The notes beneath the pieces are model-generated. The model was not told where the DNA came from, ran no database searches, and saw nothing but the letters and a program-made list of their open reading frames with translations. This document shows, one piece after another, positions 1 through 64,000 of a stretch of 64,000 bases of DNA. Within the stretch, counting starts at the first letter, position 1, and the number at the start of each line of letters is the position of its first letter. The stretch spans positions 3,652,001-3,716,000 of the forward strand of contig NZ_CP012898.1 in NCBI RefSeq assembly GCF_001310225.1, given 5' to 3'. The stretch comes from Pseudalgibacter alginicilyticus. Lineage in GTDB: Bacteria > Bacteroidota > Bacteroidia > Flavobacteriales > Flavobacteriaceae. The position numbers and the translations under genes were made by a program.

Positions 1-22
1 TTGTTTTGTTTTATAGGAATCG

Positions 23-54
23 TTAAAATAGTGAGTACTATTTGCCTAACTTTG
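23..54 (+). promoter_or_regulatory. Probable sigma-ABfr promoter of the hydrolase gene
   Basis: TAACTTTG at 47-54 matches the Bacteroidetes -7 consensus TAnnTTTG and lies 55 bases before the first start codon of the window. The expected -33 position has only a weak TTAA at 23-26. The -7 match is seen; use as a promoter is inferred. Confidence 0.4.
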
Positions 55-109
55 TGCAAAAGTACGAAAAAAAATTATTAAAATAAAGTAAACAAAATGT
101 TAATGCCTT

Positions 110-775
110 ATGATTCAGCAGATAATACATGTTTATTTAATGCCAGGAATGGCTGCGAGTTCTAAAATTTTTGAAAATATAGAATTACCTAGTCATCAAT
201 TCGAAACACATTGCTTAGAATGGATTCCTCCATTTGACAATGAATCTATTAGTAATTATGCATTACGGATGGCTCAAAAAATCAAAGAAATAGATGTTGT
301 ATTAATAGGTGTGTCATTTGGGGGGATTCTGGTGCAAGAAATGAGCAAGCATATTAAAGTGCGTAAGTTAATAATTGTTTCTAGTGTTAAAACAATGCAC
401 GAATTACCTAAGCGGATGAAATTTGCTAAAGCTACTAAGGCATATAAGTTGTTACCAACTCAATTGGTAAATAATATGGATGTACTTGCAAAATATGCTT
501 TTGGAAAAAACGTTATTAAACGTATCGATTTGTATAAGAAATATTTATCAATTAACGATAGTAATTATTTAAGTTGGGCCATAGAAAAAATAGTTTGTTG
601 GAACCAGGATACTGTCATTCCTGATATTATACATATTCAGGGAGAAAACGATCCTGTTTTTCCAACAAAACATATGTCAAATTATATATCAATTTCAAAG
701 GGTACACATATAATGATTATAAACAAATATAAATGGTTTAATGAAAATTTACCACGTATAATTTTAGAAAAATAA
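110..775 (+). CDS. Alpha/beta-hydrolase fold protein
   Basis: A 221-residue cytoplasmic protein with the layout of a small alpha/beta hydrolase. MPGMAASS near residue 11 fits the oxyanion-hole loop. The nucleophile elbow GVSFGG places Ser69 as nucleophile, GENDPVF gives the acid Asp181, and KGTH gives His200. No signal peptide is visible. The substrate cannot be read from the sequence. It precedes the lytic transglycosylase gene by about 30 bases and may be co-transcribed with it. The ATG at 110 leaves no earlier in-frame methionine. The fold call is firm; esterase, lipase or thioesterase activity is unresolved. Confidence 0.75.
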   Translation: MIQQIIHVYLMPGMAASSKIFENIELPSHQFETHCLEWIPPFDNESISNYALRMAQKIKEIDVVLIGVSFGGILVQEMSKHIKVRKLIIVSSVKTMHELPKRMKFAKATKAYKLLPTQLVNNMDVLAKYAFGKNVIKRIDLYKKYLSINDSNYLSWAIEKIVCWNQDTVIPDIIHIQGENDPVFPTKHMSNYISISKGTHIMIINKYKWFNENLPRIILEK

Positions 776-809
776 ATAAAAAAATTACCTTTAAAAAAAA
801 CTATTATTG

Positions 810-1730
810 ATGAAGATTATTGAGAGAATGTTAGCATTTGTGGGGTTATTAAGTTTATCAGCCTTATTTATTTATGCCATACAAGATGCTCCTACGGATG
901 AGAATTTTGAAACAAAACAAATTAATGATTATAATGTCTATGCATTGCCAATACCTAAAGATTTGAATTTTGCTGGAGAACTTGTGCCCATTCATGATGT
1001 TGATATTTTAGAACGTATGGATAGAGAGCTGCTGGTTAATACATATTGGCAATCAAATGGGTTATTGATGTTTAAACGAGCAAAGAAATATTTTCCTATT
1101 ATTGAGCCTATATTGAAAAAACATGGTGTTCCTGACGATTTTAAATATTTAGCAGTAATTGAGAGTGGGTTAACTAATGCGGTATCTCCTGCAGGTGCTC
1201 GTGGTATTTGGCAAATTATGCCAGCAACAGCTAGAGAAAATGGTTTAGAGGTTAATAGCAATGTTGATGAGCGTTATCACTTAGAGAAATCAACAGAGGT
1301 TGCATGTAAATATTTATTAAAATCAAAAGAAGAGTTAGGTACATGGACTTTAGCAGCTGCAGCATATAACGCAGGAAATGCTGGAATTTCAAGAAGATTA
1401 AAGGAGCAAGATGTAAGTGATTATTATGATTTGTTGTTAGGGGAAGAAACAGGACGTTATCTTTTTAGAATTGTTGCTCTCAAAGAAATTTTAAATAATC
1501 CTGACACATATGGTTTTAATTTTAGAGAAAAAGATTTATACACCAATGTGCCAACTTACTCAGTAAAAGTAGATACAGCAGTTACTGATTTTACTAAATT
1601 TGCTCAAACATATGGGATTAACTATAAAATATTAAAACTTCACAACCCTTGGTTGCGTGAGCCCCATTTAAATAATAGATCTAGAAAGCTTTATGAAATT
1701 GAAATTCCTGAAAAAGGGTATTATCAATAA
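810..1730 (+). CDS. Lytic transglycosylase (SLT/MltD-like)
   Basis: This protein cleaves the glycan strand of peptidoglycan in the periplasm. The N-terminal hydrophobic stretch (about residues 7-23) is a signal or anchor. The SLT domain occupies about residues 95-210. The catalytic Glu lies in VIESGLTN (about residue 118), followed by the conserved SPAGARGIWQIMPATA and AAAYNAGN motifs. Residues 240-306 resemble the linker that precedes LysM modules in MltD, but no complete LysM repeat is present, so this is a short member. An in-frame TTG at 807 exists, but the ATG at 810 is the better start (306 aa). Confidence 0.88.
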   Translation: MKIIERMLAFVGLLSLSALFIYAIQDAPTDENFETKQINDYNVYALPIPKDLNFAGELVPIHDVDILERMDRELLVNTYWQSNGLLMFKRAKKYFPIIEPILKKHGVPDDFKYLAVIESGLTNAVSPAGARGIWQIMPATARENGLEVNSNVDERYHLEKSTEVACKYLLKSKEELGTWTLAAAAYNAGNAGISRRLKEQDVSDYYDLLLGEETGRYLFRIVALKEILNNPDTYGFNFREKDLYTNVPTYSVKVDTAVTDFTKFAQTYGINYKILKLHNPWLREPHLNNRSRKLYEIEIPEKGYYQ

Positions 1731-1754
1731 TAAAAAAGTGATTTGACTGTTTGT

Positions 1755-2885
1755 TTAGTTCTTTCTCTTTTTTTTCTTTTTAAGCTTATTAAGCCAAATA
1801 ATAGTACCAGTAATAGGTAAACTTGTAGCTATTAAACAAGTTAAGAAATATATGATTTTAGAAAACATTCCATAAATTTCACCAGTATGTAAAGGTTTGA
1901 TTAAGGATGCTATTTTTACATTTAAAGGTTTATCTGAAAACCATTCTACGGCCAATACCTTTCCAGATAAATCCATGTAAAGATTGTCTGATGTAACAGG
2001 TGACCAATTTGCTTCGTTAGATTTTTTAAAAGCATAATAGTTGTTTTTCTTGCTTGGAAAAGAAACAGAAAGGTCTCCATTGTAATTTAAAGTTTCATTT
2101 GCTATGGCTATAGCTTTATCTATAGAAATAATATCATTATCATTCACCTTTTTTACTTCAAATTCAGGTGATGTTCTGTTGAAAATTTTTGCTCCTATTA
2201 AGTTTCCTAAGCCAACCTTATAACCTTCAAAAGACCAGCATAAGCCTGTAATACCCATAATAACAATAAAAATACAAGCATAAAAGCCTAAAGTATTATG
2301 TAAATCATGGTTAATGCGTTTCCAGTTAGCATTTGTTTTAATTTTCAATCCATTTTTCATGTTTTTCCACTTTATTTTTTTAGGAAACCATAAAACAATT
2401 CCTGAAATTGAAAGTAATAAAAATATGATGGTAGCAATGCCAACAATGGGTCTTCCAACCGCTGTATCTAAAAGAAGCCATCTGTGTAGTCTAAACATAC
2501 TTTGCATAAAAGTGTCTGCACCGGTTTTTTCAATTTTATGAATACTAGACGTGTATGGGTTGACTAAGACTTTTGATCCACGTCTTTCACTTAAATCTTT
2601 TTTTACTGAAAATTCATATGCTGCGTTGGATTCTGAGGGAATGGTTACTCCGGTTACAAATCCATTGCCCGATGCTTTTAATGTTTCAGATAAATTTTCA
2701 ATACTGGCTTTTTGTGAAGTGGCTTCTATAACTACTGATTCAGCAAAAAAATCTTTTATTTCATGTTCAAAAGCTAAAAATGTACCGCTAAGGCATACTA
2801 AAAAAAGAATGATTCCACTACCTAATCCTAACCATAAATGGATGTCATTTATTAATTTTCGTATGGTGTATTTTTCTTTTTTCAT
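1755..2885 (-). CDS. PepSY-associated transmembrane protein
   Basis: A 376-residue inner-membrane protein of the PepSY_TM family (iron-regulated membrane protein type). It has four obvious membrane helices: about residues 15-38, 145-168, 200-220 and 345-368. The N-terminal motif IHLWLGLGSG carries a His in the first helix, and HRWLL and HDLH supply further His residues of the kind that bind haem in this family. Two periplasmic PepSY-like segments lie between helices. Relatives often sit beside TonB receptors and work in siderophore or ferric reduction, but no such partner is adjacent here. It converges on the transglycosylase gene. Confidence 0.82.
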   Translation of the reverse strand: MKKEKYTIRKLINDIHLWLGLGSGIILFLVCLSGTFLAFEHEIKDFFAESVVIEATSQKASIENLSETLKASGNGFVTGVTIPSESNAAYEFSVKKDLSERRGSKVLVNPYTSSIHKIEKTGADTFMQSMFRLHRWLLLDTAVGRPIVGIATIIFLLLSISGIVLWFPKKIKWKNMKNGLKIKTNANWKRINHDLHNTLGFYACIFIVIMGITGLCWSFEGYKVGLGNLIGAKIFNRTSPEFEVKKVNDNDIISIDKAIAIANETLNYNGDLSVSFPSKKNNYYAFKKSNEANWSPVTSDNLYMDLSGKVLAVEWFSDKPLNVKIASLIKPLHTGEIYGMFSKIIYFLTCLIATSLPITGTIIWLNKLKKKKKRKN

Positions 2886-3034
2886 TGGTTAGCTTTTATA
2901 ATTGTCACAAATATACTATCGAAAATTAAAAATACAAATTTTATTTAGACCAGTTATAAATAATAATGTGATTTATTTTAATTATAATAATTAATGAAAT
3001 AAAAATATTTAGCGTTGCTGAAAAAGTGCTTTTT

Positions 3035-3610
3035 TTAGCCTCTACGTTTTTGAGCTCTCACTGAAGCACCTGCACCATAATGTTGGTTCGGGCCAATAGC
3101 ACGCTTCATATTGTCTTTCATCATTTTAATTTGTTCTGTAAGCATTCCTTGTTTATCTAATTTTTGAGCTTCAGACAATAATTTTTGAGCTTCTTGCTTT
3201 CTGCGTTTAGAAAAAGCAATACCTGATAAATTTAATTTGGCCATTGCTAAATCATGATCCATGGAGAGGCCTAAAGTAATTGCTTTTTTAAAATATTTTT
3301 CAGCTTCGTTTACATTTGTTTGAGAAACCATTAAGCCATGTAAATAATTATAATATCCTTGTTGTTTTTTTACTAAAGCAGACTCTGGGTTTTTAATTTT
3401 ATCAAGCCACTTTTTAGCGCCTTCAAAATCCTGTTTTCTTAATCTTAAAAATGCCAATAATATGAATTCATTTTTAAAATATAGAAATATAAAAATGAGT
3501 GATAATAGAATAAGCATAATGCCATTTCCTATGTAACCCTCGGTAAATAAGTAAACAGCATATGCAATAATGCCTGCAGCTATAATAAGTTTTATAATCT
3601 TGTTGTACAT
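3035..3610 (-). CDS. Membrane-anchored TPR-like protein
   Basis: A 191-residue protein with two closely spaced membrane helices (about residues 5-22 and 27-45). A cytoplasmic or periplasmic helical region follows, whose spacing (NEAEKYFKKAITLGL, then AMAKLNLSGIAFSKRRKQEAQKLLSEA) reads as one to two TPR repeats. The tail is basic and Gly-rich (GAGASVRAQKRRG). No catalytic motif is visible. The function is unknown; TPR units usually mediate protein contacts. It is transcribed divergently from rpmH. Confidence 0.65.
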   Translation of the reverse strand: MYNKIIKLIIAAGIIAYAVYLFTEGYIGNGIMLILLSLIFIFLYFKNEFILLAFLRLRKQDFEGAKKWLDKIKNPESALVKKQQGYYNYLHGLMVSQTNVNEAEKYFKKAITLGLSMDHDLAMAKLNLSGIAFSKRRKQEAQKLLSEAQKLDKQGMLTEQIKMMKDNMKRAIGPNQHYGAGASVRAQKRRG

Positions 3611-3821
3611 GGTGTTATAATTTGTAAAAAGTCTTTAATCTAAATTGAAATTTTGATTAAAATTAACCTTATTTTTTTTTAATGAATGCAAAGAAACTAA
3701 ATTTTATGGAATGAATTACATACATATTTGACAAAAATAACACGATAAACCCAAATAAATAGTAGTGTTAAGGGCTATTTTAAAAATATAAAAATAATTG
3801 ATGATTTTTTTTAAAAAATGG

Positions 3822-3852
3822 TTTGCAAACTAATAAAGGCTTTGTATATTTG
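3822..3852 (+). promoter_or_regulatory. Promoter of rpmH
   Basis: TTTG at 3822-3825, a 19-base spacer, then TATATTTG at 3845-3852 give a full match to the Bacteroidetes housekeeping promoter (TTTG-N19-TAnnTTTG). Transcription would begin near 3859 and give a leader of about 60 bases before the rpmH start. The rest of the gap 3611-3821 is AT-rich and shows no coding signal. Confidence 0.72.
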
Positions 3853-3918
3853 CCCTCGGTTTTAAAGAAAGCCATTTTACAAGAAAATTACAATTTCAGA
3901 TTTTAAAGATATAAGATA

Positions 3919-4080
3919 ATGAGTAAAAGAACATTTCAGCCTTCTAAAAGAAAGAGAAGAAACAAACACGGTTTCAGAGAAAGAATGGCATCTGCTAATG
4001 GCAGAAAGGTATTAGCACGTAGAAGAGCTAAAGGAAGAAAAAAATTATCTGTGTCATCTGAAACAAGACATAAAAAATAA
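3919..4080 (+). CDS. rpmH: 50S ribosomal protein L34
   Basis: A 53-residue, strongly basic protein beginning [13 protein letters not shown] and containing [25 protein letters not shown], recognised directly as L34. The usual length is 44-53 residues; the extra C-terminal [10 protein letters not shown] is common in Bacteroidetes. It is preceded by a consensus promoter and followed by a hairpin terminator, so it is a single-gene unit. The usual L34 neighbours rnpA and dnaA are absent here; yidD, often found with them, is near 54.4 kb. Confidence 0.95.
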
Positions 4081-4103
4081 TGATTAACAATTGTTGATAA
4101 TAT

Positions 4104-4137
4104 AAAGGTGTTACTTAAGTGTAACGCCTTTTTTTAT
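4104..4137 (+). terminator. Rho-independent terminator after rpmH
   Basis: AAGGTGTTAC pairs with GTAACGCCTT around a six-base loop and is followed by a run of T. It separates rpmH from carB. Confidence 0.8.
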
Positions 4138-4192
4138 ATCTAATGATTGCTATTTTTGTAAAAAATTGAAATACAACATATAACTAGTAAAA

Positions 4193-7045
4193 ATGCCGAA
4201 AAATCCAAAGCTTAAATCGATACTAATTATTGGCTCAGGTCCTATTGTAATTGGACAAGCATGTGAATTTGATTATTCAGGAACCCAAGCGCTACGCTCA
4301 CTTAGAGAAGATGGAATTGAAACAGTGCTTATAAATTCAAATCCTGCAACTATCATGACGGATCCTGCCATGGCTGATCATGTGTACTTGCTTCCTTTAA
4401 CTACTAAGTCGATTATACAAATACTAAAAGAGCATCCGCAGATTGATGCTGTATTACCTACTATGGGTGGGCAAACAGCTTTGAATTTATGTATTGAAGC
4501 AGATGAAAAAGGAATTTGGAAAGATTTTGATGTTGAGATAATTGGTGTAGATATTGATGCTATAAACATTACTGAAGATAGAGAACAGTTTAGAGAGTTA
4601 ATGCTTAAAATTGGCATTCCTATGGCTCCTCAAGCTACGGCAACCTCATATTTAAAAGGAAAAGAAATTGCTCAAGAGTTTGGTTTTCCTTTAATTATTA
4701 GAGCGTCATTTACTTTAGGAGGAGCAGGGGCATCCTTTGTTTATAAAGAAGAAGATTTTGATGAATTATTAACACGTGGATTAGAAATTTCTCCAATTCA
4801 TGAAGTAATGATTGATAAAGCTCTAATAGGCTGGAAGGAATATGAATTAGAATTACTTCGTGATTCTAATGACAATGTTGTTATTATTTGTTCTATTGAA
4901 AATATGGATCCAATTGGAATTCATACAGGAGATTCTATAACCGTAGCTCCAGCAATGACTTTAAGTGACAAAACGTATCAAAAAATGCGTGATATGGCCA
5001 TCCATATGATGCGTAGTATTGGTGATTTTGCAGGAGGATGTAATGTTCAATTTGCTGTTTCTCCAGATGAAAAAGAAGAAATTATAGCTATTGAAATTAA
5101 TCCACGTGTGTCTCGTTCATCAGCTTTAGCGAGTAAAGCCACTGGGTATCCTATAGCAAAAATAGCAGCTAAATTGGCTTTGGGATATCATTTAGATGAA
5201 TTAAATAATCAAATTACAAAATCTACTTCTGCGTTATTTGAACCTACTTTAGATTATGTTATTGTAAAGATACCGCGCTGGAATTTTGATAAATTTGAAG
5301 GGTCTGATAGAACTTTAGGACTTCAAATGAAATCTGTTGGAGAGGTTATGGGTATTGGACGTTCTTTTCAAGAGGCACTTCATAAAGCCACACAATCGCT
5401 TGAAATAAAACGAAATGGATTAGGTGCTGATGGAAAAGAAAATAAAAATTATGAGCAGATTATAGAAAAACTCACCTATGCGTCATGGGATAGAGTTTTT
5501 ATTATTTATGACGCTATTAAAATGGGAATTCCGTTGAGTAGAATTCATGAAATCACAAAAATTGATATGTGGTTTTTAAAACAATATGAAGAATTGTACT
5601 TCATAGAAAATGAGATATCTACTTATAAAATTGAAAATATTCAAAAAGAATTATTACTTGAGGCCAAGCAAAAAGGATATGGAGATAGGCAAATAGCTCA
5701 TATGTTAGGTTGTTTGGAAAGTCAAGTTTATAATAAACGAGAAGAACTTGGTATTAACCGTGTTTATAAGTTAGTTGATACGTGTGCGGCAGAATTTGAA
5801 GCCAAAACACCTTATTACTATTCTACTTTTGAAAGCGATATGGAAACAGCTGATGGGAAACGTTATGCTGATAATGAAAGTATTGTAACTGAAAAGAAAA
5901 AAGTTATTGTTTTAGGTTCTGGGCCAAACCGAATTGGTCAAGGAATTGAGTTTGATTATTGTTGTGTCCACGGTGTTTTAGCTGCAGCTGAATGTGGTTA
6001 CGAAACCATCATGATTAACTGTAATCCTGAAACCGTTTCAACAGATTTTGATACTGCTGATAAATTATATTTTGAACCTGTTTTTTGGGAACATATTTAT
6101 GATATTATTAAGCACGAAAAACCTGAAGGTGTTATAGTACAATTGGGTGGGCAAACAGCCTTAAAGCTTGCTGAAAAATTAACTAAATACGGTATTAAAA
6201 TTATTGGAACGAGTTATGAATCTCTTGATTTAGCTGAAGATAGGGGACATTTTTCAAACTTATTAAAAGAAAACAATATTCCTTATCCGCAGTTTGATAT
6301 AGCAACAACTGCAGACGAAGCTTCTGCCATTGCAGATGTATTAGATTTTCCAATATTAGTACGTCCATCATACGTGCTTGGAGGTCAAGGAATGAAAATT
6401 GTTATTAATAAAGAAGAACTTGAAAAGCATGTGGTTGATTTGCTAAGTCAAATGCCAGGAAATCAATTACTTTTAGATCATTATTTAGAAGGTGCTATTG
6501 AGGCAGAGGCAGATGCTATTTGTGATGGAGAGGATGTATATATTATAGGAATCATGGAACATATAGAGCCATGTGGTATACATTCAGGTGATAGTAATTC
6601 TATGCTACCTCCATTTAACTTAGGTGATTTGGTAATGCAACAAATTAAAGATCATACTAAAAACATTGCTTTAGCACTTAATACAGTTGGTTTAATAAAT
6701 ATTCAGTTTGCTGTAAAAGATGATATAGTTTATATCATTGAAGCCAACCCAAGGGCATCAAGAACAGTTCCATTTATAGCAAAAGCTTATGGAGAGCCTT
6801 ATGTGAATTATGCAACGAAAGTTATGCTGGGTGAAAAGAAAATAAAAGACTTTAATTTTAATCCGCAATTAAAAGGGTATGCTATTAAACAACCAGTATT
6901 TTCATTTAACAAATTTCACAATGTGAATAAGAAATTAGGACCAGAAATGAAGAGTACTGGTGAAAGTATTTTATTTATAGATAGTTTAAAAGACGATGAA
7001 TTTTATAACTTATATTCCAGAAGAAAAATGTATTTAAGTAAATAA
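4193..7045 (+). CDS. carB: Carbamoyl-phosphate synthase large subunit lacking the C-terminal regulatory domain
   Basis: Makes carbamoyl phosphate for pyrimidine and arginine synthesis from bicarbonate, ATP and ammonia supplied by CarA. It shows the duplicated architecture: ATP-grasp half 1 (about residues 1-395, with GSGPIVIGQACEFDYSG and EINPRVSRSSALASKATGYP), a helical middle (about 395-540), and half 2 (about 560-935, with GSGPNRIGQGIEFDY and EANPRASRTVPF). The protein ends at residue 950 just after LGPEMKSTGES. The E. coli enzyme continues about 120 residues into an MGS-like domain that senses UMP and ornithine; that domain is missing. carA is not adjacent. Confidence 0.95.
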   Translation: MPKNPKLKSILIIGSGPIVIGQACEFDYSGTQALRSLREDGIETVLINSNPATIMTDPAMADHVYLLPLTTKSIIQILKEHPQIDAVLPTMGGQTALNLCIEADEKGIWKDFDVEIIGVDIDAINITEDREQFRELMLKIGIPMAPQATATSYLKGKEIAQEFGFPLIIRASFTLGGAGASFVYKEEDFDELLTRGLEISPIHEVMIDKALIGWKEYELELLRDSNDNVVIICSIENMDPIGIHTGDSITVAPAMTLSDKTYQKMRDMAIHMMRSIGDFAGGCNVQFAVSPDEKEEIIAIEINPRVSRSSALASKATGYPIAKIAAKLALGYHLDELNNQITKSTSALFEPTLDYVIVKIPRWNFDKFEGSDRTLGLQMKSVGEVMGIGRSFQEALHKATQSLEIKRNGLGADGKENKNYEQIIEKLTYASWDRVFIIYDAIKMGIPLSRIHEITKIDMWFLKQYEELYFIENEISTYKIENIQKELLLEAKQKGYGDRQIAHMLGCLESQVYNKREELGINRVYKLVDTCAAEFEAKTPYYYSTFESDMETADGKRYADNESIVTEKKKVIVLGSGPNRIGQGIEFDYCCVHGVLAAAECGYETIMINCNPETVSTDFDTADKLYFEPVFWEHIYDIIKHEKPEGVIVQLGGQTALKLAEKLTKYGIKIIGTSYESLDLAEDRGHFSNLLKENNIPYPQFDIATTADEASAIADVLDFPILVRPSYVLGGQGMKIVINKEELEKHVVDLLSQMPGNQLLLDHYLEGAIEAEADAICDGEDVYIIGIMEHIEPCGIHSGDSNSMLPPFNLGDLVMQQIKDHTKNIALALNTVGLINIQFAVKDDIVYIIEANPRASRTVPFIAKAYGEPYVNYATKVMLGEKKIKDFNFNPQLKGYAIKQPVFSFNKFHNVNKKLGPEMKSTGESILFIDSLKDDEFYNLYSRRKMYLSK

Positions 7046-7069
7046 TATTATTTTGTCATCTAAATAAAA

Positions 7070-7106
7070 AATGCCCCAAAAAGTTAAACACTTTTGGGGC
7101 ATTTTT
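7070..7106. terminator. Bidirectional terminator between carB and thioesterase
   Basis: TGCCCCAAAA and TTTTGGGGCA form a strong stem around a short AT loop, with A-rich sequence on the left and T-rich sequence on the right. It can therefore serve both converging genes. Confidence 0.85.
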
Positions 7107-7121
7107 ATTGAGCACTCTTTT

Positions 7122-7670
7122 TTATTTAAGTTCAAGTTTTACATTATGAAGTTTTAAACCTTCTAGGTGGTTATCCATTTTAAATTCCGATTGTTTGAAC
7201 TGGCTTGTACGATTTTTAGCTTGTTCTTGTCTAGCAATACTTCTTGCAAATCTACGCACCCCTTGTTCTGTTTCTATAATTATACCCGGAACACTTACGT
7301 TTTTTCCATTTTCATCCTTGGCTACCATAGTAAAATATGAAGAGTTACAATGTTTTTTCTTTCCTGTTTGAATATTTTCTGATTCTACACGTACACCAAC
7401 AACCATAGAGGTATTACCTGTATAATTTATAGATGCTTTAAGTGTAACAAGTTCTCCTACTTCTATAGGATTTAAAAAATCAACTTTATTGACCGAAGCT
7501 GTTACGCAATAATTTCTTGAATGTTTTGATGCACAGGCAAATGCAATTTGATCCATAAGGCTCAAAATAAAACCACCATGAATTTTACCACTAAAATTTG
7601 AATTTGATGGCAACATTAATTGCGTTATTGTAACTTGAGATTCTTTGATTGTTTTAAAAGCTCTTTCCAT
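7122..7670 (-). CDS. Acyl-CoA thioesterase (hotdog fold)
   Basis: A 182-residue hotdog-fold protein of the YciA/BACH type, predicted to hydrolyse acyl-CoA in the cytoplasm. Near residues 20-45 it has NSNFSGKIHGGFILSLMDQ, the conserved loop and helix carrying the catalytic Asp. Residues 60-75 (VNKVDFLNPIEVGELVTLKA) form the central strands. The tail beyond about residue 130 is longer than in YciA and may be a linker. It is first in a run of minus-strand genes; the next gene upstream (7676-8044) ends 5 bases before it. Chain-length preference cannot be inferred. Confidence 0.82.
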   Translation of the reverse strand: MERAFKTIKESQVTITQLMLPSNSNFSGKIHGGFILSLMDQIAFACASKHSRNYCVTASVNKVDFLNPIEVGELVTLKASINYTGNTSMVVGVRVESENIQTGKKKHCNSSYFTMVAKDENGKNVSVPGIIIETEQGVRRFARSIARQEQAKNRTSQFKQSEFKMDNHLEGLKLHNVKLELK

Positions 7671-7675
7671 ATTGA

Positions 7676-8044
7676 CTATCTGTTTTTACTAAAATTAGTA
7701 TTGGTTTCTTCTTCAACTTCCGTAATGAAATATTTGGTATCTCCTAACCAAAAAAAAGTTTTATAACGTTCAAAATACTTTAGTTTCACATATCTACCTT
7801 GTAAATCCATTAAATCTTGAATGACTTGTTTTTCGCTATCCTCAACAGAAAATTCAAATTGAAGTGATTCTGAAACGCCTTGACTTATTTGGCCTTCCCA
7901 AGTTTTTATTAAGGTGCCTTTACGACTAAATTTTACAAGTTCACCAGCTCTTACACCTTCACTATAATGTGCATAGTATAAAAAGCTAAATATGGCAGCA
8001 GATATAATAAAGAGAACAAGAATAAATTTAAGTAAGAATTTCAT
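7676..8044 (-). CDS. Small membrane-anchored protein of unknown function
   Basis: A 122-residue protein with one N-terminal membrane helix (about residues 5-23) and a soluble domain rich in beta strands (VKFSRKGTLIKTWEGQIS, LQGRYVKLKYFERYKTFFW, TKYFITEVEEE). Charged and hydrophobic residues alternate as in a small beta barrel. No catalytic motif is visible and I do not recognise a named family. It lies 5 bases upstream of the thioesterase gene and 28 bases downstream of the DUF3307 gene, so co-transcription is likely. Confidence 0.6.
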   Translation of the reverse strand: MKFLLKFILVLFIISAAIFSFLYYAHYSEGVRAGELVKFSRKGTLIKTWEGQISQGVSESLQFEFSVEDSEKQVIQDLMDLQGRYVKLKYFERYKTFFWLGDTKYFITEVEEETNTNFSKNR

Positions 8045-8072
8045 ATTTTATATAGTTAGTGTGTTTTTCTTT

Positions 8073-8783
8073 TTAAGAATAGACCATAAAATTATATAGT
8101 ATTCCAGTGATAATTGCAATTCCAAAGCTAATTAAAGTGCCAATTAAAATGTACTCAGTTAACTGTCTATCTTTTGACTCTTTTAAATCGCCAAACCTAA
8201 ATACCGATTTTGCTGTAATTAAAAAACCTACAGCTTCCCAGTGGTTAGAAATTATAAATATAAACACTAAAACACGTTCTAAAATACCAATATATTTTCC
8301 TGCGTCGCTAAGTGATTTGTTGTTTTTAGTAAGTTCTGAAATATTCCACTTTGAAAAGATAGTTTTTAAAATTATTGATACAGGAATTGTTAAAAACAAT
8401 AAGCAGGTAATAAGGGTTAAAACATCTTCTGTGAATATGTTAGTTAGGTTGAAATTGTTTTCTGAAAATAAAAAGTAACACACAAAAATTATTAATACAT
8501 GAAGTAATTGATCTATAAAGAATAAGGTGCGTTTTGTTTTTTTATTTTGAATTAAAAGTTTACCTGAATCTATTATTAAGTGCGATACACCAATAATAGC
8601 TATTACAGGCCATAGTTTTAAATCACAAAGCAACAATGAGGTAATTAAAATATGGACGGCTATATGAAGATATAATTTTTTTGATTTTAATTTTTTCTTT
8701 TCCTTTTCTTTAACCCATTTTTGGGGTTGTAAAAAGAAATCGCCTATAATATGTGCCAGAAAAAGTTTTATTAGTAGAATCAT
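8073..8783 (-). CDS. DUF3307 family membrane protein
   Basis: A 236-residue protein with about six membrane helices. It begins with the DUF3307 signature HIIGDFFLQPQKW (residues 11-23), followed by a lysine cluster and LYLHIAVHILITS. A second conserved segment, GVSHLIIDSGKLLIQ, carries His and Asp. The start overlaps the stop of the SatD-like gene by four bases (ATGA), so the two are translationally coupled. SatD and DUF3307 proteins often form such pairs. The biochemical role is unknown. Confidence 0.78.
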   Translation of the reverse strand: MILLIKLFLAHIIGDFFLQPQKWVKEKEKKKLKSKKLYLHIAVHILITSLLLCDLKLWPVIAIIGVSHLIIDSGKLLIQNKKTKRTLFFIDQLLHVLIIFVCYFLFSENNFNLTNIFTEDVLTLITCLLFLTIPVSIILKTIFSKWNISELTKNNKSLSDAGKYIGILERVLVFIFIISNHWEAVGFLITAKSVFRFGDLKESKDRQLTEYILIGTLISFGIAIITGILYNFMVYS

Positions 8784-9394
8784 AATGTGCCTATTTTTTG
8801 TCTATATAAACTGTCTAACTCTAATATTTCATCTAAATGGGCACGTTTTTGCCTATTGCTTATAGCGTTTTGATTGATTCCAATCATATCTCCTAATTCA
8901 CTTTGCAATGCATCAGGGTGCTCTATGCTTAGTTTTACAATTTCAGCTGAATTTACGGTCCAATGATCCATAACAATAAGAGCTAATTTAAAGTATAAAT
9001 TCAGGGAGTTGTTTAGTTTATTATTAGTGGTTTTTATACTTAAGTTAAGTTTTTCTTTTTTTAAAATATCAAGTGTTTCTCCAGAAAATACATAGGCATC
9101 TCCATTAGATTCAGACACCTTGTTGGCTGTATAGGTTTTTGAGCCCAAACCTATGGCTATACGTACATCCAAACCTTTAATAGTTTTAACACAAGCTTTT
9201 ATATAAACAGCAGCTCTAAAGCTATTTTGGTAGTCTTCAATTTCTAATTGAAAACTATCACCTCGATATATTTCCCAATTTGATTTGTTGGGATTTAAAA
9301 AGGTTAATGCCTTTTTTAGTGTATTCATCCATATCTCAGGATTAGACTGGGTTCTAGATTTTATAATGTCGCCTGTTATAATACTGGTTGTCAT
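8780..9394 (-). CDS. SatD-like protein with C-terminal helix-turn-helix-like segment
   Basis: A 204-residue soluble protein. ITGDIIKSR at residues 6-14 and YRGDSFQLEIED near residue 43 are the paired motifs of the SatD family; their spacing recalls the palm motifs of nucleotidyl cyclases (my inference). Near residues 164-181, ELGDMIGINQNAISNRQ has the rhythm of a helix-turn-helix. That fits the three operator-like repeats immediately upstream of its start, so it may be self-regulating. It overlaps the DUF3307 gene by four bases. The activity is not established. Confidence 0.68.
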   Translation of the reverse strand: MTTSIITGDIIKSRTQSNPEIWMNTLKKALTFLNPNKSNWEIYRGDSFQLEIEDYQNSFRAAVYIKACVKTIKGLDVRIAIGLGSKTYTANKVSESNGDAYVFSGETLDILKKEKLNLSIKTTNNKLNNSLNLYFKLALIVMDHWTVNSAEIVKLSIEHPDALQSELGDMIGINQNAISNRQKRAHLDEILELDSLYRQKIGTL

Positions 9395-9396
9395 AA

Positions 9397-9472
9397 TATC
9401 ATGTTTTTAGGTGATAAACAAATATATCACGTATTTAAGTGATAAACAAATATATCATGCTTTTAAATGATG
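9397..9472. promoter_or_regulatory. Three tandem operators overlapping the satD promoter
   Basis: Three copies of TATCAY-N8-RTGATR occur at 9397-9416, 9425-9444 and 9453-9472, with an exact period of 28 bases. The middle copy is a perfect inverted repeat TATCAC/GTGATA. On the minus strand the segments between copies read TATATTTG at 9426-9419 and again at 9454-9447. The first is a consensus -7 box; TTTG of the second falls exactly 20 bases upstream of it and can serve as the -33 box. The operators therefore cover the promoter. The repeat is seen; repression is inferred. Confidence 0.75.
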
Positions 9473-9482
9473 TATTGAAGTC

Positions 9483-10865
9483 TTATTCACCTTTAGCACG
9501 TTTTATAAAAGCTTCAGGTAATGATTTTTTTGCTTTGGCTCCTAATTTTTTTATTTTTTCTACACTTGAAATAAGGTTGCCTCTGCCTTCAACAAGCTTA
9601 TTCATGGCTGAAGAATAATCACTTTTTGCAGCATCAATTTTTTTTCCAACACCTGTTAAATCGGTAACTAAGCCTTCAAATTTATCATAAAGTGCACCTG
9701 CTTGCCTTGCAATTTCAATAGCATTTTGTTGCTGTTTTTCGTTATTCCACATGGTATCAATGGTACGAAGCGTTGCTAATAATGTGGAAGGAGTAACTAT
9801 AACAATGTTTTTTTCAAAGGCTTTATTATAAATGCTATTATCATCATTAACAACAACGGCAAAAGCGGGTTCAATTGGAATAAACATTAATACAAAATCA
9901 GGTGACTCTATATCGTATAAATCTTGGTAGTTTTTTTCAGAAAGTTGATCTACATGCCTTTTAACAGAATTAACATGAGCTTTTAGAAATAGAGGTTTAT
10001 CGTCATCGTCTGCATTAACCAGTCGCTCATAATCAGTTAAAGATACCTTGCTGTCAATGATCATTTTTTTGCCATCAGGAAGGTGTAAAACCACATCGGG
10101 TAGTACGCGAGAACCGTTTTCTAAAGTAAAACTTTGCTGAACAAAGTATTCCCTATCTTTTTCTAAACCAGATTTTTCTAAAACACGTTCTAAAACCAAT
10201 TCGCCCCAATTTCCCTGCATTTTGCTATCGCCTTTCAGTGCTCTTGTAAGGTTGGTAGTTTCTTTAGTCATTTGCTGATTTAAGTCTTTTAAGCCTAAAA
10301 GTTGCTCCTTTAAAGCTGAATGCATACTAATGCTTTCCTTTTGAGTTAAGTCAACCTTTTCTTCAAAGGTTTTAATTTTTTCTTGAAGTGGAGTTAAAAT
10401 ATTTTTAATATTTTCTTTATTTTGTTCGGTGAATTTATTGGATTTTTCTTCTAAAATTTTATTAGCTAACAATTCAAAATCTTTACGTAATTGTTCTTGG
10501 CGTTCTTCTATTTCGGCATCTCGCTTTAAATTAAGTTGTTGCAGATTTTCAAATTCAGTATTTTTTCTGGTTAATTCTGAATTTAGAAACTCTTTTTCGC
10601 GACGAATTTCTTCGCGTTCACTTTCTATTTTGGAAATGGTTTCTTTTAAGTCAGTAATTTGGGTATTAAAATTTTGATTTTGTTTAATAGTTTCAACTTC
10701 ATGCAATTGTTTAAAATCAGTTAACTGTTGCTGTAAATTAGTATTGCGTTCTTCAAGCGTACTTTTTTCACTTTTACTTTTAAGTTTATTGAATAGCATG
10801 CCTAAATAAGCACCAATACCTGCGGAAATAATAATAGTTAGAATTGTTATAAAGCTGTCGTTCAT
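9483..10865 (-). CDS. rmuC: DNA recombination protein RmuC homologue
   Basis: A 460-residue protein with an N-terminal membrane anchor (about residues 5-25) and a long coiled coil rich in Glu, Lys and Gln (about 30-215). The RmuC core (about 215-420) contains GNWGELVLERVLEKSGL, VLPDVVLHLPDGKKMIIDSKVSL and FVLMFIPIEPAFA. The core belongs to the PD-(D/E)XK nuclease superfamily; PDVV and DSKV match the expected Asp and Lys positions. In E. coli, RmuC limits recombination at inverted repeats. Length and domain order are normal. It lies upstream of the SatD operon in the same direction but is separated from it by that operon's own promoter. Confidence 0.9.
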   Translation of the reverse strand: MNDSFITILTIIISAGIGAYLGMLFNKLKSKSEKSTLEERNTNLQQQLTDFKQLHEVETIKQNQNFNTQITDLKETISKIESEREEIRREKEFLNSELTRKNTEFENLQQLNLKRDAEIEERQEQLRKDFELLANKILEEKSNKFTEQNKENIKNILTPLQEKIKTFEEKVDLTQKESISMHSALKEQLLGLKDLNQQMTKETTNLTRALKGDSKMQGNWGELVLERVLEKSGLEKDREYFVQQSFTLENGSRVLPDVVLHLPDGKKMIIDSKVSLTDYERLVNADDDDKPLFLKAHVNSVKRHVDQLSEKNYQDLYDIESPDFVLMFIPIEPAFAVVVNDDNSIYNKAFEKNIVIVTPSTLLATLRTIDTMWNNEKQQQNAIEIARQAGALYDKFEGLVTDLTGVGKKIDAAKSDYSSAMNKLVEGRGNLISSVEKIKKLGAKAKKSLPEAFIKRAKGE

Positions 10866-10967
10866 TTTTAGATAAGAAATTTATCAAATATAATTTTTTA
10901 GTTTGAAGATTGATGTAAGAAAGATACAGTTTTTAAAACACTGTAAAATACAATTAAAAATAGGGTG

Positions 10968-11762
10968 TTATTTTTTCACCCGAAAACTCCCTGTTCCTTT
11001 ATCAAAAATGATTAAATCTTTAGGGAAAAGGGTTTCAAAAACACCTTGTTCTATAAGTTTACAAGGTTGGCCTGAAACCACATTGTTGGGAGTCATAACA
11101 ATTAAAGTATCGCATAATTGAATTGCCAAATCTATTTCGTGTGATGAAAATAAAATAGTTTTGTTAGTGTCTTTTGCCAGTTTTTGAAGTAATTTTAAAA
11201 TATAGGCTTTGTGGTACATATCCAAATGCGTGGTAGGCTCATCTAGAATAATCAAATCGGTATTTTGAACCAAGGCACGCGTTATTAATGCTTTTTGTAG
11301 CTGCCCATCACTAAGTTCAAAACATTTTTTATGCTTTAAATTTTCAATGTTGGTTTGCTGTAAGGCTTTGTTGATGATGGTTAAATCATTTTCCGTTAAG
11401 TTGCCTACCCAATTGGTATATGGTTGCCTGCCCAATGCTACCAATTCAAAAACCGAAAGGTTTTTTGAGGCAATTTGCTCCGTCAATACCAAACTCATTA
11501 CTTTTGCTAAATCAATATCGGAGTGTTTTATAATACTTTTATTGTTGATAAAGATATGCCCGTTTAATGGTTTTTGCACATTAGTTAATGTGCGTAAAAG
11601 TGTAGATTTTCCAATACCATTAGCGCCAATCAACCCAACTAATTCGCCTTTTTTTAGTTGAATTTGGATGTTTGAAGACACCATTGTTTTTTCTTTTTTA
11701 GTGGCATAACCTATTGCTAAGTTTTCAGTTTTTAAGATGATATGATTGGTGTTGTCTGTCAT
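10968..11762 (-). CDS. btuD: Cobalamin/iron ABC transporter ATP-binding protein (BtuD/FecE type)
   Basis: A 264-residue ATPase of the FecCD/BtuCD class. Walker A is GANGIGKST (about residues 43-51), the signature is LSDGQLQKA, Walker B is LIILDEPT, and SSHE supplies the switch His. The signature LSDGQ departs from the usual LSGGQ. The gene ends a minus-strand set btuF-btuC-btuD; its start is 5 bases from the btuC stop. B12 as substrate is inferred from the divergent riboswitch-controlled BtuB/BtuG genes. Ferric siderophore or haem remains possible on family grounds alone. Confidence 0.85.
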   Translation of the reverse strand: MTDNTNHIILKTENLAIGYATKKEKTMVSSNIQIQLKKGELVGLIGANGIGKSTLLRTLTNVQKPLNGHIFINNKSIIKHSDIDLAKVMSLVLTEQIASKNLSVFELVALGRQPYTNWVGNLTENDLTIINKALQQTNIENLKHKKCFELSDGQLQKALITRALVQNTDLIILDEPTTHLDMYHKAYILKLLQKLAKDTNKTILFSSHEIDLAIQLCDTLIVMTPNNVVSGQPCKLIEQGVFETLFPKDLIIFDKGTGSFRVKK

Positions 11763-11766
11763 TATT

Positions 11767-12792
11767 TTAAAACATCATTTTTCGTTTCCTAACCAATAAC
11801 CAAATTACTACAGGTGCTCCTACTAAAGATGTTATAGCATTAATAGGCAATGTGTAATCAGTGTTTGGCAGTTGTGCAATAGTGTCGCAAATAAGCATTA
11901 TAATAGCGCCTAATAAAAATACGGCTGGCAATAATATTTTATGACTAGAGGTGTTAAAAATTTGTCTGGTAATATGTGGAACGGCTAAGCCTATAAAAGC
12001 AATTGGACCAGCAAAGGCAGTTATGGTACCTGCTAATAAACTGGTGGCTGCAATTATTAATAATCGACTTTGTTTGATATTTAAACCTAAACTTTTTGCA
12101 TAATTTTCGCCAAGCAATAGCGTGTTTAACGTTTTTATAGATGCAATACTTAGAATGATACCTAAGCTGTAAATAAGACATAAAATAAATAAGTCTTCCC
12201 ATGATAAATTACCAAGACTTCCAAAGCCCCAAAATATATATTGTTGCAATTGTTCAGCAGAACCAAAATAGGAAAGTACACTAACAATAGCAGATGTTAT
12301 GCTTGCAAACATAAGCCCGATAATAAGTATGGCCATAGTGTCGCGTACTTTTATAGATACCATCATAACGGCTAGTAATACTATAAAGCTCCCCAAACTT
12401 GCAGCTATTGTTACGCCCCATTTTGAAATGAAAAGAGAAGCAAAAGCACTGCTAAAAATTCCAGAGCCCAAAATAATTAAGGCAACACCTAAACTTGCTC
12501 CAGAGCTAATACCTAAAACAAAAGGCCCAGCCAATGGATTTCTAAATAAGGTTTGCATGAGTAAACCTGAAATACCCAAACCAGACCCTACAATAATTGC
12601 GGTAAGTGACTTAGGTAATCTGTAATTTAATATAATGTGTTGCCAAGTGTCTTGCTCGGTTGGATTTCCAATAAGGCTATTAAAAACATCTTTAAGAGGG
12701 ATATTTACAGAACCTAAACTAATGTTCATAAAAAAACATAATATCAAGAATATAATGAGTAATGAAAATGAATATTTATAATCTTTGGTCAT
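11767..12792 (-). CDS. btuC: Cobalamin/iron ABC transporter permease (BtuC/FecCD type)
   Basis: A 341-residue inner-membrane permease with about ten helices. The FecCD signatures are visible: RLPKSLTAIIVGSGLGISG, LMQTLFRNPLAGPFVLGISSGA, and GPIAFIGLAVPHITR (the coupling-helix region that contacts the ATPase). Length is normal for BtuC (about 330). It sits between btuF and btuD with short gaps, which defines an import cassette. Substrate assignment to B12 comes from context, not from residues in the permease. Confidence 0.87.
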   Translation of the reverse strand: MTKDYKYSFSLLIIFLILCFFMNISLGSVNIPLKDVFNSLIGNPTEQDTWQHIILNYRLPKSLTAIIVGSGLGISGLLMQTLFRNPLAGPFVLGISSGASLGVALIILGSGIFSSAFASLFISKWGVTIAASLGSFIVLLAVMMVSIKVRDTMAILIIGLMFASITSAIVSVLSYFGSAEQLQQYIFWGFGSLGNLSWEDLFILCLIYSLGIILSIASIKTLNTLLLGENYAKSLGLNIKQSRLLIIAATSLLAGTITAFAGPIAFIGLAVPHITRQIFNTSSHKILLPAVFLLGAIIMLICDTIAQLPNTDYTLPINAITSLVGAPVVIWLLVRKRKMMF

Positions 12793-12842
12793 GTTTTCTT
12801 GAGCCTTTTCAAGTGTTTAAATCGTTAAAACTGTTTGTGTTG

Positions 12843-14021
12843 TTATTCTAAACGTTTAAAAAAATAGGGTTCGTAATCTTGTAACAATTCTGGGTGGCAA
12901 ATTTTTATAAGGTCTTTAAGCACGATATCTGGCCTTGTCATTCCTAATTCATAATATATAACACCACCTGAGGCACCTGTGGTATTAGTAAATGAATAAA
13001 CAGTTTTGTTTTCAAATGCTTTAAACATAGCATGTTGGTTATTAGCATTTTTTAAGATTTCCAAATTAGAGTAATTTGATGGGTTTAACCAAATGTCAGC
13101 ATCTTTTGCTTTTACAAAAACCGATTCAAAATTTAGTTTCAAGCTCCCAGATCCTTCAGTGTCTTTCCATAAATAATGAGTATTAGCATCTTTAAAGAGC
13201 TGGGCTTCTGTACTGGTTCCGTTTGGCAAATACCAAACATCACTGTGCATAGCACCACTTAAAATAGTGGGTTGTATTTTTACATTTTTAGCTATTTTTT
13301 TAGCCATTAAATAGTTGTGTTCTATTTTGTTGAAAATGGAATCGGCTTCTTTTTCTTTGTTAAAAATAGCTCCAAAAAATTTAATCCATTCTGCTTTTGC
13401 TAATGGAGAATTTTCAACCCAATCACCATTGAAAATTACAGGGATTCCTGATTTTTTAATGATTTCAAAGGAACGATTATTCCCATCAATACCAAAGCCG
13501 ACAACAACATCTGGATTTAGCTCCAACAAAATTTCAGTGTTTAAACCTTCGTTTTTACCAAGTTCTTTAACCTTTCCATCATCAATTCGTTGTCTTATTT
13601 TTTCAGAAGAAATATAGTCGATTCCTGGAAACCCAATTAAAGTGTTTTCAACATTTAAAAGGTCTAAGGCAGGAATGTGTGTGGTGGATGTAACAACAAC
13701 TTTTTCAATGGGAGTTGTAATAATGCCATCATACTCATTTTTTAAAAAACTTGTTTTGGCAGCATTTTCCTTATTGATTAAAACGTAGCGATAATTTTTT
13801 TCAGTATTTGGCCATGGGTTTTTTATATCTATAATTTTATAGGTATTATAATCTACCACAGAAAACCCTTTGGCATACTTTAATGTTATTGTTTTTCCAT
13901 GTACAATTTCTGTAGGCAGCTCTTTTGGCTTGTTTTTACAATTAAAAATAATTAAAAACAGAAAAATGCATTTTAAGTTATTAGTCCTTATGTAACTTAA
14001 GTAGCTAGTTGTTTTTGTCAT
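12843..14021 (-). CDS. btuF: Cobalamin ABC transporter substrate-binding lipoprotein (BtuF type)
   Basis: A 392-residue lipoprotein with lipobox LIIFNC near residue 28. It is a class III periplasmic binding protein: two lobes with a long linking helix, and the typical LLELNPDVVVGFG segment near residue 165. It would hand substrate to the BtuC/BtuD pair encoded immediately downstream. It is longer than E. coli BtuF (266) because of an N-terminal extension of about 60 residues before the first lobe, as in many Bacteroidetes relatives. The gene diverges from the riboswitch operon; no second riboswitch is visible before it. Confidence 0.83.
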   Translation of the reverse strand: MTKTTSYLSYIRTNNLKCIFLFLIIFNCKNKPKELPTEIVHGKTITLKYAKGFSVVDYNTYKIIDIKNPWPNTEKNYRYVLINKENAAKTSFLKNEYDGIITTPIEKVVVTSTTHIPALDLLNVENTLIGFPGIDYISSEKIRQRIDDGKVKELGKNEGLNTEILLELNPDVVVGFGIDGNNRSFEIIKKSGIPVIFNGDWVENSPLAKAEWIKFFGAIFNKEKEADSIFNKIEHNYLMAKKIAKNVKIQPTILSGAMHSDVWYLPNGTSTEAQLFKDANTHYLWKDTEGSGSLKLNFESVFVKAKDADIWLNPSNYSNLEILKNANNQHAMFKAFENKTVYSFTNTTGASGGVIYYELGMTRPDIVLKDLIKICHPELLQDYEPYFFKRLE

Positions 14022-14050
14022 GCGGATTAGATTTGATAAAATTTATTATC

Positions 14051-14158
14051 ATGAGAAATGGGTCAAATTTAATAATATATATAGTAGCAGGAATAATAAT
14101 ACTTCATTTTTTAATAGGCATCATTTTTCTTGTTTATAAGTTTGCCAAAAAAAAATGA
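14051..14158 (+). CDS. Possible 35-residue single-helix membrane protein
   Basis: An ATG-to-TGA frame of 36 codons encodes a short hydrophilic start, one membrane helix (IIYIVAGIIILHFLIGIIFLVYK within residues 8-30, too long to be chance in AT-rich DNA but not proof) and a basic end FAKKK, giving a clear inside-positive anchor. It lies between the divergent btuF and the riboswitch. It is too short to classify. I judge it real on topology alone. Confidence 0.4.
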   Translation: MRNGSNLIIYIVAGIIILHFLIGIIFLVYKFAKKK

Positions 14159-14189
14159 TTTTTATCACATTTCGTCCTAACATTTATAA

Positions 14190-14197
14190 TTACTTTC
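14190..14197 (+). promoter_or_regulatory. Candidate -7 box of the riboswitch operon
   Basis: TACTTTCG departs by one base from TAnnTTTG and lies about 11 bases before the start of the cobalamin aptamer, where the promoter is expected. The -33 element is not clear. Confidence 0.35.
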
Positions 14198-14205
14198 GCA
14201 TAGAA

Positions 14206-14440
14206 ATTTGGTTCGAGATACGTTACCTTAAAAAATATTTAAGGTATTAATTCGATTAAAAGGGAATCTGGTGCAATAATTTTATTAATTCCAGAACTGT
14301 TCCCGCAACTGTAAGTTTATGCTGAAATTATTTCAGTACTTCATTAGAAGATGTTATTAACTTCAATACCACTGGCTTTTGCTGGGAAGGTGAAATAACA
14401 TAAAAACAAGTCAGGAGACCTGCCTAATTTCTTAATAATT
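14206..14440 (+). ncRNA. Cobalamin (B12) riboswitch aptamer
   Basis: The conserved core is directly visible. AAAAGGGAATCTGGTGCAA (14259 onward) is followed by TTCCAGAACTGTTCCCGCAACTGTAA, then the helical arm ending CCACTGG...TGCTGGGAAGG, and finally AAGTCAGGAGACCTGCC near 14408-14424. This is the B12-box order of the AdoCbl/cobalamin riboswitch class. It precedes the BtuB-like gene and is expected to lower its expression when cobalamin is plentiful. Confidence 0.95.
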
Positions 14441-14443
14441 AAT

Positions 14444-14462
14444 GACTTTCGGGTTAAAAGTC
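14444..14462 (+). promoter_or_regulatory. Expression-platform hairpin of the riboswitch
   Basis: GACTTT and AAAGTC form a six-pair stem around CGGGTTA, ending eight bases before the ATG at 14471. There is no T-run after it, so control of translation start is more likely than termination. The hairpin is seen; its switching role is inferred. Confidence 0.55.
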
Positions 14463-14470
14463 TTGAGTTT

Positions 14471-16306
14471 ATGAAATATACTATTGGTATCCTATTTTTT
14501 TATGTTTTTAGTGGACATGTCTTACATGCTCAAATAGATTCTCTTACTGTATTGGGTACGGTTCACCTTGTTAAATATAGAATTAAAGATTCTGTGTATA
14601 CTACTAATGTACGTGTTTTAAATGATAGTGTATTAAAACAAAATCAAGCCTCTTTAACCAATCTTTTAAATTATAACAGTACAGTCTATTTTAAGGAAAA
14701 CGGATTAGGGATGGTGTCATCCCCATCTTTTCGAGGTACTACAGCATCACAAACGGCTGTATTATGGAATGGTATTAGTATAAATTCACAAACTACAGGA
14801 CAAACAGATTTTAATACTATAAATACAAGAGGTTTTAATAAAATTGAAATCAAAGCAGGAGGTTCAAGTGTAGCAGACGGAAGTGGCGCCATAGGGGGAA
14901 GTATAAACTTAGTAAATGAATTGGTTTATGATTCAGGTTTTAATAATGAACTATTTACTAATTATGGTGAATTTAATACTTATGGAGTAGATTATCGGAC
15001 CACGTATAGTACAAAAAAAGTAAGCTTACTGTTAGGAGTGGCAAAAACGGGGTCAGACAATGATTATCCTTACATGAATACCAATAGGATAAATATAAAT
15101 GGGCAATATCAAAATACAAACGTCAGCTTTGCTTTAGGAAACAAGTTAGATGCAAAAAACACACTAAATATTCATGCTAATATTTATAAAGGGCGCAGAA
15201 ATTTTTCTGTACCAACTCCAAACGCATTAAAAACGAAATATTTTGATTTTAATACCCGCTCGCTTATAGAGTGGACAAGTGTTTTTGGAAAACTCAAATC
15301 TAATTTAAAATTAGCAACTACTACCGAAGAATATAGATACTTTGCAAATATTGATAGCGATTTTTATACTTCAGGTAATGTAGAGAGCTTTATTGCAAAA
15401 TACCGAATTAATTATCCTTTTCTTAAAAACATGCTATTTTCCACAGGGTTAGATTATACTCAAAATAACGGACGTGGTTCTGATATTGATAACGAAAAAC
15501 GCAATTTAGGAGCTGTATTAGTTAGTTTAAAACATGTGGTTTCTAAATCTGTTTTGTACGAAATAAATTTAAGACAAGAAACCAATGAAGATTATGGAAA
15601 TCCGTTCTTGTATTCTGCGGGTTTTAGAACAGATATAACGGATTTTTATCAGCTAAAATTAAACACGTCTAAAAATTTTAGAATCCCTACTTATAATGAT
15701 TTGTATTGGCAAGGCTTAGGCAATCTAAATTTAAAACCTGAGGAATCTTATCAGGGAGAAATAAGCAATAACTTTTACACTAAAAATGCCTCTCTTTTAA
15801 TAACAGGATATTACAATTCTGTAAAAAATCTATTGCATTGGGTGCCTGATAATTTTGGAATATTTAGACCAGAAAACACCAATAAAGTTGAAATTTATGG
15901 TGTAGAGGCTTTGATAACTTTAAATAAAAAAATAGGATATCATGCTTTAAGTTTTTCAGGAACTTATGCTTATACGGTTTCCAAAAATGAAGAAACGGGT
16001 CATCAATTAATTTATGTGCCTTATCACAAATTTACAACCGCTTTTGGTTATACTTATAAAAACTTTTCAGGATACTATCAATACCTTAATAATGACGAAG
16101 TTTTTACAACTACCGATAATACTATCGAGCATATTTTAGATAGTTATATGGTTGCCAATTTAGGCGTAGAATATGCTATTGGCAAACAACACAAATACAA
16201 AATAGGGGCACAGGTGTTAAACTTGTGGAATGAATCCTACGAAAGTGTTTTAAACCGTCCTATGCCAGGGAGGAATTTTAATTTTTATATCAATTTAAAA
16301 TTTTAG
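14471..16306 (+). CDS. btuB: TonB-dependent outer-membrane cobalamin receptor (BtuB type)
   Basis: A 611-residue outer-membrane receptor with signal peptide ending VLHAQ near residue 20. The plug domain (about 45-160) contains SFRGTTASQTAVLWNGISINS and KIEIKAGGSSVADGSGAIGGSINLVNEL, standard TonB-plug motifs. The rest alternates as beta-barrel strands and ends in NFNFYINLKF, with the terminal Phe required for barrel insertion. Length matches E. coli BtuB (594 mature) rather than the large SusC group. B12 specificity is supported by the riboswitch directly upstream and by the following BtuG-like genes. The next gene starts 4 bases after its stop. Confidence 0.92.
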   Translation: MKYTIGILFFYVFSGHVLHAQIDSLTVLGTVHLVKYRIKDSVYTTNVRVLNDSVLKQNQASLTNLLNYNSTVYFKENGLGMVSSPSFRGTTASQTAVLWNGISINSQTTGQTDFNTINTRGFNKIEIKAGGSSVADGSGAIGGSINLVNELVYDSGFNNELFTNYGEFNTYGVDYRTTYSTKKVSLLLGVAKTGSDNDYPYMNTNRININGQYQNTNVSFALGNKLDAKNTLNIHANIYKGRRNFSVPTPNALKTKYFDFNTRSLIEWTSVFGKLKSNLKLATTTEEYRYFANIDSDFYTSGNVESFIAKYRINYPFLKNMLFSTGLDYTQNNGRGSDIDNEKRNLGAVLVSLKHVVSKSVLYEINLRQETNEDYGNPFLYSAGFRTDITDFYQLKLNTSKNFRIPTYNDLYWQGLGNLNLKPEESYQGEISNNFYTKNASLLITGYYNSVKNLLHWVPDNFGIFRPENTNKVEIYGVEALITLNKKIGYHALSFSGTYAYTVSKNEETGHQLIYVPYHKFTTAFGYTYKNFSGYYQYLNNDEVFTTTDNTIEHILDSYMVANLGVEYAIGKQHKYKIGAQVLNLWNESYESVLNRPMPGRNFNFYINLKF

Positions 16307-16309
16307 ACT

Positions 16310-17392
16310 ATGAAAACATCATTTTACAAGTGTATTAGCATGCTGTTTATTCTTTTTGTTATATCAATATCCTGTACTAGCGAGGATCGTGATTATATAG
16401 CGCCTTTGCCAGAAGGGGACTATAGTCAGGGTGTTTTTATTTTAAATGAAGGAGGCTACGGGTATTCAAATGCTTCTGTTTCTTTTTTAGATGTTGACGG
16501 TCAGGATTATAGTTCAATATTTTCAGGCGTCAATCAAATGACTTTAGGAGATGTAGCACAGAGTATAGGCTTGTATGGAGATAATGCTTATATAGTGGTT
16601 AATAATTCGGCTACTATAGAAATAGTAAATCGTTATACTTTTGAATATATAACCACTGTTTCAAGTGATATTATGAATCCACGTTATATTGCTTTTGAAG
16701 GTAATAAAGGTTATATTACTAATTGGGGAGATCCCAATAATGTAGCGGATGATTACGTAGCGGTTTTGAACTTAGAAACTCATTTGGTGGAAGATAAAAT
16801 ACCAGTTGTTGAGGGGCCGGAAAAATTACTGATATATGATGGAACGTTATATGTTGCACATAAAGGAGGTTATGGTTGGGGCCATACCATTAGCGTAATA
16901 GATTTACTTACTAAAAATGTAACGAGTAGCATACCTGTTGGAGATGTGCCAGACGATATGTTAATTGATGATGGCAAACTTTATGTGATTAGCTCAGGAA
17001 AAGGAGATTATACTTTAGACGAAACACCGGGAATGCTTCATAAAATAAATATTTCTGATAATAGTATAGAAAAAACTCTCACATTTCCAGAAAAAAGACA
17101 TCCTCGTTTTTTAGATATAAATAATGAAATGCTATACTACACTATAGATAACGAAGTATATACAATAAGTACTGATGATTTTGTATTATCTGAAACCCCT
17201 TTGTTTTCACCAGAAGATGATGGTTTAGACTTATTGTATGGCTTTAAAATACATAACGATATTATTTACTTGGCAGATGCAAAAGATTATGTGTCAAAAG
17301 GAGCCGTTTTTATGTACAACCTTAGGGGCCTACTACAAAATACATTTTTAGTTCAAATCATTCCAAATTCATTTTATTTTAATAACATATAA
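16310..17392 (+). CDS. btuG: BtuG-like surface lipoprotein, beta-propeller (DUF5074/YncE type)
   Basis: A 360-residue lipoprotein with lipobox ISISC (Cys22) followed by TSEDRD, a surface-export type of acidic tail. The body (about 40-355) is a repeat of about 45-residue beta-propeller blades; NEGGYGYSNASVSFLD, NNSATIEIVNRYTFEYI, ITNWGDPNN and VPDDMLIDDGKLYVISSG are typical. Bacteroides BtuG binds B12 at the cell surface and caps BtuB; domain type and position in this riboswitch operon match. Direct B12 binding by this copy is inferred. The gene is spaced 3 bases from btuB. Confidence 0.82.
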   Translation: MKTSFYKCISMLFILFVISISCTSEDRDYIAPLPEGDYSQGVFILNEGGYGYSNASVSFLDVDGQDYSSIFSGVNQMTLGDVAQSIGLYGDNAYIVVNNSATIEIVNRYTFEYITTVSSDIMNPRYIAFEGNKGYITNWGDPNNVADDYVAVLNLETHLVEDKIPVVEGPEKLLIYDGTLYVAHKGGYGWGHTISVIDLLTKNVTSSIPVGDVPDDMLIDDGKLYVISSGKGDYTLDETPGMLHKINISDNSIEKTLTFPEKRHPRFLDINNEMLYYTIDNEVYTISTDDFVLSETPLFSPEDDGLDLLYGFKIHNDIIYLADAKDYVSKGAVFMYNLRGLLQNTFLVQIIPNSFYFNNI

Positions 17393-17492
17393 TTAATTCT
17401 AACGTACTTATGATATGCCCATAAGTCAATAAAAAAACAAGCTGAAGATGATAAAAAAGGCATGCTCATCTTTAAATAAATAATAGAAAATT

Positions 17493-19466
17493 ATGAGAAA
17501 TTTTTACAAAAAATCAGTAATAATTATTGCGGTCATGCTATTTACCGTTATAAGTTTTGCACAAACCTATGAAAACAGTGTGTATGTTCTTAATGAAGGG
17601 GGCTTTGGCTATACAAACGCATCAGTATCTGCTTTAAAGTCTAATTGGATGATTGAAAATGATATTTATTTTACAAAAAATTCAAATGCTGATTTAGGAG
17701 ATGTTGCACAAAGTATGGCTTTTGAAGGTGATTATGCTTATATTATTGTTAACAATAGTAATTATATAAAAGTGATGGATAGAAATACTTTTGAATTGGT
17801 AGCAACTATTACGGGGCAAATATCGAATCCTCGCAATATTGTATTTTATGAAGGGAAAGGCTATCTAACCAACTGGGGAGACCCTTCAAATACCGCTGAT
17901 GATTATGTTGCTGTTATAGATCTAACTACAAATACTGTAACTGAAACTATTTCTGTTATAGAAGGTCCAGAAGAGATTGTTGTTAGTAATGGGAAATTAT
18001 TTATAGCACACCAAGGTGGTTGGGGACATGGCAATAGTGTATCTGTAATTGATACTTCAACAAGTACAGTAGAATCTATAGCTGTTGGAGATGTGCCATC
18101 AGAATTAGCAATAGATGACACATATTTGTATGTGCTTTGTAGTGGGAGGCCTTTTTATGCAGTACCTGAAACAGCAGGTCAATTAGTAAAAATTGATTTG
18201 ACAGATTACACAAACAAAACAGTTTATACTTTTGCTAATTCAGCGGATCATCCACAATTTTTATCATTAGATAGTAGCTCACTTTTTTACATATTGGGCT
18301 CTGAGGTTTATAAAATGGATTTAACAGACGTTGCTTTACCTTCAACCTCTTTTATAGATCTTTCAATAGAAAATATAGCAGTACCATATGCTTTTGAAAA
18401 AATAGGACATAGATTTTATGTAGCAGATGCTATAGACTACTCAAGTAATGGAAGTGTTTTTGTGTATGATGAAACAGGTAGTTTTATTTCTGATTATGCC
18501 GTAGGTGTTTTACCAAATGGATTTTATTATAACGATCAGCCTTATGCACCTGCTGCTGGACAACCTGGATCAACAGCTATAAGTAAAGATGATGCTAGTT
18601 TTATTGCTTGGGCTACAAATGTACAAGTGGAACGTGGACATGTAAATATATCAAATCCTGATTATATAGAATCTGATAAAAATAGTAATTATGCCAGTTA
18701 TGGAGAGCCTGGAGATGCCGTTGGTCAAGCAAACAATTCTCCAGTAAGTTTGGGAGATGCAGGAGAAGCTATTGTAACTTTTTTACAACCTATAACGGAT
18801 GGGAGTGGAGCAGATTTTGCTATTTTTGAAAATAGTTTTAGCGATACTTTTTTAGAATTAGCTTTTGTGGAAGTAAGTTCAGATGGTGTTAATTATTTTA
18901 GATTCCCTTCACATAGTAAAACACAAACAAGCACACAAGTGGGGGGCTTTGGTTCTGTTGATCCTACAAAAATAAATAATTTAGCAGGAAAATATAAAGT
19001 TAATTTCGGAACACCTTTTGACCTTTCAGACATAGCAGATCATGCGTTGCTTGACAAAACCACTATTACACATGTGAAATTAATTGATGTGGTTGGAAGT
19101 ATAGATCCTTTATATGCGCGTTATGATAGTTTTGGAAATGCTATTAATGAATTGTTTGCAACACCTTTTTGGCAAGGTGGATTTGATTTAGATGCTGTGG
19201 GCGTTATTAACCAAAAAACATTGGGGATAAATGATTTTAAAAATAATAATACTATTGCATTGTATCCAAACCCAGCGTCATCATCTTTCCAAGTTTCAGA
19301 AACTGGAATGTTAGAGATATATTCTATTTCAGGACGTTTAGTTTTAAAACAAGAAGTAAAAGTAAAACAAACATCTGTAGCTATCGATCATTTGGTTTCA
19401 GGAATGTATGTTGTTAAATTTACAAATAGTTCTGGAACCCGTACTCAGAAACTAATAAAGCAATAA
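17493..19466 (+). CDS. BtuG-like propeller fused to a second domain and a T9SS sorting tail
   Basis: A 657-residue secreted protein. The signal peptide ends VISFAQ (about residue 23). Residues 25-345 are a beta-propeller closely resembling the preceding lipoprotein (NEGGFGYTNASVSALK, LTNWGDPSNTADDYV). Residues 350-575 form a different, aromatic-rich, lectin-like domain (DFAIFENSFSDTFLELAFVE, FWQGGFDLDAVGVI). Residues 590-657 are a type A T9SS sorting domain (YPNPASSSFQVS, SGMYVVKFTNSSG, KLIKQ). It is therefore exported by T9SS and probably fixed to the surface. It lies 100 bases after the lipoprotein gene in the same operon. A second B12-capture protein is the best reading. Confidence 0.78.
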   Translation: MRNFYKKSVIIIAVMLFTVISFAQTYENSVYVLNEGGFGYTNASVSALKSNWMIENDIYFTKNSNADLGDVAQSMAFEGDYAYIIVNNSNYIKVMDRNTFELVATITGQISNPRNIVFYEGKGYLTNWGDPSNTADDYVAVIDLTTNTVTETISVIEGPEEIVVSNGKLFIAHQGGWGHGNSVSVIDTSTSTVESIAVGDVPSELAIDDTYLYVLCSGRPFYAVPETAGQLVKIDLTDYTNKTVYTFANSADHPQFLSLDSSSLFYILGSEVYKMDLTDVALPSTSFIDLSIENIAVPYAFEKIGHRFYVADAIDYSSNGSVFVYDETGSFISDYAVGVLPNGFYYNDQPYAPAAGQPGSTAISKDDASFIAWATNVQVERGHVNISNPDYIESDKNSNYASYGEPGDAVGQANNSPVSLGDAGEAIVTFLQPITDGSGADFAIFENSFSDTFLELAFVEVSSDGVNYFRFPSHSKTQTSTQVGGFGSVDPTKINNLAGKYKVNFGTPFDLSDIADHALLDKTTITHVKLIDVVGSIDPLYARYDSFGNAINELFATPFWQGGFDLDAVGVINQKTLGINDFKNNNTIALYPNPASSSFQVSETGMLEIYSISGRLVLKQEVKVKQTSVAIDHLVSGMYVVKFTNSSGTRTQKLIKQ

Positions 19467-19491
19467 GCTTTTATTTTTAGTGAATTATATA

Positions 19492-19526
19492 AAAAAAAGA
19501 GGCCTCCATTTTGGGGGCTTTTTTAT
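19492..19526. terminator. Terminator between the B12 operon and the Dph6-like gene
   Basis: GCCTCC pairs with GGGGGC around ATTTT, with A-rich sequence on the left and six T on the right. It can act for both converging transcripts. Confidence 0.72.
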
Positions 19527-20242
19527 GGTATTAAGTCACAATACCAAACGCCGTATTTCTCACCTTTACTTTTACAAACTGACTCATCTGTTCTTGGAGG
19601 ATCATATGCACGATATACTTTTTCGCCAATAGAAAAGGAAATAGGCGTTTTAAAAATTGGCCCATCAAAGCAAAAGGTGTGAAACTCTCCGTTTTCCCCG
19701 CAAGGATCAACACCTTCAGGTAAATTATCTATAAAATACTGGTCAATCACGGTTCCAACAAAACTCTCATCAAAATATTTTGAATTAGCACAAACAATAA
19801 TGGTTTTAAAACCTAAATCTAAAAACTCATTTAAAAGTGTTTTGGTATTGCGTTTCCAAAGAGGGAAAACCGCTTTTAAGTGTTGTTTTTTGAGTTGGGT
19901 TTCTCTGTAATTTTTTAAATCTTCTAAAAAAATATCGCCAAAAGCAGAATGCGTAAATCCTTCGTTTTTTAATCGAGAGATAGTTTCCGTCATTTTATTT
20001 TCATAAGTTTCCATGTTAGGCATTTCTGGCAATTCAATAAGAGAAGATTTAATTTGTATTGCCTCTGTCTGGGCAACAAGCAATTCTTTTCTAAGTCCAT
20101 GCATAGATACTCTATTGAAATGACTGTTTACGGTTGTTACTAATTCATCAATCGTATAATTTTTATCTTGTAATAAATAGTAAAGCGCCAAGGCCGAGTC
20201 TTTTCCAGAACTCCAGTTGAAGTACATTTTGTGTTTATCCAT
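19523..20242 (-). CDS. Dph6-like ATP pyrophosphatase (adenine nucleotide alpha hydrolase)
   Basis: A 239-residue cytoplasmic protein of the PP-loop superfamily. WSSGKDSALALYYL at residues 9-22 is the ATP-pyrophosphatase P-loop. HSAFGDIFLEDLKNYRE and GVDPCGENGEFHTFCFDGP are the COG2102/diphthine-ammonia-ligase signatures, here within one domain. Eukaryotic and archaeal relatives amidate diphthine on EF-2; bacteria do not make diphthamide, so the substrate must differ. It lies next to the B12 uptake operon, converging on it. A role in cobalamin metabolism is plausible by position but unproven. Confidence 0.82.
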   Translation of the reverse strand: MDKHKMYFNWSSGKDSALALYYLLQDKNYTIDELVTTVNSHFNRVSMHGLRKELLVAQTEAIQIKSSLIELPEMPNMETYENKMTETISRLKNEGFTHSAFGDIFLEDLKNYRETQLKKQHLKAVFPLWKRNTKTLLNEFLDLGFKTIIVCANSKYFDESFVGTVIDQYFIDNLPEGVDPCGENGEFHTFCFDGPIFKTPISFSIGEKVYRAYDPPRTDESVCKSKGEKYGVWYCDLIP

Positions 20243-20249
20243 ACTAGAT

Positions 20250-21716
20250 TCAATTGTCTAACAAGTCATTTTGAATATACATTTCTTTTTCAAATTTTTC
20301 CGAAATATTATTTGTTTCTAATGCTTTATAAAATGAAGGTTTAGTCATTGAATTTTTTGAAACAATTCCTCTGATGTCATCAAGGGCCGCTTTTAAAATG
20401 ACTTCGTTTTCATCCCCAAACTCTAAAATGTTATTCCAATACTGAGGCTCAATAACTTCAATGTCAGGAGTAAAACCTTGGGTGTAATCACTTTCGCCAT
20501 TTTTATTAAAAATTTGAAAAACAATGGGTTGCATGGCAATAGTATGTGTAGGGTTTGCAGAAGATTGCTGACGGTAATCTGTATTAGGGGAGTCAAATAA
20601 TGTAACAGACCCTACATTTTTTCCATAGGTTGTTGTTCCCACTAATTTTATAGAATTCATGTAAGGTTTTAGCCCGTTAATAACCATCTCGCTTGCTGAA
20701 GCTGTATTGTTTGACGTCAAAATATAAATTCTGTTTAGCGTGTTTAATCTGTTAATGGGTTGCTCTCCAATGGCATTGTCATTAGTGTCATAAACCGTCA
20801 AGGTGTTTTTAAAGAAATAAGAATCATTTTCGTTATTGTGCTTTTCATTAAAAGTTAAGCTTGCAAAAACATCGGTTCCTGCTCCTGCGTAAATCATACT
20901 TGATAAATAAGCAGAAGTTTCTACAGCACCTCCTCCATTGTGTCTTAAATCAAGTATTAATTCATCTATATTTTCGTTTTTAAATATTGCAAAAGCATCA
21001 TTTAGTTCATCATTGTAGGATGTTCTAAAAGCTGTATACACCAAGTAACCTACTTTATGTCCATTTATATCATCAAAGACTTTGGTTAAATGAATGGGGT
21101 TCTCGGACAAGATTACCGATGATATCGTTTTATCTTCAATAGAGGAAAGGGTGCCATTGCTTTCTGAAACAAAAGAAAGTGTAACACTATCGTTATAAAA
21201 ATCATTTGCAGCAGTAACATAGTTGGAAATATTTAAAAAGGTACCGTTTATGGCATTTATGATATCACCTCTTTTTATATTGGCATTGCTTGCGGGCGAA
21301 TTATTAGCAACATAACTAACATAAAAAATCACATCGCCATTTGTATTTATTTGTACCGATTGAAATCTTAATCCAAAGGATTTACTAATACCCTGAAACT
21401 GCTGTTGTAGTGCAATATAATCTTCAACATACCATGAGAATCTATCTGTAATACCATCTTGGTAAATTAAACTGTTAAATAAGTCTATTGAGGAGTCAAA
21501 TTGATTTAAATAGTCATCAAAAGCAATGGCATCATCAGCTTTTGAATCCTCTAAATCTGGAACTTGTGATTGCCAAGTGTACCAGGAATTCATCCCTTTC
21601 CATATAAATTCATTTATAGAATTAGTAGTGGTTTGGCTGTCGTCAATATCATTAAAACAACTGGAAGCTAAAAAAGCAAGTACGAATAGGAGTGTAAAGG
21701 GCTTAAAATTTTTCAT
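20250..21716 (-). CDS. S41 family (C-terminal processing) peptidase, lipoprotein
   Basis: A 488-residue lipoprotein with lipobox LASSC near residue 20 and an acidic tail. A PDZ domain lies around residues 125-200 (SPASNANIKRGDIINAINGTFL), followed by the S41 protease core. ILDLRHNGGGAVETS is the conserved strand-loop, SNNTASASEM carries the catalytic Ser (about residue 350), and TYGKNVGS carries the Lys. It probably degrades or trims proteins in the periplasm. The ATG at 21716 is preferred to an in-frame TTG at 21719. It diverges from the sigma factor gene. Confidence 0.87.
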   Translation of the reverse strand: MKNFKPFTLLFVLAFLASSCFNDIDDSQTTTNSINEFIWKGMNSWYTWQSQVPDLEDSKADDAIAFDDYLNQFDSSIDLFNSLIYQDGITDRFSWYVEDYIALQQQFQGISKSFGLRFQSVQINTNGDVIFYVSYVANNSPASNANIKRGDIINAINGTFLNISNYVTAANDFYNDSVTLSFVSESNGTLSSIEDKTISSVILSENPIHLTKVFDDINGHKVGYLVYTAFRTSYNDELNDAFAIFKNENIDELILDLRHNGGGAVETSAYLSSMIYAGAGTDVFASLTFNEKHNNENDSYFFKNTLTVYDTNDNAIGEQPINRLNTLNRIYILTSNNTASASEMVINGLKPYMNSIKLVGTTTYGKNVGSVTLFDSPNTDYRQQSSANPTHTIAMQPIVFQIFNKNGESDYTQGFTPDIEVIEPQYWNNILEFGDENEVILKAALDDIRGIVSKNSMTKPSFYKALETNNISEKFEKEMYIQNDLLDN

Positions 21717-21785
21717 CAATGCAATTTATAATAAGTAGTCTATAAAACCTTAAATTTACTTACATTATTATGTAATAAAAAATTT

Positions 21786-21856
21786 TGTAACAAAATTGAA
21801 AACCAATCGTTGTAACTTTAAATAGCACTAAAAGGGCTCTTTCAACCAAACTATAA
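21786..21856 (+). promoter_or_regulatory. Candidate ECF-type promoter of the sigma operon
   Basis: TGTAACAAAA near 21788 and a second GTAAC near 21812 lie in the short gap between the divergent peptidase and sigma genes. GTAAC-type -35 motifs are common for Bacteroidetes ECF sigma factors, so autoregulation is possible. Pattern match only. Confidence 0.3.
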
Positions 21857-22366
21857 ATGACTCAAACAGAGTTTTTAAATATTGTAATGCCTTTTAAAGA
21901 CAAGGTATTTCGTTTAGCAAAACGATTGTTAGTTTCTACTGAGGAAGCTGAAGATGCTACACAAGAGGTTTTGTTGAAATTATGGAATAATAAAGCCAAA
22001 ATGCAAGAGTATAAAAATGTGGAGGCTTTTTCTATGACAATGACTAAAAATTTTTGTTTTGATAAATTAAAGTCAAAACAAGCACAAAATTTAAAAATTG
22101 TACATAGTAATTATGAAGATAAAAGTATGTCCTTGCAAAAACAAGTTGAACTGAATGATAGTATTAACTGGGTTGAAAAAATTATTGAGGAATTACCTGA
22201 GCAGCAACGCTTAATTATTCAACTAAGAGATGTAGAAGGATATGATTATAATGACATTGTAGATATATTAGAGATGAATGCTACAGCAGTGCGTGTAGCT
22301 TTATCTAGAGCACGGAAAACAATACGAGAAAAATTAACCATTAAACATAATTATGGTGTTAAATGA
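21857..22366 (+). CDS. ECF-family RNA polymerase sigma factor
   Basis: A 169-residue sigma factor with region 2 (about residues 10-80: FRLAKRLLVSTEEAEDATQEVLLKLW) and region 4 (about 105-165: LPEQQRLIIQLRDVEGYDYNDIVDILEMN and AVRVALSRARKTIREKL). There is no region 1 or 3, which defines the ECF group. It begins a three-gene unit; the following frame overlaps it by 14 bases. The signal it answers is unknown; the adjacent single-helix protein is the natural anti-sigma candidate. Confidence 0.92.
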   Translation: MTQTEFLNIVMPFKDKVFRLAKRLLVSTEEAEDATQEVLLKLWNNKAKMQEYKNVEAFSMTMTKNFCFDKLKSKQAQNLKIVHSNYEDKSMSLQKQVELNDSINWVEKIIEELPEQQRLIIQLRDVEGYDYNDIVDILEMNATAVRVALSRARKTIREKLTIKHNYGVK

Positions 22367-22799
22367 TATAAAAAAATTAATTGAAAAGTACGAAAACGGA
22401 GAGACGAGCCTTAAGGAAGAAGCAAATTTAAAAGACTATTTTTCACAAGAAAAAGTAGCGTCAGAACTTGAGGTTTACAAACCTTTATTTACACATTTTA
22501 TAGTGAATCAGAAAGAACAATTTACGAAAGCTATTTCTTTAAAATCAAAAAAAGGAGGTCGCTATAAATGGTTTTCTGTAGCAGCAATTGCGGTTTTTTT
22601 AATTGGATTTTATTTTACAAAGTCGTTTAATAATAGTGATTTAGGAACCATAAAAGACCCTGAAATTGCTTTTAATAAAGTATCAAAGTCATTAGAAATG
22701 ATTTCAAATCACTTAAATAAAGGAGCTTCAACAGTAAGTTATCTTGACGAAGTTGAAAATGCCACAAGTATAATTTTTAAAGAACAAAAAAGCAGATGA
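22353..22799 (+). CDS. Putative anti-sigma membrane protein
   Basis: A 148-residue protein with a cytoplasmic N-terminal helical part (residues 1-70, IKKLIEKYENGETSLKEEANL), one membrane helix (about 73-90, WFSVAAIAVFLIGFYF) and a short external part. This matches the layout of Bacteroidetes anti-sigma factors, but there is no ZAS zinc motif. It overlaps the sigma gene by 14 bases and shares ATGA with the next gene, so the three are translationally coupled. Anti-sigma function is inferred from position and topology. Confidence 0.68.
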   Translation: MVLNDIKKLIEKYENGETSLKEEANLKDYFSQEKVASELEVYKPLFTHFIVNQKEQFTKAISLKSKKGGRYKWFSVAAIAVFLIGFYFTKSFNNSDLGTIKDPEIAFNKVSKSLEMISNHLNKGASTVSYLDEVENATSIIFKEQKSR

Positions 22800-23383
22800 A
22801 CACAATGAATAAAAATAACAAAATGATGAAAGTAAAATGGATGATTTTAGTAATGGCAATTATGTTTTTGCCATTAACGGCTATGGCACAAGATATTTTT
22901 GATAAGTACAGTGATAATTCAGATGTTACTTATGTATCCATAAAACCTAAAATGTTTCAGATGATAGCTAATATGGGGATTGATGTTGATGATGATGAAG
23001 CCAAAGCCTATATGGAAATGGTAAAAAGTATAACCAGTTTTAAAACTATTGTTACTGATAATAAATCCATTTCTACAGATATTTCAAAGTGGGTACAATC
23101 ACGTTCAAGCGCTTTGGAAGAACTGATGGAAGTAAAGGATAGCGGCTCTGAAGTTAAGTTTTATGTAAAGGAAGGAAAAGATGCTGATCATGTTAAAGAG
23201 CTTTTAATATTTGTAAATGGAATAGATAAAGTTGTTAATGAAAGTGTTGAGGTTAATGGTCAATCACGAAAAATTGAAACTGTGGTTGTATCACTTACAG
23301 GTGATATAAATTTAAATGAAATTTCTAAGTTGACAGACAAAATGAAAATACCAGGTGCTAAGCATTTAGGTAAAAAACAATAG
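22796..23383 (+). CDS. DUF4252 domain protein
   Basis: A 195-residue exported protein whose signal peptide ends TAMAQ near residue 31. The rest matches DUF4252: SDVTYVSIKPKMFQMIANMG, then a Ser-rich strand region and VSLTGDINLNEISKLTDKM near the end. Such proteins regularly follow ECF sigma/anti-sigma pairs in flavobacteria, but their function is not known. The start ATG overlaps the previous stop (ATGA). Other methionines at residues 4, 10 and 11 are possible starts. Confidence 0.78.
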   Translation: MNTMNKNNKMMKVKWMILVMAIMFLPLTAMAQDIFDKYSDNSDVTYVSIKPKMFQMIANMGIDVDDDEAKAYMEMVKSITSFKTIVTDNKSISTDISKWVQSRSSALEELMEVKDSGSEVKFYVKEGKDADHVKELLIFVNGIDKVVNESVEVNGQSRKIETVVVSLTGDINLNEISKLTDKMKIPGAKHLGKKQ

Positions 23384-23414
23384 ATGACTCATTAACCTTT
23401 AAAGTATTCAGAAT

Positions 23415-23452
23415 AAAAAAGCGTTTCTAATTTTTAATAGAAACGCTTTTTA
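23415..23452. terminator. Terminator after the sigma operon
   Basis: AAAAGCGTTTCT and AGAAACGCTTTT form a long stem with flanking A and T runs. It is usable in both directions, for the sigma operon and for the purB unit opposite. Confidence 0.85.
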
Positions 23453-23486
23453 TTACAATTTGTAATAGCTAAATACTTATTGTTTA

Positions 23487-23678
23487 TTATTCTTCGTTTT
23501 CAATTTCTTCAGTTTGTGAAGTTTGTATTGAGAGGTATATGTTTATGAGAATAACTATAAACGTAATGGTAAGTATAGTTAGTACAATGAAATTATCTAA
23601 AATATCTAACAGACCAGAAACAAAAATGCCTACTGTCAAAATACCGCAAAGAATTAATGATTGTTGATCGTTAAGCAT
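23487..23678 (-). CDS. Small two-helix membrane protein
   Basis: A 63-residue frame with two hydrophobic helices (about residues 8-24 and 29-50) and an acidic end (TEEIENEE). It starts 8 bases after the purB stop on the same strand and ends before the shared terminator, which supports a real co-transcribed gene. No family is recognised. Confidence 0.5.
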   Translation of the reverse strand: MLNDQQSLILCGILTVGIFVSGLLDILDNFIVLTILTITFIVILINIYLSIQTSQTEEIENEE

Positions 23679-23686
23679 AATTTAAA

Positions 23687-25030
23687 TTATATTCCAGTAT
23701 AGTTTCTTGGTGTAATACGTTTTAATTCTTCTTTTATTGTATTTGAAACCTCTAAAGTATCAATAAAATTTGAAATAGATTCTTGATTTATTTTTTCATT
23801 GGTTCTCGTTAATCCTTTTAAAGCTTCATAGGGGTTTGGATAGGCTTCTCTACGTAAAATAGTTTGTATAGCTTCAGCAACTACAGCCCAATTATTTTCT
23901 AAATCTTCAGCAAATTTAGATTCATTTAGTAATAATTTGTTTAATCCTTTTAAAGTTGATTTGAAGCCAATAAGCGTGTGTCCAAAAGGAACGCCCACAT
24001 TTCTTAATACTGTACTATCTGTTAAGTCACGTTGCAGTCTTGAAATAGGAAGCTTTGCAGAAAGATGCTCAAAAATAGCATTTGCAATTCCTAAATTACC
24101 TTCACTATTTTCAAAATCTATAGGATTTACTTTATGCGGCATGGCAGAACTACCAACTTCGCCAGCTTTAATTTTTTGTTTAAAATAATCCATAGATACA
24201 TAAGTCCATATATCTCTGTTTAAATCAATAATGATAGTATTGATGCGTTTTAAAGTATCAAACAATGCAGCCATATGGTCGTAATGCTCAATTTGAGTTG
24301 TTGGAAACGAATGGTGTAAACCCAATTTGTCTTGAACAAAATTACAGCCAAAAGCTTTCCAATCTATATTTGGGTATGCTACATGGTGTGCATTAAAGTT
24401 ACCTGTTGCCCCACCAAATTTAGCAGCACTTGGAATGTCGTTTAGTAAATTAAACTGTTCTTCAAGTCTAACCACAAAAACCTCAATTTCTTTACCAAGT
24501 CTTGTTGGAGAGGCTGGTTGCCCATGGGTTCTTGCCAACATAGAAATAGTTGACCAATCTTTAGTTAAAGCTTTTAGCTTGATTAAAACAATGGAGTATT
24601 CTGGTACATAAATATCGTTCATGGCTTCCTTAATACTCAAAGGTATAGCCGTATTGTTAATGTCTTGCGAGGTTAAGCCAAAGTGAATAAATTCTTTAAA
24701 CTGTGATAGGCCTAAAACATCAAATTTTTCTTTTATAAAATATTCAACCGCTTTAACATCGTGGTTGGTAACACTTTCTATTTTTTTAATGGCTAAAGCA
24801 TCTTCTTCAGAAAATTCTTTATAGATAAGTCTTAAATCATCAAAAATACTCTTGTCTACGGATTCTAATTGAGGTAAAGGAATTTCACAAAGTGCAATAA
24901 AGTATTCCACTTCAACTAAAACACGATATTTTATTAAAGCTTCCTCAGAAAAATAAGGGGCTAATTCGTTTACTTTATTTCTGTAACGGCCATCAATTGG
25001 AGATATGGCATTTAGTGGTGATAGTGACAT
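23687..25030 (-). CDS. purB: Adenylosuccinate lyase
   Basis: Cleaves SAICAR and adenylosuccinate, releasing fumarate, at two steps of purine synthesis. The 447-residue length is normal. The fumarase/aspartase signature GSSAMPHKVNPIDFENSEGN is present near residue 285, with the catalytic Ser in the flexible loop. TSQDINNTAI and ARTHGQPASPTRLGKE are further active-site segments. It starts with ISPIDGRYRNKV, the usual PurB opening. The small membrane protein gene follows; the HEAT-like gene lies 86 bases upstream on the same strand. Confidence 0.96.
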   Translation of the reverse strand: MSLSPLNAISPIDGRYRNKVNELAPYFSEEALIKYRVLVEVEYFIALCEIPLPQLESVDKSIFDDLRLIYKEFSEEDALAIKKIESVTNHDVKAVEYFIKEKFDVLGLSQFKEFIHFGLTSQDINNTAIPLSIKEAMNDIYVPEYSIVLIKLKALTKDWSTISMLARTHGQPASPTRLGKEIEVFVVRLEEQFNLLNDIPSAAKFGGATGNFNAHHVAYPNIDWKAFGCNFVQDKLGLHHSFPTTQIEHYDHMAALFDTLKRINTIIIDLNRDIWTYVSMDYFKQKIKAGEVGSSAMPHKVNPIDFENSEGNLGIANAIFEHLSAKLPISRLQRDLTDSTVLRNVGVPFGHTLIGFKSTLKGLNKLLLNESKFAEDLENNWAVVAEAIQTILRREAYPNPYEALKGLTRTNEKINQESISNFIDTLEVSNTIKEELKRITPRNYTGI

Positions 25031-25116
25031 TTGTTTTTTGATTTTTAAGAAGATGCAAAGATAGGTTTTTGATTCACTATTAACGATTTTTGATTGATGA
25101 TTTTTTGACTCACAAA

Positions 25117-25710
25117 CTAATTTTGAGTGGATGTTATGGTTTTTGAACGCTTATTCATTTTCTTAAGAATATGTTTTGCTCGCGCTTTAAATGCTGCACT
25201 TTGTGTTTGATAATCACGCTCTAAAATAAGTTTTAGTTCTGGGTGCACCCAATCATAGTCATTTCCTAATAGAAAAAGTGTGGTCATACTATATGCCTTT
25301 GCAGCAACTTTTTCATCATTAATCATATAATCAAAACAGGTTTCAATGATACGTTCCTTATGATGAGGTTTTAAAGCTGTTTTAATAAAGGTGTTGTTGT
25401 TTGAATAGTAGGATTTTGTAATAAGTTCGCAAATTTTGGCAACTGGCCGAATGGCAGAATCTAAATGCACTTTATGAAATTGTTCTGTAAAAACATCTAA
25501 ATGAGGAATGATGATTTCTATATTTGCACTACAAGTAAACTCTAAAATCCAAGCAGCACGAGGCGATATTTTATCATCTACTTTAAAAAGAATGTCTAAC
25601 AATTTTCTTGTCAATCTTGGATTTTCAATAATAAGAGTCGCGTATTTTAACCGTTTTTCACGGGAATGATTTACATAATTTAATTCGTTATAGAGTTGGT
25701 CTGTAGTCAA
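25117..25710 (-). CDS. HEAT-like helical protein next to purB
   Basis: A cytoplasmic all-helical protein of about 197 residues if started at the TTG at 25710; the frame extends upstream to another TTG at 25752. I prefer 25710 because conservation-like sequence (TTDQLYNELNYVNHSREKRL) begins there, while the upstream residues are Lys/Phe-rich noise. Helical pairs such as ISPRAAWILEFTC and DEKVAAKAYSMTTLFLLG suggest HEAT-type repeats. Genes of this kind commonly sit beside purB in flavobacteria. Function is unknown. A TTG start without ATG is unusual in this window. Confidence 0.65.
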   Translation of the reverse strand: MTTDQLYNELNYVNHSREKRLKYATLIIENPRLTRKLLDILFKVDDKISPRAAWILEFTCSANIEIIIPHLDVFTEQFHKVHLDSAIRPVAKICELITKSYYSNNNTFIKTALKPHHKERIIETCFDYMINDEKVAAKAYSMTTLFLLGNDYDWVHPELKLILERDYQTQSAAFKARAKHILKKMNKRSKTITSTQN

Positions 25711-25779
25711 AATGAATTTAGTATTTTTAGATTTTAAAAATAAGTATTTCAACGGTTATAATAAAAAATAGATATAAAA

Positions 25780-26247
25780 ATGGGAAAGAAAATTTTATAC
25801 TTTACTATGGTAGTATTATTAGTAGTACAATTTTTTGGACCAGAAAAAAACACAGGTGATTTAACTTCTATAGATTATTTTTATAAAGAAACCAATCCAC
25901 CAGAAGATGTTAAAATTATACTTAAAGAAAGCTGTAACGATTGCCACTCCGATATAACGCGTTATCCATGGTATAACAACATAACACCTATAAATTATTG
26001 GTTGAATAGTCATATTGAGAATGGTAAAAAACATTTCAATATTTCTAATTGGGAAGGCAATTCTGTAAAGCGAAAAGACCATAAGTTTGAAGAATTAATT
26101 AAAATGGTTGAAGAAAAAGAAATGCCATTGAACTCTTATACTTGGGTACATTCAGAAGCAAAACTTTCAGATGATCAAATAAAATCTGTTGTAAATTGGG
26201 CTAAATTGGTGCGTGTAAAATATGCTTTGGAACCGAAACCTGAATAA
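25780..26247 (+). CDS. Haem-binding domain protein (single CxxCH)
   Basis: A 155-residue protein with an N-terminal anchor (residues 5-20) and one haem-attachment motif CNDCH (Cys52, Cys55, His56). WYNNITPINYWLNSHIENGKKHFNISNW follows in two parts, and EMPLNSY supplies a likely distal Met near residue 116. This is the short haem_bd family (about 150 residues). It would sit in the periplasm and carry electrons or sense redox state. It is transcribed divergently from the HEAT-like gene. Confidence 0.85.
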   Translation: MGKKILYFTMVVLLVVQFFGPEKNTGDLTSIDYFYKETNPPEDVKIILKESCNDCHSDITRYPWYNNITPINYWLNSHIENGKKHFNISNWEGNSVKRKDHKFEELIKMVEEKEMPLNSYTWVHSEAKLSDDQIKSVVNWAKLVRVKYALEPKPE

Positions 26248-26321
26248 TGTTTAGTTGTAATAAACAGTGCGTTTACTAAAAGCTTAATAGCATCATCAAA
26301 TAAGAAAATACATGTGTATTA

Positions 26322-27560
26322 GTGAGAAATAAAAATTTATTAATTATTGGTTTTGTATGGCCAGAACCTAAAAGTTCTGCCGCTGGTAGCAGAATGATGC
26401 AATTAATTATAGCATTTCAATCTCAAGGTTTTAAAATTATTTTTGCAAGTCCCTGTGCTAAGAGTAGCCATGCTTTTAATTTAGAACGTATAGGTGTTTC
26501 GCAGAAATCAATAGAATTAAACGATTCTAGTTTTGATGATTTTATAAAAACAATGCATCCAGATGTTGTTTTGTTCGACCGCTTTATGATGGAAGAGCAA
26601 TTTGGTTGGCGGGTAGCTACACATTGCCCAAACGCATTACGGATATTAGATACTGAAGATTTACATTGCTTGCGAAAGGGCAGGCAACAAGCGTTTAAGG
26701 ATAACAAACCTTTTGATAGGTCTTATTTGTTTGGTGATATTGCAAAGCGAGAAATTGCCAGTATTTTTAGAAGCGATTTAAGTTTAATTATTTCGGAAGC
26801 CGAAATGGATATTCTTAAAAATGATTTTAAAGTAGATGACTCATTGTTGGTTTACCTACCTTTTTTATTAGATACAGTTTCAGAGGAATACATTGATAAA
26901 CTTTCCAAGTTCAATTCTCGTCAGCATTTTATAAGTATAGGGAATTTTCTTCATGAGCCTAATTATAATGCTGTTATATATTTAAAAGAAGTTATTTGGC
27001 CTTTAATTAGAACACAATTACCTCAGGTTGAATTGCATATTTATGGCGCTTACGTGTCGCAAAAAGTGAGCCAATTAAACAATGCAAAGGATGGTTTTAT
27101 TATCAAAGGGTTTGCTGAAAATGTAAGTGAGGTGATGCAGCAATCCAGAGTTTGTTTAGCTCCCATAAGGTTTGGAGCAGGATTGAAAGGTAAATTGATA
27201 GATGCCATGCAAAATGGAACACCTTGTGTTACTTCAACTATTGGTGCAGAAGGTATGTTTGGTAATTTAAATCCGAATGGATTTATTGAAGATAATGCCC
27301 AGGAGTTTGCTAACAAAGCAGTGTTGTTATATAATAAAGAAAGCCTATGGAGTGAAAAGCAATACAAAGGTTTTCAAATTATTAACCAACGTTTTAATAA
27401 AACGGAACATCAAGATAAATTTTTAACTGTAGTTACAGAAGCTATTCAACAACTTAACAACAAACGACTTGTTAACTTTACAGGACAAATGTTGCAGTAC
27501 CACACCATGCAAAGCACTAAATACATGAGCAGGTGGATTGAGGAAAAGAATAGAAAATAA
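26322..27560 (+). CDS. Glycosyltransferase (GT-B fold, family 4-like)
   Basis: A 412-residue cytoplasmic protein of GT-B type. The N-terminal half begins LLIIGFVWPEPKSSAAGSRM, a Rossmann strand with a donor-facing loop. The C-terminal half has FISIGNFLHEPNYNAV, LPQVELHIYGAY and APIRFGAGLKGKLIDAMQNGTPCVTSTIGAEGM, which is the donor-binding EX7E-like region in modified form. It starts at GTG 26322, since the nearby ATG at 26312 is in another frame and stops at once. No polysaccharide cluster surrounds it, so the acceptor is unknown. Confidence 0.8.
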   Translation: MRNKNLLIIGFVWPEPKSSAAGSRMMQLIIAFQSQGFKIIFASPCAKSSHAFNLERIGVSQKSIELNDSSFDDFIKTMHPDVVLFDRFMMEEQFGWRVATHCPNALRILDTEDLHCLRKGRQQAFKDNKPFDRSYLFGDIAKREIASIFRSDLSLIISEAEMDILKNDFKVDDSLLVYLPFLLDTVSEEYIDKLSKFNSRQHFISIGNFLHEPNYNAVIYLKEVIWPLIRTQLPQVELHIYGAYVSQKVSQLNNAKDGFIIKGFAENVSEVMQQSRVCLAPIRFGAGLKGKLIDAMQNGTPCVTSTIGAEGMFGNLNPNGFIEDNAQEFANKAVLLYNKESLWSEKQYKGFQIINQRFNKTEHQDKFLTVVTEAIQQLNNKRLVNFTGQMLQYHTMQSTKYMSRWIEEKNRK

Positions 27561-27622
27561 TAAAAAAGTTAAAAAATATTTGTAAGCCATGTGAAGTAAG
27601 AAAGATTACATACACATATTAA

Positions 27623-28069
27623 TTAAGCCTCAACATCACTTTTTTTTATTTTTCTATACGTATAGGTGTTGAAAATATTACGTTTTGCAAAACGCGTTAA
27701 CTTATCAGATTGGCAAAGTTTAATATATAGCGCTTTATTCACGCCAAAAAATTCATAAGTATTACCGTCTAAAAAAGTGATTTCTAAAACCAAACCTTTA
27801 TGTTGCCAGTCCATGATAGGAGTGTTAATAGTTTCATGATATTCATCTAAATTAGCCGCCTTGGTTTCTGGAGCTATACTAACTAAAAAATGATACCCAT
27901 CAATAATTTGGCGACTTTTTAATTCAGCTTCAATAGCTTTATCATCCCCAGCTTGAAACTTATCAGGATGCCATTCTTTTACTAAATTTCTGTATGTAGA
28001 TTTTAAGCTTTTTAAACTCATATCCTGTTCAGCACCAAACAACTTCTTGTACTCGTTAATACGTTTCAT
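27623..28069 (-). CDS. J-domain protein with C-terminal KTSC domain
   Basis: A 148-residue protein. Residues 1-65 form a J domain with the invariant HPD (EWHPDKFQ, near residue 34), so it should stimulate an Hsp70 ATPase. Residues 85-140 match the short KTSC domain (LVLEITFLDGNTYEFFGVNKALY and SDKLTRFAKRNIF), whose role is unknown. The two are joined by a short linker. The gene stands alone on the minus strand between a glycosyltransferase and an ABC-F gene. Confidence 0.8.
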   Translation of the reverse strand: MKRINEYKKLFGAEQDMSLKSLKSTYRNLVKEWHPDKFQAGDDKAIEAELKSRQIIDGYHFLVSIAPETKAANLDEYHETINTPIMDWQHKGLVLEITFLDGNTYEFFGVNKALYIKLCQSDKLTRFAKRNIFNTYTYRKIKKSDVEA

Positions 28070-28187
28070 ATGGGCAAGTTTATTTTTTTATAAGGCGCGA
28101 AGATACCCTTTTAAATTAATCAGTGTACATTATTTCATTTTACTTCGGTGCTTTTTTATAGATTTGCGTTCTTAAAAAAAACAGACT

Positions 28188-29825
28188 ATGATTTCAGTTG
28201 ATAATTTGGCGGTAGAGTTTGGTGGAAGTGCCCTATTTAGCGATGTGTCTTTTGCCATAAATGAAAATGATAAAATAGCCCTAATGGGGAAAAACGGAGC
28301 TGGCAAATCTACCATGATGAAGATTATTGCAGGTGAACAAAAAGCAACCCGTGGTCAGGTGCGTTTTCCAAAAGAAGTGGTAATTGCATATTTGCCACAA
28401 CATTTATTAACAGAGGATGATTGTACTGTTTTTGAAGAAGCCTCCAAAGCATTTCACCATGTTTTTACAATGCGAGATGAAATAGAACGCCTTAATAAGG
28501 AGCTTGAAATAAGAACGGACTACGAGTCTGATGATTATATGAAAATAATAGAACAGGTTTCTGATTTAGGTGAAAAATATTATGCTCTTGAAGACGTGAA
28601 TTATGATGCCGAAGTAGAAAAAGCACTGAGTGGTTTGGGGTTTAAACGAAGTGATTTTAACCGTTTGACTAGTGAATTTAGTGGAGGGTATAGGATGCGA
28701 ATTGAACTTGCTAAAATACTGTTACAAAAACCAGATTTAATTTTGTTGGATGAGCCTACCAATCATATTGATATTGAATCTGTTATATGGTTGGAAGATT
28801 TTTTATTGAATAAAGCCAAAGCAGTGATGGTTATATCTCATGATAAAGCCTTTATTGATAATATTACCAACAGAACAATTGAAGTTACTATGGGGCGTAT
28901 TTACGATTATAGAGCTAATTATACCCATTATTTACAATTGCGGGAAGACAGGCGTTTACATCAAATAAAAGCGTATCAAGAACAACAAAAATTTATAGCC
29001 GATAATATGGCGTTTATTGAGCGTTTTAAAGGTACTTATTCCAAAACGAATCAAGTAACGTCTCGAGAACGTATGTTGGAAAAGTTAGAGATTATTGAAG
29101 TAGATGAGGTGGACACGTCTGCCTTAAAATTACGATTTCCTCCAGCACCACGTTCGGGCGATTACCCAGTTATAGTGAAAGATTTATCAAAATCGTATGA
29201 CAATCATGTGGTGTTTAAAGATGCTAATATGACTATTTCAAGAGGCGAAAAAGTATCGTTTGTTGGGAGAAATGGTGAAGGAAAATCTACTATGATAAAA
29301 TCTATTTTAGGTGAAATAAATTTTGAAGGTAAATGTGCTTTAGGACATAATGTAAAAGTAGGTTATTTTGCACAAAATCAAGCAGCGTTATTAGATGAGA
29401 ATTTAACTATTTTTCAAACGGTTGATGAGGTTGCTGAAGGGGATGTACGTACGCAAATAAAAAGCATCTTAGGAGGTTTTATGTTTCGAGGCGACGATAT
29501 TGATAAAAAAGTAAGTGTGCTTTCCGGTGGAGAAAAAACACGTTTAGCCATGGTAAAACTCTTATTGGAACCCGTTAATTTGTTAATCCTGGATGAGCCT
29601 ACCAACCATTTAGATTTAAAATCAAAAGATGTTTTAAAGGAAGCTTTAAAGAATTTTGATGGGACCCTTATTTTGGTTTCGCATGACCGTGATTTTCTTC
29701 AAGGTTTATCGCAAAAAGTATTCGAATTTAAAGACCAACGTGTTATTGAACATTTTGAAACTATTGACGACTTTTTAGTTAGAAACAGAATAGAAAATTT
29801 GAAACAGATTGATTTGAAGAAATAG
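28188..29825 (+). CDS. ABC-F family ATPase
   Basis: A 545-residue soluble protein with two ABC domains and no membrane segments. The first Walker A is GKNGAGKST (about residue 35), with signature FSGGYRMR and Walker B LILLDEPTNHID. The second Walker A is GRNGEGKST (about 363), with LSGGEKTRL and LLILDEPTNHLD. The linker (about 240-320) contains the charged P-site tRNA-interaction helices typical of ABC-F. Such proteins act on the ribosome; length and linker best fit the YbiT/Uup-like housekeeping groups rather than antibiotic-resistance members. Confidence 0.88.
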   Translation: MISVDNLAVEFGGSALFSDVSFAINENDKIALMGKNGAGKSTMMKIIAGEQKATRGQVRFPKEVVIAYLPQHLLTEDDCTVFEEASKAFHHVFTMRDEIERLNKELEIRTDYESDDYMKIIEQVSDLGEKYYALEDVNYDAEVEKALSGLGFKRSDFNRLTSEFSGGYRMRIELAKILLQKPDLILLDEPTNHIDIESVIWLEDFLLNKAKAVMVISHDKAFIDNITNRTIEVTMGRIYDYRANYTHYLQLREDRRLHQIKAYQEQQKFIADNMAFIERFKGTYSKTNQVTSRERMLEKLEIIEVDEVDTSALKLRFPPAPRSGDYPVIVKDLSKSYDNHVVFKDANMTISRGEKVSFVGRNGEGKSTMIKSILGEINFEGKCALGHNVKVGYFAQNQAALLDENLTIFQTVDEVAEGDVRTQIKSILGGFMFRGDDIDKKVSVLSGGEKTRLAMVKLLLEPVNLLILDEPTNHLDLKSKDVLKEALKNFDGTLILVSHDRDFLQGLSQKVFEFKDQRVIEHFETIDDFLVRNRIENLKQIDLKK

Positions 29826-29835
29826 CCTGTAGCTA

Positions 29836-30546
29836 TTACCTGTATTCTGGGTTTTCAAAATTCCAACGCTTGCCATTGTCCCATTGATTTCTGGAATTAC
29901 CATAAGCTGAATACCCACCGTGCTGTTTTATCATGTTTGCAAGATGTAATAAATTATAAGTCATAAAGGTGGTATTTCTGTTTGTAAATTCATTGTTCTC
30001 AGCATCACTTTCTTTATCTAAATAGCTAGGACCTGGACCAATTTCACCAATCCAACCACAATCTGCTTGCGGAGGAATGGAGTACCCAACATGCTGCATA
30101 GCATAAAGTATGCCCATGGCACAATGTTTTACACCATCTTCATTGCCTGTAATAATACAACCTGCTACTTTATCATAAAATAAATACTGTCCTTTATCAT
30201 TTGTTTTTCCACTCATTGCGTACATGCGTTCAATGAATTTCTGTGCAATTGATGATTTTTCTCCTAACCAAATAGGGGTTCCTAAAATTAAAATGTCAGC
30301 ATCAAAAATACGTTTAAAAAGTGTTGGCCATTCATCAGTTTTAGCACCATATTCTGTCATGTCTGGATAAATACCAACAGCAATATCATGATCTGCGAAA
30401 CGAATTTCATCAACGCTAACACCTTCTTGCTTCATAATTTTTTTAGAAATACTCATGAGTCCGTGGGTATTACTTTTTTGAGGTGATTGCTTTAACGTAC
30501 AATTAACATAAACGGCTTTTAGTTTTGAAAAATCTGGTGTATTCAT
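29836..30546 (-). CDS. Flavodoxin-family NAD(P)H-dependent oxidoreductase
   Basis: A 236-residue cytoplasmic protein with a flavodoxin-like fold. AVYVNCTLKQSPQKSNT (residues 11-27) is the phosphate-binding loop for FMN, and ILGTPIWLGEKSSIAQKFIERM (two adjoining segments near 95) binds the isoalloxazine edge. CIITGNEDGVKHCAMGIL follows. It is expected to reduce quinones, azo or nitro compounds or to carry electrons; the substrate is unknown. It lies just downstream of the decayed racemase of the ergothioneine region, with the same orientation but 54 bases away. Confidence 0.82.
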   Translation of the reverse strand: MNTPDFSKLKAVYVNCTLKQSPQKSNTHGLMSISKKIMKQEGVSVDEIRFADHDIAVGIYPDMTEYGAKTDEWPTLFKRIFDADILILGTPIWLGEKSSIAQKFIERMYAMSGKTNDKGQYLFYDKVAGCIITGNEDGVKHCAMGILYAMQHVGYSIPPQADCGWIGEIGPGPSYLDKESDAENNEFTNRNTTFMTYNLLHLANMIKQHGGYSAYGNSRNQWDNGKRWNFENPEYR

Positions 30547-30599
30547 AATTTTAGTTTTTTAATTATTGATTAGACAACCCAATTGATTTAAACCTTTTT

Positions 30600-31014
30600 C
30601 TATTGAAATAAAACTAAATCAATATCAAGATTTTGTATTGGTCTTTGTTGAGTCAGTATGGATAATTCGGTACATGCAATTAGTATTGTTGATTGTTTTA
30701 AATAGGTTTTAATTAAATTTTTTAAACCATCTGCGTCGTTTTTTGATACGTTATAATTATAGAGTTTTTTTTAAAGAGTCCATGGGGTATGTGTCTATAG
30801 TGTTAGGTTTATTAACTTTTATTGGGGGGTAAGCAGCTCAAATTTATTTGGTAAAAAGGTTCATATTATCAAAATATACATTGTAAACGTTGCATGGAAA
30901 AGTATGATAATTCCTTTTTTTTTGAGGATATTTATTGTTTAATGTCTCTCAACAAACCAACGTGTTCATGCGTCCTAATTTCAAAATTCCAATATGTTTT
31001 TTAGTTGTTCTCAT
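30600..31014 (-). pseudogene. Decayed Asp/Glu racemase-like gene coupled to egtD
   Basis: The 464-base stretch after egtD holds pieces of one former gene. An ATG at 31014 overlaps the egtD stop (ATGA) and opens MRTTKKHIGILKLGRMNT before a stop. Near 30899 a frame reads PCNVYNVYFDNMNLF, like the PCNT active-site motif of aspartate racemases. From about 30760 to the TAG at 30600 it reads LKQSTILIACTELSIL and then QNLDIDLVLFQ, like the C-terminal xxCTEL motif. Several frames and stops intervene, and about 250-300 bases of a normal 700-base gene are missing. The motif resemblance is seen by eye; identity is moderately sure. Confidence 0.5.
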
Positions 31015-31997
31015 TCAGCTGTTTTTTCTAAAATGTAATCTGCAAAATAGTTTTTAGAGTCTGTTAGTTTATCAATTATTTTAAGTTTAGATACTTTTGT
31101 AATATCCTCTATAATAGTGTCATTATATTTCCTAGAGTTTTCAGTATGAATGCGTTCGTTTTTATAAAATGTAAAAGTTTTATTTAATGCGCCAATTTCT
31201 ACGTTTTGTTTTTTTGTGCTCACTAGAAAGCTTTTAGCTATACCTTCTTTTTCGTTGTATTCAGGTTGGTGCTTAAAATTATTTAAATCAAAATTGGCAT
31301 TTAATTCTCTATTGATACGTTCTAATAAATTTATATTAAATCTTTTGGTAATGCCTTTAGAATCATTATAAGCTGGAAGCACGATGCTTTTTGGTTTTAT
31401 AAGATCAGCACCCAGAATTACTTTGTCATTTACATTTAAAGCTAAGCTTAATTTATGTATAAATTCTTTGGCTTTCCCATCCTTTAAGTTACCAATGTTG
31501 GAACCTAAAAACAGAATGACTTTTGGTTTTTGAAACCATTTTATGTCTTCTAAAACATTAAAATAATCGCCCTGTTTTGTATTCATGGAAATATATGGAA
31601 GTTCTTTTTTAATGGTTTTTTCTAAATTGTTTAAAGCATTTTGCGAGATATCAACAGGTATAAAAGTGAATTTAAAACCCAATTGTTTTAATGTTTTTAA
31701 AAGTTCTTTGGTTTTAATACCATCACCAGCACCTAATTCTATCAAATCAAAATTTATGGTTTTATTTATTTTTAAAGCTGATATTAAATTCAAGGTTTGA
31801 TTTTTAAAAATATCATGTTCTGCATCTGTTAAGTAATATTCAGGCATGTTCATGATTTCAACAAACAAGGCATCTCCTTTTTTGTCATAGAAATATTTTG
31901 AAGGCAAGTACTTTGTAGGTGCTGATAAACCTAAATCTACGTCGTTTTTAAAAGTAGCATTAATGACCTCGGTTTGAGTTTTTAAAATGGTCTCCAT
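31011..31997 (-). CDS. egtD: L-histidine N-alpha-methyltransferase EgtD
   Basis: Trimethylates histidine to hercynine with SAM, the first step of ergothioneine synthesis. At 328 residues it is close to mycobacterial EgtD (321). LGLSAPTKYLPSKYFYDKKG opens the family; LIELGAGDGIKTKELL is SAM motif I; ILFLGSNIGNL and GITKRFNINLLERIN are EgtD-specific segments. It lies 25 bases downstream of egtB on the same strand, forming a two-gene unit. Its stop overlaps the start of the decayed racemase frame. Confidence 0.92.
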   Translation of the reverse strand: METILKTQTEVINATFKNDVDLGLSAPTKYLPSKYFYDKKGDALFVEIMNMPEYYLTDAEHDIFKNQTLNLISALKINKTINFDLIELGAGDGIKTKELLKTLKQLGFKFTFIPVDISQNALNNLEKTIKKELPYISMNTKQGDYFNVLEDIKWFQKPKVILFLGSNIGNLKDGKAKEFIHKLSLALNVNDKVILGADLIKPKSIVLPAYNDSKGITKRFNINLLERINRELNANFDLNNFKHQPEYNEKEGIAKSFLVSTKKQNVEIGALNKTFTFYKNERIHTENSRKYNDTIIEDITKVSKLKIIDKLTDSKNYFADYILEKTAE

Positions 31998-32022
31998 ATG
32001 ATAGGTTTTAAGTTTTTTTATT

Positions 32023-33168
32023 TTATTTAGTAAGTCTTATTCCTGTGAATTGCCATTGTGTTTCGGCTGGAAAAAAATTACGATACGTATGTCTGCTGTG
32101 GTTTTTTGAAGTGGCTTTAGATGCCCCTCTTAAAACCATTTGATTCATCATAAACTTGCCGTTATACTCACCAACAGCTCCTTCAGAAATTTTGAATTTT
32201 GGATAAGGGAGGTAAGCAGAATAGGTCCATTCCCAGCGTTGTCCCCAATTAAAATATGTGGATGCAATTTCCCATTCAAATTCTGTTGGTAATCTGCAGC
32301 CTTTCCAAGTAGCGTAAGCATGGGCTTCATAAAAAGAAATATGCGATAAAATACCATCTGTATGTATGCTTTCTAAACCTGATAAGGTATAATGTTGCCA
32401 TTTACCCTGCGTATGTTTCCAGTAAAGCGGCTGTGTTATATTATTTGCTTGAACCCATGACCAACCAGCATCCAACCAATATTTAGGATTTTTGTAGCCG
32501 CCATCCGTTACAAATTCAATAAATTCGCCATAGGTAACTAATTTTTTTGAAATGTGATATGGCTCAAGAAAAATACGATGTAATTGCAATTCATTATCAA
32601 AACAAAAACCTTCCTTTTGATGTCCGATGGTGTAAATGCCTTCATCTATAGATACCCAACCCGAATCTGAATTTTTGTCATTAATATAATTATGTTCAGA
32701 AAATTTGGGATATATGGGGTTTAATGAAAACGTATATTTTAAATCGGTAATCAATAACTCTTGGTGTTGTTGTTCGTGATTGATTCCTAAAATAACTAAG
32801 GCTTCTAATTCCTCAGAATTATTAAACTTAAGAAGGTTTGTTATATATCCATCTACATAGGCTCTGTATTTAAAAATTTCTTGAACTGAGGGGCGAGTTA
32901 TTAAGCCTCTATGCTGCCTTTCAATCCGCTCACCTAAACTGTTGTAATAGCTATTAAAAACAAACGAGAATTGATTGTTAAAAACTTTATAATCAGCAAT
33001 AAATTTTTTTAGAATCATTTCCTCAAAAAACCAAGTAGTATGTGCAATATGCCACTTGGGAGGACTTGCAAATTCAGCAGATTGTGGGATGTAATCTTCT
33101 AAAGTTAAATTTTCACAGAGTTGTTCTGTGTCTTGTCTTGTATTTAAGTACTGATTTAATATTGTCAT
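32023..33168 (-). CDS. egtB: Hercynine oxygenase EgtB (C-S bond forming)
   Basis: Joins hercynine to a thiol using oxygen and non-haem iron. The N-terminal DinB-like domain gives the iron ligands (WHIAHTTWF, His43; NHEQQHQE, His131 and His135). The C-terminal FGE-sulfatase-like domain (about 190-381) includes GWVSIDEGIYTIG, CRLPTEFEWEIAS and NQMVLRGASKATSKNHSRHTYRNFF in separate parts. The ATG at 33168 (381 aa) is chosen; the frame extends to 33261, but those 31 residues are a hydrophobic run unlike EgtB. The thiol used, cysteine or gamma-glutamylcysteine, is not decided by the sequence. Confidence 0.9.
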   Translation of the reverse strand: MTILNQYLNTRQDTEQLCENLTLEDYIPQSAEFASPPKWHIAHTTWFFEEMILKKFIADYKVFNNQFSFVFNSYYNSLGERIERQHRGLITRPSVQEIFKYRAYVDGYITNLLKFNNSEELEALVILGINHEQQHQELLITDLKYTFSLNPIYPKFSEHNYINDKNSDSGWVSIDEGIYTIGHQKEGFCFDNELQLHRIFLEPYHISKKLVTYGEFIEFVTDGGYKNPKYWLDAGWSWVQANNITQPLYWKHTQGKWQHYTLSGLESIHTDGILSHISFYEAHAYATWKGCRLPTEFEWEIASTYFNWGQRWEWTYSAYLPYPKFKISEGAVGEYNGKFMMNQMVLRGASKATSKNHSRHTYRNFFPAETQWQFTGIRLTK

Positions 33169-33434
33169 ATTATTGCTAATAACATTGAAATTTGTAAGAA
33201 AAAAGAATGGTATTACTGAAATAATAAAATAACTTCTTTTAAAATTTAAAAATTGAACCAATCGAATAAAATTTTATAACTAATGATTTTTACGAATATA
33301 TTCAACGCAATCCACCAGATGTTGTAGATGGCATAAGCGGTTGTGTTAAATATTTTGAACGTATGTAGATAGTACAGAAAATTGATTTGAATTAGTGATT
33401 TTTTTTAGCTTGACTTTGTTAGAAAAATGGCTAA

Positions 33435-33445
33435 CTTCGTTTAAC
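33435..33445 (-). repeat. GTTAAACGAAG signature, copy 1
   Basis: CTTCGTTTAAC on the plus strand is the reverse of GTTAAACGAAG found at 41602 and 53148. It sits in the 354-base gap between egtB and the aldehyde dehydrogenase gene. Nearby GTTAG/CTAAC at about 33419-33434 forms a small hairpin. Nothing else is recognised in this gap. Confidence 0.4.
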
Positions 33446-33522
33446 AAACGATAAAGACCATTGCAACGGAACTTTATTTTTGTATTAAACAAACCACTTC
33501 TAAGCACCAAAAAAAACTAAAT

Positions 33523-34893
33523 ATGGAAGTAGAAGCCTTACTTAATCAGCAAAGATTATTTTTCAATTCAAATAAAACTAAAGATGTCAGTTTTAGAATA
33601 GAACAATTAAAAAAAATAAAAACACTTCTAAAAGAAAATGAGACTTTGCTTTACGATGCTATTTATGAAGATTTTGGTAAATCTGAATTTGAAACTTATG
33701 TAGGTGAATTGTCATTGATCTATCAAGAAATTAACCATTTTATTAAAAATATAAAGCGTTGGAGTAAGCAAAAAAAAGTATGTACCAGCTTGGTTAACTT
33801 TCCTGCTAAAAGTTATATTATTCCAGAACCTTTGGGGGTTTCTTTAGTTATTGGCGCATGGAATTATCCTTTCCAATTGTCATTGGTTCCTGCTATTACA
33901 GCACTTGCAGCAGGTAATACCGTTATTTTAAAACCAAGTGAACTTTCTGTAAAAACATCTAAAGTGATGGCTGAAATTATAAATAATAATTTTTCAAGTC
34001 ATTATTTTCATGTTGTGGAAGGGGGTGTAGAAAAAACCACAGCGCTATTAAACCACAGATTTGATAAGTTGTTTTTTACAGGTAGTACGTCTGTTGGAAA
34101 AATAATTTATAAAGCAGCAGCCAAACATTTAACACCTGTTACGCTTGAATTAGGAGGGAAATCTCCAACGTTTGTATTTGCTGATACAGATATTAAAATG
34201 ACCTCAAAGCGTATAGTTTGGGCAAAGTTTTTAAATGCGGGACAAACCTGTGTAGCTCCAGATTATATTTTGGTTGACCACACTATTGAGAAAGAATTTC
34301 TTGAAGCATTGAAAAATGATATTGACACTTACTACACCAACAAAAAAGATATAGCTGAGAATTATTTAAGAATTATAAACACGAAAAATTTTGACCGCTT
34401 GAGTAAGCTAATAAATCCAGATAAATTGTATTGTGGTGGTGGTTTAGATAGAGACAAGCGCCTCATAAATCCAACGGTGTTGCAAAATATTTCATTTGAA
34501 GATGACATTATGCAAGACGAAATTTTTGGTCCCATTCTTCCTGTTATTTCTTTTACAAACCTTGATGAAACAATAAAACAAGTAAAAGAAAAACCAAAGC
34601 CTTTATCTTGCTATATCTATTCAAAAAATAGAAAAATAATTAATAAAGTACTAAAAGAACTTTCTTTTGGAGGGGGAGCAGTTAATGATAGTGTTATGCA
34701 CTTGTCTAGTAGCAAGCTTCCGTTTGGAGGTGTTGGTTTAAGTGGTATGGGAAGCTATCATGGAAAAGCAGGTTTTGATACTTTTTCACATTATAAAAGC
34801 ATTATAGACAAACCTTTTTGGTTTGAAGCCAACATTAAATACGCACCTTATTCCAAAACAAAACTGAAATTAATTAAGTGGCTTTTAGAATAA
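33523..34893 (+). CDS. NAD(P)-dependent aldehyde dehydrogenase (ALDH3-like)
   Basis: A 456-residue cytoplasmic enzyme of class 3 ALDH type (shorter than the usual 480-500). IPEPLGVSLVIGAWNYPF starts the Rossmann domain, FFTGSTSVGKII contains the nucleotide loop, LELGGKSPTFV gives the general base Glu (about residue 209), and FLNAGQTCVAPDY gives the nucleophile Cys (about 243). DEIFGPILPVI and LPFGGVGLSGMG complete the set. All catalytic residues are present. It probably oxidises medium or long-chain or aromatic aldehydes. It is a single gene converging on the sirtuin gene. Confidence 0.93.
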   Translation: MEVEALLNQQRLFFNSNKTKDVSFRIEQLKKIKTLLKENETLLYDAIYEDFGKSEFETYVGELSLIYQEINHFIKNIKRWSKQKKVCTSLVNFPAKSYIIPEPLGVSLVIGAWNYPFQLSLVPAITALAAGNTVILKPSELSVKTSKVMAEIINNNFSSHYFHVVEGGVEKTTALLNHRFDKLFFTGSTSVGKIIYKAAAKHLTPVTLELGGKSPTFVFADTDIKMTSKRIVWAKFLNAGQTCVAPDYILVDHTIEKEFLEALKNDIDTYYTNKKDIAENYLRIINTKNFDRLSKLINPDKLYCGGGLDRDKRLINPTVLQNISFEDDIMQDEIFGPILPVISFTNLDETIKQVKEKPKPLSCYIYSKNRKIINKVLKELSFGGGAVNDSVMHLSSSKLPFGGVGLSGMGSYHGKAGFDTFSHYKSIIDKPFWFEANIKYAPYSKTKLKLIKWLLE

Positions 34894-34912
34894 ATGCGTA
34901 ACTGAAAACGTA

Positions 34913-35587
34913 CTATTTTAAAAGCGAAATCACTTTTTTCATTCCAATAGTAGCCTTTTCGGCAATAACCGTTAAATGCTGTTTGCTATCTATATTTGGC
35001 TTGGGATCAATAAAATATGTTGGCGTATTTTGTGGAACATAATGTATTAAACTTGCTGCTGGATACACTTGCATTGAAGTGCCAATAATAATTAAAATAT
35101 CTGCAGTTTCACAAATTGTAACGCTTTTTTCTATCATAGGCACATCCTCACCAAACCAAACAATATGTGGGCGAAGTTGGTACCCTTTTTTACACATATT
35201 GCCTAACAGGATGTCTGTTTTCCATTCTATTATGTCTGTGTCATCAAAAGTGCTTTTAGCTTTTAGTAATTCGCCATGCAAATGAATAACATGGCTACTG
35301 CCAGCACGTTCATGTAGATCATCTACATTTTGGGTAATTATGCTGACTTTATAATCTGTTTCAAGGCTTGCTAAATCATAATGTGCTGAGTTGGGTTTCA
35401 CCTCAAAGAGTTGTTTTCGGCGTTGGTTATAAAAATCTAATACCAATGCAGGGTTGTTTAAAAAACCTTGGGGTGTGGCAACTTCCATAACATCATGACC
35501 TTCCCATAATCCATTGGCATCTCTAAAGGTTTTAATACCACTTTCTGCGCTTATGCCAGCGCCTGTTAATACGACAATATGTTTCAT
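34913..35587 (-). CDS. cobB: Sirtuin-type NAD-dependent deacylase lacking the zinc site
   Basis: Removes acyl groups from lysine using NAD. GAGISAESGIKTFRDANGLW (residues 9-28) and TQNVDDLHERAG are the NAD-binding motifs; His104 in HLHGE is the catalytic His. YNQR at 53-56 matches the Tyr-x-x-Arg that favours succinyl/malonyl lysine in class III sirtuins. The usual four zinc cysteines between the catalytic His and LRPHIVWFGE are gone: only Cys132 remains. The rest of the fold and the 224-residue length are intact, so the protein is likely active with a zinc-free small domain. Confidence 0.9.
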   Translation of the reverse strand: MKHIVVLTGAGISAESGIKTFRDANGLWEGHDVMEVATPQGFLNNPALVLDFYNQRRKQLFEVKPNSAHYDLASLETDYKVSIITQNVDDLHERAGSSHVIHLHGELLKAKSTFDDTDIIEWKTDILLGNMCKKGYQLRPHIVWFGEDVPMIEKSVTICETADILIIIGTSMQVYPAASLIHYVPQNTPTYFIDPKPNIDSKQHLTVIAEKATIGMKKVISLLK

Positions 35588-35665
35588 AAACTAAAGATAC
35601 TTTTTTTTCATTTTCATGAATCAAGAAATTCTATCATTTTTAATTAAAAGCTTTATTTTTGAAAT

Positions 35666-36334
35666 ATGATTGATATTAAACTTCTTGAACATTTAGAAAC
35701 TTATCTAACAGAAAACCGAAAAGCTCGTTTTGATGCTGTATTACCACAGCGAACCAAACATTTTACCGTTGCAACGGAAGATGTTTATCAATTACACAAT
35801 ACAAGTGCAGTAATGCGAAGTTGCGATGTTTTTGGTATTCAAGAAGTGCATATTATTGAAGAGCAAAATTCTAAAGATATTGATAGAGAAATTGCTATGG
35901 GAGCTCAAAAGTGGGTGGATTTAAAACGTTACCATACTGTTAAAGATTGTATCAGTCATTTAAAGCAAAACGAGTATCAAATTGTTGCAACAACCCCGCA
36001 TATTAATGATTGTGAATTATATGATTATGATGTAACAAAAAAAGCGTGTTTTTTCTTTGGAAGGGAAACAGAAGGCTTATCGGATGAAGTATTAAATACT
36101 GCTGATTGTTTTTTAAAAATACCTATGGTAGGTTTTACAGAGAGTTTGAACATATCGGTGTCTGCGGCTATTATTTTGCAGCATGTAACAACCAAATTAA
36201 AACAAACATCAATTAATTGGCAGCTTACAGAGGCAGAGCAACAAGAAAAACGTTTGGATTGGATAAAAAAAACTATTAAAAGTTATGATGATATTGTAGA
36301 GCGTTTTTATGCTAACAGAACTTATAAAATTTAA
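35666..36334 (+). CDS. trmH: SpoU/TrmH family tRNA or rRNA 2'-O-methyltransferase
   Basis: A 222-residue SAM enzyme with a trefoil-knot fold. Motif 1 NTSAVMRSCDVFGIQEVHI contains the catalytic Arg, motif 2 is FFGRETEGLSDEV, and motif 3 IPMVGFTESLNISVSAAI gives the knot. A C-terminal helix (QQEKRLDWIKKTIKSYDDI) is typical of TrmH, which methylates G18 of tRNA. It is assigned to TrmH by length and tail; other SpoU targets are possible. TATTTTTG, a -7-like box, lies only 5 bases before its ATG. Confidence 0.85.
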   Translation: MIDIKLLEHLETYLTENRKARFDAVLPQRTKHFTVATEDVYQLHNTSAVMRSCDVFGIQEVHIIEEQNSKDIDREIAMGAQKWVDLKRYHTVKDCISHLKQNEYQIVATTPHINDCELYDYDVTKKACFFFGRETEGLSDEVLNTADCFLKIPMVGFTESLNISVSAAIILQHVTTKLKQTSINWQLTEAEQQEKRLDWIKKTIKSYDDIVERFYANRTYKI

Positions 36335-36346
36335 TAAAAGTATGTT

Positions 36347-37123
36347 TTAAAGTCTATTAGTCCTACCACGGCTAAGTAGCTTGTATTCTTCGTAGCATTC
36401 GCTAATAGCATCAAGAATTTGTAAATCGTTAGCAGTTTGTATAAAACCTTTGGAATAGTTGCATTGGCTTACAATTTCATCTAAATCTACTCGATTTACA
36501 TTTAATAAAACCGTTAGCATTTCACGGTCAAAACGAGACGCAAGTAGGTTTCTTATTTCGTCATCCTGTTTCATCTTTTTTAGCTTTTGCAATTCGTTTG
36601 GTCTTTTGCCAAACATGCGATGTAAAAAATCTGCAGGATTAAATATAGAACTAACTATTTTAGTGAAGTTTCCCGGAGAATCTGCTTCATAACCAGTGTC
36701 TTGAAGTCCAGAAATACTATAGCGATAGTTATTGTTGATAGCAGGAACCTGTTTAATGTCTACTTCCAAATAACCAGTAAGATTCAGTTGGTTAACAACC
36801 ACTTCTTCAAGTGCTAAAGCCAATTCTGTTAATGCTATTTTTGAACTTCTAAATTTTATCCAATCATTAGTAACCCTTACTTTAATAGATTTATAACCTA
36901 AATATGAAAAATGTAAGGTGTCATTAGGTTTTGCGTAAATTTCAAATTCACCATCTTTATTGGTAGCTGTACCAATAACTTGGTTAAGATTAACAATATT
37001 TACAGATTCTAATGGAGTATCATCAGCAGCATTAATTACCGTTCCTTTTATTGTAGCTACATCTTGAGCAAATACAAAAGTAGTTGCAATAAGGCATAAA
37101 AAAAGAAATAAATAATTTTTCAT
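36347..37123 (-). CDS. Exported protein with carboxypeptidase-regulatory-like domain
   Basis: A 258-residue protein starting at ATG 37123; an upstream extension to 37204 is poor. The signal peptide ends FVFAQ. Residues 22-110 are a CarboxypepD_reg-like beta sandwich (IKGTVINAADDTPLESVNIV, TNKDGEFEIYAKPNDTLHFS), the module common before TonB receptors. Residues 110-258 are helical and unassigned, ending LSRGRTNRL. There is no receptor or enzyme domain. Probably periplasmic or at the outer membrane; function unknown. Confidence 0.75.
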   Translation of the reverse strand: MKNYLFLFLCLIATTFVFAQDVATIKGTVINAADDTPLESVNIVNLNQVIGTATNKDGEFEIYAKPNDTLHFSYLGYKSIKVRVTNDWIKFRSSKIALTELALALEEVVVNQLNLTGYLEVDIKQVPAINNNYRYSISGLQDTGYEADSPGNFTKIVSSIFNPADFLHRMFGKRPNELQKLKKMKQDDEIRNLLASRFDREMLTVLLNVNRVDLDEIVSQCNYSKGFIQTANDLQILDAISECYEEYKLLSRGRTNRL

Positions 37124-37273
37124 CAACAGTAATTTAATGGTAAAAATACTAAACATTAATTGTAAACTTAAAGCATGAGTTTTATTTTGACTTAAAATTA
37201 ACAAATAAGTTTAAGAATAAATAATTTAAAGAAGATAACTTGGTACTTTATAAAATTGATTTTTAAGAAAAAC

Positions 37274-37405
37274 AAAGCTGTCTAAAAAGCGTATTGTAAT
37301 TTGGTAACCAAGTTAAGTATGTCGAAAATAATTTTGATTATCAATAAATTAAAATATTTCGATAGACTGAGTTTTACCTCTAATTACGCTTGTTTAGACA
37401 GCTTT
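37274..37405. repeat. Nested inverted-repeat element (MITE-like or terminator hairpin)
   Basis: AAAGCTGTCTAAAAAGCGTA at 37274-37293 is matched, with two small bulges, by the reverse complement of 37385-37405. Inside, TCGAAAATAATTTT (37322-37335) pairs with AAAATATTTCGA (37351-37362). The 132-base unit could fold as one long hairpin. It has no coding capacity, and no clear target duplication flanks it. It lies 18 bases beyond the helicase stop. Confidence 0.6.
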
Positions 37406-37423
37406 ATTAAAAACAATTATATA

Positions 37424-39247
37424 TTAACGCCTTGAACGTCTTGGTCTGTCTGAAGCGACTGATTTTGGTTTAAAATCATCAGAACGACGCGGTTTTGAAG
37501 TACCTTCGCTTCTGCGTCTTTCACTTCTGTTTCCGTTTCCTGAACTAGATTTTCTGTCATCTCGTCTGCCTCCACTACGTTTTCCGCCATCACGTCTATT
37601 ACCACCGCCACGTCTGTCATTACGTCTTCCACCGCCACCACGGTTTTCAGATACTTCAACATTTACAAATCGCCCTTCATGTTTAAAGTCTGTAAAAAAG
37701 GCTAACACTTTTTCTTTTAATTCATTTTCGGTATTAAAGAAAGAAAAACTGTCTTTTACTTCAACTTTAAAGATATCGTCTCTTCCTAAATCTAATACTT
37801 CTTTTAAAAAGTCTTTTAGTTTCATCCAGTCAAAGCCATCTTTTCCTCCAACGTTAATAAAATAGCGCGTAGAGTTTTTACTGCCTTTAAAATCACGCCC
37901 ACCATCTCTATCAAACGAGCCTTCAGCAATATTTAGGTTTTTGGATTTTTGATAGTAATTAAAGAAACGCGTAAATTCTACAGAAAAGAATTTTTTAATC
38001 AATTCATCTTTATCTGTATCAGCAAATAACTCGTTAATACTGCTTAAATGTTTGTCAATTTCATGATTGATTTCAGTATTATGAATTTTGTTTGCAAGTG
38101 ACATTAGTTGCACTTCGCAAATATCTGCACCATCCGGAATGTCTTTTTTATCAAACTGACGTTTAATAATACGCTCAATACTTTTTATTTTACGCACTTC
38201 ACTTTTTGACACAATAACCATTGAAACTCCTGTTTTTCCTGCACGTCCGGTACGACCAGAACGGTGGGTGTAGGTTTCAATTTCGTCAGGTAATTGGTAA
38301 TTTATAACATGCGTAATATCATCTACATCAATACCACGGGCAGCCACATCAGTTGCTACTAGCATTTGTATTTGGTTTTTTCTGAATGAATTCATTACCA
38401 AATCACGTTGGTTTTGACTTAAATCACCATGTAAAGCTCCTGCGCTATAACCATCTTCAATAAGGTTTTCTGCTACTTTTTGAGTATCGCGTTTGGTTCT
38501 ACAAAATACAACCGAAAATATATCAGGATTTGCGTCAGCCAAACGTTTTAAAGCTTGGTAACGATCTCTGGAGTTTACTAAATAATATTCATGAGATACA
38601 TTACTTGTACTTTCATTTTTGTTTCCCACAGTAATTTCCTGAGGATTTTCCATGAATTTTTTTGCAATGGTAGCCACTTCTTTTGGCATGGTTGCTGAAA
38701 ATAACCAGGTACATTTATCTTCTGGAGAGTGTGATAAAATATCGGTTATATCTTCATAAAAACCCATATTAAGCATTTCATCAGCCTCATCTAATACAGC
38801 ATATTCAATTTTGGAAATATCAACCAATTTGCGGCTAATCATATCTTTCATACGTCCTGGTGTTGCCACAATAATTTGGGCACCACGCTTAATTTCACGA
38901 GCTTGATCTGTAATGCTTGAACCACCATAAACGGCAACCACATTTAGGCCTTTACAATATTTACCATACAATTTCATTTCGTTGGTAATTTGCAAACAAA
39001 GCTCTCTAGTTGGTGATAAAATAAGCCCTTGCGTGGTACGGCTATCAATATTTATTTTTTGCAACATTGGGAAGCCAAAAGCAGCCGTTTTTCCCGTTCC
39101 TGTTTGGGCTAAAGCCACTAAATCAGTTTCGTCATTTAATAAAATGGGGATGGCTTTTTCCTGTACTTCACTTGGTTTTTCAAAACCTAAATCGGTAATG
39201 GCATGCAACAGGTCTTCATTAAGACCTAAATTTTGGAATGTGTTCAT
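37424..39247 (-). CDS. DEAD-box RNA helicase with DbpA-type RNA-binding domain and RG-rich tail
   Basis: A 607-residue ATP-dependent RNA helicase. The Q motif is near residue 20; AQTGTGKT, PTRELCLQI, VLDEADEML, LFSATMP, ATDVAARGIDVDD and HRSGRTGRAGKTG are the core motifs (residues 1-375). A DbpA-like RNA-binding domain occupies about 465-545 (RYFINVGGKDGFDWMKLK). The tail beyond 545 is Arg/Gly/Ser-rich, giving loose RNA contact. It likely works in ribosome assembly or cold adaptation (CsdA/DbpA type). A structured 5' leader precedes it. Confidence 0.92.
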   Translation of the reverse strand: MNTFQNLGLNEDLLHAITDLGFEKPSEVQEKAIPILLNDETDLVALAQTGTGKTAAFGFPMLQKINIDSRTTQGLILSPTRELCLQITNEMKLYGKYCKGLNVVAVYGGSSITDQAREIKRGAQIIVATPGRMKDMISRKLVDISKIEYAVLDEADEMLNMGFYEDITDILSHSPEDKCTWLFSATMPKEVATIAKKFMENPQEITVGNKNESTSNVSHEYYLVNSRDRYQALKRLADANPDIFSVVFCRTKRDTQKVAENLIEDGYSAGALHGDLSQNQRDLVMNSFRKNQIQMLVATDVAARGIDVDDITHVINYQLPDEIETYTHRSGRTGRAGKTGVSMVIVSKSEVRKIKSIERIIKRQFDKKDIPDGADICEVQLMSLANKIHNTEINHEIDKHLSSINELFADTDKDELIKKFFSVEFTRFFNYYQKSKNLNIAEGSFDRDGGRDFKGSKNSTRYFINVGGKDGFDWMKLKDFLKEVLDLGRDDIFKVEVKDSFSFFNTENELKEKVLAFFTDFKHEGRFVNVEVSENRGGGGRRNDRRGGGNRRDGGKRSGGRRDDRKSSSGNGNRSERRRSEGTSKPRRSDDFKPKSVASDRPRRSRR

Positions 39248-39257
39248 TCTTTGGTAT

Positions 39258-39309
39258 AAGTATTCGATTATGTTATGTGGTGTTACATAAGAAGCGAATC
39301 GACATACTT
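39258..39309 (-). promoter_or_regulatory. Conserved-looking leader hairpin of the helicase gene
   Basis: AAGTATTCGATT (39258-39269) pairs with AATCGACATACTT (39297-39309), with one bulge. Inside, TTATGT and ACATAA pair around GGTGTT. The 52-base hairpin ends 11 bases before the start codon. A second small stem, TCCTC/GAGGA, lies at about 39332-39346. The structure is seen; temperature or feedback control is inferred. Confidence 0.55.
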
Positions 39310-39361
39310 AACCTTAAACTCCTAGTAACACATCCTCGCTCTGAGGAATTATTTCAAGCGG

Positions 39362-39369
39362 CAAAGGTA
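39362..39369 (-). promoter_or_regulatory. -7 box of the helicase promoter
   Basis: On the minus strand TACCTTTG matches TAnnTTTG exactly. The transcript would start near 39355, giving a leader of about 108 bases, unusually long for this window. The -33 region is only T-rich. Confidence 0.5.
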
Positions 39370-39573
39370 ATCATTTATTTGTCATTAACTAAAATATGTG
39401 TATTTGTTTGATTTTGGGCGTTTTAACACGCTTTTTGCTGTATCTTTTTAAAACACTATGGCAAAAGTGGAACAACTGTCACCATCGGGTTAATGCTCGT
39501 TTTAAAATTAGGTTTATATCAATTAATTTTTAAAAAGGATGCCGCTTCAATCGTTAACGCACTTACCAGTCAA

Positions 39574-39656
39574 CGTTATTGTGAGGAAGTACAATGTGGT
39601 AAGTAGTTAAATAATAATAACATACATCACGAGACTGCTTCCTGTCTCGCAATGAC
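39574..39656. repeat. Degenerate dispersed palindromic repeat
   Basis: GTTATTGTGAGGAAGTACAA (39575 onward) and GAGACTGCTTCCTGTCTCGCAATGAC (39631-39656) are the two halves of a familiar intergenic palindrome, of the GTCATTGCGAGGA type, that occurs in many genomes. The first half has mutated. The surrounding stretch 39371-39715 holds no recognised gene. Confidence 0.5.
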
Positions 39657-39715
39657 AAATCTGATTTACTTTGGTTTTTCTGATTTTAATTAATAGGAAT
39701 TGTTTTTAGGAGAGG

Positions 39716-39853
39716 TTCGTTTAACGTGTTTGTGTATGATTAGTTGCGTGGTTGAGCACGTAAGTTATTAAATAATAACCGAATAGAAAATCCGTGAGGA
39801 TTTTCGTAAGTAGTCGAAAACCAAGCAATTAATTATACACGGTGTTACCTGCA
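39716..39853 (-). repeat. attC-like hairpin element at the 3' end of the AIPR gene
   Basis: Read on the minus strand the element runs from TGCAGGTAAC to GTTAAACGAA. Arms of 22 bases at 39732-39753 and 39819-39840 are inverted repeats matching at 19 positions. Between them lie GAAAATCC/GGATTTTC (39786-39805) and GTTATT/AATAAC. The first arm contains the last codons and stop of the AIPR gene, as attC sites often do. No integrase is present. Confidence 0.5.
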
Positions 39854-41532
39854 GTAATTTTTTCAATTATTAATTCTTTTAGTTCATTAACTAATTCTTT
39901 TCCTTTTGCAATTGCATTTGTTCCACCAAGTGAATCATACAAGACAAAAACATCTTCAATTGCTTCATTGCACTTTTTATCAGTTATGTTTTCCACTTCA
40001 ATTTCAGAAATTTCTTTTGCTGTCGGTTTTTCTTTAATTGTAATAAGTGAAACTAAATACATAGCAATATGATATTTAATATCTCCTATTTGTGAAGTTG
40101 AAAAATTCAAACTAGACTCTTTCATTTTTAACTCAACTAATTTTTGAATTCTTATGCAATTAGCATAGGTTTCAATTGGGTATTTATTTGTAAATACTCT
40201 TGTGTAATCACTATCATTTTTTAAAAGTGAAGAAGGACGTGCTCTAGCATAATCAGGTTCTTGTAAAACCATTGCCATAATTGCTTGACCTAAATATGAA
40301 ATGCTAATTATGCTGTTAATTGGTTTTCCGTTGTTTTTATAATAATTTTTACGTCTATCATAGAAGAAACCTTTTGTTAATAAGTAATCCTCTAAATCTC
40401 TGTGAATTTCTTCAGTAGCTCTCAATGAAGCTAAAGGAACTTTAGTTTGACTATTTGTCGCTCGAATAACTTTAAGTCTACTTTTTTCAGATTTTGTAGT
40501 TATTACGCGTATTAAAACATTTCTATTTTCCTCCCTTTCATAATTGATAGTAAAGTAATTATAAATTTCGAAAGAGGTCTGTAATCCATTTACAATTTGT
40601 GGGTCTTCGATAGTTAATGTTTTTCCAGAATATGTTGCTTTGTTGACCGTTATTGTTATACCATTATTTAACCACCAAAAATCTTCTTCAGCTGGGTTTT
40701 CTAACGTTTGCCTAATGCCTTTATTTACTTCAACAGTTCCTTGATAATCTCTAACATTTGCGTCAAAAAAATATTTTAATAACTTGCTATTTTCATTTGT
40801 TATGAAATCATAATATGATTTAATTGAAGCAATTGCAATATAACCTTCATCTGATGTTGAGATAGGGTTATCATTTAAAATTAGTTGTTTAACTCTCGTT
40901 TGTTCTTTTCTTGATATTTCTAATAAACGTTGCGCAGTTATAAATTCAAAAGTTAAGTCGGCATCTGAAAATAAATTAACTAAAGTTTCTTTGAGGAATT
41001 CAGTTTTTCTTTCGGTGTTTGGATGAACTTCAATTCCTTTGGTACAATAAAAATATTGAATTTTTAAAGTAGGAAATTTACTTATCAATTTTTTATATTG
41101 TTCCCTGAATATTTTTACATTTTTTATTAATTGACCATTGTAAACAGTTCTTAATGTATCAATGTCTTTTGATAAGTCAAATAGGTCTTTAGCTGATGAA
41201 TTGCATTTTTCAATTGCAGTTTCTGAGAAACCATTTGTGAATTTAGATTGAATTATTATTAGCTCCAAAAGAGCATTTTTTTTAGTATCTATTAAATCAT
41301 CAACTGATTGAATGAGTTCTCCGTTTACAAAAGTATAAATACCATCGATACCTCCATCTCCACCACCTTCTGTAGTTCCTTTTTCTATTTCCTCGTAGTT
41401 CAAATCATAGTCCTTAAGTATTTGCTCTGTTGAATATATATGAAAAAAGTCGTCTACTTTTATTTCTGGGTATAATTCAGCATTTTTTTGTTCAACTAAT
41501 GTCTGAACTATTATTTGATGATTTGTTTTCAT
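39829..41532 (-). CDS. AIPR-family (abortive infection phage resistance) protein
   Basis: A 567-residue cytoplasmic protein of the AIPR family. The hallmark WWLNNGITITV (about residue 284) and PQIVNGLQTSFEIY (about 305) are present. Near the N-terminus GDGGIDGIYTF (about 57-67) followed by ELIIIQSKF (about 88-96) has the spacing of a PD-(D/E)XK/Mrr-like nuclease site (Asp, then Gln-x-Lys). Family members act against phage; nuclease action here is inferred. It is a single gene between two inverted attC-like hairpins, with no modification or toxin partner next to it, which suggests recent acquisition. Confidence 0.82.
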   Translation of the reverse strand: MKTNHQIIVQTLVEQKNAELYPEIKVDDFFHIYSTEQILKDYDLNYEEIEKGTTEGGGDGGIDGIYTFVNGELIQSVDDLIDTKKNALLELIIIQSKFTNGFSETAIEKCNSSAKDLFDLSKDIDTLRTVYNGQLIKNVKIFREQYKKLISKFPTLKIQYFYCTKGIEVHPNTERKTEFLKETLVNLFSDADLTFEFITAQRLLEISRKEQTRVKQLILNDNPISTSDEGYIAIASIKSYYDFITNENSKLLKYFFDANVRDYQGTVEVNKGIRQTLENPAEEDFWWLNNGITITVNKATYSGKTLTIEDPQIVNGLQTSFEIYNYFTINYEREENRNVLIRVITTKSEKSRLKVIRATNSQTKVPLASLRATEEIHRDLEDYLLTKGFFYDRRKNYYKNNGKPINSIISISYLGQAIMAMVLQEPDYARARPSSLLKNDSDYTRVFTNKYPIETYANCIRIQKLVELKMKESSLNFSTSQIGDIKYHIAMYLVSLITIKEKPTAKEISEIEVENITDKKCNEAIEDVFVLYDSLGGTNAIAKGKELVNELKELIIEKITAGNTVYN

Positions 41533-41551
41533 ATTGTCGGTTTGTTCTTAT

Positions 41552-41612
41552 TGCAGGTAACTATTAAGGATATGAAATCGTTTTAATGTTTTATATCCGA
41601 CGTTAAACGAAG
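41552..41612 (+). repeat. attC-like hairpin element at the 5' end of the AIPR gene
   Basis: TGCAGGTAAC at 41552-41561 is the exact inverted copy of 39844-39853. GGATAT (41568-41573) pairs with ATATCC (41593-41598), and GTTAAACGAAG follows at 41602-41612. The order GGTAAC-hairpin-GTTAAACGAA is the same as in the element at 39716-39853 but points the other way. Confidence 0.5.
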
Positions 41613-41756
41613 ATAGTTGAAAATTATTACAAAGTCAATATGTAGTCCAAATAAAAAACCTCTTGTTTTGCACCATTATGCAATTTAAACAATACGGTTT
41701 CTCCTAAAGTTTAGCTTAGATGAGGTTGAAAAGTAAAAATAACAGAGGGTTTTAAA

Positions 41757-42989
41757 TTACCTTTTTAAATTCTGTATGCGTTTTAACAATGTTGGATGCG
41801 AATAATGCATAAAAACATAGGCTGGATGTGGTGTTAAATTACTCAAACTATTTTTAGAGAGTTTTTTAAGCGAGCTAATCAAAGGTTCAGCTTTATAGGT
41901 GTTTTTTGCATAATCATCGGCTTGGTATTCAAATTTTCTTGAAAATAGGTTCATAATGAGTCCTGTAATTTCTGAAATAGGCGAGTAGAGCATTCCAAAA
42001 GCTATCAATCCAATATGAAAACTAGGAATTTCAACACCTATGGCATTTGATAATAAGGGATTAGAAATAAACAACGATAAAATATAAAGCGTTAATCCTG
42101 TTAATAAAATAGAGGCAAACAGGTTAAAAATAATATGCTTCTTTTTATAATGCCCCACTTCATGCGCTAAAACAGCCACAATTTCATCATCATCTAAATC
42201 ATTAATCAAAGTATCGTAAAGCGTGACACGTTTTTCACTTCCAAAACCAGAAAAATATGCATTGGCTTTGGTGCTGCGTTTGGAGCCATCGATTACAAAA
42301 ATTTTGTCTAATTTAAAACCGACGCTTGTAGCATATTCTGAAATTTTATCTCTTAAACTTCCTGCTTCTAATGGCGTTTGTTTATTAAATAGTGGTACAA
42401 TTAATTTAGAATAAAACATATTCATAAACAACGTAAATACGGTAACCAGTCCCCAAGCATATAACCAAAAAGAGTTGCCCGTTATTTGATAAAACCAAAT
42501 AATTAAAGCCAGAATACTACCGCCAACAGTAGCCATCATGAGCCAGCCTTTTACCTTGTCTAAAAAGAAAGTTTTAATGGTGGTTTTGTTAAAACCAAAT
42601 TTTTCTTCAATAACAAAAGTACTATAATACGAAAAAGGTGTAGTTATAATATCGCTTCCAATCATAATAATGCCAAAGAATATTAAGGCAATTATAATGG
42701 GGTGGTCACTATAGCTTCTTGCTATATTATCAACAAACTCAAAGCCATCAAAAATTAAAAACCCTAAAGTTAGCAGGATAGAAAATGTGGAAGTGAGTAA
42801 TCCAAATTTATAATTAGTCTTTTTATAGCGTTGCGATTTTTGGTAGTCTTCAGTATCATAAACATTTTGTAATTCTTCAGGAAGGGCATCATTAAAATGT
42901 TTAGCATTTAAAGCATCTAATATTTTGTCAATGATAAAATTGATAATAATTATGGCTATAATGATGAAAAAAAGAATGTTTGCTGTCAT
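41757..42989 (-). CDS. M48 family metalloprotease (Ste24/CAAX protease type)
   Basis: A 410-residue inner-membrane protease with about seven helices. The zinc motif HEVGH lies near residue 272 (AVLAHEVGHYKKKH), and the third ligand Glu is in KFEYQADDYA near residue 350. GVDPT-like loops are absent, but KLIVPLFNKQTPLEAGSLRDKI and FVIDGSKRSTKANAYFSGFG, both typical of Ste24, are present. Bacteria lack prenylated CAAX proteins; homologues clear misfolded membrane or translocon-jammed proteins. A single gene. Confidence 0.9.
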   Translation of the reverse strand: MTANILFFIIIAIIIINFIIDKILDALNAKHFNDALPEELQNVYDTEDYQKSQRYKKTNYKFGLLTSTFSILLTLGFLIFDGFEFVDNIARSYSDHPIIIALIFFGIIMIGSDIITTPFSYYSTFVIEEKFGFNKTTIKTFFLDKVKGWLMMATVGGSILALIIWFYQITGNSFWLYAWGLVTVFTLFMNMFYSKLIVPLFNKQTPLEAGSLRDKISEYATSVGFKLDKIFVIDGSKRSTKANAYFSGFGSEKRVTLYDTLINDLDDDEIVAVLAHEVGHYKKKHIIFNLFASILLTGLTLYILSLFISNPLLSNAIGVEIPSFHIGLIAFGMLYSPISEITGLIMNLFSRKFEYQADDYAKNTYKAEPLISSLKKLSKNSLSNLTPHPAYVFMHYSHPTLLKRIQNLKR

Positions 42990-43158
42990 ATTTAATATTT
43001 GTGGTGCTAAATTAAACTATTCTGTAACACTTAGTGTAGTTAAAGTGGATGATTGGTAAAGTATTAACAAGGAATTAATTGGTTTTTGTCAAGTATCATT
43101 TCTTATTTATTATGAAAATATAGTTTCGTTTTACAAACCTCTTGGTATATATTTACTT

Positions 43159-43980
43159 TTATTTAAAACCTCGCTGTCTTTTCGCTTCAAAAATAAGAAT
43201 TCCTGCTGCAACGGATACATTCATTGAATCTATTTCACCTTGCATAGGTATAATAATATTTTTTGTAGCATGTGTACGCCACTCATTGCTCAAACCAGTT
43301 GCTTCTGTACCAACAACAATAGCAGTTGGTTTTGTAAAGTCTTGGGTATGATAGGCCACAGACTCTTGCAAAATAGCTGCATAAATATGAATGTTTTCCG
43401 ACTTTAAGAATTGAATTATTTCGGTGGTATTTCCTGTTGTAATTTGATTTGTAAATATGCACCCCACACTAGAGCGGATAATATTAGGATTGTACAAATC
43501 TGTTTTGGGATTGGCAATAATAACAGCATCTACATTGGCAGCATCTGCAGTTCTTAAAATAGCACCAATATTTCCCGGTTTTTCAGGTGCTTCGGCAACT
43601 AAAATCAATGGGGTTTCAGTACTGAATTTTAAAGTATTTAAATGATGTGTTTTACTTTTTGCAATGGCTAAAACGCCTTCGGTAGTATCTCTATATGCTA
43701 ATTTTTGATAGACCTCTTTGGATATTTCAATAATGTTGATTAGAGCTTCTGTGGAGCTGGTTTTTATTTTGGCTTTTAAATCGCTTAGCTGATATTCTGA
43801 AAATAATTCAGGATAATACAATACGGTTTCTAATTTGTAGCCTCCCTTAACGGCTAATGAAATTTCTCGAGCACCTTCAATTAAAAAAGTGCCGGTTTTT
43901 TTGCGTTCTCGCGACTTGTCTTTTAACTGTGCGAGTTGTTTGATAAAGGGGTTTTGTATGCTGGTAATTTGTTTGCTCAT
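43159..43980 (-). CDS. TrmH/SpoU family RNA 2'-O-methyltransferase with substrate-binding N-domain
   Basis: A 273-residue enzyme. The N-terminal SpoU substrate-binding domain (about 1-95) starts ITSIQNPFIKQLAQLKDKSRERK. The knot domain has GNIGAILRTADAANVDAVI, VVGTEATGLSNEW and IPMQGEIDSMNVSVAAGIL. This two-domain form is the RlmB/TsnR-like rRNA group and is distinct from the one-domain TrmH at 35.7 kb. The target nucleotide is not deducible. Confidence 0.86.
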   Translation of the reverse strand: MSKQITSIQNPFIKQLAQLKDKSRERKKTGTFLIEGAREISLAVKGGYKLETVLYYPELFSEYQLSDLKAKIKTSSTEALINIIEISKEVYQKLAYRDTTEGVLAIAKSKTHHLNTLKFSTETPLILVAEAPEKPGNIGAILRTADAANVDAVIIANPKTDLYNPNIIRSSVGCIFTNQITTGNTTEIIQFLKSENIHIYAAILQESVAYHTQDFTKPTAIVVGTEATGLSNEWRTHATKNIIIPMQGEIDSMNVSVAAGILIFEAKRQRGFK

Positions 43981-44064
43981 TATAAAAACAAAAGTAATTT
44001 AATTATAATCAATAATTAAATAGAACAATCATCAAAATATAATACGTTGTCAGTAAAATAAAGC

Positions 44065-44409
44065 TTATAGTGTAAAACCCTTAGGTCCGGCCATAACGGT
44101 TTCTCCAGGGATTTTATGCATAACATTTTGCAATTCTTTTTTTAAATCTATAGTAGGAAATTCTAAAAAAGAAAAGTTTTTATTTAGATTTTTAGGGCTT
44201 TTAACAAAATGTCTTTGACTCATTTTATCTAATTGATTTATGGAAAAAGGATTTACTTTTAAATTTGTTTTAAGTCCAGAAGGGGCTTTATTAATATATG
44301 GAATCAAACTTAAATAAGGGGGTAATTGTATACTGTCTGTTGCTTTAAAATTTTGAGCAGCAGTAGATAAACTTAAGGAAAAACAAAAAAACAAGAGTAA
44401 ATACTTCAT
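44065..44409 (-). CDS. Small exported protein of unknown function
   Basis: A 114-residue protein from ATG 44409; the longer frame uses a TTG. The signal peptide is MKYLLLFFCFSLSLSTAAQ. The mature part is short and rich in Lys, Pro and Leu (LPPYLSLIPYINKAPSGLKTN split over two halves), with no Cys and no known motif. Probably periplasmic. No family is recognised; it stands alone beside the divergent lipoprotein gene. Confidence 0.55.
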   Translation of the reverse strand: MKYLLLFFCFSLSLSTAAQNFKATDSIQLPPYLSLIPYINKAPSGLKTNLKVNPFSINQLDKMSQRHFVKSPKNLNKNFSFLEFPTIDLKKELQNVMHKIPGETVMAGPKGFTL

Positions 44410-44599
44410 AAGTGACAAATCAAAAAAGTTAAGTTATAAAAATTAGTTTCTAATATTATTATTTTTAAGATATTTAACTAAAATAGGTGTTACTGGCTAT
44501 GGTTTTATACTTAAAAGTTTCATAAAAATTAAATCCCTTTTTTTTATTGTAATGGTATTCAACTAACTTCGTCAAAGATAAAAACTTAAAACCTCACAC

Positions 44600-45391
44600 A
44601 TGAAAAAAATTATCCTTTTAACTTTAGCTATTTCAATATTTGCTTGTAAAAATAAAACAACAACAACAGTTGTTACAGAAGAAGAAAATATAAGTATAGC
44701 ACCCAATAGATATCCAGAAAATTTAATAAAAATATTTGATGCTCATGGTGGTTTAGATACTTGGAAGTCTATGAAATCGTTAGAGTTTACCATGCCTAAA
44801 GAGAGTGGAAACGAAATAACTACAACAAATCTGCAAAGTAGAAAGTCGCTAATTGAAACTCCAAGCCATGCTTTAGGCTATAATGGAAAAGATGTATGGT
44901 TGCTTAATAAAGAAGACAAGCCTTATAAAGGAAAACCAAAGTTTTATTACAACCTTATGTTTTATTTTTATGCAATGCCTTTTATTTTGGCTGATGATGG
45001 TATTAATTACAAAGAAGCAGAACCTTTAGTGTTTGAAGGTAAAACCTACCCTGGTATTGGTATTTCTTATGATGCTGGTATTGGTGAGTCACCAGAAGAT
45101 GAGTACGTTCTGTATTATAATCCAGAAACTTTTAAAATGGCGTGGTTGGGCTATACGGTTACTTTTTTTACTAATGAAAAAGCTAAAGAATTACATTTTA
45201 GACGTTATAGTGATTGGCAAGATGTAAACGGTTTATTATTGCCAAAAACAATGGTAAGTTATAACTATGAAAATAATTTGCCTACTACAGCTCGTGGTGA
45301 AAATGAATTTATAAACGTAAAAGTTTCTAAAGAAAAACCTGAGGATGCACTTTTTGATATTCCAGAAGAAGGTGCTGAAGTGATAGAGTAG
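44600..45391 (+). CDS. Outer-membrane lipoprotein-like protein (DUF6503-type)
   Basis: A 263-residue lipoprotein with lipobox ISIFAC (Cys16) and a Thr-rich linker. The body resembles LolA/outer-membrane lipoprotein-sorting folds: KIFDAHGGLDTWKSMKSLEF at the start, strands with TTNLQSRKSLIETPSHALGY, and DWQDVNGLLLPKTMVSY near the end. I associate this layout with DUF6503 but am not sure of the number. Role unknown, possibly lipid or lipoprotein binding. It is ended by a strong terminator shared with the amidohydrolase operon. Confidence 0.68.
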   Translation: MKKIILLTLAISIFACKNKTTTTVVTEEENISIAPNRYPENLIKIFDAHGGLDTWKSMKSLEFTMPKESGNEITTTNLQSRKSLIETPSHALGYNGKDVWLLNKEDKPYKGKPKFYYNLMFYFYAMPFILADDGINYKEAEPLVFEGKTYPGIGISYDAGIGESPEDEYVLYYNPETFKMAWLGYTVTFFTNEKAKELHFRRYSDWQDVNGLLLPKTMVSYNYENNLPTTARGENEFINVKVSKEKPEDALFDIPEEGAEVIE

Positions 45392-45403
45392 TTGTAAAAA
45401 AAT

Positions 45404-45432
45404 AAAAAAGCGAGTTTTTAACTCGCTTTTTT
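45404..45432. terminator. Bidirectional terminator
   Basis: GCGAGTT and AACTCGC pair around TTT, with AAAAAA on the left and TTTTTT on the right. It serves the lipoprotein gene and the converging amidohydrolase operon. Confidence 0.88.
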
Positions 45433-45437
45433 ATTTT

Positions 45438-46712
45438 TTACTGATTATTATATTTTTCAGAGTATCGTTTCCATAATTCAGTTTGATGAGTTTCTAAACT
45501 TATTAGACGTCCATCAATAAAAGCGTGTGTAAGTAAATTTGTTCGCATATCTAAAGCGTCACCTTCTGAGATAAAAAGGGTAGCACTTTTCCCAACTTCT
45601 AAAGTGCCATACAAATCATTTATTCCTAAAATTTTAGCAGGATTAGACGTAATTAATTGCAAAGCTTGTTCTTTAGTCAAACCATGGGCAACAGTAGTTC
45701 CTGCATAAAAAGGCAAATTCCTGGAATTCATGCGTTCCATACGTCCTCCAGCTACTTGCAAAGCAACTAAAACACCGTTGTCTACTAATGGTTTAGCTAC
45801 TTTCAATGGCAAATTGTAGTCATCATCAGTGTTTTCAGGTAAGCTAAGTGTACGGTTTAAAATAACAGAAACTTGGTTGTCTTTTAATTTATCAGCAACT
45901 TTATAAGCCTCTCGGCCCCCAACAATAACTAAATGTTTGATTTCATTTTGATTTGAAAAATTAATAGCATCGATAATGCTTTTTTCGTCATCTGCGTTTA
46001 TATATAGTTTTTTTGTTCCATCAAATAAGCCTTTTAGGGCTTCATAGGGAAGATTTTTAACGGGTTGATTTTCTTTTAAATAGGCTTTTGCATTGTTAAA
46101 GTTATTGGTTATTTCAATAATTTGTTCAGCATATTTGCTATTTATCTGATTTCTGATAAAGGTATTTGGCCAATTCATATGTATACCGTCATCTACTTTA
46201 ATTGCTGCATCTTCCCAATTCCATGCATCAAATTGAACAACAGAAGATGTTCCAGAAATACGCCCACCTCGTGGTGTAATTTGCCCTATCAAAACACCGT
46301 TTGGCCTCATAGATTCTACAATTTTAGATTCTGCATTATAGGCAATCAAACTTCTAATATGTGGGTTCCAGCTTCCAAACTCAGAGTCATCATCAGATGC
46401 TTTAACGGCATCTATTTCAACTAAACCAAGCGTTGAATTTGGAACAATAAAGCCTGGATAAATATGTTTTCCTTGAGCATTAATAATATTGCCAATACGT
46501 GCTATTTTAGTCATGGCACTACCAATAAAAGTAATTTTGCCGTCCTCAAACATGATAAGCGCGTTTTCAATTAGCTCTCCATTTCCTAAATGTGCCGTAG
46601 CTCCTTCAATAGAAATTGCTTTTGTTTGTTTTTTTGCAGGTGTTTGTTGGGCATGAATTGACACAAAAAGTAATAGGCATGCGAGTGTAATATATATATT
46701 GAATAATTTCAT
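45438..46712 (-). CDS. Exported amidohydrolase-like protein without HxH metal site
   Basis: A 424-residue protein from ATG 46712 (signal peptide to SIHAQ); an upstream ATG at 46736 overlaps the previous gene. The fold matches the imidazolonepropionase-like amidohydrolases: ALIMFEDGKITFIG, GKHIYPGFIVPNSTLG, TTVAHGLTKEQALQLITSNPAKILGI and GTLEVGKSATLFI. Where active enzymes have HxH after the PG motif, this has VPNSTLG, so metal binding is probably lost. It follows the 994-residue relative in one operon, with 10 bases between them. Confidence 0.82.
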   Translation of the reverse strand: MKLFNIYITLACLLLFVSIHAQQTPAKKQTKAISIEGATAHLGNGELIENALIMFEDGKITFIGSAMTKIARIGNIINAQGKHIYPGFIVPNSTLGLVEIDAVKASDDDSEFGSWNPHIRSLIAYNAESKIVESMRPNGVLIGQITPRGGRISGTSSVVQFDAWNWEDAAIKVDDGIHMNWPNTFIRNQINSKYAEQIIEITNNFNNAKAYLKENQPVKNLPYEALKGLFDGTKKLYINADDEKSIIDAINFSNQNEIKHLVIVGGREAYKVADKLKDNQVSVILNRTLSLPENTDDDYNLPLKVAKPLVDNGVLVALQVAGGRMERMNSRNLPFYAGTTVAHGLTKEQALQLITSNPAKILGINDLYGTLEVGKSATLFISEGDALDMRTNLLTHAFIDGRLISLETHQTELWKRYSEKYNNQ

Positions 46713-46722
46713 TTTTTTGGTT

Positions 46723-49707
46723 TTAGTTATGGTCATGATCTATATGGTCGCAATGCATTAATTCTTTTACTTTTTTCTTTATGGGTTGCGTTTTTAAACC
46801 TCTATTTTTTGCTTTGAGCATTTGATTTATTAATTCTGCTTTTTCTTTTTTAATTTCTTCTCGCATCATTGTATCGCGTTCTAAATCAAAGTATGTTGCT
46901 CCTTCAATAATTGTTTTTTCTGCTTTTGCGTAAATAGACATTGGGTGGTCTGACCATAATACAATATCAGCATCTTTGCCAACTTTAATGCTTCCTACAC
47001 GATTATCAATATGAAGTAATTTAGCAGGGTTTAATGTTATAAATTGCCATGCTTCTTCTTCACTCATACCACCATATTTAATAGTTTTTCCAGCTTCTTG
47101 ATTTAATCGTCGAGAGGTTTCGGCATCATCACTATTAATGGCTACAGTTACACCCGCATGATGCATTATTGATGCATTATAAGGTATGGCATCATTAACT
47201 TCAAATTTGTATGCCCACCAATCGCTAAAGGTAGAACCCCCAACGCCGTGTTCAGCCATTTTATCAGCTACTTTATAGCCTTCTAAAATATGAGTGAATG
47301 TATTAATCTTGAAGTTGAATTTTTCAGCAACTTTCATAAGCATATTTATTTCACTTTGTACGTAGGAGTGACAAGTAATAAAACGTTCTTTATTTAAAAT
47401 TTCAGAAAGCACTTCCATTTCTAAGTCCTTTCTATATGGTTTACCACTTTTTTTTAACTTATCATATTCTTTTGCGCGTGTAAAATAATCTATGTATACT
47501 TGTTCAACCCCCATTCTTGATTGAGGAAAACGAACTCCGTTTGAGTACCTCGATTGTTTTACATTTTCTCCTAAAGCAAATTTGATAAACTTTGGTGAAT
47601 TGTCATAGATATAATTATCTGCAGATTCGCCCCACTTTAATTTTACAATGGCAGATTGCCCACCAATAGGGTTTGCAGAACCATGTAATATTTGAATGGT
47701 TGTAACGCCACCAGCAAGGTCTCTGTAAACATTAATGTCTTCGGCATCAATAACATCTTCAATACTAACCTCGGCAGATGAATTTTGTCCATTTTCATTT
47801 ACAGAATCTGTTCCAATATGAGAGTGTTCGTCAATTATTCCAGCCGTTAAATGTTTGCCTGTAGCGTCAATAATTTTAGCACTAGCATCCGAGATATTAC
47901 TGCCAATTTTTGCTATTTTTCCATTTTTAATTAGTACATCCGTGTTTTTTAAAATACCTTCTTTTTCACTGGTCCAAACTGTTGCATTTTTAAAAAGTAG
48001 TGTTTCTTGCTTTGGAAGTGTTTTAAATCCATAAGCCATATTAGGATAGGTTATAGCTACAGATTCAGGGATAGATGTTGTGTTTTTCTCTGTGCTCATT
48101 TTGTCATCGATATCCTCTTTGGTTTCTTTATTAATTTTTTTAGCTAAAAAAGAGGTTTCGCTTCCGTTGGAAAAAACAGCTGTACCTACAAGAGATTTAT
48201 CTTTTTCGGCGTAAGCACGTATTCTAATAAAACTTTGTGAAGTAGTATCTAATTCAGTCATTGTGATTTGTAGCCAAATATCATCATAACTAATTTTAGA
48301 ACCCAAAGTTTTGTCATCACTCGTTATTTTAGATTTAAGTTTTCCTGTGTCACCTTGTATGGATAATTTGAAAGTTGCATCAGATAAGCTAAATTCATAA
48401 TCACCTAAAATGTCTTTGGTATTCATAGTGGTGATTATATTTTGTTGTCCCTGAACCCAATTTTCATAGAGGATGGTTTTTTTGTCAAAAATATCACCAT
48501 TAGTAATTAAAAAATTAGCAAAAGCTCCATTGTTTAAAGAGCCTATATTAGACGATTGACCTAACAATTTTGCAGGAATAACAGTAAGTGCTTCTAGGGC
48601 TTTTTCTTTAGAAAAACCGCTTTCAATAGCTTTAATTAATTTGTTTTTAAATTCACTTGGTGATTTTAATTCATGAGTTGTTAATGCAAAATTGATACCG
48701 TTTGCAGCTAAAATTTTAGGGTTGCTTGGTTCTTGATTCCAAGCTCTCATATCGCTTAATGATAATGAGTTTGTTAAAAAACTATTTTCAACATCATAAG
48801 CATCTCGAAAATTTATAGGAATTATAAAAGATGCATTTGTTTTTTTTATTTCAGCAATACGTTCGTATTCATCTCCTCCACCTAAAATTATATATTGAAT
48901 GCCAAATTGATCCCCAATTTTATCGGCTCTTAAGGCATTCGTTTTACTGCCAGCGTCAAAAATTTGAACCAAGTCTTTATTTCTATTTAAAGCTTCTAAA
49001 GATAAATCTTTAGTTTTACTTAATCCTTTAGCATACCAATCAGCATCTAAGTATAGTTGTTTTAGTAGTGCTATGCGCCCCATGATGGATCCAGGGTATA
49101 CCTGTCTTGATGCCAAACTTCGGCTGAGTGATAAATATTGTGCCGAATTTTGTTTAATAATACGTATTTCATTTCCATCTTTATTGTTTAATGCTACAAG
49201 TGTTCCTGTACCTCGGTGTATACCATCTTGAATATGTGTGTTAACCACGCCAAAACCAGCATTTAATAATTCTTTTGCTTTTTGTGAATCGAAATTGAAT
49301 TTTGAAAAGGCTTCATTTTCAGGCATAATATGGTCATTCCAATAATAACCAGTTCTGCTGGCATCGTATTGTGATTGGGAACTACTTGGAGCTCGTTTTG
49401 GTTTTTCAACTCCAAAATCTGAGAATATATCTATAAACGATGGGTAAATACTTTTGCCATCTAAATTAAAAACGGTTGTGTTTTTGGGGATAGTTACTTC
49501 TGTGCCAGAATCAATTATTTTTCCGTCTTTAATCAATAAAGTTCCTTTTTCAATAATCTGAGTAGGTGTAACGAATATTTTTGCATTTGTAATTGCGGTG
49601 TAATTTGTGTTTGTAGTTTTTACACCATCATTTTTAGGGAAATACTCTTGGGCGTTAGTAGCTATTGAAAATAATAATACAATGAACCATACGTTTTTTT
49701 TCATCAT
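46723..49707 (-). CDS. Tandem two-domain exported amidohydrolase
   Basis: A 994-residue protein with signal peptide to IATNAQ. It has two amidohydrolase units. Unit 1 (about 35-430) reads YPSFIDIFSDFG where HxH should be, so it looks catalytically dead. Residues 430-560 form a beta-rich middle. Unit 2 (about 570-975) has GIIDEHSHIG (HxH near 625), ITCHSYVQSE, FTHILEGYK and NSDDAET, giving a full metal site. It is probably a periplasmic peptidase or isoaspartyl-dipeptidase-like enzyme; the substrate is unknown. The His/Lys-rich C-terminus (CDHIDHDHN) may bind metal. Confidence 0.86.
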   Translation of the reverse strand: MMKKNVWFIVLLFSIATNAQEYFPKNDGVKTTNTNYTAITNAKIFVTPTQIIEKGTLLIKDGKIIDSGTEVTIPKNTTVFNLDGKSIYPSFIDIFSDFGVEKPKRAPSSSQSQYDASRTGYYWNDHIMPENEAFSKFNFDSQKAKELLNAGFGVVNTHIQDGIHRGTGTLVALNNKDGNEIRIIKQNSAQYLSLSRSLASRQVYPGSIMGRIALLKQLYLDADWYAKGLSKTKDLSLEALNRNKDLVQIFDAGSKTNALRADKIGDQFGIQYIILGGGDEYERIAEIKKTNASFIIPINFRDAYDVENSFLTNSLSLSDMRAWNQEPSNPKILAANGINFALTTHELKSPSEFKNKLIKAIESGFSKEKALEALTVIPAKLLGQSSNIGSLNNGAFANFLITNGDIFDKKTILYENWVQGQQNIITTMNTKDILGDYEFSLSDATFKLSIQGDTGKLKSKITSDDKTLGSKISYDDIWLQITMTELDTTSQSFIRIRAYAEKDKSLVGTAVFSNGSETSFLAKKINKETKEDIDDKMSTEKNTTSIPESVAITYPNMAYGFKTLPKQETLLFKNATVWTSEKEGILKNTDVLIKNGKIAKIGSNISDASAKIIDATGKHLTAGIIDEHSHIGTDSVNENGQNSSAEVSIEDVIDAEDINVYRDLAGGVTTIQILHGSANPIGGQSAIVKLKWGESADNYIYDNSPKFIKFALGENVKQSRYSNGVRFPQSRMGVEQVYIDYFTRAKEYDKLKKSGKPYRKDLEMEVLSEILNKERFITCHSYVQSEINMLMKVAEKFNFKINTFTHILEGYKVADKMAEHGVGGSTFSDWWAYKFEVNDAIPYNASIMHHAGVTVAINSDDAETSRRLNQEAGKTIKYGGMSEEEAWQFITLNPAKLLHIDNRVGSIKVGKDADIVLWSDHPMSIYAKAEKTIIEGATYFDLERDTMMREEIKKEKAELINQMLKAKNRGLKTQPIKKKVKELMHCDHIDHDHN

Positions 49708-49785
49708 AGGGATGTTGATTTTCGTTAAAAATATAGAAATTGATGTTTTGTTAAATAATTATTAACGTTTTTTAACTTTTTGTGA

Positions 49786-50847
49786 TTATCTTTCATTAAA
49801 ATAGTTAGTTAATAGTGCTACAACATAACTATAACTTTCCATTCCTTTACTTTGTTTGTTCGCTTTTAAAAAGTTACTATAAAATAATTTAAAGTAAGGT
49901 TCAGCAGGATTTTGATGGGCTTCCCAGAATGTACGCACTTCTTTATAGTTTTCTAAAATTCCGTAGTTAACTTTTTTTACGGTAATTTCATAAAGCGCTT
50001 CATCACGTTTGTAAATTTCATTTAAGCAAAAGCGTAATGCAAATGCATGACCAGCATATTCAAAGTAAATGTCAGGATGATTAATAGCAGCTAAGCATCC
50101 AATAAAATTAGCTTCATTTTCAGCAGCGTAACCCAATTGATGGGCCATTTCGTGCGAAGTTGTTGTGGGGAATTTATATGTCGGAATCAGAGCATCTACT
50201 TGGGCTTCATTAGTAAGTGGGTTTAAATAACCACTAAAACCCATATAAGTAAGAGGATAGCTAAATAATGATTTTTTTACACTTCTTGGATGGTATTCTA
50301 AATGCGGAAATTCTTTTTTTAATGCATCGTAGCCATCAGGTGCCATTTTTAATATGGTTTCTTTGTTGTAGGGTATATCAACTTTTAAACTGTCGTTTTT
50401 TGCTAATAAATGGTGTAATGAATTAGCTTTTGTTATCAGTTTTTCAGTTACAGAAACCAGTTGTTCTGTATTATAATCTGCTTCAAGCCCTAAATTAACA
50501 TTGAGTGGTAATCGGTAATAATTCATCCCCCAAAACAAATGAAATGCAAAATAAACAATTGCCAAAGCACAGCATATGTCTATAAGCCAATTTTTAGTGT
50601 CTTTTAAAACTCGTTTTCTATTCGTATATAACCATCTTAAAATATAAATAATGGCAAAAGCATATACCAAATCTCCAAATGAAAATGGGATCCACCCCAG
50701 AACATACCTGAAAATTTTTGAAATATAAGGGTAAATTCCATTGCTATAATAGGTTTCAATAAATACAGGGAATTGCGCTAAATATTTAACTAATAAGTAT
50801 TGAGGAATCAAGGAAAGCGCTATGATTATTTTTTTGTTTTTTAGCAT
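49786..50847 (-). CDS. DUF3810 family membrane protein with zinc-protease-like motif
   Basis: A 353-residue protein with three N-terminal membrane helices (about residues 8-25, 50-72 and 90-108) and an extracytoplasmic domain. TSHEMAHQLGYAAENEANFIG (HEMAH near residue 231, Glu 11 residues further) is a HExxH zinc-metallopeptidase site and defines the DUF3810 family. QVDALIPTYKFP precedes it. No protease activity has been assigned to the family as far as I know. It is divergent from pepD. Confidence 0.83.
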   Translation of the reverse strand: MLKNKKIIIALSLIPQYLLVKYLAQFPVFIETYYSNGIYPYISKIFRYVLGWIPFSFGDLVYAFAIIYILRWLYTNRKRVLKDTKNWLIDICCALAIVYFAFHLFWGMNYYRLPLNVNLGLEADYNTEQLVSVTEKLITKANSLHHLLAKNDSLKVDIPYNKETILKMAPDGYDALKKEFPHLEYHPRSVKKSLFSYPLTYMGFSGYLNPLTNEAQVDALIPTYKFPTTTSHEMAHQLGYAAENEANFIGCLAAINHPDIYFEYAGHAFALRFCLNEIYKRDEALYEITVKKVNYGILENYKEVRTFWEAHQNPAEPYFKLFYSNFLKANKQSKGMESYSYVVALLTNYFNER

Positions 50848-50926
50848 GTTTCAAAAGTAATAAAATGTATCAACAATTTTTTAGACTTAACAGGTCTTAT
50901 TACCTTTACAACTTATCTTTTAAATT

Positions 50927-52387
50927 ATGAGCCAAGAAATAAGAAACCTTCAGCCACAACAATTATGGAACAAATTTGCCGACTTAAATGCGGTGCCTAG
51001 ACCTTCAAAAAAAGAGGAGCGTGTTATAGCGTTTATGAAAGATTTTGGTAAAAGTTTAGGGTTGGAAACTATAGTAGATGAAGTAGGTAATGTTATTATA
51101 AAAAAACCTGCAACTGCAGGTATGGAAAATAGAATGGCCATAGTCATGCAATCGCATTTAGATATGGTGCATCAAAAAAATAATGATACTGTTTTTAATT
51201 TTGATACTCAAGGCATTGATATGTATGTGGATGGTGATTGGGTACGTGCTAAAGGCACAACGCTTGGTGCAGATAACGGTTTGGGTGTTGCTACTATTAT
51301 GGCTATATTAGAAAGTAATGAGTTTCCGCATCCAGCTATAGAAGCTTTATTTACTATTGATGAAGAAACGGGAATGACGGGAGCTATGGGTTTGAAAAGC
51401 GGTTTGCTATCTGGGGGCATACTTTTAAATTTAGACACTGAAGAAGATGATGAAATTGGTGTAGGGTGTGCTGGAGGTATGGATATAACAGCAACAAGAG
51501 ATTATAATGAAGAAGAAACACCCGAATTTAAAATAGGGTATGCTATTAGTGTTAAAGGGTTACAAGGTGGCCATTCTGGGATGCAAATTCATGAAGGTTT
51601 AGGGAATGCTAATAAAATAATGAATCGTTTGTTGTTTGATGGTTTTGAGAATTTTGGTTTGCGAATTTCAGAAATTGATGGTGGGAGTTTGCGTAATGCC
51701 ATTCCACGAGAAAGTAAAGCTATTGTAGCTATTGATGCTATTCATGAAGATGCTTTTATTATGGAAATGGCTCAGGAATCTCAATACATAAAAAAAGAAT
51801 TAAAAACTATGGAGCCTGATTTAGAGATTCACATCTCTAAAGTTGACTCTCCCGAAAAGATTATGGATTTAGGTGTTCAAGAAGGATTTACTAGAGCTAT
51901 GTATGCCGCTATAAATGGTGTGTACCGAATGAGTGCTGATATTCCAGATTTGGTTGAAACCTCAAATAATATCGCGCGAGTTGTAGTTAAAGAAGGGTGC
52001 ATTTATATTGGATGCTTAACGCGTTCTTCAGTAGAGAGTTCTAAAATAGATTTAGCGAATACACTTCGTGCCACTTTTGAACTTACTGGTTGTGAAGTAG
52101 AGTTTTCTGGCGATTACCCGGGTTGGACACCAAATATGCAATCACCTATTTTAAAAATAATGACCCAGATTTACGAAGATTTAAACGGAGAAAAACCACA
52201 TGTGGCTGCTTGCCATGCAGGATTAGAATGTGGTATTCTTGGACAAAATTATCCTTACATGGATATGATAAGTTTTGGGCCAACTATAAAAGGTGCTCAC
52301 TCTCCTGATGAACGTGCTCAAATTTCATCAGTTCAAAAATATTGGAAATTTGTGTTGGAGATTTTAAAGCAAATTCCTGAAAAGTAA
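50927..52387 (+). CDS. pepD: Cytosol non-specific dipeptidase (aminoacyl-histidine dipeptidase)
   Basis: Hydrolyses dipeptides such as carnosine and aminoacyl-histidine in the cytoplasm. At 486 residues it equals E. coli PepD (485). Metal-site motifs: MQSHLDMVHQK (His and Asp), GADNGLGVA (bridging Asp) and IDEETGMTGA (base and ligand Glu). The lid domain lies around 205-390 (GLQGGHSGMQIHEG). The last His ligand is in GAHSPDERA. All dizinc residues are present. A single gene. Confidence 0.94.
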   Translation: MSQEIRNLQPQQLWNKFADLNAVPRPSKKEERVIAFMKDFGKSLGLETIVDEVGNVIIKKPATAGMENRMAIVMQSHLDMVHQKNNDTVFNFDTQGIDMYVDGDWVRAKGTTLGADNGLGVATIMAILESNEFPHPAIEALFTIDEETGMTGAMGLKSGLLSGGILLNLDTEEDDEIGVGCAGGMDITATRDYNEEETPEFKIGYAISVKGLQGGHSGMQIHEGLGNANKIMNRLLFDGFENFGLRISEIDGGSLRNAIPRESKAIVAIDAIHEDAFIMEMAQESQYIKKELKTMEPDLEIHISKVDSPEKIMDLGVQEGFTRAMYAAINGVYRMSADIPDLVETSNNIARVVVKEGCIYIGCLTRSSVESSKIDLANTLRATFELTGCEVEFSGDYPGWTPNMQSPILKIMTQIYEDLNGEKPHVAACHAGLECGILGQNYPYMDMISFGPTIKGAHSPDERAQISSVQKYWKFVLEILKQIPEK

Positions 52388-52533
52388 AATTTTTATCAGG
52401 TTAAATGCATAATAAGAATAGAGTAGGGGTGAAATGAGTTTTTTAGTAAAATTAGAGATACTAAACGCATAATTATTTTTTTTAGTTTGTTATTCATTAA
52501 ACAAGCATTTATGCACAGTATTATGAGAAATTT

Positions 52534-53058
52534 CTATTTACGTTTTGTTTTTATCGATTTTAATATCTTAGTTCCAAAATCTTTAACATTTCCAACTAAT
52601 CTCAAATGTGGACTTGGAATTTTACTTATTAGTATATCTAACTTTTCAATTGCAGAATTTACGTTTTGTTCATTTAAGTCACTTATTTTTATTTTTTCCA
52701 CAATTTGAATATGTGGGTCAAGACTTGGAATTCCTTTAACAAACAAGCGATAGATGTACCCAATTTCCATGACTTGACTATTTTGGAAATATCCCTTTTT
52801 TCCAATAGTGTTTTTATAAGGTTCTACTTGAACTATAAAGTCAGACTCCCCTGTACCTAATTCATACCCCTTATTAAATTCAGAGTGTTTTTCAGTTCTT
52901 AGTCTGTCAAGTATTTGGTTTTTTTCTTTTTCAAAGTCAATTTCTTGATTTTTAAGAATTTCAATGTTTTTCTTCTTTATATTAGTCAGTAAAATTAAAA
53001 GTATGATTGCCCAAACAAAGGATGTAGATGTTATAGCAATTATTATTTCGTTAGTCAT
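52534..53058 (-). CDS. Orphan single-helix membrane protein, possible gene cassette
   Basis: A 174-residue protein with an N-terminal membrane helix (about residues 5-24), a charged coiled-coil segment (NIEILKNQEIDFEKEKNQIL) and a soluble domain (about 65-170) containing GTGESDFIVQVEPYKNTIG and DLNEQNVNSAIEKLDILIS. No family is recognised. Upstream at 53148 stands GTTAAACGAAGGTAATTGAAA, almost the sequence found beside the AIPR gene at 41602. This hints at a shared mobile-cassette boundary. Confidence 0.6.
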   Translation of the reverse strand: MTNEIIIAITSTSFVWAIILLILLTNIKKKNIEILKNQEIDFEKEKNQILDRLRTEKHSEFNKGYELGTGESDFIVQVEPYKNTIGKKGYFQNSQVMEIGYIYRLFVKGIPSLDPHIQIVEKIKISDLNEQNVNSAIEKLDILISKIPSPHLRLVGNVKDFGTKILKSIKTKRK

Positions 53059-53147
53059 ATATTATTCTGATGGTTTTTAGTTTGATTAACCATAATATTC
53101 TATTTTAATACAGAAACCACGTTTAGTGTAGATGAACTTTATTACTT

Positions 53148-53170
53148 GTTAAACGAAGGTAATTGAAATT
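53148..53170 (+). repeat. GTTAAACGAAG signature, copy 4
   Basis: GTTAAACGAAGGTAATTGAA matches 41602 onward at 18 of 20 positions (GTTAAACGAAGATAGTTGAA there). It lies 90 bases upstream of the orphan membrane protein, as the other copy lies upstream of the AIPR gene. Confidence 0.5.
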
Positions 53171-53306
53171 ATTTATACTGTCAAATGTATAAAATAGAGT
53201 TGTAAATCAGTTAATTGTTTTTCTGTGTTAGCTTTGGTTTATTTATATAAACTTAAAGTTTAAACCACATCAAGAAAAGAACTCATAAAAGTTTTTATTT
53301 CTATCT

Positions 53307-54269
53307 CTAAATAGCTCTGGATTTTTTTGAAGCAATCATACTAATTATTAATAATTGTATAGCATGGAATAGCATTAGAGGAAGTAATATGATACCTATT
53401 GTTGCCATGTTTGCAAATAATATTTTAGAAAAAACAGTACCGTGTACTAATGATTTTTTTGTTCCGCAAAATTGTGCTGTTATTTGGTCTTCTTTGTCAA
53501 AACACAAAATTTTTGATAAAGCACCTGTTAGATAAAAAACGAGATAAAATAAAAAAAGCACCCCTACCAAAAGCAACATTAAGTCTATAACAGATACGCT
53601 ACTGAAAATGTTTTCACTGAAAGATTCTGCAAAACTCTTATAAATTATTAATAGGATGACAGACTTATCGAACCGTGTTAGTTTTTTGTTGTGTTTTTGA
53701 GCAAAATCACCCCAAAAGCGCTGTAAAAAAAGACCCAGGATTACTGGTAGAATAATTTGAAGAATAAGTTTTATATATATATCGGTAAAATCAAAATGAG
53801 TTTGAGAGTTATCTATAAATAAACCCATCCATAGCGGTGTAATGGCTATGCCAATAATACCTGAGATACTTGCGTTAAATATAGCTGCTGGTATATTGCC
53901 TTTTGCAATAGATACCATTACTACCGAAGAAGAAACAGTTGAAGGAAGTGCAGCTAAAAAAAAGAAAGCCAACCAAATTGTTTCATGTTCATTATTTTGA
54001 ATTAGAGGTCTAAATAATAGAATTAGTAATGGAAATATTAAAAACGTAGATAGTTGTATGAGGGCATGTAATTTCCAGTTTTTGAGTCCAGCTTTTAATT
54101 TAGTAGGACTCAATTTAAGACCATAAAAGAAGAAAATAAGAGAAATACCTACTGTGCTAATTAGATCAATAGGCACGTCACTATCTTGTGAACCCCATTG
54201 TGGAAAAAAATAAGCTATGGTTATAACAGCTATTATGGATAATATAAACCTGTCAATTTTTAAATTCAT
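53307..54269 (-). CDS. Bile acid:sodium symporter-like transporter (SBF-like)
   Basis: A 320-residue inner-membrane protein with nine to ten helices. FFPQWGSQDSDVPIDLISTVGISLIFFFYGLKL (in parts) and LPSTVSSSVVMVSIAKGNIPAAIFNASISG match the SBF_like/YfeH branch, with the discontinuous-helix motif around residue 115. AQFCGTKKSLVHGTVFSKILF closes the family core. It presumably moves an organic anion with sodium; the substrate is unknown. It ends 41 bases from yidD on the same strand. Confidence 0.85.
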   Translation of the reverse strand: MNLKIDRFILSIIAVITIAYFFPQWGSQDSDVPIDLISTVGISLIFFFYGLKLSPTKLKAGLKNWKLHALIQLSTFLIFPLLILLFRPLIQNNEHETIWLAFFFLAALPSTVSSSVVMVSIAKGNIPAAIFNASISGIIGIAITPLWMGLFIDNSQTHFDFTDIYIKLILQIILPVILGLFLQRFWGDFAQKHNKKLTRFDKSVILLIIYKSFAESFSENIFSSVSVIDLMLLLVGVLFLFYLVFYLTGALSKILCFDKEDQITAQFCGTKKSLVHGTVFSKILFANMATIGIILLPLMLFHAIQLLIISMIASKKSRAI

Positions 54270-54310
54270 ATTTTATTAGGTGCTTTTTGGACATGATAGA
54301 ATGTATGCTT

Positions 54311-54532
54311 TTATGGAACGGGATCATAACCAGAACCTCCCCAAGGATGGCAGCTAAAAATACGCTTTATAGCTAACCAACCACCTTTACATAAACCATG
54401 TTTTTTTAAGGCTTCCTTGGTATAGTTAGAGCATGTGGGATGATATCTACAGGTAGCTGGCGTTAAAGGGGATATCAGTGATTGATACACTTTTATTAAA
54501 AATAAAAACGGTGCTATGAGTAGTTTTTTCAT
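54311..54532 (-). CDS. yidD: Membrane protein insertion efficiency factor YidD
   Basis: A 73-residue protein with all YidD marks: [31 protein letters not shown], given here as two overlapping motifs ([19 protein letters not shown] and Cys spacing CRYHPTC), then [14 protein letters not shown] and the end [13 protein letters not shown]. It assists YidC-dependent insertion at the inner membrane. It is usually beside rpmH-rnpA; here it is 50 kb away. The 247 bases before cysS hold no recognised gene. Confidence 0.93.
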
Positions 54533-54779
54533 GTGTCATTTCCTTGGAAGAGGAAATTTTTTAATTGAACTTAATTTTAAAATAATTGATTCTTACTTTT
54601 ACCTCAGTTTTAATTTGTACGTTGAAAAAACTAAGTGCTACATTGAACGCAGTAGAAATACTATTAAAATAAAACATTTAATTGCCTTAGTCTTTATTGA
54701 GACTAGTATTATATGAAATTATTAATTTTGTTACGCCAGAAATAAATTTAGACAATCGTAAACCTAAGTGTCATAAAAA

Positions 54780-56261
54780 TTAGTTTACAGAAAATGTGGT
54801 CCCTTCTTTTCCGTCTTTAAGTACAATACCAGCACCAGCTAATTCATCTCGAATTTTATCAGATAAAGCAAAATCTTTGTTGGCTCTAGCGTCTTGACGT
54901 AATTTGATTAAAATATCAACTGCTGCGGTTAATTTATCAGTTCCTGTTTCTTTTTTTGTGACATTTTCAAGTCCTAAAACATCAAAGGCAAAAGTGTTTA
55001 AAGTGTCTTTTAATGTTTGTAAGTCTGCAACTGTAACTGTTTGTGATCCTTCTTTTATTTGGTTGATGTACTTAACGCCTTCAAATAAATGAGCTATTAA
55101 AATAGGTGAATTAAAATCATCATTCATAGCGTCATAACATTTTTGTTTCCAGTTGTTTATGTTTAAAGATGAGCTGCTTGAAGCTTTTAAGTTATTTAGA
55201 AGATTGATGGCATCCATCAACCTAAAAAAGCCTTTTTCACTAGCAGATAATCCATCATCGGTTAAATCTAAAACACTTCTGTAAGACGACTGTGCTATAA
55301 AAAAACGAATAACACTTGGTGCATATGCTTTGCTAAAAAACTTATTGTTTCCAGATAATAATTCTTCAGGGTTAATGGTATTTCCTGTAGATTTAGACAT
55401 GCGCTGTCCGTTTAATTCCAGCATGTTAGCATGCATCCAATAATTTACAGGTGATTGTCCTTTGGCAGCTTCGTTTTGAGCTATTTCACATTCGTGATGC
55501 GGGAATTTTAAATCCATACCACCACCATGAATATCAAAACGATCACCCAAATATTTGGTACTCATAGCGGTACATTCTAAATGCCAGCCAGGAAACCCAT
55601 CACTCCAAGGGGATGGCCAACGCATGATATGTTGTGGTTCAGCTTTTTTCCAAAGAGCAAAATCTTGTGGGTTTTTTTTATCACTTTGCCCGTCCAACGC
55701 ACGTGTATTATGAATTAAATCATCAAGTTTACGTTTGCTCAATTTACCGTAATCATTGGTTTCGTTAAATTTGTGTACATCAAAATATACAGAGCCATTT
55801 ACTACATAGGCGTAACCGTTTTCAATAATGGTGTTTATTAATTCAATTTGCTCGATAATGTGGCCTGTTGCTGTAGGTTCAATACTTGGTGGTAAAAAAT
55901 TAAAGGTGTTTAATATGTTATGAAAATCAACGGTATAGCGTTGTACAACTTCCATGGGTTCTATCTGCTCTAAACGTGCTTTTTTAGTGATTTTATCTTC
56001 TCCCACATCTGCATCATTTTCTAAATGTCCCGCATCTGTAATGTTTCTAACATAGCGAACCTTATATCCTAAATGTTTTAAGTAACGAAAAATCATGTCA
56101 AAAGACATAAAGGTTCTTACGTTTCCTAAATGTACATTGCTATAAACCGTAGGGCCACAAACGTACATACCAATATGACCTTCATTTATAGGTTTGAAAA
56201 CTTCTTTTTTACCAGATAAGGAGTTGTATAAATGAATTTGTTGATTTTCGAAAAGTTGCAT
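54780..56261 (-). CDS. cysS: Cysteine--tRNA ligase
   Basis: Charges tRNA-Cys. At 493 residues the length is normal (E. coli 461). Class I motifs: [16 protein letters not shown] contains the zinc Cys and the HIGH-like [14 protein letters not shown] holds the second zinc Cys, [11 protein letters not shown] holds the remaining ligands, and RMSKSTGNT is KMSKS. The C-terminal helical domain lies around 360-493. It is followed on the same strand by yidD after a 247-base gap and preceded by folE 38 bases upstream. Confidence 0.96.
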
Positions 56262-56299
56262 TGAAAATATGTTGTATACTTGGAATTATTAAAAATAAA

Positions 56300-56971
56300 C
56301 TAAAATTTGGTTTCTAATTTAATATAATCAAGAAACTCACGGCGTGTAGCCATGTCTTTAAATTTTCCTCCAAATTCAGAAGTCACTGTACTACTCTCAA
56401 TATCTCTAATACCTCTTGAATTTACACATAAATGTTTAGCATCAATGATACAAGCTACATCTTTAGTGTTTAGCACCTCTTGTAGTTCTCTAACAATTTG
56501 AATAGTTAGTCGTTCTTGAACTTGTGGTCTTTTAGCAAAATAATCAACAATACGATTCATTTTAGATAAACCAACAACGGTTCCGTTAGAAATATAAGCA
56601 ATGTGTGCCCTTCCTACAATTGGCAATAAATGGTGTTCGCAAGTAGAATAAACGGTTATATTTTTTTCAACTAACATTTCGCCATATTTATACTTGTTGT
56701 CGAAAGTAGAAGATTTTGGTTTTTTATTTGGATCTAAGCCACTAAAAATTTCTTTTACAAACATTTTAGCCACTCTATTTGGAGTACCACTAAGACTATC
56801 ATCACTCAAATCTAAGCCTAATGTTTCCATAATGTGGCGCACATCATCCTTTATAATGTCCATTTTTTCTTCAGTGGTAAGCTTAAAAGCATCTTGGCGC
56901 ATAGGCGTATTTTCAGAAGTACCAATATGGTCATCGCCTAATGATTCAATTTTTTCTAAATTATTATCCAT
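56300..56971 (-). CDS. folE: GTP cyclohydrolase I
   Basis: Converts GTP to dihydroneopterin triphosphate, the first step of tetrahydrofolate synthesis. The 223-residue protein has the zinc/catalytic motif YSTCEHHLLPIVGRAHIAYI (Cys, His, His), KMNRIVDYFAKRPQVQERLT and AKHLCVNSRGIRD with the second Cys. An N-terminal extension of about 35 residues (MDNNLEKIESLGDDHIG) precedes the conserved core. It lies 38 bases upstream of cysS and is probably co-transcribed. Confidence 0.96.
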   Translation of the reverse strand: MDNNLEKIESLGDDHIGTSENTPMRQDAFKLTTEEKMDIIKDDVRHIMETLGLDLSDDSLSGTPNRVAKMFVKEIFSGLDPNKKPKSSTFDNKYKYGEMLVEKNITVYSTCEHHLLPIVGRAHIAYISNGTVVGLSKMNRIVDYFAKRPQVQERLTIQIVRELQEVLNTKDVACIIDAKHLCVNSRGIRDIESSTVTSEFGGKFKDMATRREFLDYIKLETKF

Positions 56972-57101
56972 TTTTCTTTTTTAAAAAAAGTCGTGTTTTT
57001 GGTCTGCAAAGATAAGCAAAACACATTTGTTATGTTTTGTATTAGTAAACATTTAATACAAGTGTTAGTCTGAAATTTGTTAGTTTAATTACAAAGTGAA
57101 T

Positions 57102-57138
57102 AAAAAAGCCTGAATATTTTAATATCCAGGCTTAAGTT
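57102..57138 (-). terminator. Terminator after the FadL-like gene
   Basis: AAGCCTG (57107-57113) pairs with CAGGCTT (57127-57133), extended inward by ATATT/AATAT. On the minus strand it ends in six T. Confidence 0.83.
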
Positions 57139-57154
57139 TTTTTAAAATTTCAGT

Positions 57155-58693
57155 TTAAATGTTGAAACTTAGTGATAATATAACATTAGAATTTTTTCTA
57201 TCTATATCAACGGTTTCTAATAACCCAACGCTGTATAATGGCGTTTCATAGGTGCGTTTAGACTGGTCGTATGTAAGATCTAATTTGGTGTTTCCAAAGT
57301 TATAACCAATACCCAAAGAATAGCCATTTAAATTGCCAACTGTTATACCGTCTTTGTATGGACTTTCTTCAAAACGGTAACCACCTCTAAAACTAAATTG
57401 TTGAAGTTTGTATTCCCCACCTAATCTATAGGTTGAAGCTGCATCTAGTTTGTCTGAAATATTTGCATTTTCAACTTGAAAATCAGGATCGTTTGTTGGT
57501 TTAAATTGGGTTGCGCTATAATCTTTACGTGAATAATCGAAACTCAATAAACCTTGGGTTCCAAACACATAAGCCAAGCTTCCTGTGAATTTTCCAGGGG
57601 TTTGGAGTTTGTATTGAGGGTAAACATTAGTTGTTTGTGGATTTATTGGATTGTAATTACCATCAATAAGCGCATTGGTGTCTAAATACTGAGAAGTCTC
57701 TTCTTCAATAGTATACCATATTGGAGAGTCGTAAGTTAATCCAATTCTAAATTCGTTTGTTACTTTGATGATGCCTCCTAATTGAAAAGAAAACCCAGAA
57801 CCCGTAGTTGATAAATTGTTTTCAAATTCTATGAAGTTTATAGCTTCTCCATTTGCATTTGTTTCAACTAAAAGTGTGGATTTATTATAGTTTAAAAAAT
57901 GAGAATTTAAGTTTAGCCCCAAGTATAAGTTATCATTATATTGAGCTGCTAAATTGAAGGCAATTTTTCCATTGTAACCAGTAGAAGCATAGGTGTAATC
58001 ATGAGTAAAATTCCCAGTTCCCACATTAGCATAATAAGATGTGTTATTGTCGTCATTATCATCATCAGCGTCTAAAATAAAAGATTGGTAACCTAAAAAA
58101 GCTTGTTGATGTGTATTTCCAAAAACAGAGCCTATATCAGCATAGGCTTGATTTTTGGTTTCATTAGTTAATAAAGAAATGTCTCCTAACCTTACTGGTA
58201 TACTTGGATTATTAGCATAATCATAAAAATAACTAGCTATTGAGTTACTAAAGTTTCCATCATCATTAGTATTAGTTCCTGCTGCATACCACGTATCTTC
58301 AAAATTATTAGTTTTATCATAGGCAATTCCAAAAGAGAATTTTTTCCATAGTGATTTATTACTGGCAAAAACAAAGGCAGCACCACCTTGACTAATATCA
58401 AAGTTAGACGCAGAAGAATTTCCCATGCCATTAAAATACCTTGTATCATTTCGGGTATTAGAATTAGACGCTGAAAAAGAAGCATGGCTTTGATTAAATA
58501 TAGCAGAACTTGCTGGGTTTGCACTCACGGCACTCATGTCGCCACCTAAGGCTCCAAAAGCACCACTTAAGGCTCTGTATCGAGCAGTCCCTTGTATTTC
58601 GTTTTGAGAATACCTTAGGGCATCCGTTATGTTTTGTGCGTTCAAAAAAGACACAGACAATATGCTTATGAACAGTAGGTTTAACTTTTTCAT
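57155..58693 (-). CDS. OmpP1/FadL-family outer-membrane transport protein
   Basis: A 512-residue outer-membrane beta barrel. The signal peptide ends VSFLNAQ. The N-terminal hatch region (about 20-75) reads ALRYSQNEIQGTARYRALSGAFGALGGDMSAVSANPASSA over two segments, the FadL-family entry (NPA). The rest alternates as barrel strands and ends NSNVILSLSFNI. It probably moves hydrophobic compounds such as fatty acids. It lies 23 bases downstream of the Ser-rich lipoprotein gene and ends at a terminator. Confidence 0.88.
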   Translation of the reverse strand: MKKLNLLFISILSVSFLNAQNITDALRYSQNEIQGTARYRALSGAFGALGGDMSAVSANPASSAIFNQSHASFSASNSNTRNDTRYFNGMGNSSASNFDISQGGAAFVFASNKSLWKKFSFGIAYDKTNNFEDTWYAAGTNTNDDGNFSNSIASYFYDYANNPSIPVRLGDISLLTNETKNQAYADIGSVFGNTHQQAFLGYQSFILDADDDNDDNNTSYYANVGTGNFTHDYTYASTGYNGKIAFNLAAQYNDNLYLGLNLNSHFLNYNKSTLLVETNANGEAINFIEFENNLSTTGSGFSFQLGGIIKVTNEFRIGLTYDSPIWYTIEEETSQYLDTNALIDGNYNPINPQTTNVYPQYKLQTPGKFTGSLAYVFGTQGLLSFDYSRKDYSATQFKPTNDPDFQVENANISDKLDAASTYRLGGEYKLQQFSFRGGYRFEESPYKDGITVGNLNGYSLGIGYNFGNTKLDLTYDQSKRTYETPLYSVGLLETVDIDRKNSNVILSLSFNI

Positions 58694-58716
58694 ATAATTA
58701 TTTTTGTTTTTTATAC

Positions 58717-59835
58717 TTATCGACGTCTTGAGCTGCTACTTGATGATCCAGAACTTCTACTACTTGAACTACTTGATGAAGATCTAGTGCTACTGGATGA
58801 TGAAGAGCTGCTAGGGGTGCTATAAGTTGAAGATCTTGAGGTTGTTGTTGGTGTGCTATAGCTTGAAGAACTTCTTCTTGTATAGTTACTATTGGTTGTT
58901 GGTGTTGTGGTAGTTCTTCTTACAGTAGATGTTCTACTTGTAGAGTTGGAAGCTGGTGAAGAAACACTAGAGCCTCTTCTAACAGTACTACTTGAAGTGG
59001 AAGTTGTTGGGTAACTACTTCTGCTTGCTGTAGTGGAGCTGCTTGTGGTAGCGCTGCTTCGTCTATCCGTTGTACTATATCTTGAAGTGTTAGAAGAATA
59101 TCTACTTGCGGTGTTTGAGGTGCTATTTCGTCTGCTCAAACTCGCGTTATTTGAAGATATACCACTGCGTCTTGTGGCACTGTACGAAACACTGTTATTA
59201 TAATACCGATTACCATAATAATTATTATATCTGTAAGGATTTCCATATCTATAATAGTTGTAAGGGGCGTGGTGGTAACCAAAGCCAAATGGGCTGTAAT
59301 AAGACCAGCTATTGTAGTAGCCTCCAAAACCATTACCGTAATATGGCGACCCCCAAAAAGGATCGTAAAAACCTCCCCAATTGTTCCATCTATTCATGCC
59401 CCAGTAGTTCCATCCCCAGCCAAAGCCAGCATGCATACCCCAGGTATTCCATCCCGTGTTGTGGTAGTTTATAACCACATTGTTACTATCTTGACCCCAT
59501 CCAGCATAGCCTTGGTAATCATTAGTATCTAAAGAGGTGTTTTCTGTATAATTATCACTTTCGTAACTATCAATATCTGTAAATATAGAAGGATCATTTT
59601 GGATGTAATTATCATATTCTAATGATTTTTCTTTAAAATAATTTTGGTAATAATTATTGTTATTTGCATTTTTTTGAACCTCAACCTCCTCGTAATAATC
59701 AGAAGTTTGTCCTCCATAAATGCCATCATTTTCAACCCCTATATATTGATAAGAACCACAAGATGATAAACCTATTAGCAGCACAAGAAGCACTAATAAA
59801 GGTGTTTTCTGTTTTAAGTGGGTATTATGTATCAT
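58717..59835 (-). CDS. Lipoprotein with Tyr/Asn/Gly-rich middle and Ser/Thr-rich tail
   Basis: A 372-residue lipoprotein with lipobox IGLSSC near residue 26. Residues 30-120 are acidic. Residues 125-215 are rich in Tyr, Gly, Asn and Trp (GWGWNYWGMNRWNNWGG, YGNPYRYNNYYGNRYYNN). Residues 220-372 are nearly all Ser, Thr and Arg (SSSSSSSSTRSSSSS), without fold signals. It is very likely surface-exposed or a flexible tether, and glycosylation of Thr/Ser is possible. It shares an operon with the FadL-like porin. No enzyme motif is present. Confidence 0.75.
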   Translation of the reverse strand: MIHNTHLKQKTPLLVLLVLLIGLSSCGSYQYIGVENDGIYGGQTSDYYEEVEVQKNANNNNYYQNYFKEKSLEYDNYIQNDPSIFTDIDSYESDNYTENTSLDTNDYQGYAGWGQDSNNVVINYHNTGWNTWGMHAGFGWGWNYWGMNRWNNWGGFYDPFWGSPYYGNGFGGYYNSWSYYSPFGFGYHHAPYNYYRYGNPYRYNNYYGNRYYNNSVSYSATRRSGISSNNASLSRRNSTSNTASRYSSNTSRYSTTDRRSSATTSSSTTASRSSYPTTSTSSSTVRRGSSVSSPASNSTSRTSTVRRTTTTPTTNSNYTRRSSSSYSTPTTTSRSSTYSTPSSSSSSSSTRSSSSSSSSRSSGSSSSSSRRR

Positions 59836-59936
59836 ATCTCATAGAATTTTATTGTTGAACATCACAAAAATAGTTAGTTTTGCTGAACTATTTTATTATT
59901 TAACATAAGTACAATATTTGTGCCAAAGACTTGCAT

Positions 59937-61415
59937 ATGAGTAAAAAACTTACTAGTAGAACTGAAGATTATTCAAAATGGTATAATGAATTGGTTGTGA
60001 AGGCGGACTTAGCCGAGAACTCAGCCGTTAGAGGGTGTATGGTAATTAAACCTTATGGCTACGCTATTTGGGAAAAAATGCAAGCAGAATTAGACAGGAT
60101 GTTTAAAGAAACAGGGCATCAAAATGCCTATTTTCCTTTATTTGTGCCTAAAAGTTTATTTGAAGCTGAAGAGAAAAATGCTGAAGGTTTTGCAAAGGAA
60201 TGTGCTATTGTAACTCATTATAGATTACAAAATGACCCTGAAAAACCAGGTAAATTACGGGTAGATCCTGAAGCGAAATTAGAAGAAGAATTGATTGTGA
60301 GACCAACTTCGGAAGCTATTATTTGGAATACTTACAGAGGATGGATTCAATCGTACCGCGATTTACCAATACTAATAAACCAATGGGCTAATGTAGTGCG
60401 TTGGGAAATGCGTACACGATTATTTTTACGTACTGCAGAATTTTTATGGCAAGAAGGTCACACGGCACACGCCACTAAAGCAGAAGCTCTTTCTGAAGCA
60501 AAATTAATGAATAACGTGTATGCTACGTTTGCTGAAAAGTTTATGGCTATACCCGTGGTACAGGGGTTAAAAACAGAAAGCGAACGCTTTGCAGGTGCTG
60601 ATGAAACCTACTGTATTGAAGCTTTAATGCAAGATGGAAAAGCGCTTCAAGCAGGAACGTCACATTTTTTGGGGCAGAATTTTGCAAAAGCTTTTGATGT
60701 AAAGTTTGCTAATAAAGAGGGTAAACAAGATCATGTTTGGGCTACATCATGGGGAGTTTCTACCCGATTGATGGGCGCTTTAATTATGACACATAGTGAT
60801 GATAATGGATTGGTGTTGCCACCAAGTTTAGCTCCAAATCAAGTTGTTATTGTGCCTATTTATAGAGGGGCAGATGAGTTAAACGCGGTTTCTGAAGTTG
60901 CTCACAGCATTATGAGCGATTTAAGAGCTAAAAATATTTCTGTTAAATACGACGATAGAGATACACAGCGCCCTGGAGCCAAATTTGCTCAATATGAATT
61001 GCAAGGAGTTCCTTTAAGGATAGCTATAGGAGCCAGAGATTTAGCAAATGGTACTGTAGAAATTGCACGTCGTGATACTTTAACTAAAGCGGTAATTGCT
61101 TTATCAGATTTAACAGAAACCGTTGAGAATTTGTTAAAAGATATACAAGATGCTTTGTTTAAGAAAGCTTTAGATTTTAGAGATAGCCATATAACCGAGG
61201 TAGAAACATTTGAGGAGTTTAAAAAGGTTTTAGAAACTAAAACAGGTTTTATTTCAGCACATTGGGATGGTACGACCGAAACTGAGGATAAAATTAAGGA
61301 ACTAACAAAGGCAACTATTCGATGTATTCCATTAGAAGGAAAGGTAGAAGCCGGTGTTTGTGTGTATTCGGGTAATCCTTCTAAACGTAGAGTATTGTTT
61401 GCAAAAGCATACTAA
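59937..61415 (+). CDS. proS: Proline--tRNA ligase (eukaryote/archaeal-type, short form)
   Basis: Charges tRNA-Pro. 492 residues from ATG 59937; a TTG at 59931 is in frame but less likely. Class II motif 1 lies in [15 protein letters not shown], motif 2 is [20 protein letters not shown], and motif 3 is around [19 protein letters not shown]. It lacks the bacterial editing (INS) domain and has the C-terminal zinc-like extension ending RRVLFAKAY, as in the eukaryote-like ProRS found in many Bacteroidetes. A single gene; tandem promoters for tRNA-Glu follow. Confidence 0.95.
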
Positions 61416-61448
61416 ATTAATTTTTTTTGAAAATATTTTATAAAGCTC

Positions 61449-61478
61449 TTGCAACATTTAAAAATAGTTGTATTTTTG
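61449..61478 (+). promoter_or_regulatory. Upstream promoter of tRNA-Glu/rpsT
   Basis: TTG at 61449-61451, 19 bases, then TATTTTTG at 61471-61478: a full match to the Bacteroidetes promoter. Confidence 0.72.
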
Positions 61479-61520
61479 CATCCGCAATGGAAACATTGTA
61501 TGTTAATTGAAAAAAAATAA

Positions 61521-61550
61521 TTGCAGATTTAAAAAATAGTTTTATATTTG
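61521..61550 (+). promoter_or_regulatory. Downstream promoter of tRNA-Glu/rpsT
   Basis: TTG at 61521-61523, 19 bases, then TATATTTG at 61543-61550. Its sequence is a near copy of the upstream promoter, including ATTTAAAAA and TAGTT in the spacer. Transcription would start close to the tRNA. Confidence 0.8.
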
Positions 61551-61565
61551 CACACTCAAAAAAAT

Positions 61566-61637
61566 GGCCCGTTCGTCTATCGGCTAGGACGCCAGGTTTT
61601 CATCCTGGTAAGAGGGGTTCGATTCCCCTACGGGCTA
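61566..61637 (+). tRNA. tRNA-Glu (anticodon TTC)
   Basis: A 72-base cloverleaf: acceptor GGCCCGT/ACGGGCT with a G-U first pair, D arm GTC...GAC, anticodon stem CCAGG/CCTGG with loop TTTTCAT (anticodon TTC), and T arm AGGGG-TTCGATT-CCCCT. CCA is not encoded. rpsT starts 26 bases later, so both are likely made from the same transcript. Confidence 0.97.
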
Positions 61638-61663
61638 CAATATTTTAATAACAAAAGAATCAA

Positions 61664-61915
61664 ATGGCAAATCATAAGTCAGCATTAAAAAGAATCAGAA
61701 GTAACGAAGCTAAACGTTTAGTTAACAAGTACAAGCATAAAACAACTCGTAATGCTATTAAGAAGTTACGTGAGTTAACAGATAAGAAAGAAGCTGAAGC
61801 AATGTTTCCAGATGTAGTTTCAATGTTAGATAAATTAGCTAAGAAAAACATTATACACAACAATAAAGCTGCAAATCTTAAATCTGGTTTGTCAAAGCAT
61901 ATTGCTGCACTTTAA
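61664..61915 (+). CDS. rpsT: 30S ribosomal protein S20
   Basis: An 83-residue basic helical protein beginning [19 protein letters not shown] and ending [15 protein letters not shown], recognised directly as S20. It binds 16S rRNA early in 30S assembly. The length is normal (E. coli 87). It sits directly after tRNA-Glu and is followed by a strong terminator, so the transcript is tRNA-Glu-rpsT. Confidence 0.97.
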
Positions 61916-61942
61916 ATTTATATTTAAAGTTAAAATATTTAT

Positions 61943-61972
61943 AAAGCCTCTCAGAAATGAGAGGCTTTTTTT
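61943..61972 (+). terminator. Terminator after rpsT
   Basis: AAAGCCTCTCA and TGAGAGGCTTT form an 11-pair stem with a GAAA tetraloop followed by T residues. Confidence 0.93.
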
Positions 61973-62065
61973 GTGGGTTAAATTTATAGTTTAATCTTTG
62001 TTAATTAAATGCCTGCTGTTTTTTTATAAAAAATAAGCTTCTACCTAATTAAATAATTTTCCGTT

Positions 62066-64000
62066 TTGAAACATTACAAATTTAGTTTAGTAAAAAATAA
62101 TCAATTGTTTTTTTGTTCTCTCATTTTATTATTACTCACGGTATCTTGTAAATCTAAAATTTATGATGAGCCAATAATATCATTAGAAACCTATCAAATA
62201 GAAGAAGGATTTGAATTGCAAATAGCCGCTTCTGAACCTTTTATTGAAGCTCCTGTATCTATGGATTTTGATAATAAAGGTCGTATGTGGGTAGTAGAAA
62301 TGAAAGGTTATATGCAAAATTTGGAAGGAACAGGAAGTGAAATGCCTAATGGTACGATTTCTATTTTAGAAGATTGGGATAATGACGGAATTACAGACCA
62401 TTCAAAAATATTTTTAGATAGTCTTGTTTTGCCAAGAGCAATTGCCCATGTGTATGGAGGACTTTTATATGCAGAGCCACCAAACCTTTGGTTTGTAGAT
62501 ATAAAAGACGATAAGCCACAAAATAAAGTGTTGGTAGATTCTTTATATTCAGATGGGGGAAATGTAGAGCATCAACCAAATGGGTTAATGATGCATGTTG
62601 ATAATTGGATTTATAATGCTAAATCTAATTTTAGATATCAAAATAAAAATGGAAAATGGATAAAAGAACCTACTACTTTTCGTGGTCAGTGGGGGATAAG
62701 TAAAGATAATTTTGGAAGATTGTATTACAATACCAATTCAACACAATTAATAGGGGATTATGTTTTACCTAACACAGCAATTAAAAACCCATTTTACAGG
62801 CCTACTGCAGCGTTTGGAAAAAAGTTAACACCTAATCAAAATGTGTTTCCTCTACATCCAACCTCTGTGAACCGTGGAAATGAAAAAGGTGTTTTGACTA
62901 AAGATAGCCTTTTGATAAATGTTACCTCTGCTTGTGGTCCGCTTATTTATAGGGGGAATGCTTATCCTTCATATTATATGGAAAATGCTTTTGTATGCGC
63001 GCCTGAAGCTAATTTGGTAAAGCGTCATATTTTAAATATTAGTGCCGATAAAATAACAGCTAACCAAGCTATTTCAAAAAAAGAGTTTATAGCATCAACA
63101 GATGAAGGTTTTCGTCCGGTTAACTTGTTTAATGGACCAGATGGCAATATGTATGTAGTGGATATGCATCGAGGTATTATTCAAGATAAAGCATTTTTAA
63201 CGCCTTATTTGCAGAAACGATATGCCCAGAAAAAATTAGATACTATCATTGGTATGGGGCGTATTCTTAGAGTTGTAAATAAAGGTAATAATTCAATAAA
63301 AGTTGATGATTTAAATACATTTAGCAATCTAGAGTTGGTAGATTTACTTAGTAGCTCTAATGGCTGGCTAAGAGATAGGGCGCAACAACTATTGATTTTT
63401 AATAATGATAAAGCAGTAGTAACTCGATTGAAAAAAATATTGGAAAATGTTGAAAACCCAATAGCACAAATCCACGCACTACATACCCTAAATGGTTTGA
63501 AAGTACTTGATTTTACAACTTTAGAAAAAGTACTTTACTCAAATAGTAAAAGCGCTACAATAAGTCATGCACTTGTTTTGATAGAACAATTTGCTTCTCA
63601 AAACCGCATACCATCCATATTAAAAATAATAGAAAAACAGACGCTAAAAAACAATCCAGAGATTGATTTATACATATTAAATGCCTTAGGGGATTGGATA
63701 TCACTTTCCTCTGATAAATTTTTTCCAATAATATTGAAGCTTTCAAATAAATACACAAATAATTTGGTGTATCAAGAAAGTTTGATAAGTAGTTTAAGAG
63801 GCTTGGAAGAAGCATTTTTATTATTTTTAAATAAAAAAGAGGATGAAGTCACTATAAGTAAATTGAATGAAATATTATTGACTACCATTTCTAATAAAAA
63901 TAACAACAAAAAGAATTTTATTTACACACAGAAAAGTGTTGGAACCGATGCCAGAACGGCGGGTTACAACATTTTTAGAAATTTTTGTGCAACTTGTCAT
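62066..64000 (+). CDS. PVC-type haem-binding lipoprotein, 5' part (cut by the window end)
   Basis: An open frame of 645 codons runs from TTG 62066 to the last base without a stop. Lipobox LLTVSC follows a hydrophobic run near residue 28. Residues 40-430 form a beta-propeller of the membrane-bound dehydrogenase type (FELQIAASEPFIEAPVSMDF, GRMWVVEMKGYM, FNGPDGNMYVVDMHRGII). Residues 430-620 are helical HEAT-like repeats. The window stops exactly at NFCATCH, the first haem-attachment motif (CxxCH). Such proteins act on the cell surface or in the periplasm, probably in sugar or polyol oxidation. The true end lies outside. No ATG is available near the start. Confidence 0.85.
   Translation, partial: MKHYKFSLVKNNQLFFCSLILLLLTVSCKSKIYDEPIISLETYQIEEGFELQIAASEPFIEAPVSMDFDNKGRMWVVEMKGYMQNLEGTGSEMPNGTISILEDWDNDGITDHSKIFLDSLVLPRAIAHVYGGLLYAEPPNLWFVDIKDDKPQNKVLVDSLYSDGGNVEHQPNGLMMHVDNWIYNAKSNFRYQNKNGKWIKEPTTFRGQWGISKDNFGRLYYNTNSTQLIGDYVLPNTAIKNPFYRPTAAFGKKLTPNQNVFPLHPTSVNRGNEKGVLTKDSLLINVTSACGPLIYRGNAYPSYYMENAFVCAPEANLVKRHILNISADKITANQAISKKEFIASTDEGFRPVNLFNGPDGNMYVVDMHRGIIQDKAFLTPYLQKRYAQKKLDTIIGMGRILRVVNKGNNSIKVDDLNTFSNLELVDLLSSSNGWLRDRAQQLLIFNNDKAVVTRLKKILENVENPIAQIHALHTLNGLKVLDFTTLEKVLYSNSKSATISHALVLIEQFASQNRIPSILKIIEKQTLKNNPEIDLYILNALGDWISLSSDKFFPIILKLSNKYTNNLVYQESLISSLRGLEEAFLLFLNKKEDEVTISKLNEILLTTISNKNNNKKNFIYTQKSVGTDARTAGYNIFRNFCATCH

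Follow-up and report, generated by a model that had tools for sequence, protein, structure and literature searches.

What binds the three evenly spaced palindromes in front of the satD-like gene of Pseudalgibacter alginicilyticus, and what would their occupation mean for that gene? The palindromes lie in the window, the stretch of 64,000 nucleotides analysed here (contig NZ_CP012898.1, positions 3,652,001 to 3,716,000). The original prediction for this DNA proposed that they form an operator with its own promoter elements, at which the SatD-like protein represses its own gene. Judged from sequence comparison, SatD itself very probably binds the array before its own gene.

The array and the predicted promoter in register with it

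The original prediction placed three TATCAY-N8-RTGATR sites, repeating every 28 bases, directly upstream of the satD-like gene. A repeat search and the site coordinates agree on this arrangement: a 28-base unit is present in three copies with a period of 28 (copies 2 and 3 being 89% and 68% identical to copy 1), and all three sites fit the pattern. The features of the locus are listed below.

8073–8783, minus strand: DUF3307 gene, 236 aa, with an all-helical model, probably a membrane protein; it overlaps the end of satD
8780–9394, minus strand (start at 9394): satD-like gene, 204 aa, with a modelled cyclase/palm-fold domain (about 1–121), a helical linker and a helix-turn-helix (about 147–184)
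9397–9416, unstranded: operator site 1 (proximal), TATCATGTTTTTAGGTGATA, reading TATCAT-N8-GTGATA on the plus strand and covering the predicted start and the satD 5′ leader
9419–9426, minus strand: predicted −7 box of the satD promoter, TATATTTG, the first two bases of which are the end of site 2
9425–9444, unstranded: operator site 2, TATCACGTATTTAAGTGATA, TATCAC-N8-GTGATA, between the −33 and −7 elements and with two bases in common with the −7 box
9447–9450, minus strand: predicted −33 element TTTG, 20 bases before the −7 box and supplied by the neighbouring repeat unit
9453–9472, unstranded: operator site 3 (distal), TATCATGCTTTTAAATGATG, a weaker TATCAT-N8-ATGATG (one base off) just upstream of the −33 element

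The best chain of sites in the window array scored 16, whereas the highest score among 20 dinucleotide shuffles was 9. Across the genome (3,992,500 bases in a single contig), the exact pattern TATCAYN8RTGATA occurs at four places, two of them in the window array, and a reversed control pattern is equally frequent, so that single palindromes carry little meaning. The two-site pattern with at most three mismatches was found only at the satD array, with no occurrence of its reversed control. A search of positions 9350–9520 for RNA elements gave no Rfam match at E ≤ 1.

SatD matches were present in 107 of 199 family genomes. The first set of 119 loci combines 106 of these genomes (G088 was left out) with 13 loci from another search; L104, which has a short frame and a split genome match with a stop inside one piece, was left out of the 118-locus counts. 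A TAT-type array scoring at least 11 was found in 114 of the 118 Flavobacteriaceae satD upstream regions, whereas 590 control windows drawn from these loci yielded none, and the best chain exceeded all 20 dinucleotide shuffles in 106 of 119 loci. When the inner spacer (4–12) and the distance (15–60) were left free in an open scan, the spacing of the best palindrome pair was 28 in 79/118 loci, 29 in 14/118 and 56, or two periods, in 20/118, whereas shuffled regions gave a spacing of 28 or 29 in 2/118. The inner spacer of the best pair in the same scan was 8 in 61/118 loci, 6 in 16, 10 in 18 and another value in 23, a spread that arises in part because a one-base shift of the hexamer moves the spacer by two; when only 7, 8 or 9 was allowed, 8 was chosen in 107/119. 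Earlier tallies (a spacing of 28 in 162/214 and 29 in 36/214; an inner spacer of 8 in 249/309) were set aside as circular, since their half-sites came from a scan that fixed the inner spacer at 8 and the spacing at 27–30 and was thus biased. Arrays contain two to six sites, with three in 80 of 116 and five or six in 4 of 116.

The half-sites themselves vary by clade and include TATCAC/T, TATTCC, TATGCC, TAT[TA]AG, TATCGN, TATCTG, TATTAC, TATATG and others. The array is conserved in its architecture, not in its sequence. A search for the same operator before other satD–DUF3307 pairs, which the original prediction had proposed, therefore recovers the architecture but a half-site that differs from clade to clade. 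Spacer identity was 0.56 within a locus (n = 80) and 0.55 between loci with an equal half-site (n = 1747); because spacers are no more alike within loci than between them, the arrays in general are not fresh duplications, and recent tandem duplication was ruled out as their origin.

The predicted promoter elements share the register of the array. On the minus (sense) strand of the window, TATATTTG occurs at 9426–9419 and again at 9454–9447, and the gap from the upstream TTTG (9450–9447) to the TA of the downstream box is exactly 20 bases; site 3 shares two bases with the copy that contains the −33 element. The window coordinates are thus in the register that had been claimed, in which the downstream copy fits a −7 box and TTTG stands exactly 20 bases before it. 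According to PMC9723704, the flavobacterial sigma-A −7 box (TAnnTTTG) spans −12 to −5 in Flavobacterium psychrophilum. This placement moves the predicted start by two bases, from the neighbourhood of 9412 expected earlier to about 9414, inside the proximal site.

Among the 118 loci, 71 have an exact TAnnTTTG no more than 150 bases away (a fraction of 0.15 in mononucleotide shuffles). In 63 of 101 cases the motif begins 18 bases past the start of a site, and in a further 13 of 101 at 45–46 bases, where the nearest recognisable site is one period upstream of the box. A TTG stands 17–23 bases before TAnnTTTG in 48/118 loci; of the 50 pairs formed by the two motifs in the family loci, 38 have a gap of exactly 20. 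The preferred offset of 18 and gap of 20 place the promoter motif in register with the array in many relatives, in line with the original proposal. A sigma-70-type scan, which is not informative for this phylum, gave 19 promoter-like sequences in 7000–11000 compared with 19.8 in shuffles, and no terminators compared with 1.4.

SatD, its DUF3307 partner and their neighbourhood

The SatD profile (PF16264) matches the window protein over residues 6–186 with E 2.1e-6 and 28.0 bits, compared with a curated cut-off of 29, and at E ≤ 0.01 it matches 55 of 72 aligned relatives. An AlphaFold2 model built from these 72 relatives (mean pLDDT 97.8) gives residues 1–121 the nucleotidyl-cyclase/GGDEF/Cas10-palm fold. 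The best Foldseek match of this domain, and the sole one below 1e-3, is the adenylyl cyclase Ma1120 (4wp9, E 4.7e-4). VIA returned Z 10.0 against the GGDEF domain 4zvg (2.8 Å, 119 residues), 9.9 against GTP cyclohydrolase III (2qv6) and 9.6 against Cmr2 (3ung), on a scale where a best Z of 7–8 is common for models without relatives. D9 is kept in 187 of 188 SatD proteins, as is D46 in a GD[SE]FQ motif (117/118 in the first set and 70/70 in the wider set described below; L104 left out of both counts), the motif used together with D9 as a criterion being drawn from our own alignments. From their place in the fold and in the motif, we take D9 and D46 to be the metal-binding aspartates of class III nucleotide cyclases. 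At the positions of the cyclase transition-state Asn and Arg, aligned by hand, the first set mostly has F/Y101 and G105, and 36 of 70 wider proteins have R105.

At the other end of the protein, the model predicts a helix-turn-helix composed of helices 164–171 and 175–184, the latter being the predicted recognition helix. Among the relatives, the Pfam helix-turn-helix models Sigma70_r4 and HTH_24 match 24/72 and 19/72 proteins at E ≤ 0.01, and the best solved-structure match to the SatD profile is HipB, over the helix-turn-helix (E 0.008). The helix-turn-helix-like segment noticed earlier at the end of SatD is thus backed by both profiles and the structure model. Neither SatD nor DUF3307 matches a defence family of PADLOC-DB at E ≤ 1. 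A limited literature search gave no report of DNA binding by SatD or of the array; PMC10326533 names a SatD family protein and credits acid resistance to it.

The partner protein matches DUF3307 (PF11750) over residues 3–119 with E 2.5e-29. In the first set, satD is followed by a DUF3307 gene of the same orientation in 117 of 119 loci; in the wider set, a search with a profile built here (E ≤ 1e-3) places one downstream of satD in 58 of 70. The fold of the DUF3307 protein gave no convincing match in the PDB (best Foldseek E 1.7), and its best VIA match, Ptch1 (Z 8.1, 115 residues), is within the range common for helical models. In the same limited literature search, DUF3307 turned up in a single paper, where it is listed in a table. 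Residues that are invariant in the DUF3307 protein (G162, I165, G166, E169, R170, G186, K192, R196, E210, Y211, G215, T216 and S219) all lie past the end of the Pfam match.

Elsewhere in the neighbourhood, a 122-aa protein is encoded at 7676–8044, between DUF3307 and a thioesterase-like gene; it has no confident Pfam or NCBIfam match, the best being S1CSD-TOTE-1 at E 0.022. Among the 119 loci, rmuC matches occur in 36, of which 35 are within L001–L043, and thioesterase matches in 33, of which 31 are within the same range.

Covariation of the half-site with the predicted recognition helix

The clade-to-clade variation of the half-site was compared with variation along SatD, numbered as in the window protein, in 115 distinct proteins (L010 and L102, which have no TAT-type call, and one duplicate protein were left out). 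When half-site bases 4, 5 and 6 are considered one at a time, residue 180 leads all 182 columns in adjusted mutual information for every one of them; with the three bases combined into a single label, F59 is first and residue 180 second. F59 and S58 in the N-terminal domain thus also correlate with the operator, and F59 ranks first for base 6 in a further covariation test. Descent was taken into account with a tree built from SatD residues 1–140 only. In the distance-stratified test, residue 180 had an odds ratio of 38, followed by F59 with 9.0, and the median of 184 columns was 1.05. A further test used independent pairs, whose paths on the tree do not overlap: residue 180 differs between the two proteins in 19 of 20 different-operator pairs and in 10 of 40 same-operator pairs (one-sided Fisher p = 1.5e-7), residue 176 in 12/20 and 6/40, and residue 177 in 8/20 and 2/40. 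These three residues, in the order 180, 176 and 177, are ranks 1–3 of 204 positions, all in the predicted recognition helix, whereas F59 falls outside the ten best. The mean distance was 1.12 for different-operator and 0.82 for same-operator pairs (the analysis leaves out 392 pairs of intermediate similarity), an imbalance that is partly controlled because the ranking is against all other positions.

Half-site identity follows the predicted recognition helix of SatD, and the covariation names the residues that track the operator rather than structural contacts. It strongly supports the earlier proposal that the array is bound by the protein encoded beside it, and links the two nearly as directly as sequence comparison allows. 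In one close pair of proteins, L040 and L009 (0.09 apart), residue 180 changes from Thr to Lys and the leading half-site from TATCAC to TATTCC; both arrays are mixed.

Half-sites in the clade of the window include TATCAY, TATTCC, TATGCC and TATCGT, while the rmuC–satD–DUF3307 neighbourhood remains largely constant. The operator specificity of SatD thus seems to have changed in place. Four loci (L007, L009, L039 and L040) combine upstream TATTCC/GGAATA sites with downstream TATCAC/GTGATA sites in one continuous lattice, without a change of register. These mixed arrays may be intermediates of specificity change. They also break the code, in that L039 and L040 (T180) and L007 (G180) have TATTCC at the promoter beside TATCAC sites. 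The loci provide a natural series of orthologous regulators with several changes of specificity, in which the joint change of a repressor and a multi-site operator can be studied directly.

To look beyond the family, PF16264 was searched in a sample of 395 genomes from the phylum, of which 79 gave a match; 14 control genomes gave none. The wider set uses 70 of 87 places (66 of the 70 outside the family), 9 others being already in the set and 8 left out. With a spacing of 26–31 allowed, the wider arrays beat their shuffles in 63 of 70 loci, although these were 6 two-base-block shuffles for each locus (20 for the TAT scan), a weaker control than the 20 dinucleotide shuffles used above. Gln175, at the start of the predicted recognition helix, is present in 117 of 118 first-set proteins. 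In the wider set, a TAT array accompanies Gln175 in 26 of 34 loci and is absent from all 36 loci without it, a comparison that ignores kinship and in which the loci without Gln175 belong mostly to other clades. The eight Gln175 loci without a TAT array are L136, L151, L165, L167, L172, L177, L178 and L182. Many wider loci without Gln175 have palindromes such as TTTCA, AACC and TTGCA.

A table relating residues 177 and 180 to the half-site was trained on 116 loci and applied to the 26 TAT loci of the wider set, of which 25 come from outside the family and several are near relatives of each other. It named 57 of 78 half-site bases correctly, compared with 33.7 by permutation (p = 1e-4), and all three bases in 13 of the 26 held-out loci. 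The 13 misses comprise six loci with A at base 4 where T was predicted (Gln180), three with Asp180, a residue absent from training, and four others. A helix code comprising residues 175, 176, 177 and 180 could yield orthogonal repressor–promoter pairs for these hosts. One genome (G249) has two satD copies (L149 and L173) whose operators differ, as judged by eye a GTTTCA-type array and a TATCTG array, which suggests orthogonal systems.

Proposed mechanism and comparison with known systems

Taken together, we consider it highly likely that SatD is a transcription factor bound to the array of its own promoter, most probably as a repressor of the satD–DUF3307 operon. In the mechanism that we propose, one SatD dimer would occupy each 20-base palindrome. 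The outer TAT, which is constant, would correspond to the conserved Gln175, and the three inner half-site bases that vary between species to residues 176, 177 and 180. Dimers on the two to six sites, spaced by 28 or 29, would jointly occlude both promoter elements (−33 and −7) as well as the start and so block RNA polymerase. The N-terminal cyclase/palm-fold domain would be the bridging part that contacts the neighbouring dimer and, more speculatively, might detect or synthesise a nucleotide that controls how far the array is occupied. Such a role would be a first, testable molecular function for the little-studied SatD and DUF3307 families in Bacteroidota.

The sign of regulation is a separate matter from binding. 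Because the predicted start and both predicted promoter elements of satD in the window lie within the array, repression is the simplest outcome, and we infer that autorepression of satD–DUF3307 is the best reading. Activation of the operon by array-bound SatD, for example after a nucleotide signal and as a positive feedback element, is in our view distinctly unlikely. Covariation speaks for binding and not for its sign, and a position over the promoter would fit activation too, as would the 13 of 101 cases in which TAnnTTTG lies one period below the nearest site, so that the sites stand upstream of it. However, the box abuts a site in the window, as it does in 63 of 101 cases, and the proximal site of the window covers the predicted start. 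In Streptococcus pyogenes, satD is described in PMC11323703 as accessory (178 of 249 genomes) and as essential in the strains tested; essentiality of an accessory gene would fit a repressor of a harmful partner better than an activator, the link to the present protein being by shared name only. Binding by another host regulator, with SatD downstream by chance, is very improbable: the recognition-helix positions track the operator best of all SatD positions (independent-pair test with the N-domain tree), the relation between residue and operator carries over to loci outside the family, and the operator changed while the rmuC–satD–DUF3307 neighbourhood stayed. A neutral tandem repeat produced by slippage would account for a fixed period and for the near-identical units of some loci, such as L036, but its probability is close to negligible given that spacers are equally alike within and between loci and that the half-sites are constant and palindromic.

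The meaning of the period itself is a further point. The original prediction inferred cooperative binding from a spacing of more than two helical turns. This argument is weak, as 28 bases correspond to about 2.7 turns and neighbouring sites would thus face different sides of the DNA, so that a contact between dimers would wind round it. The near-fixed spacing in many genomes would be a better argument for cooperativity, and the fixed period suggests contact between neighbouring SatD dimers. It is rather unlikely that the 28-base spacing is instead set by the −33/−7 distance of the sigma factor alone, without such a contact, although 28 is the sum of the 8-base box and a 20-base gap, the commonest gap in the loci (38/50). 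Arrays with five or six units (4/116) exceed what one promoter needs, distant clades with different half-sites again show a period of 28 or 29, and the hipBA O1O2 pair of Escherichia coli, a host with another promoter type, shows the same spacing (PMC3376134).

The nearest precedent for the satD array is hipBA. According to PMC3376134, it has four cooperatively bound TATCC-N8-GGATA sites, and in the O1O2 oligonucleotide as printed the sites are exactly 28 bases apart. Both systems are two-gene operons, autoregulated in hipBA and putatively so in satD, with several palindromes that have TAT outer bases and an 8-base centre; the hipBA-type feature of multiple palindromes in its own promoter is present in the predicted promoter of satD. 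The half-sites of hipBA have five bases in 18-base palindromes, whereas those of satD have six in 20-base palindromes, and HipB is an antitoxin with a kinase partner, whereas SatD has its own cyclase/palm-fold domain and a DUF3307 partner. In IclR- and MerR-family regulators, helix-turn-helix residues likewise correlate with operator bases, as reported in PMC8222616 and PMC5045206. Those studies pool many orthologous groups, whereas at satD one dedicated array changes with its regulator, orthologue by orthologue. IclR-family regulators also often bind tandem sites, which are 18–22 bases apart from centre to centre according to PMC8222616, compared with 28 or 29 at satD.

The predicted fold of SatD invites comparison with two further systems. 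Panoptes optSE is a two-gene operon of a palm-fold nucleotide enzyme and a membrane effector, to which the predicted palm fold of SatD and its probable membrane partner would correspond; OptS makes cyclic dinucleotides, and the abstract of PMC12657218 mentions no DNA-binding part in it. DUF2652 of Bacteroidetes has a class III cyclase-like topology and two conserved metal aspartates, like the model of SatD, but belongs to another Pfam family and is single-domain with one exception, and the portion of PMC4886424 consulted mentions no helix-turn-helix. It is conceivable, though quite unlikely, that SatD is a nucleotide sensor or enzyme that holds a harmful DUF3307 membrane effector off, that loss of the nucleotide state, for example during phage attack, would clear the array and release the effector, and that fast drift of the operator code would stop cross-repression by an incoming satD.

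Among 50,697 phage records, tblastn returned no match at E ≤ 1e-3. Matches occurred in three plasmid records, and a pattern-limited scan found satD on three IMG/VR contigs. All three contigs (L194, L195 and L196) have a DUF3307 match downstream of satD, and two of them (L194 and L195) have repeated palindromes upstream of about position 2500 with quite different half-sites, GGCCG and ACAGCC, as seen by eye and unscored.
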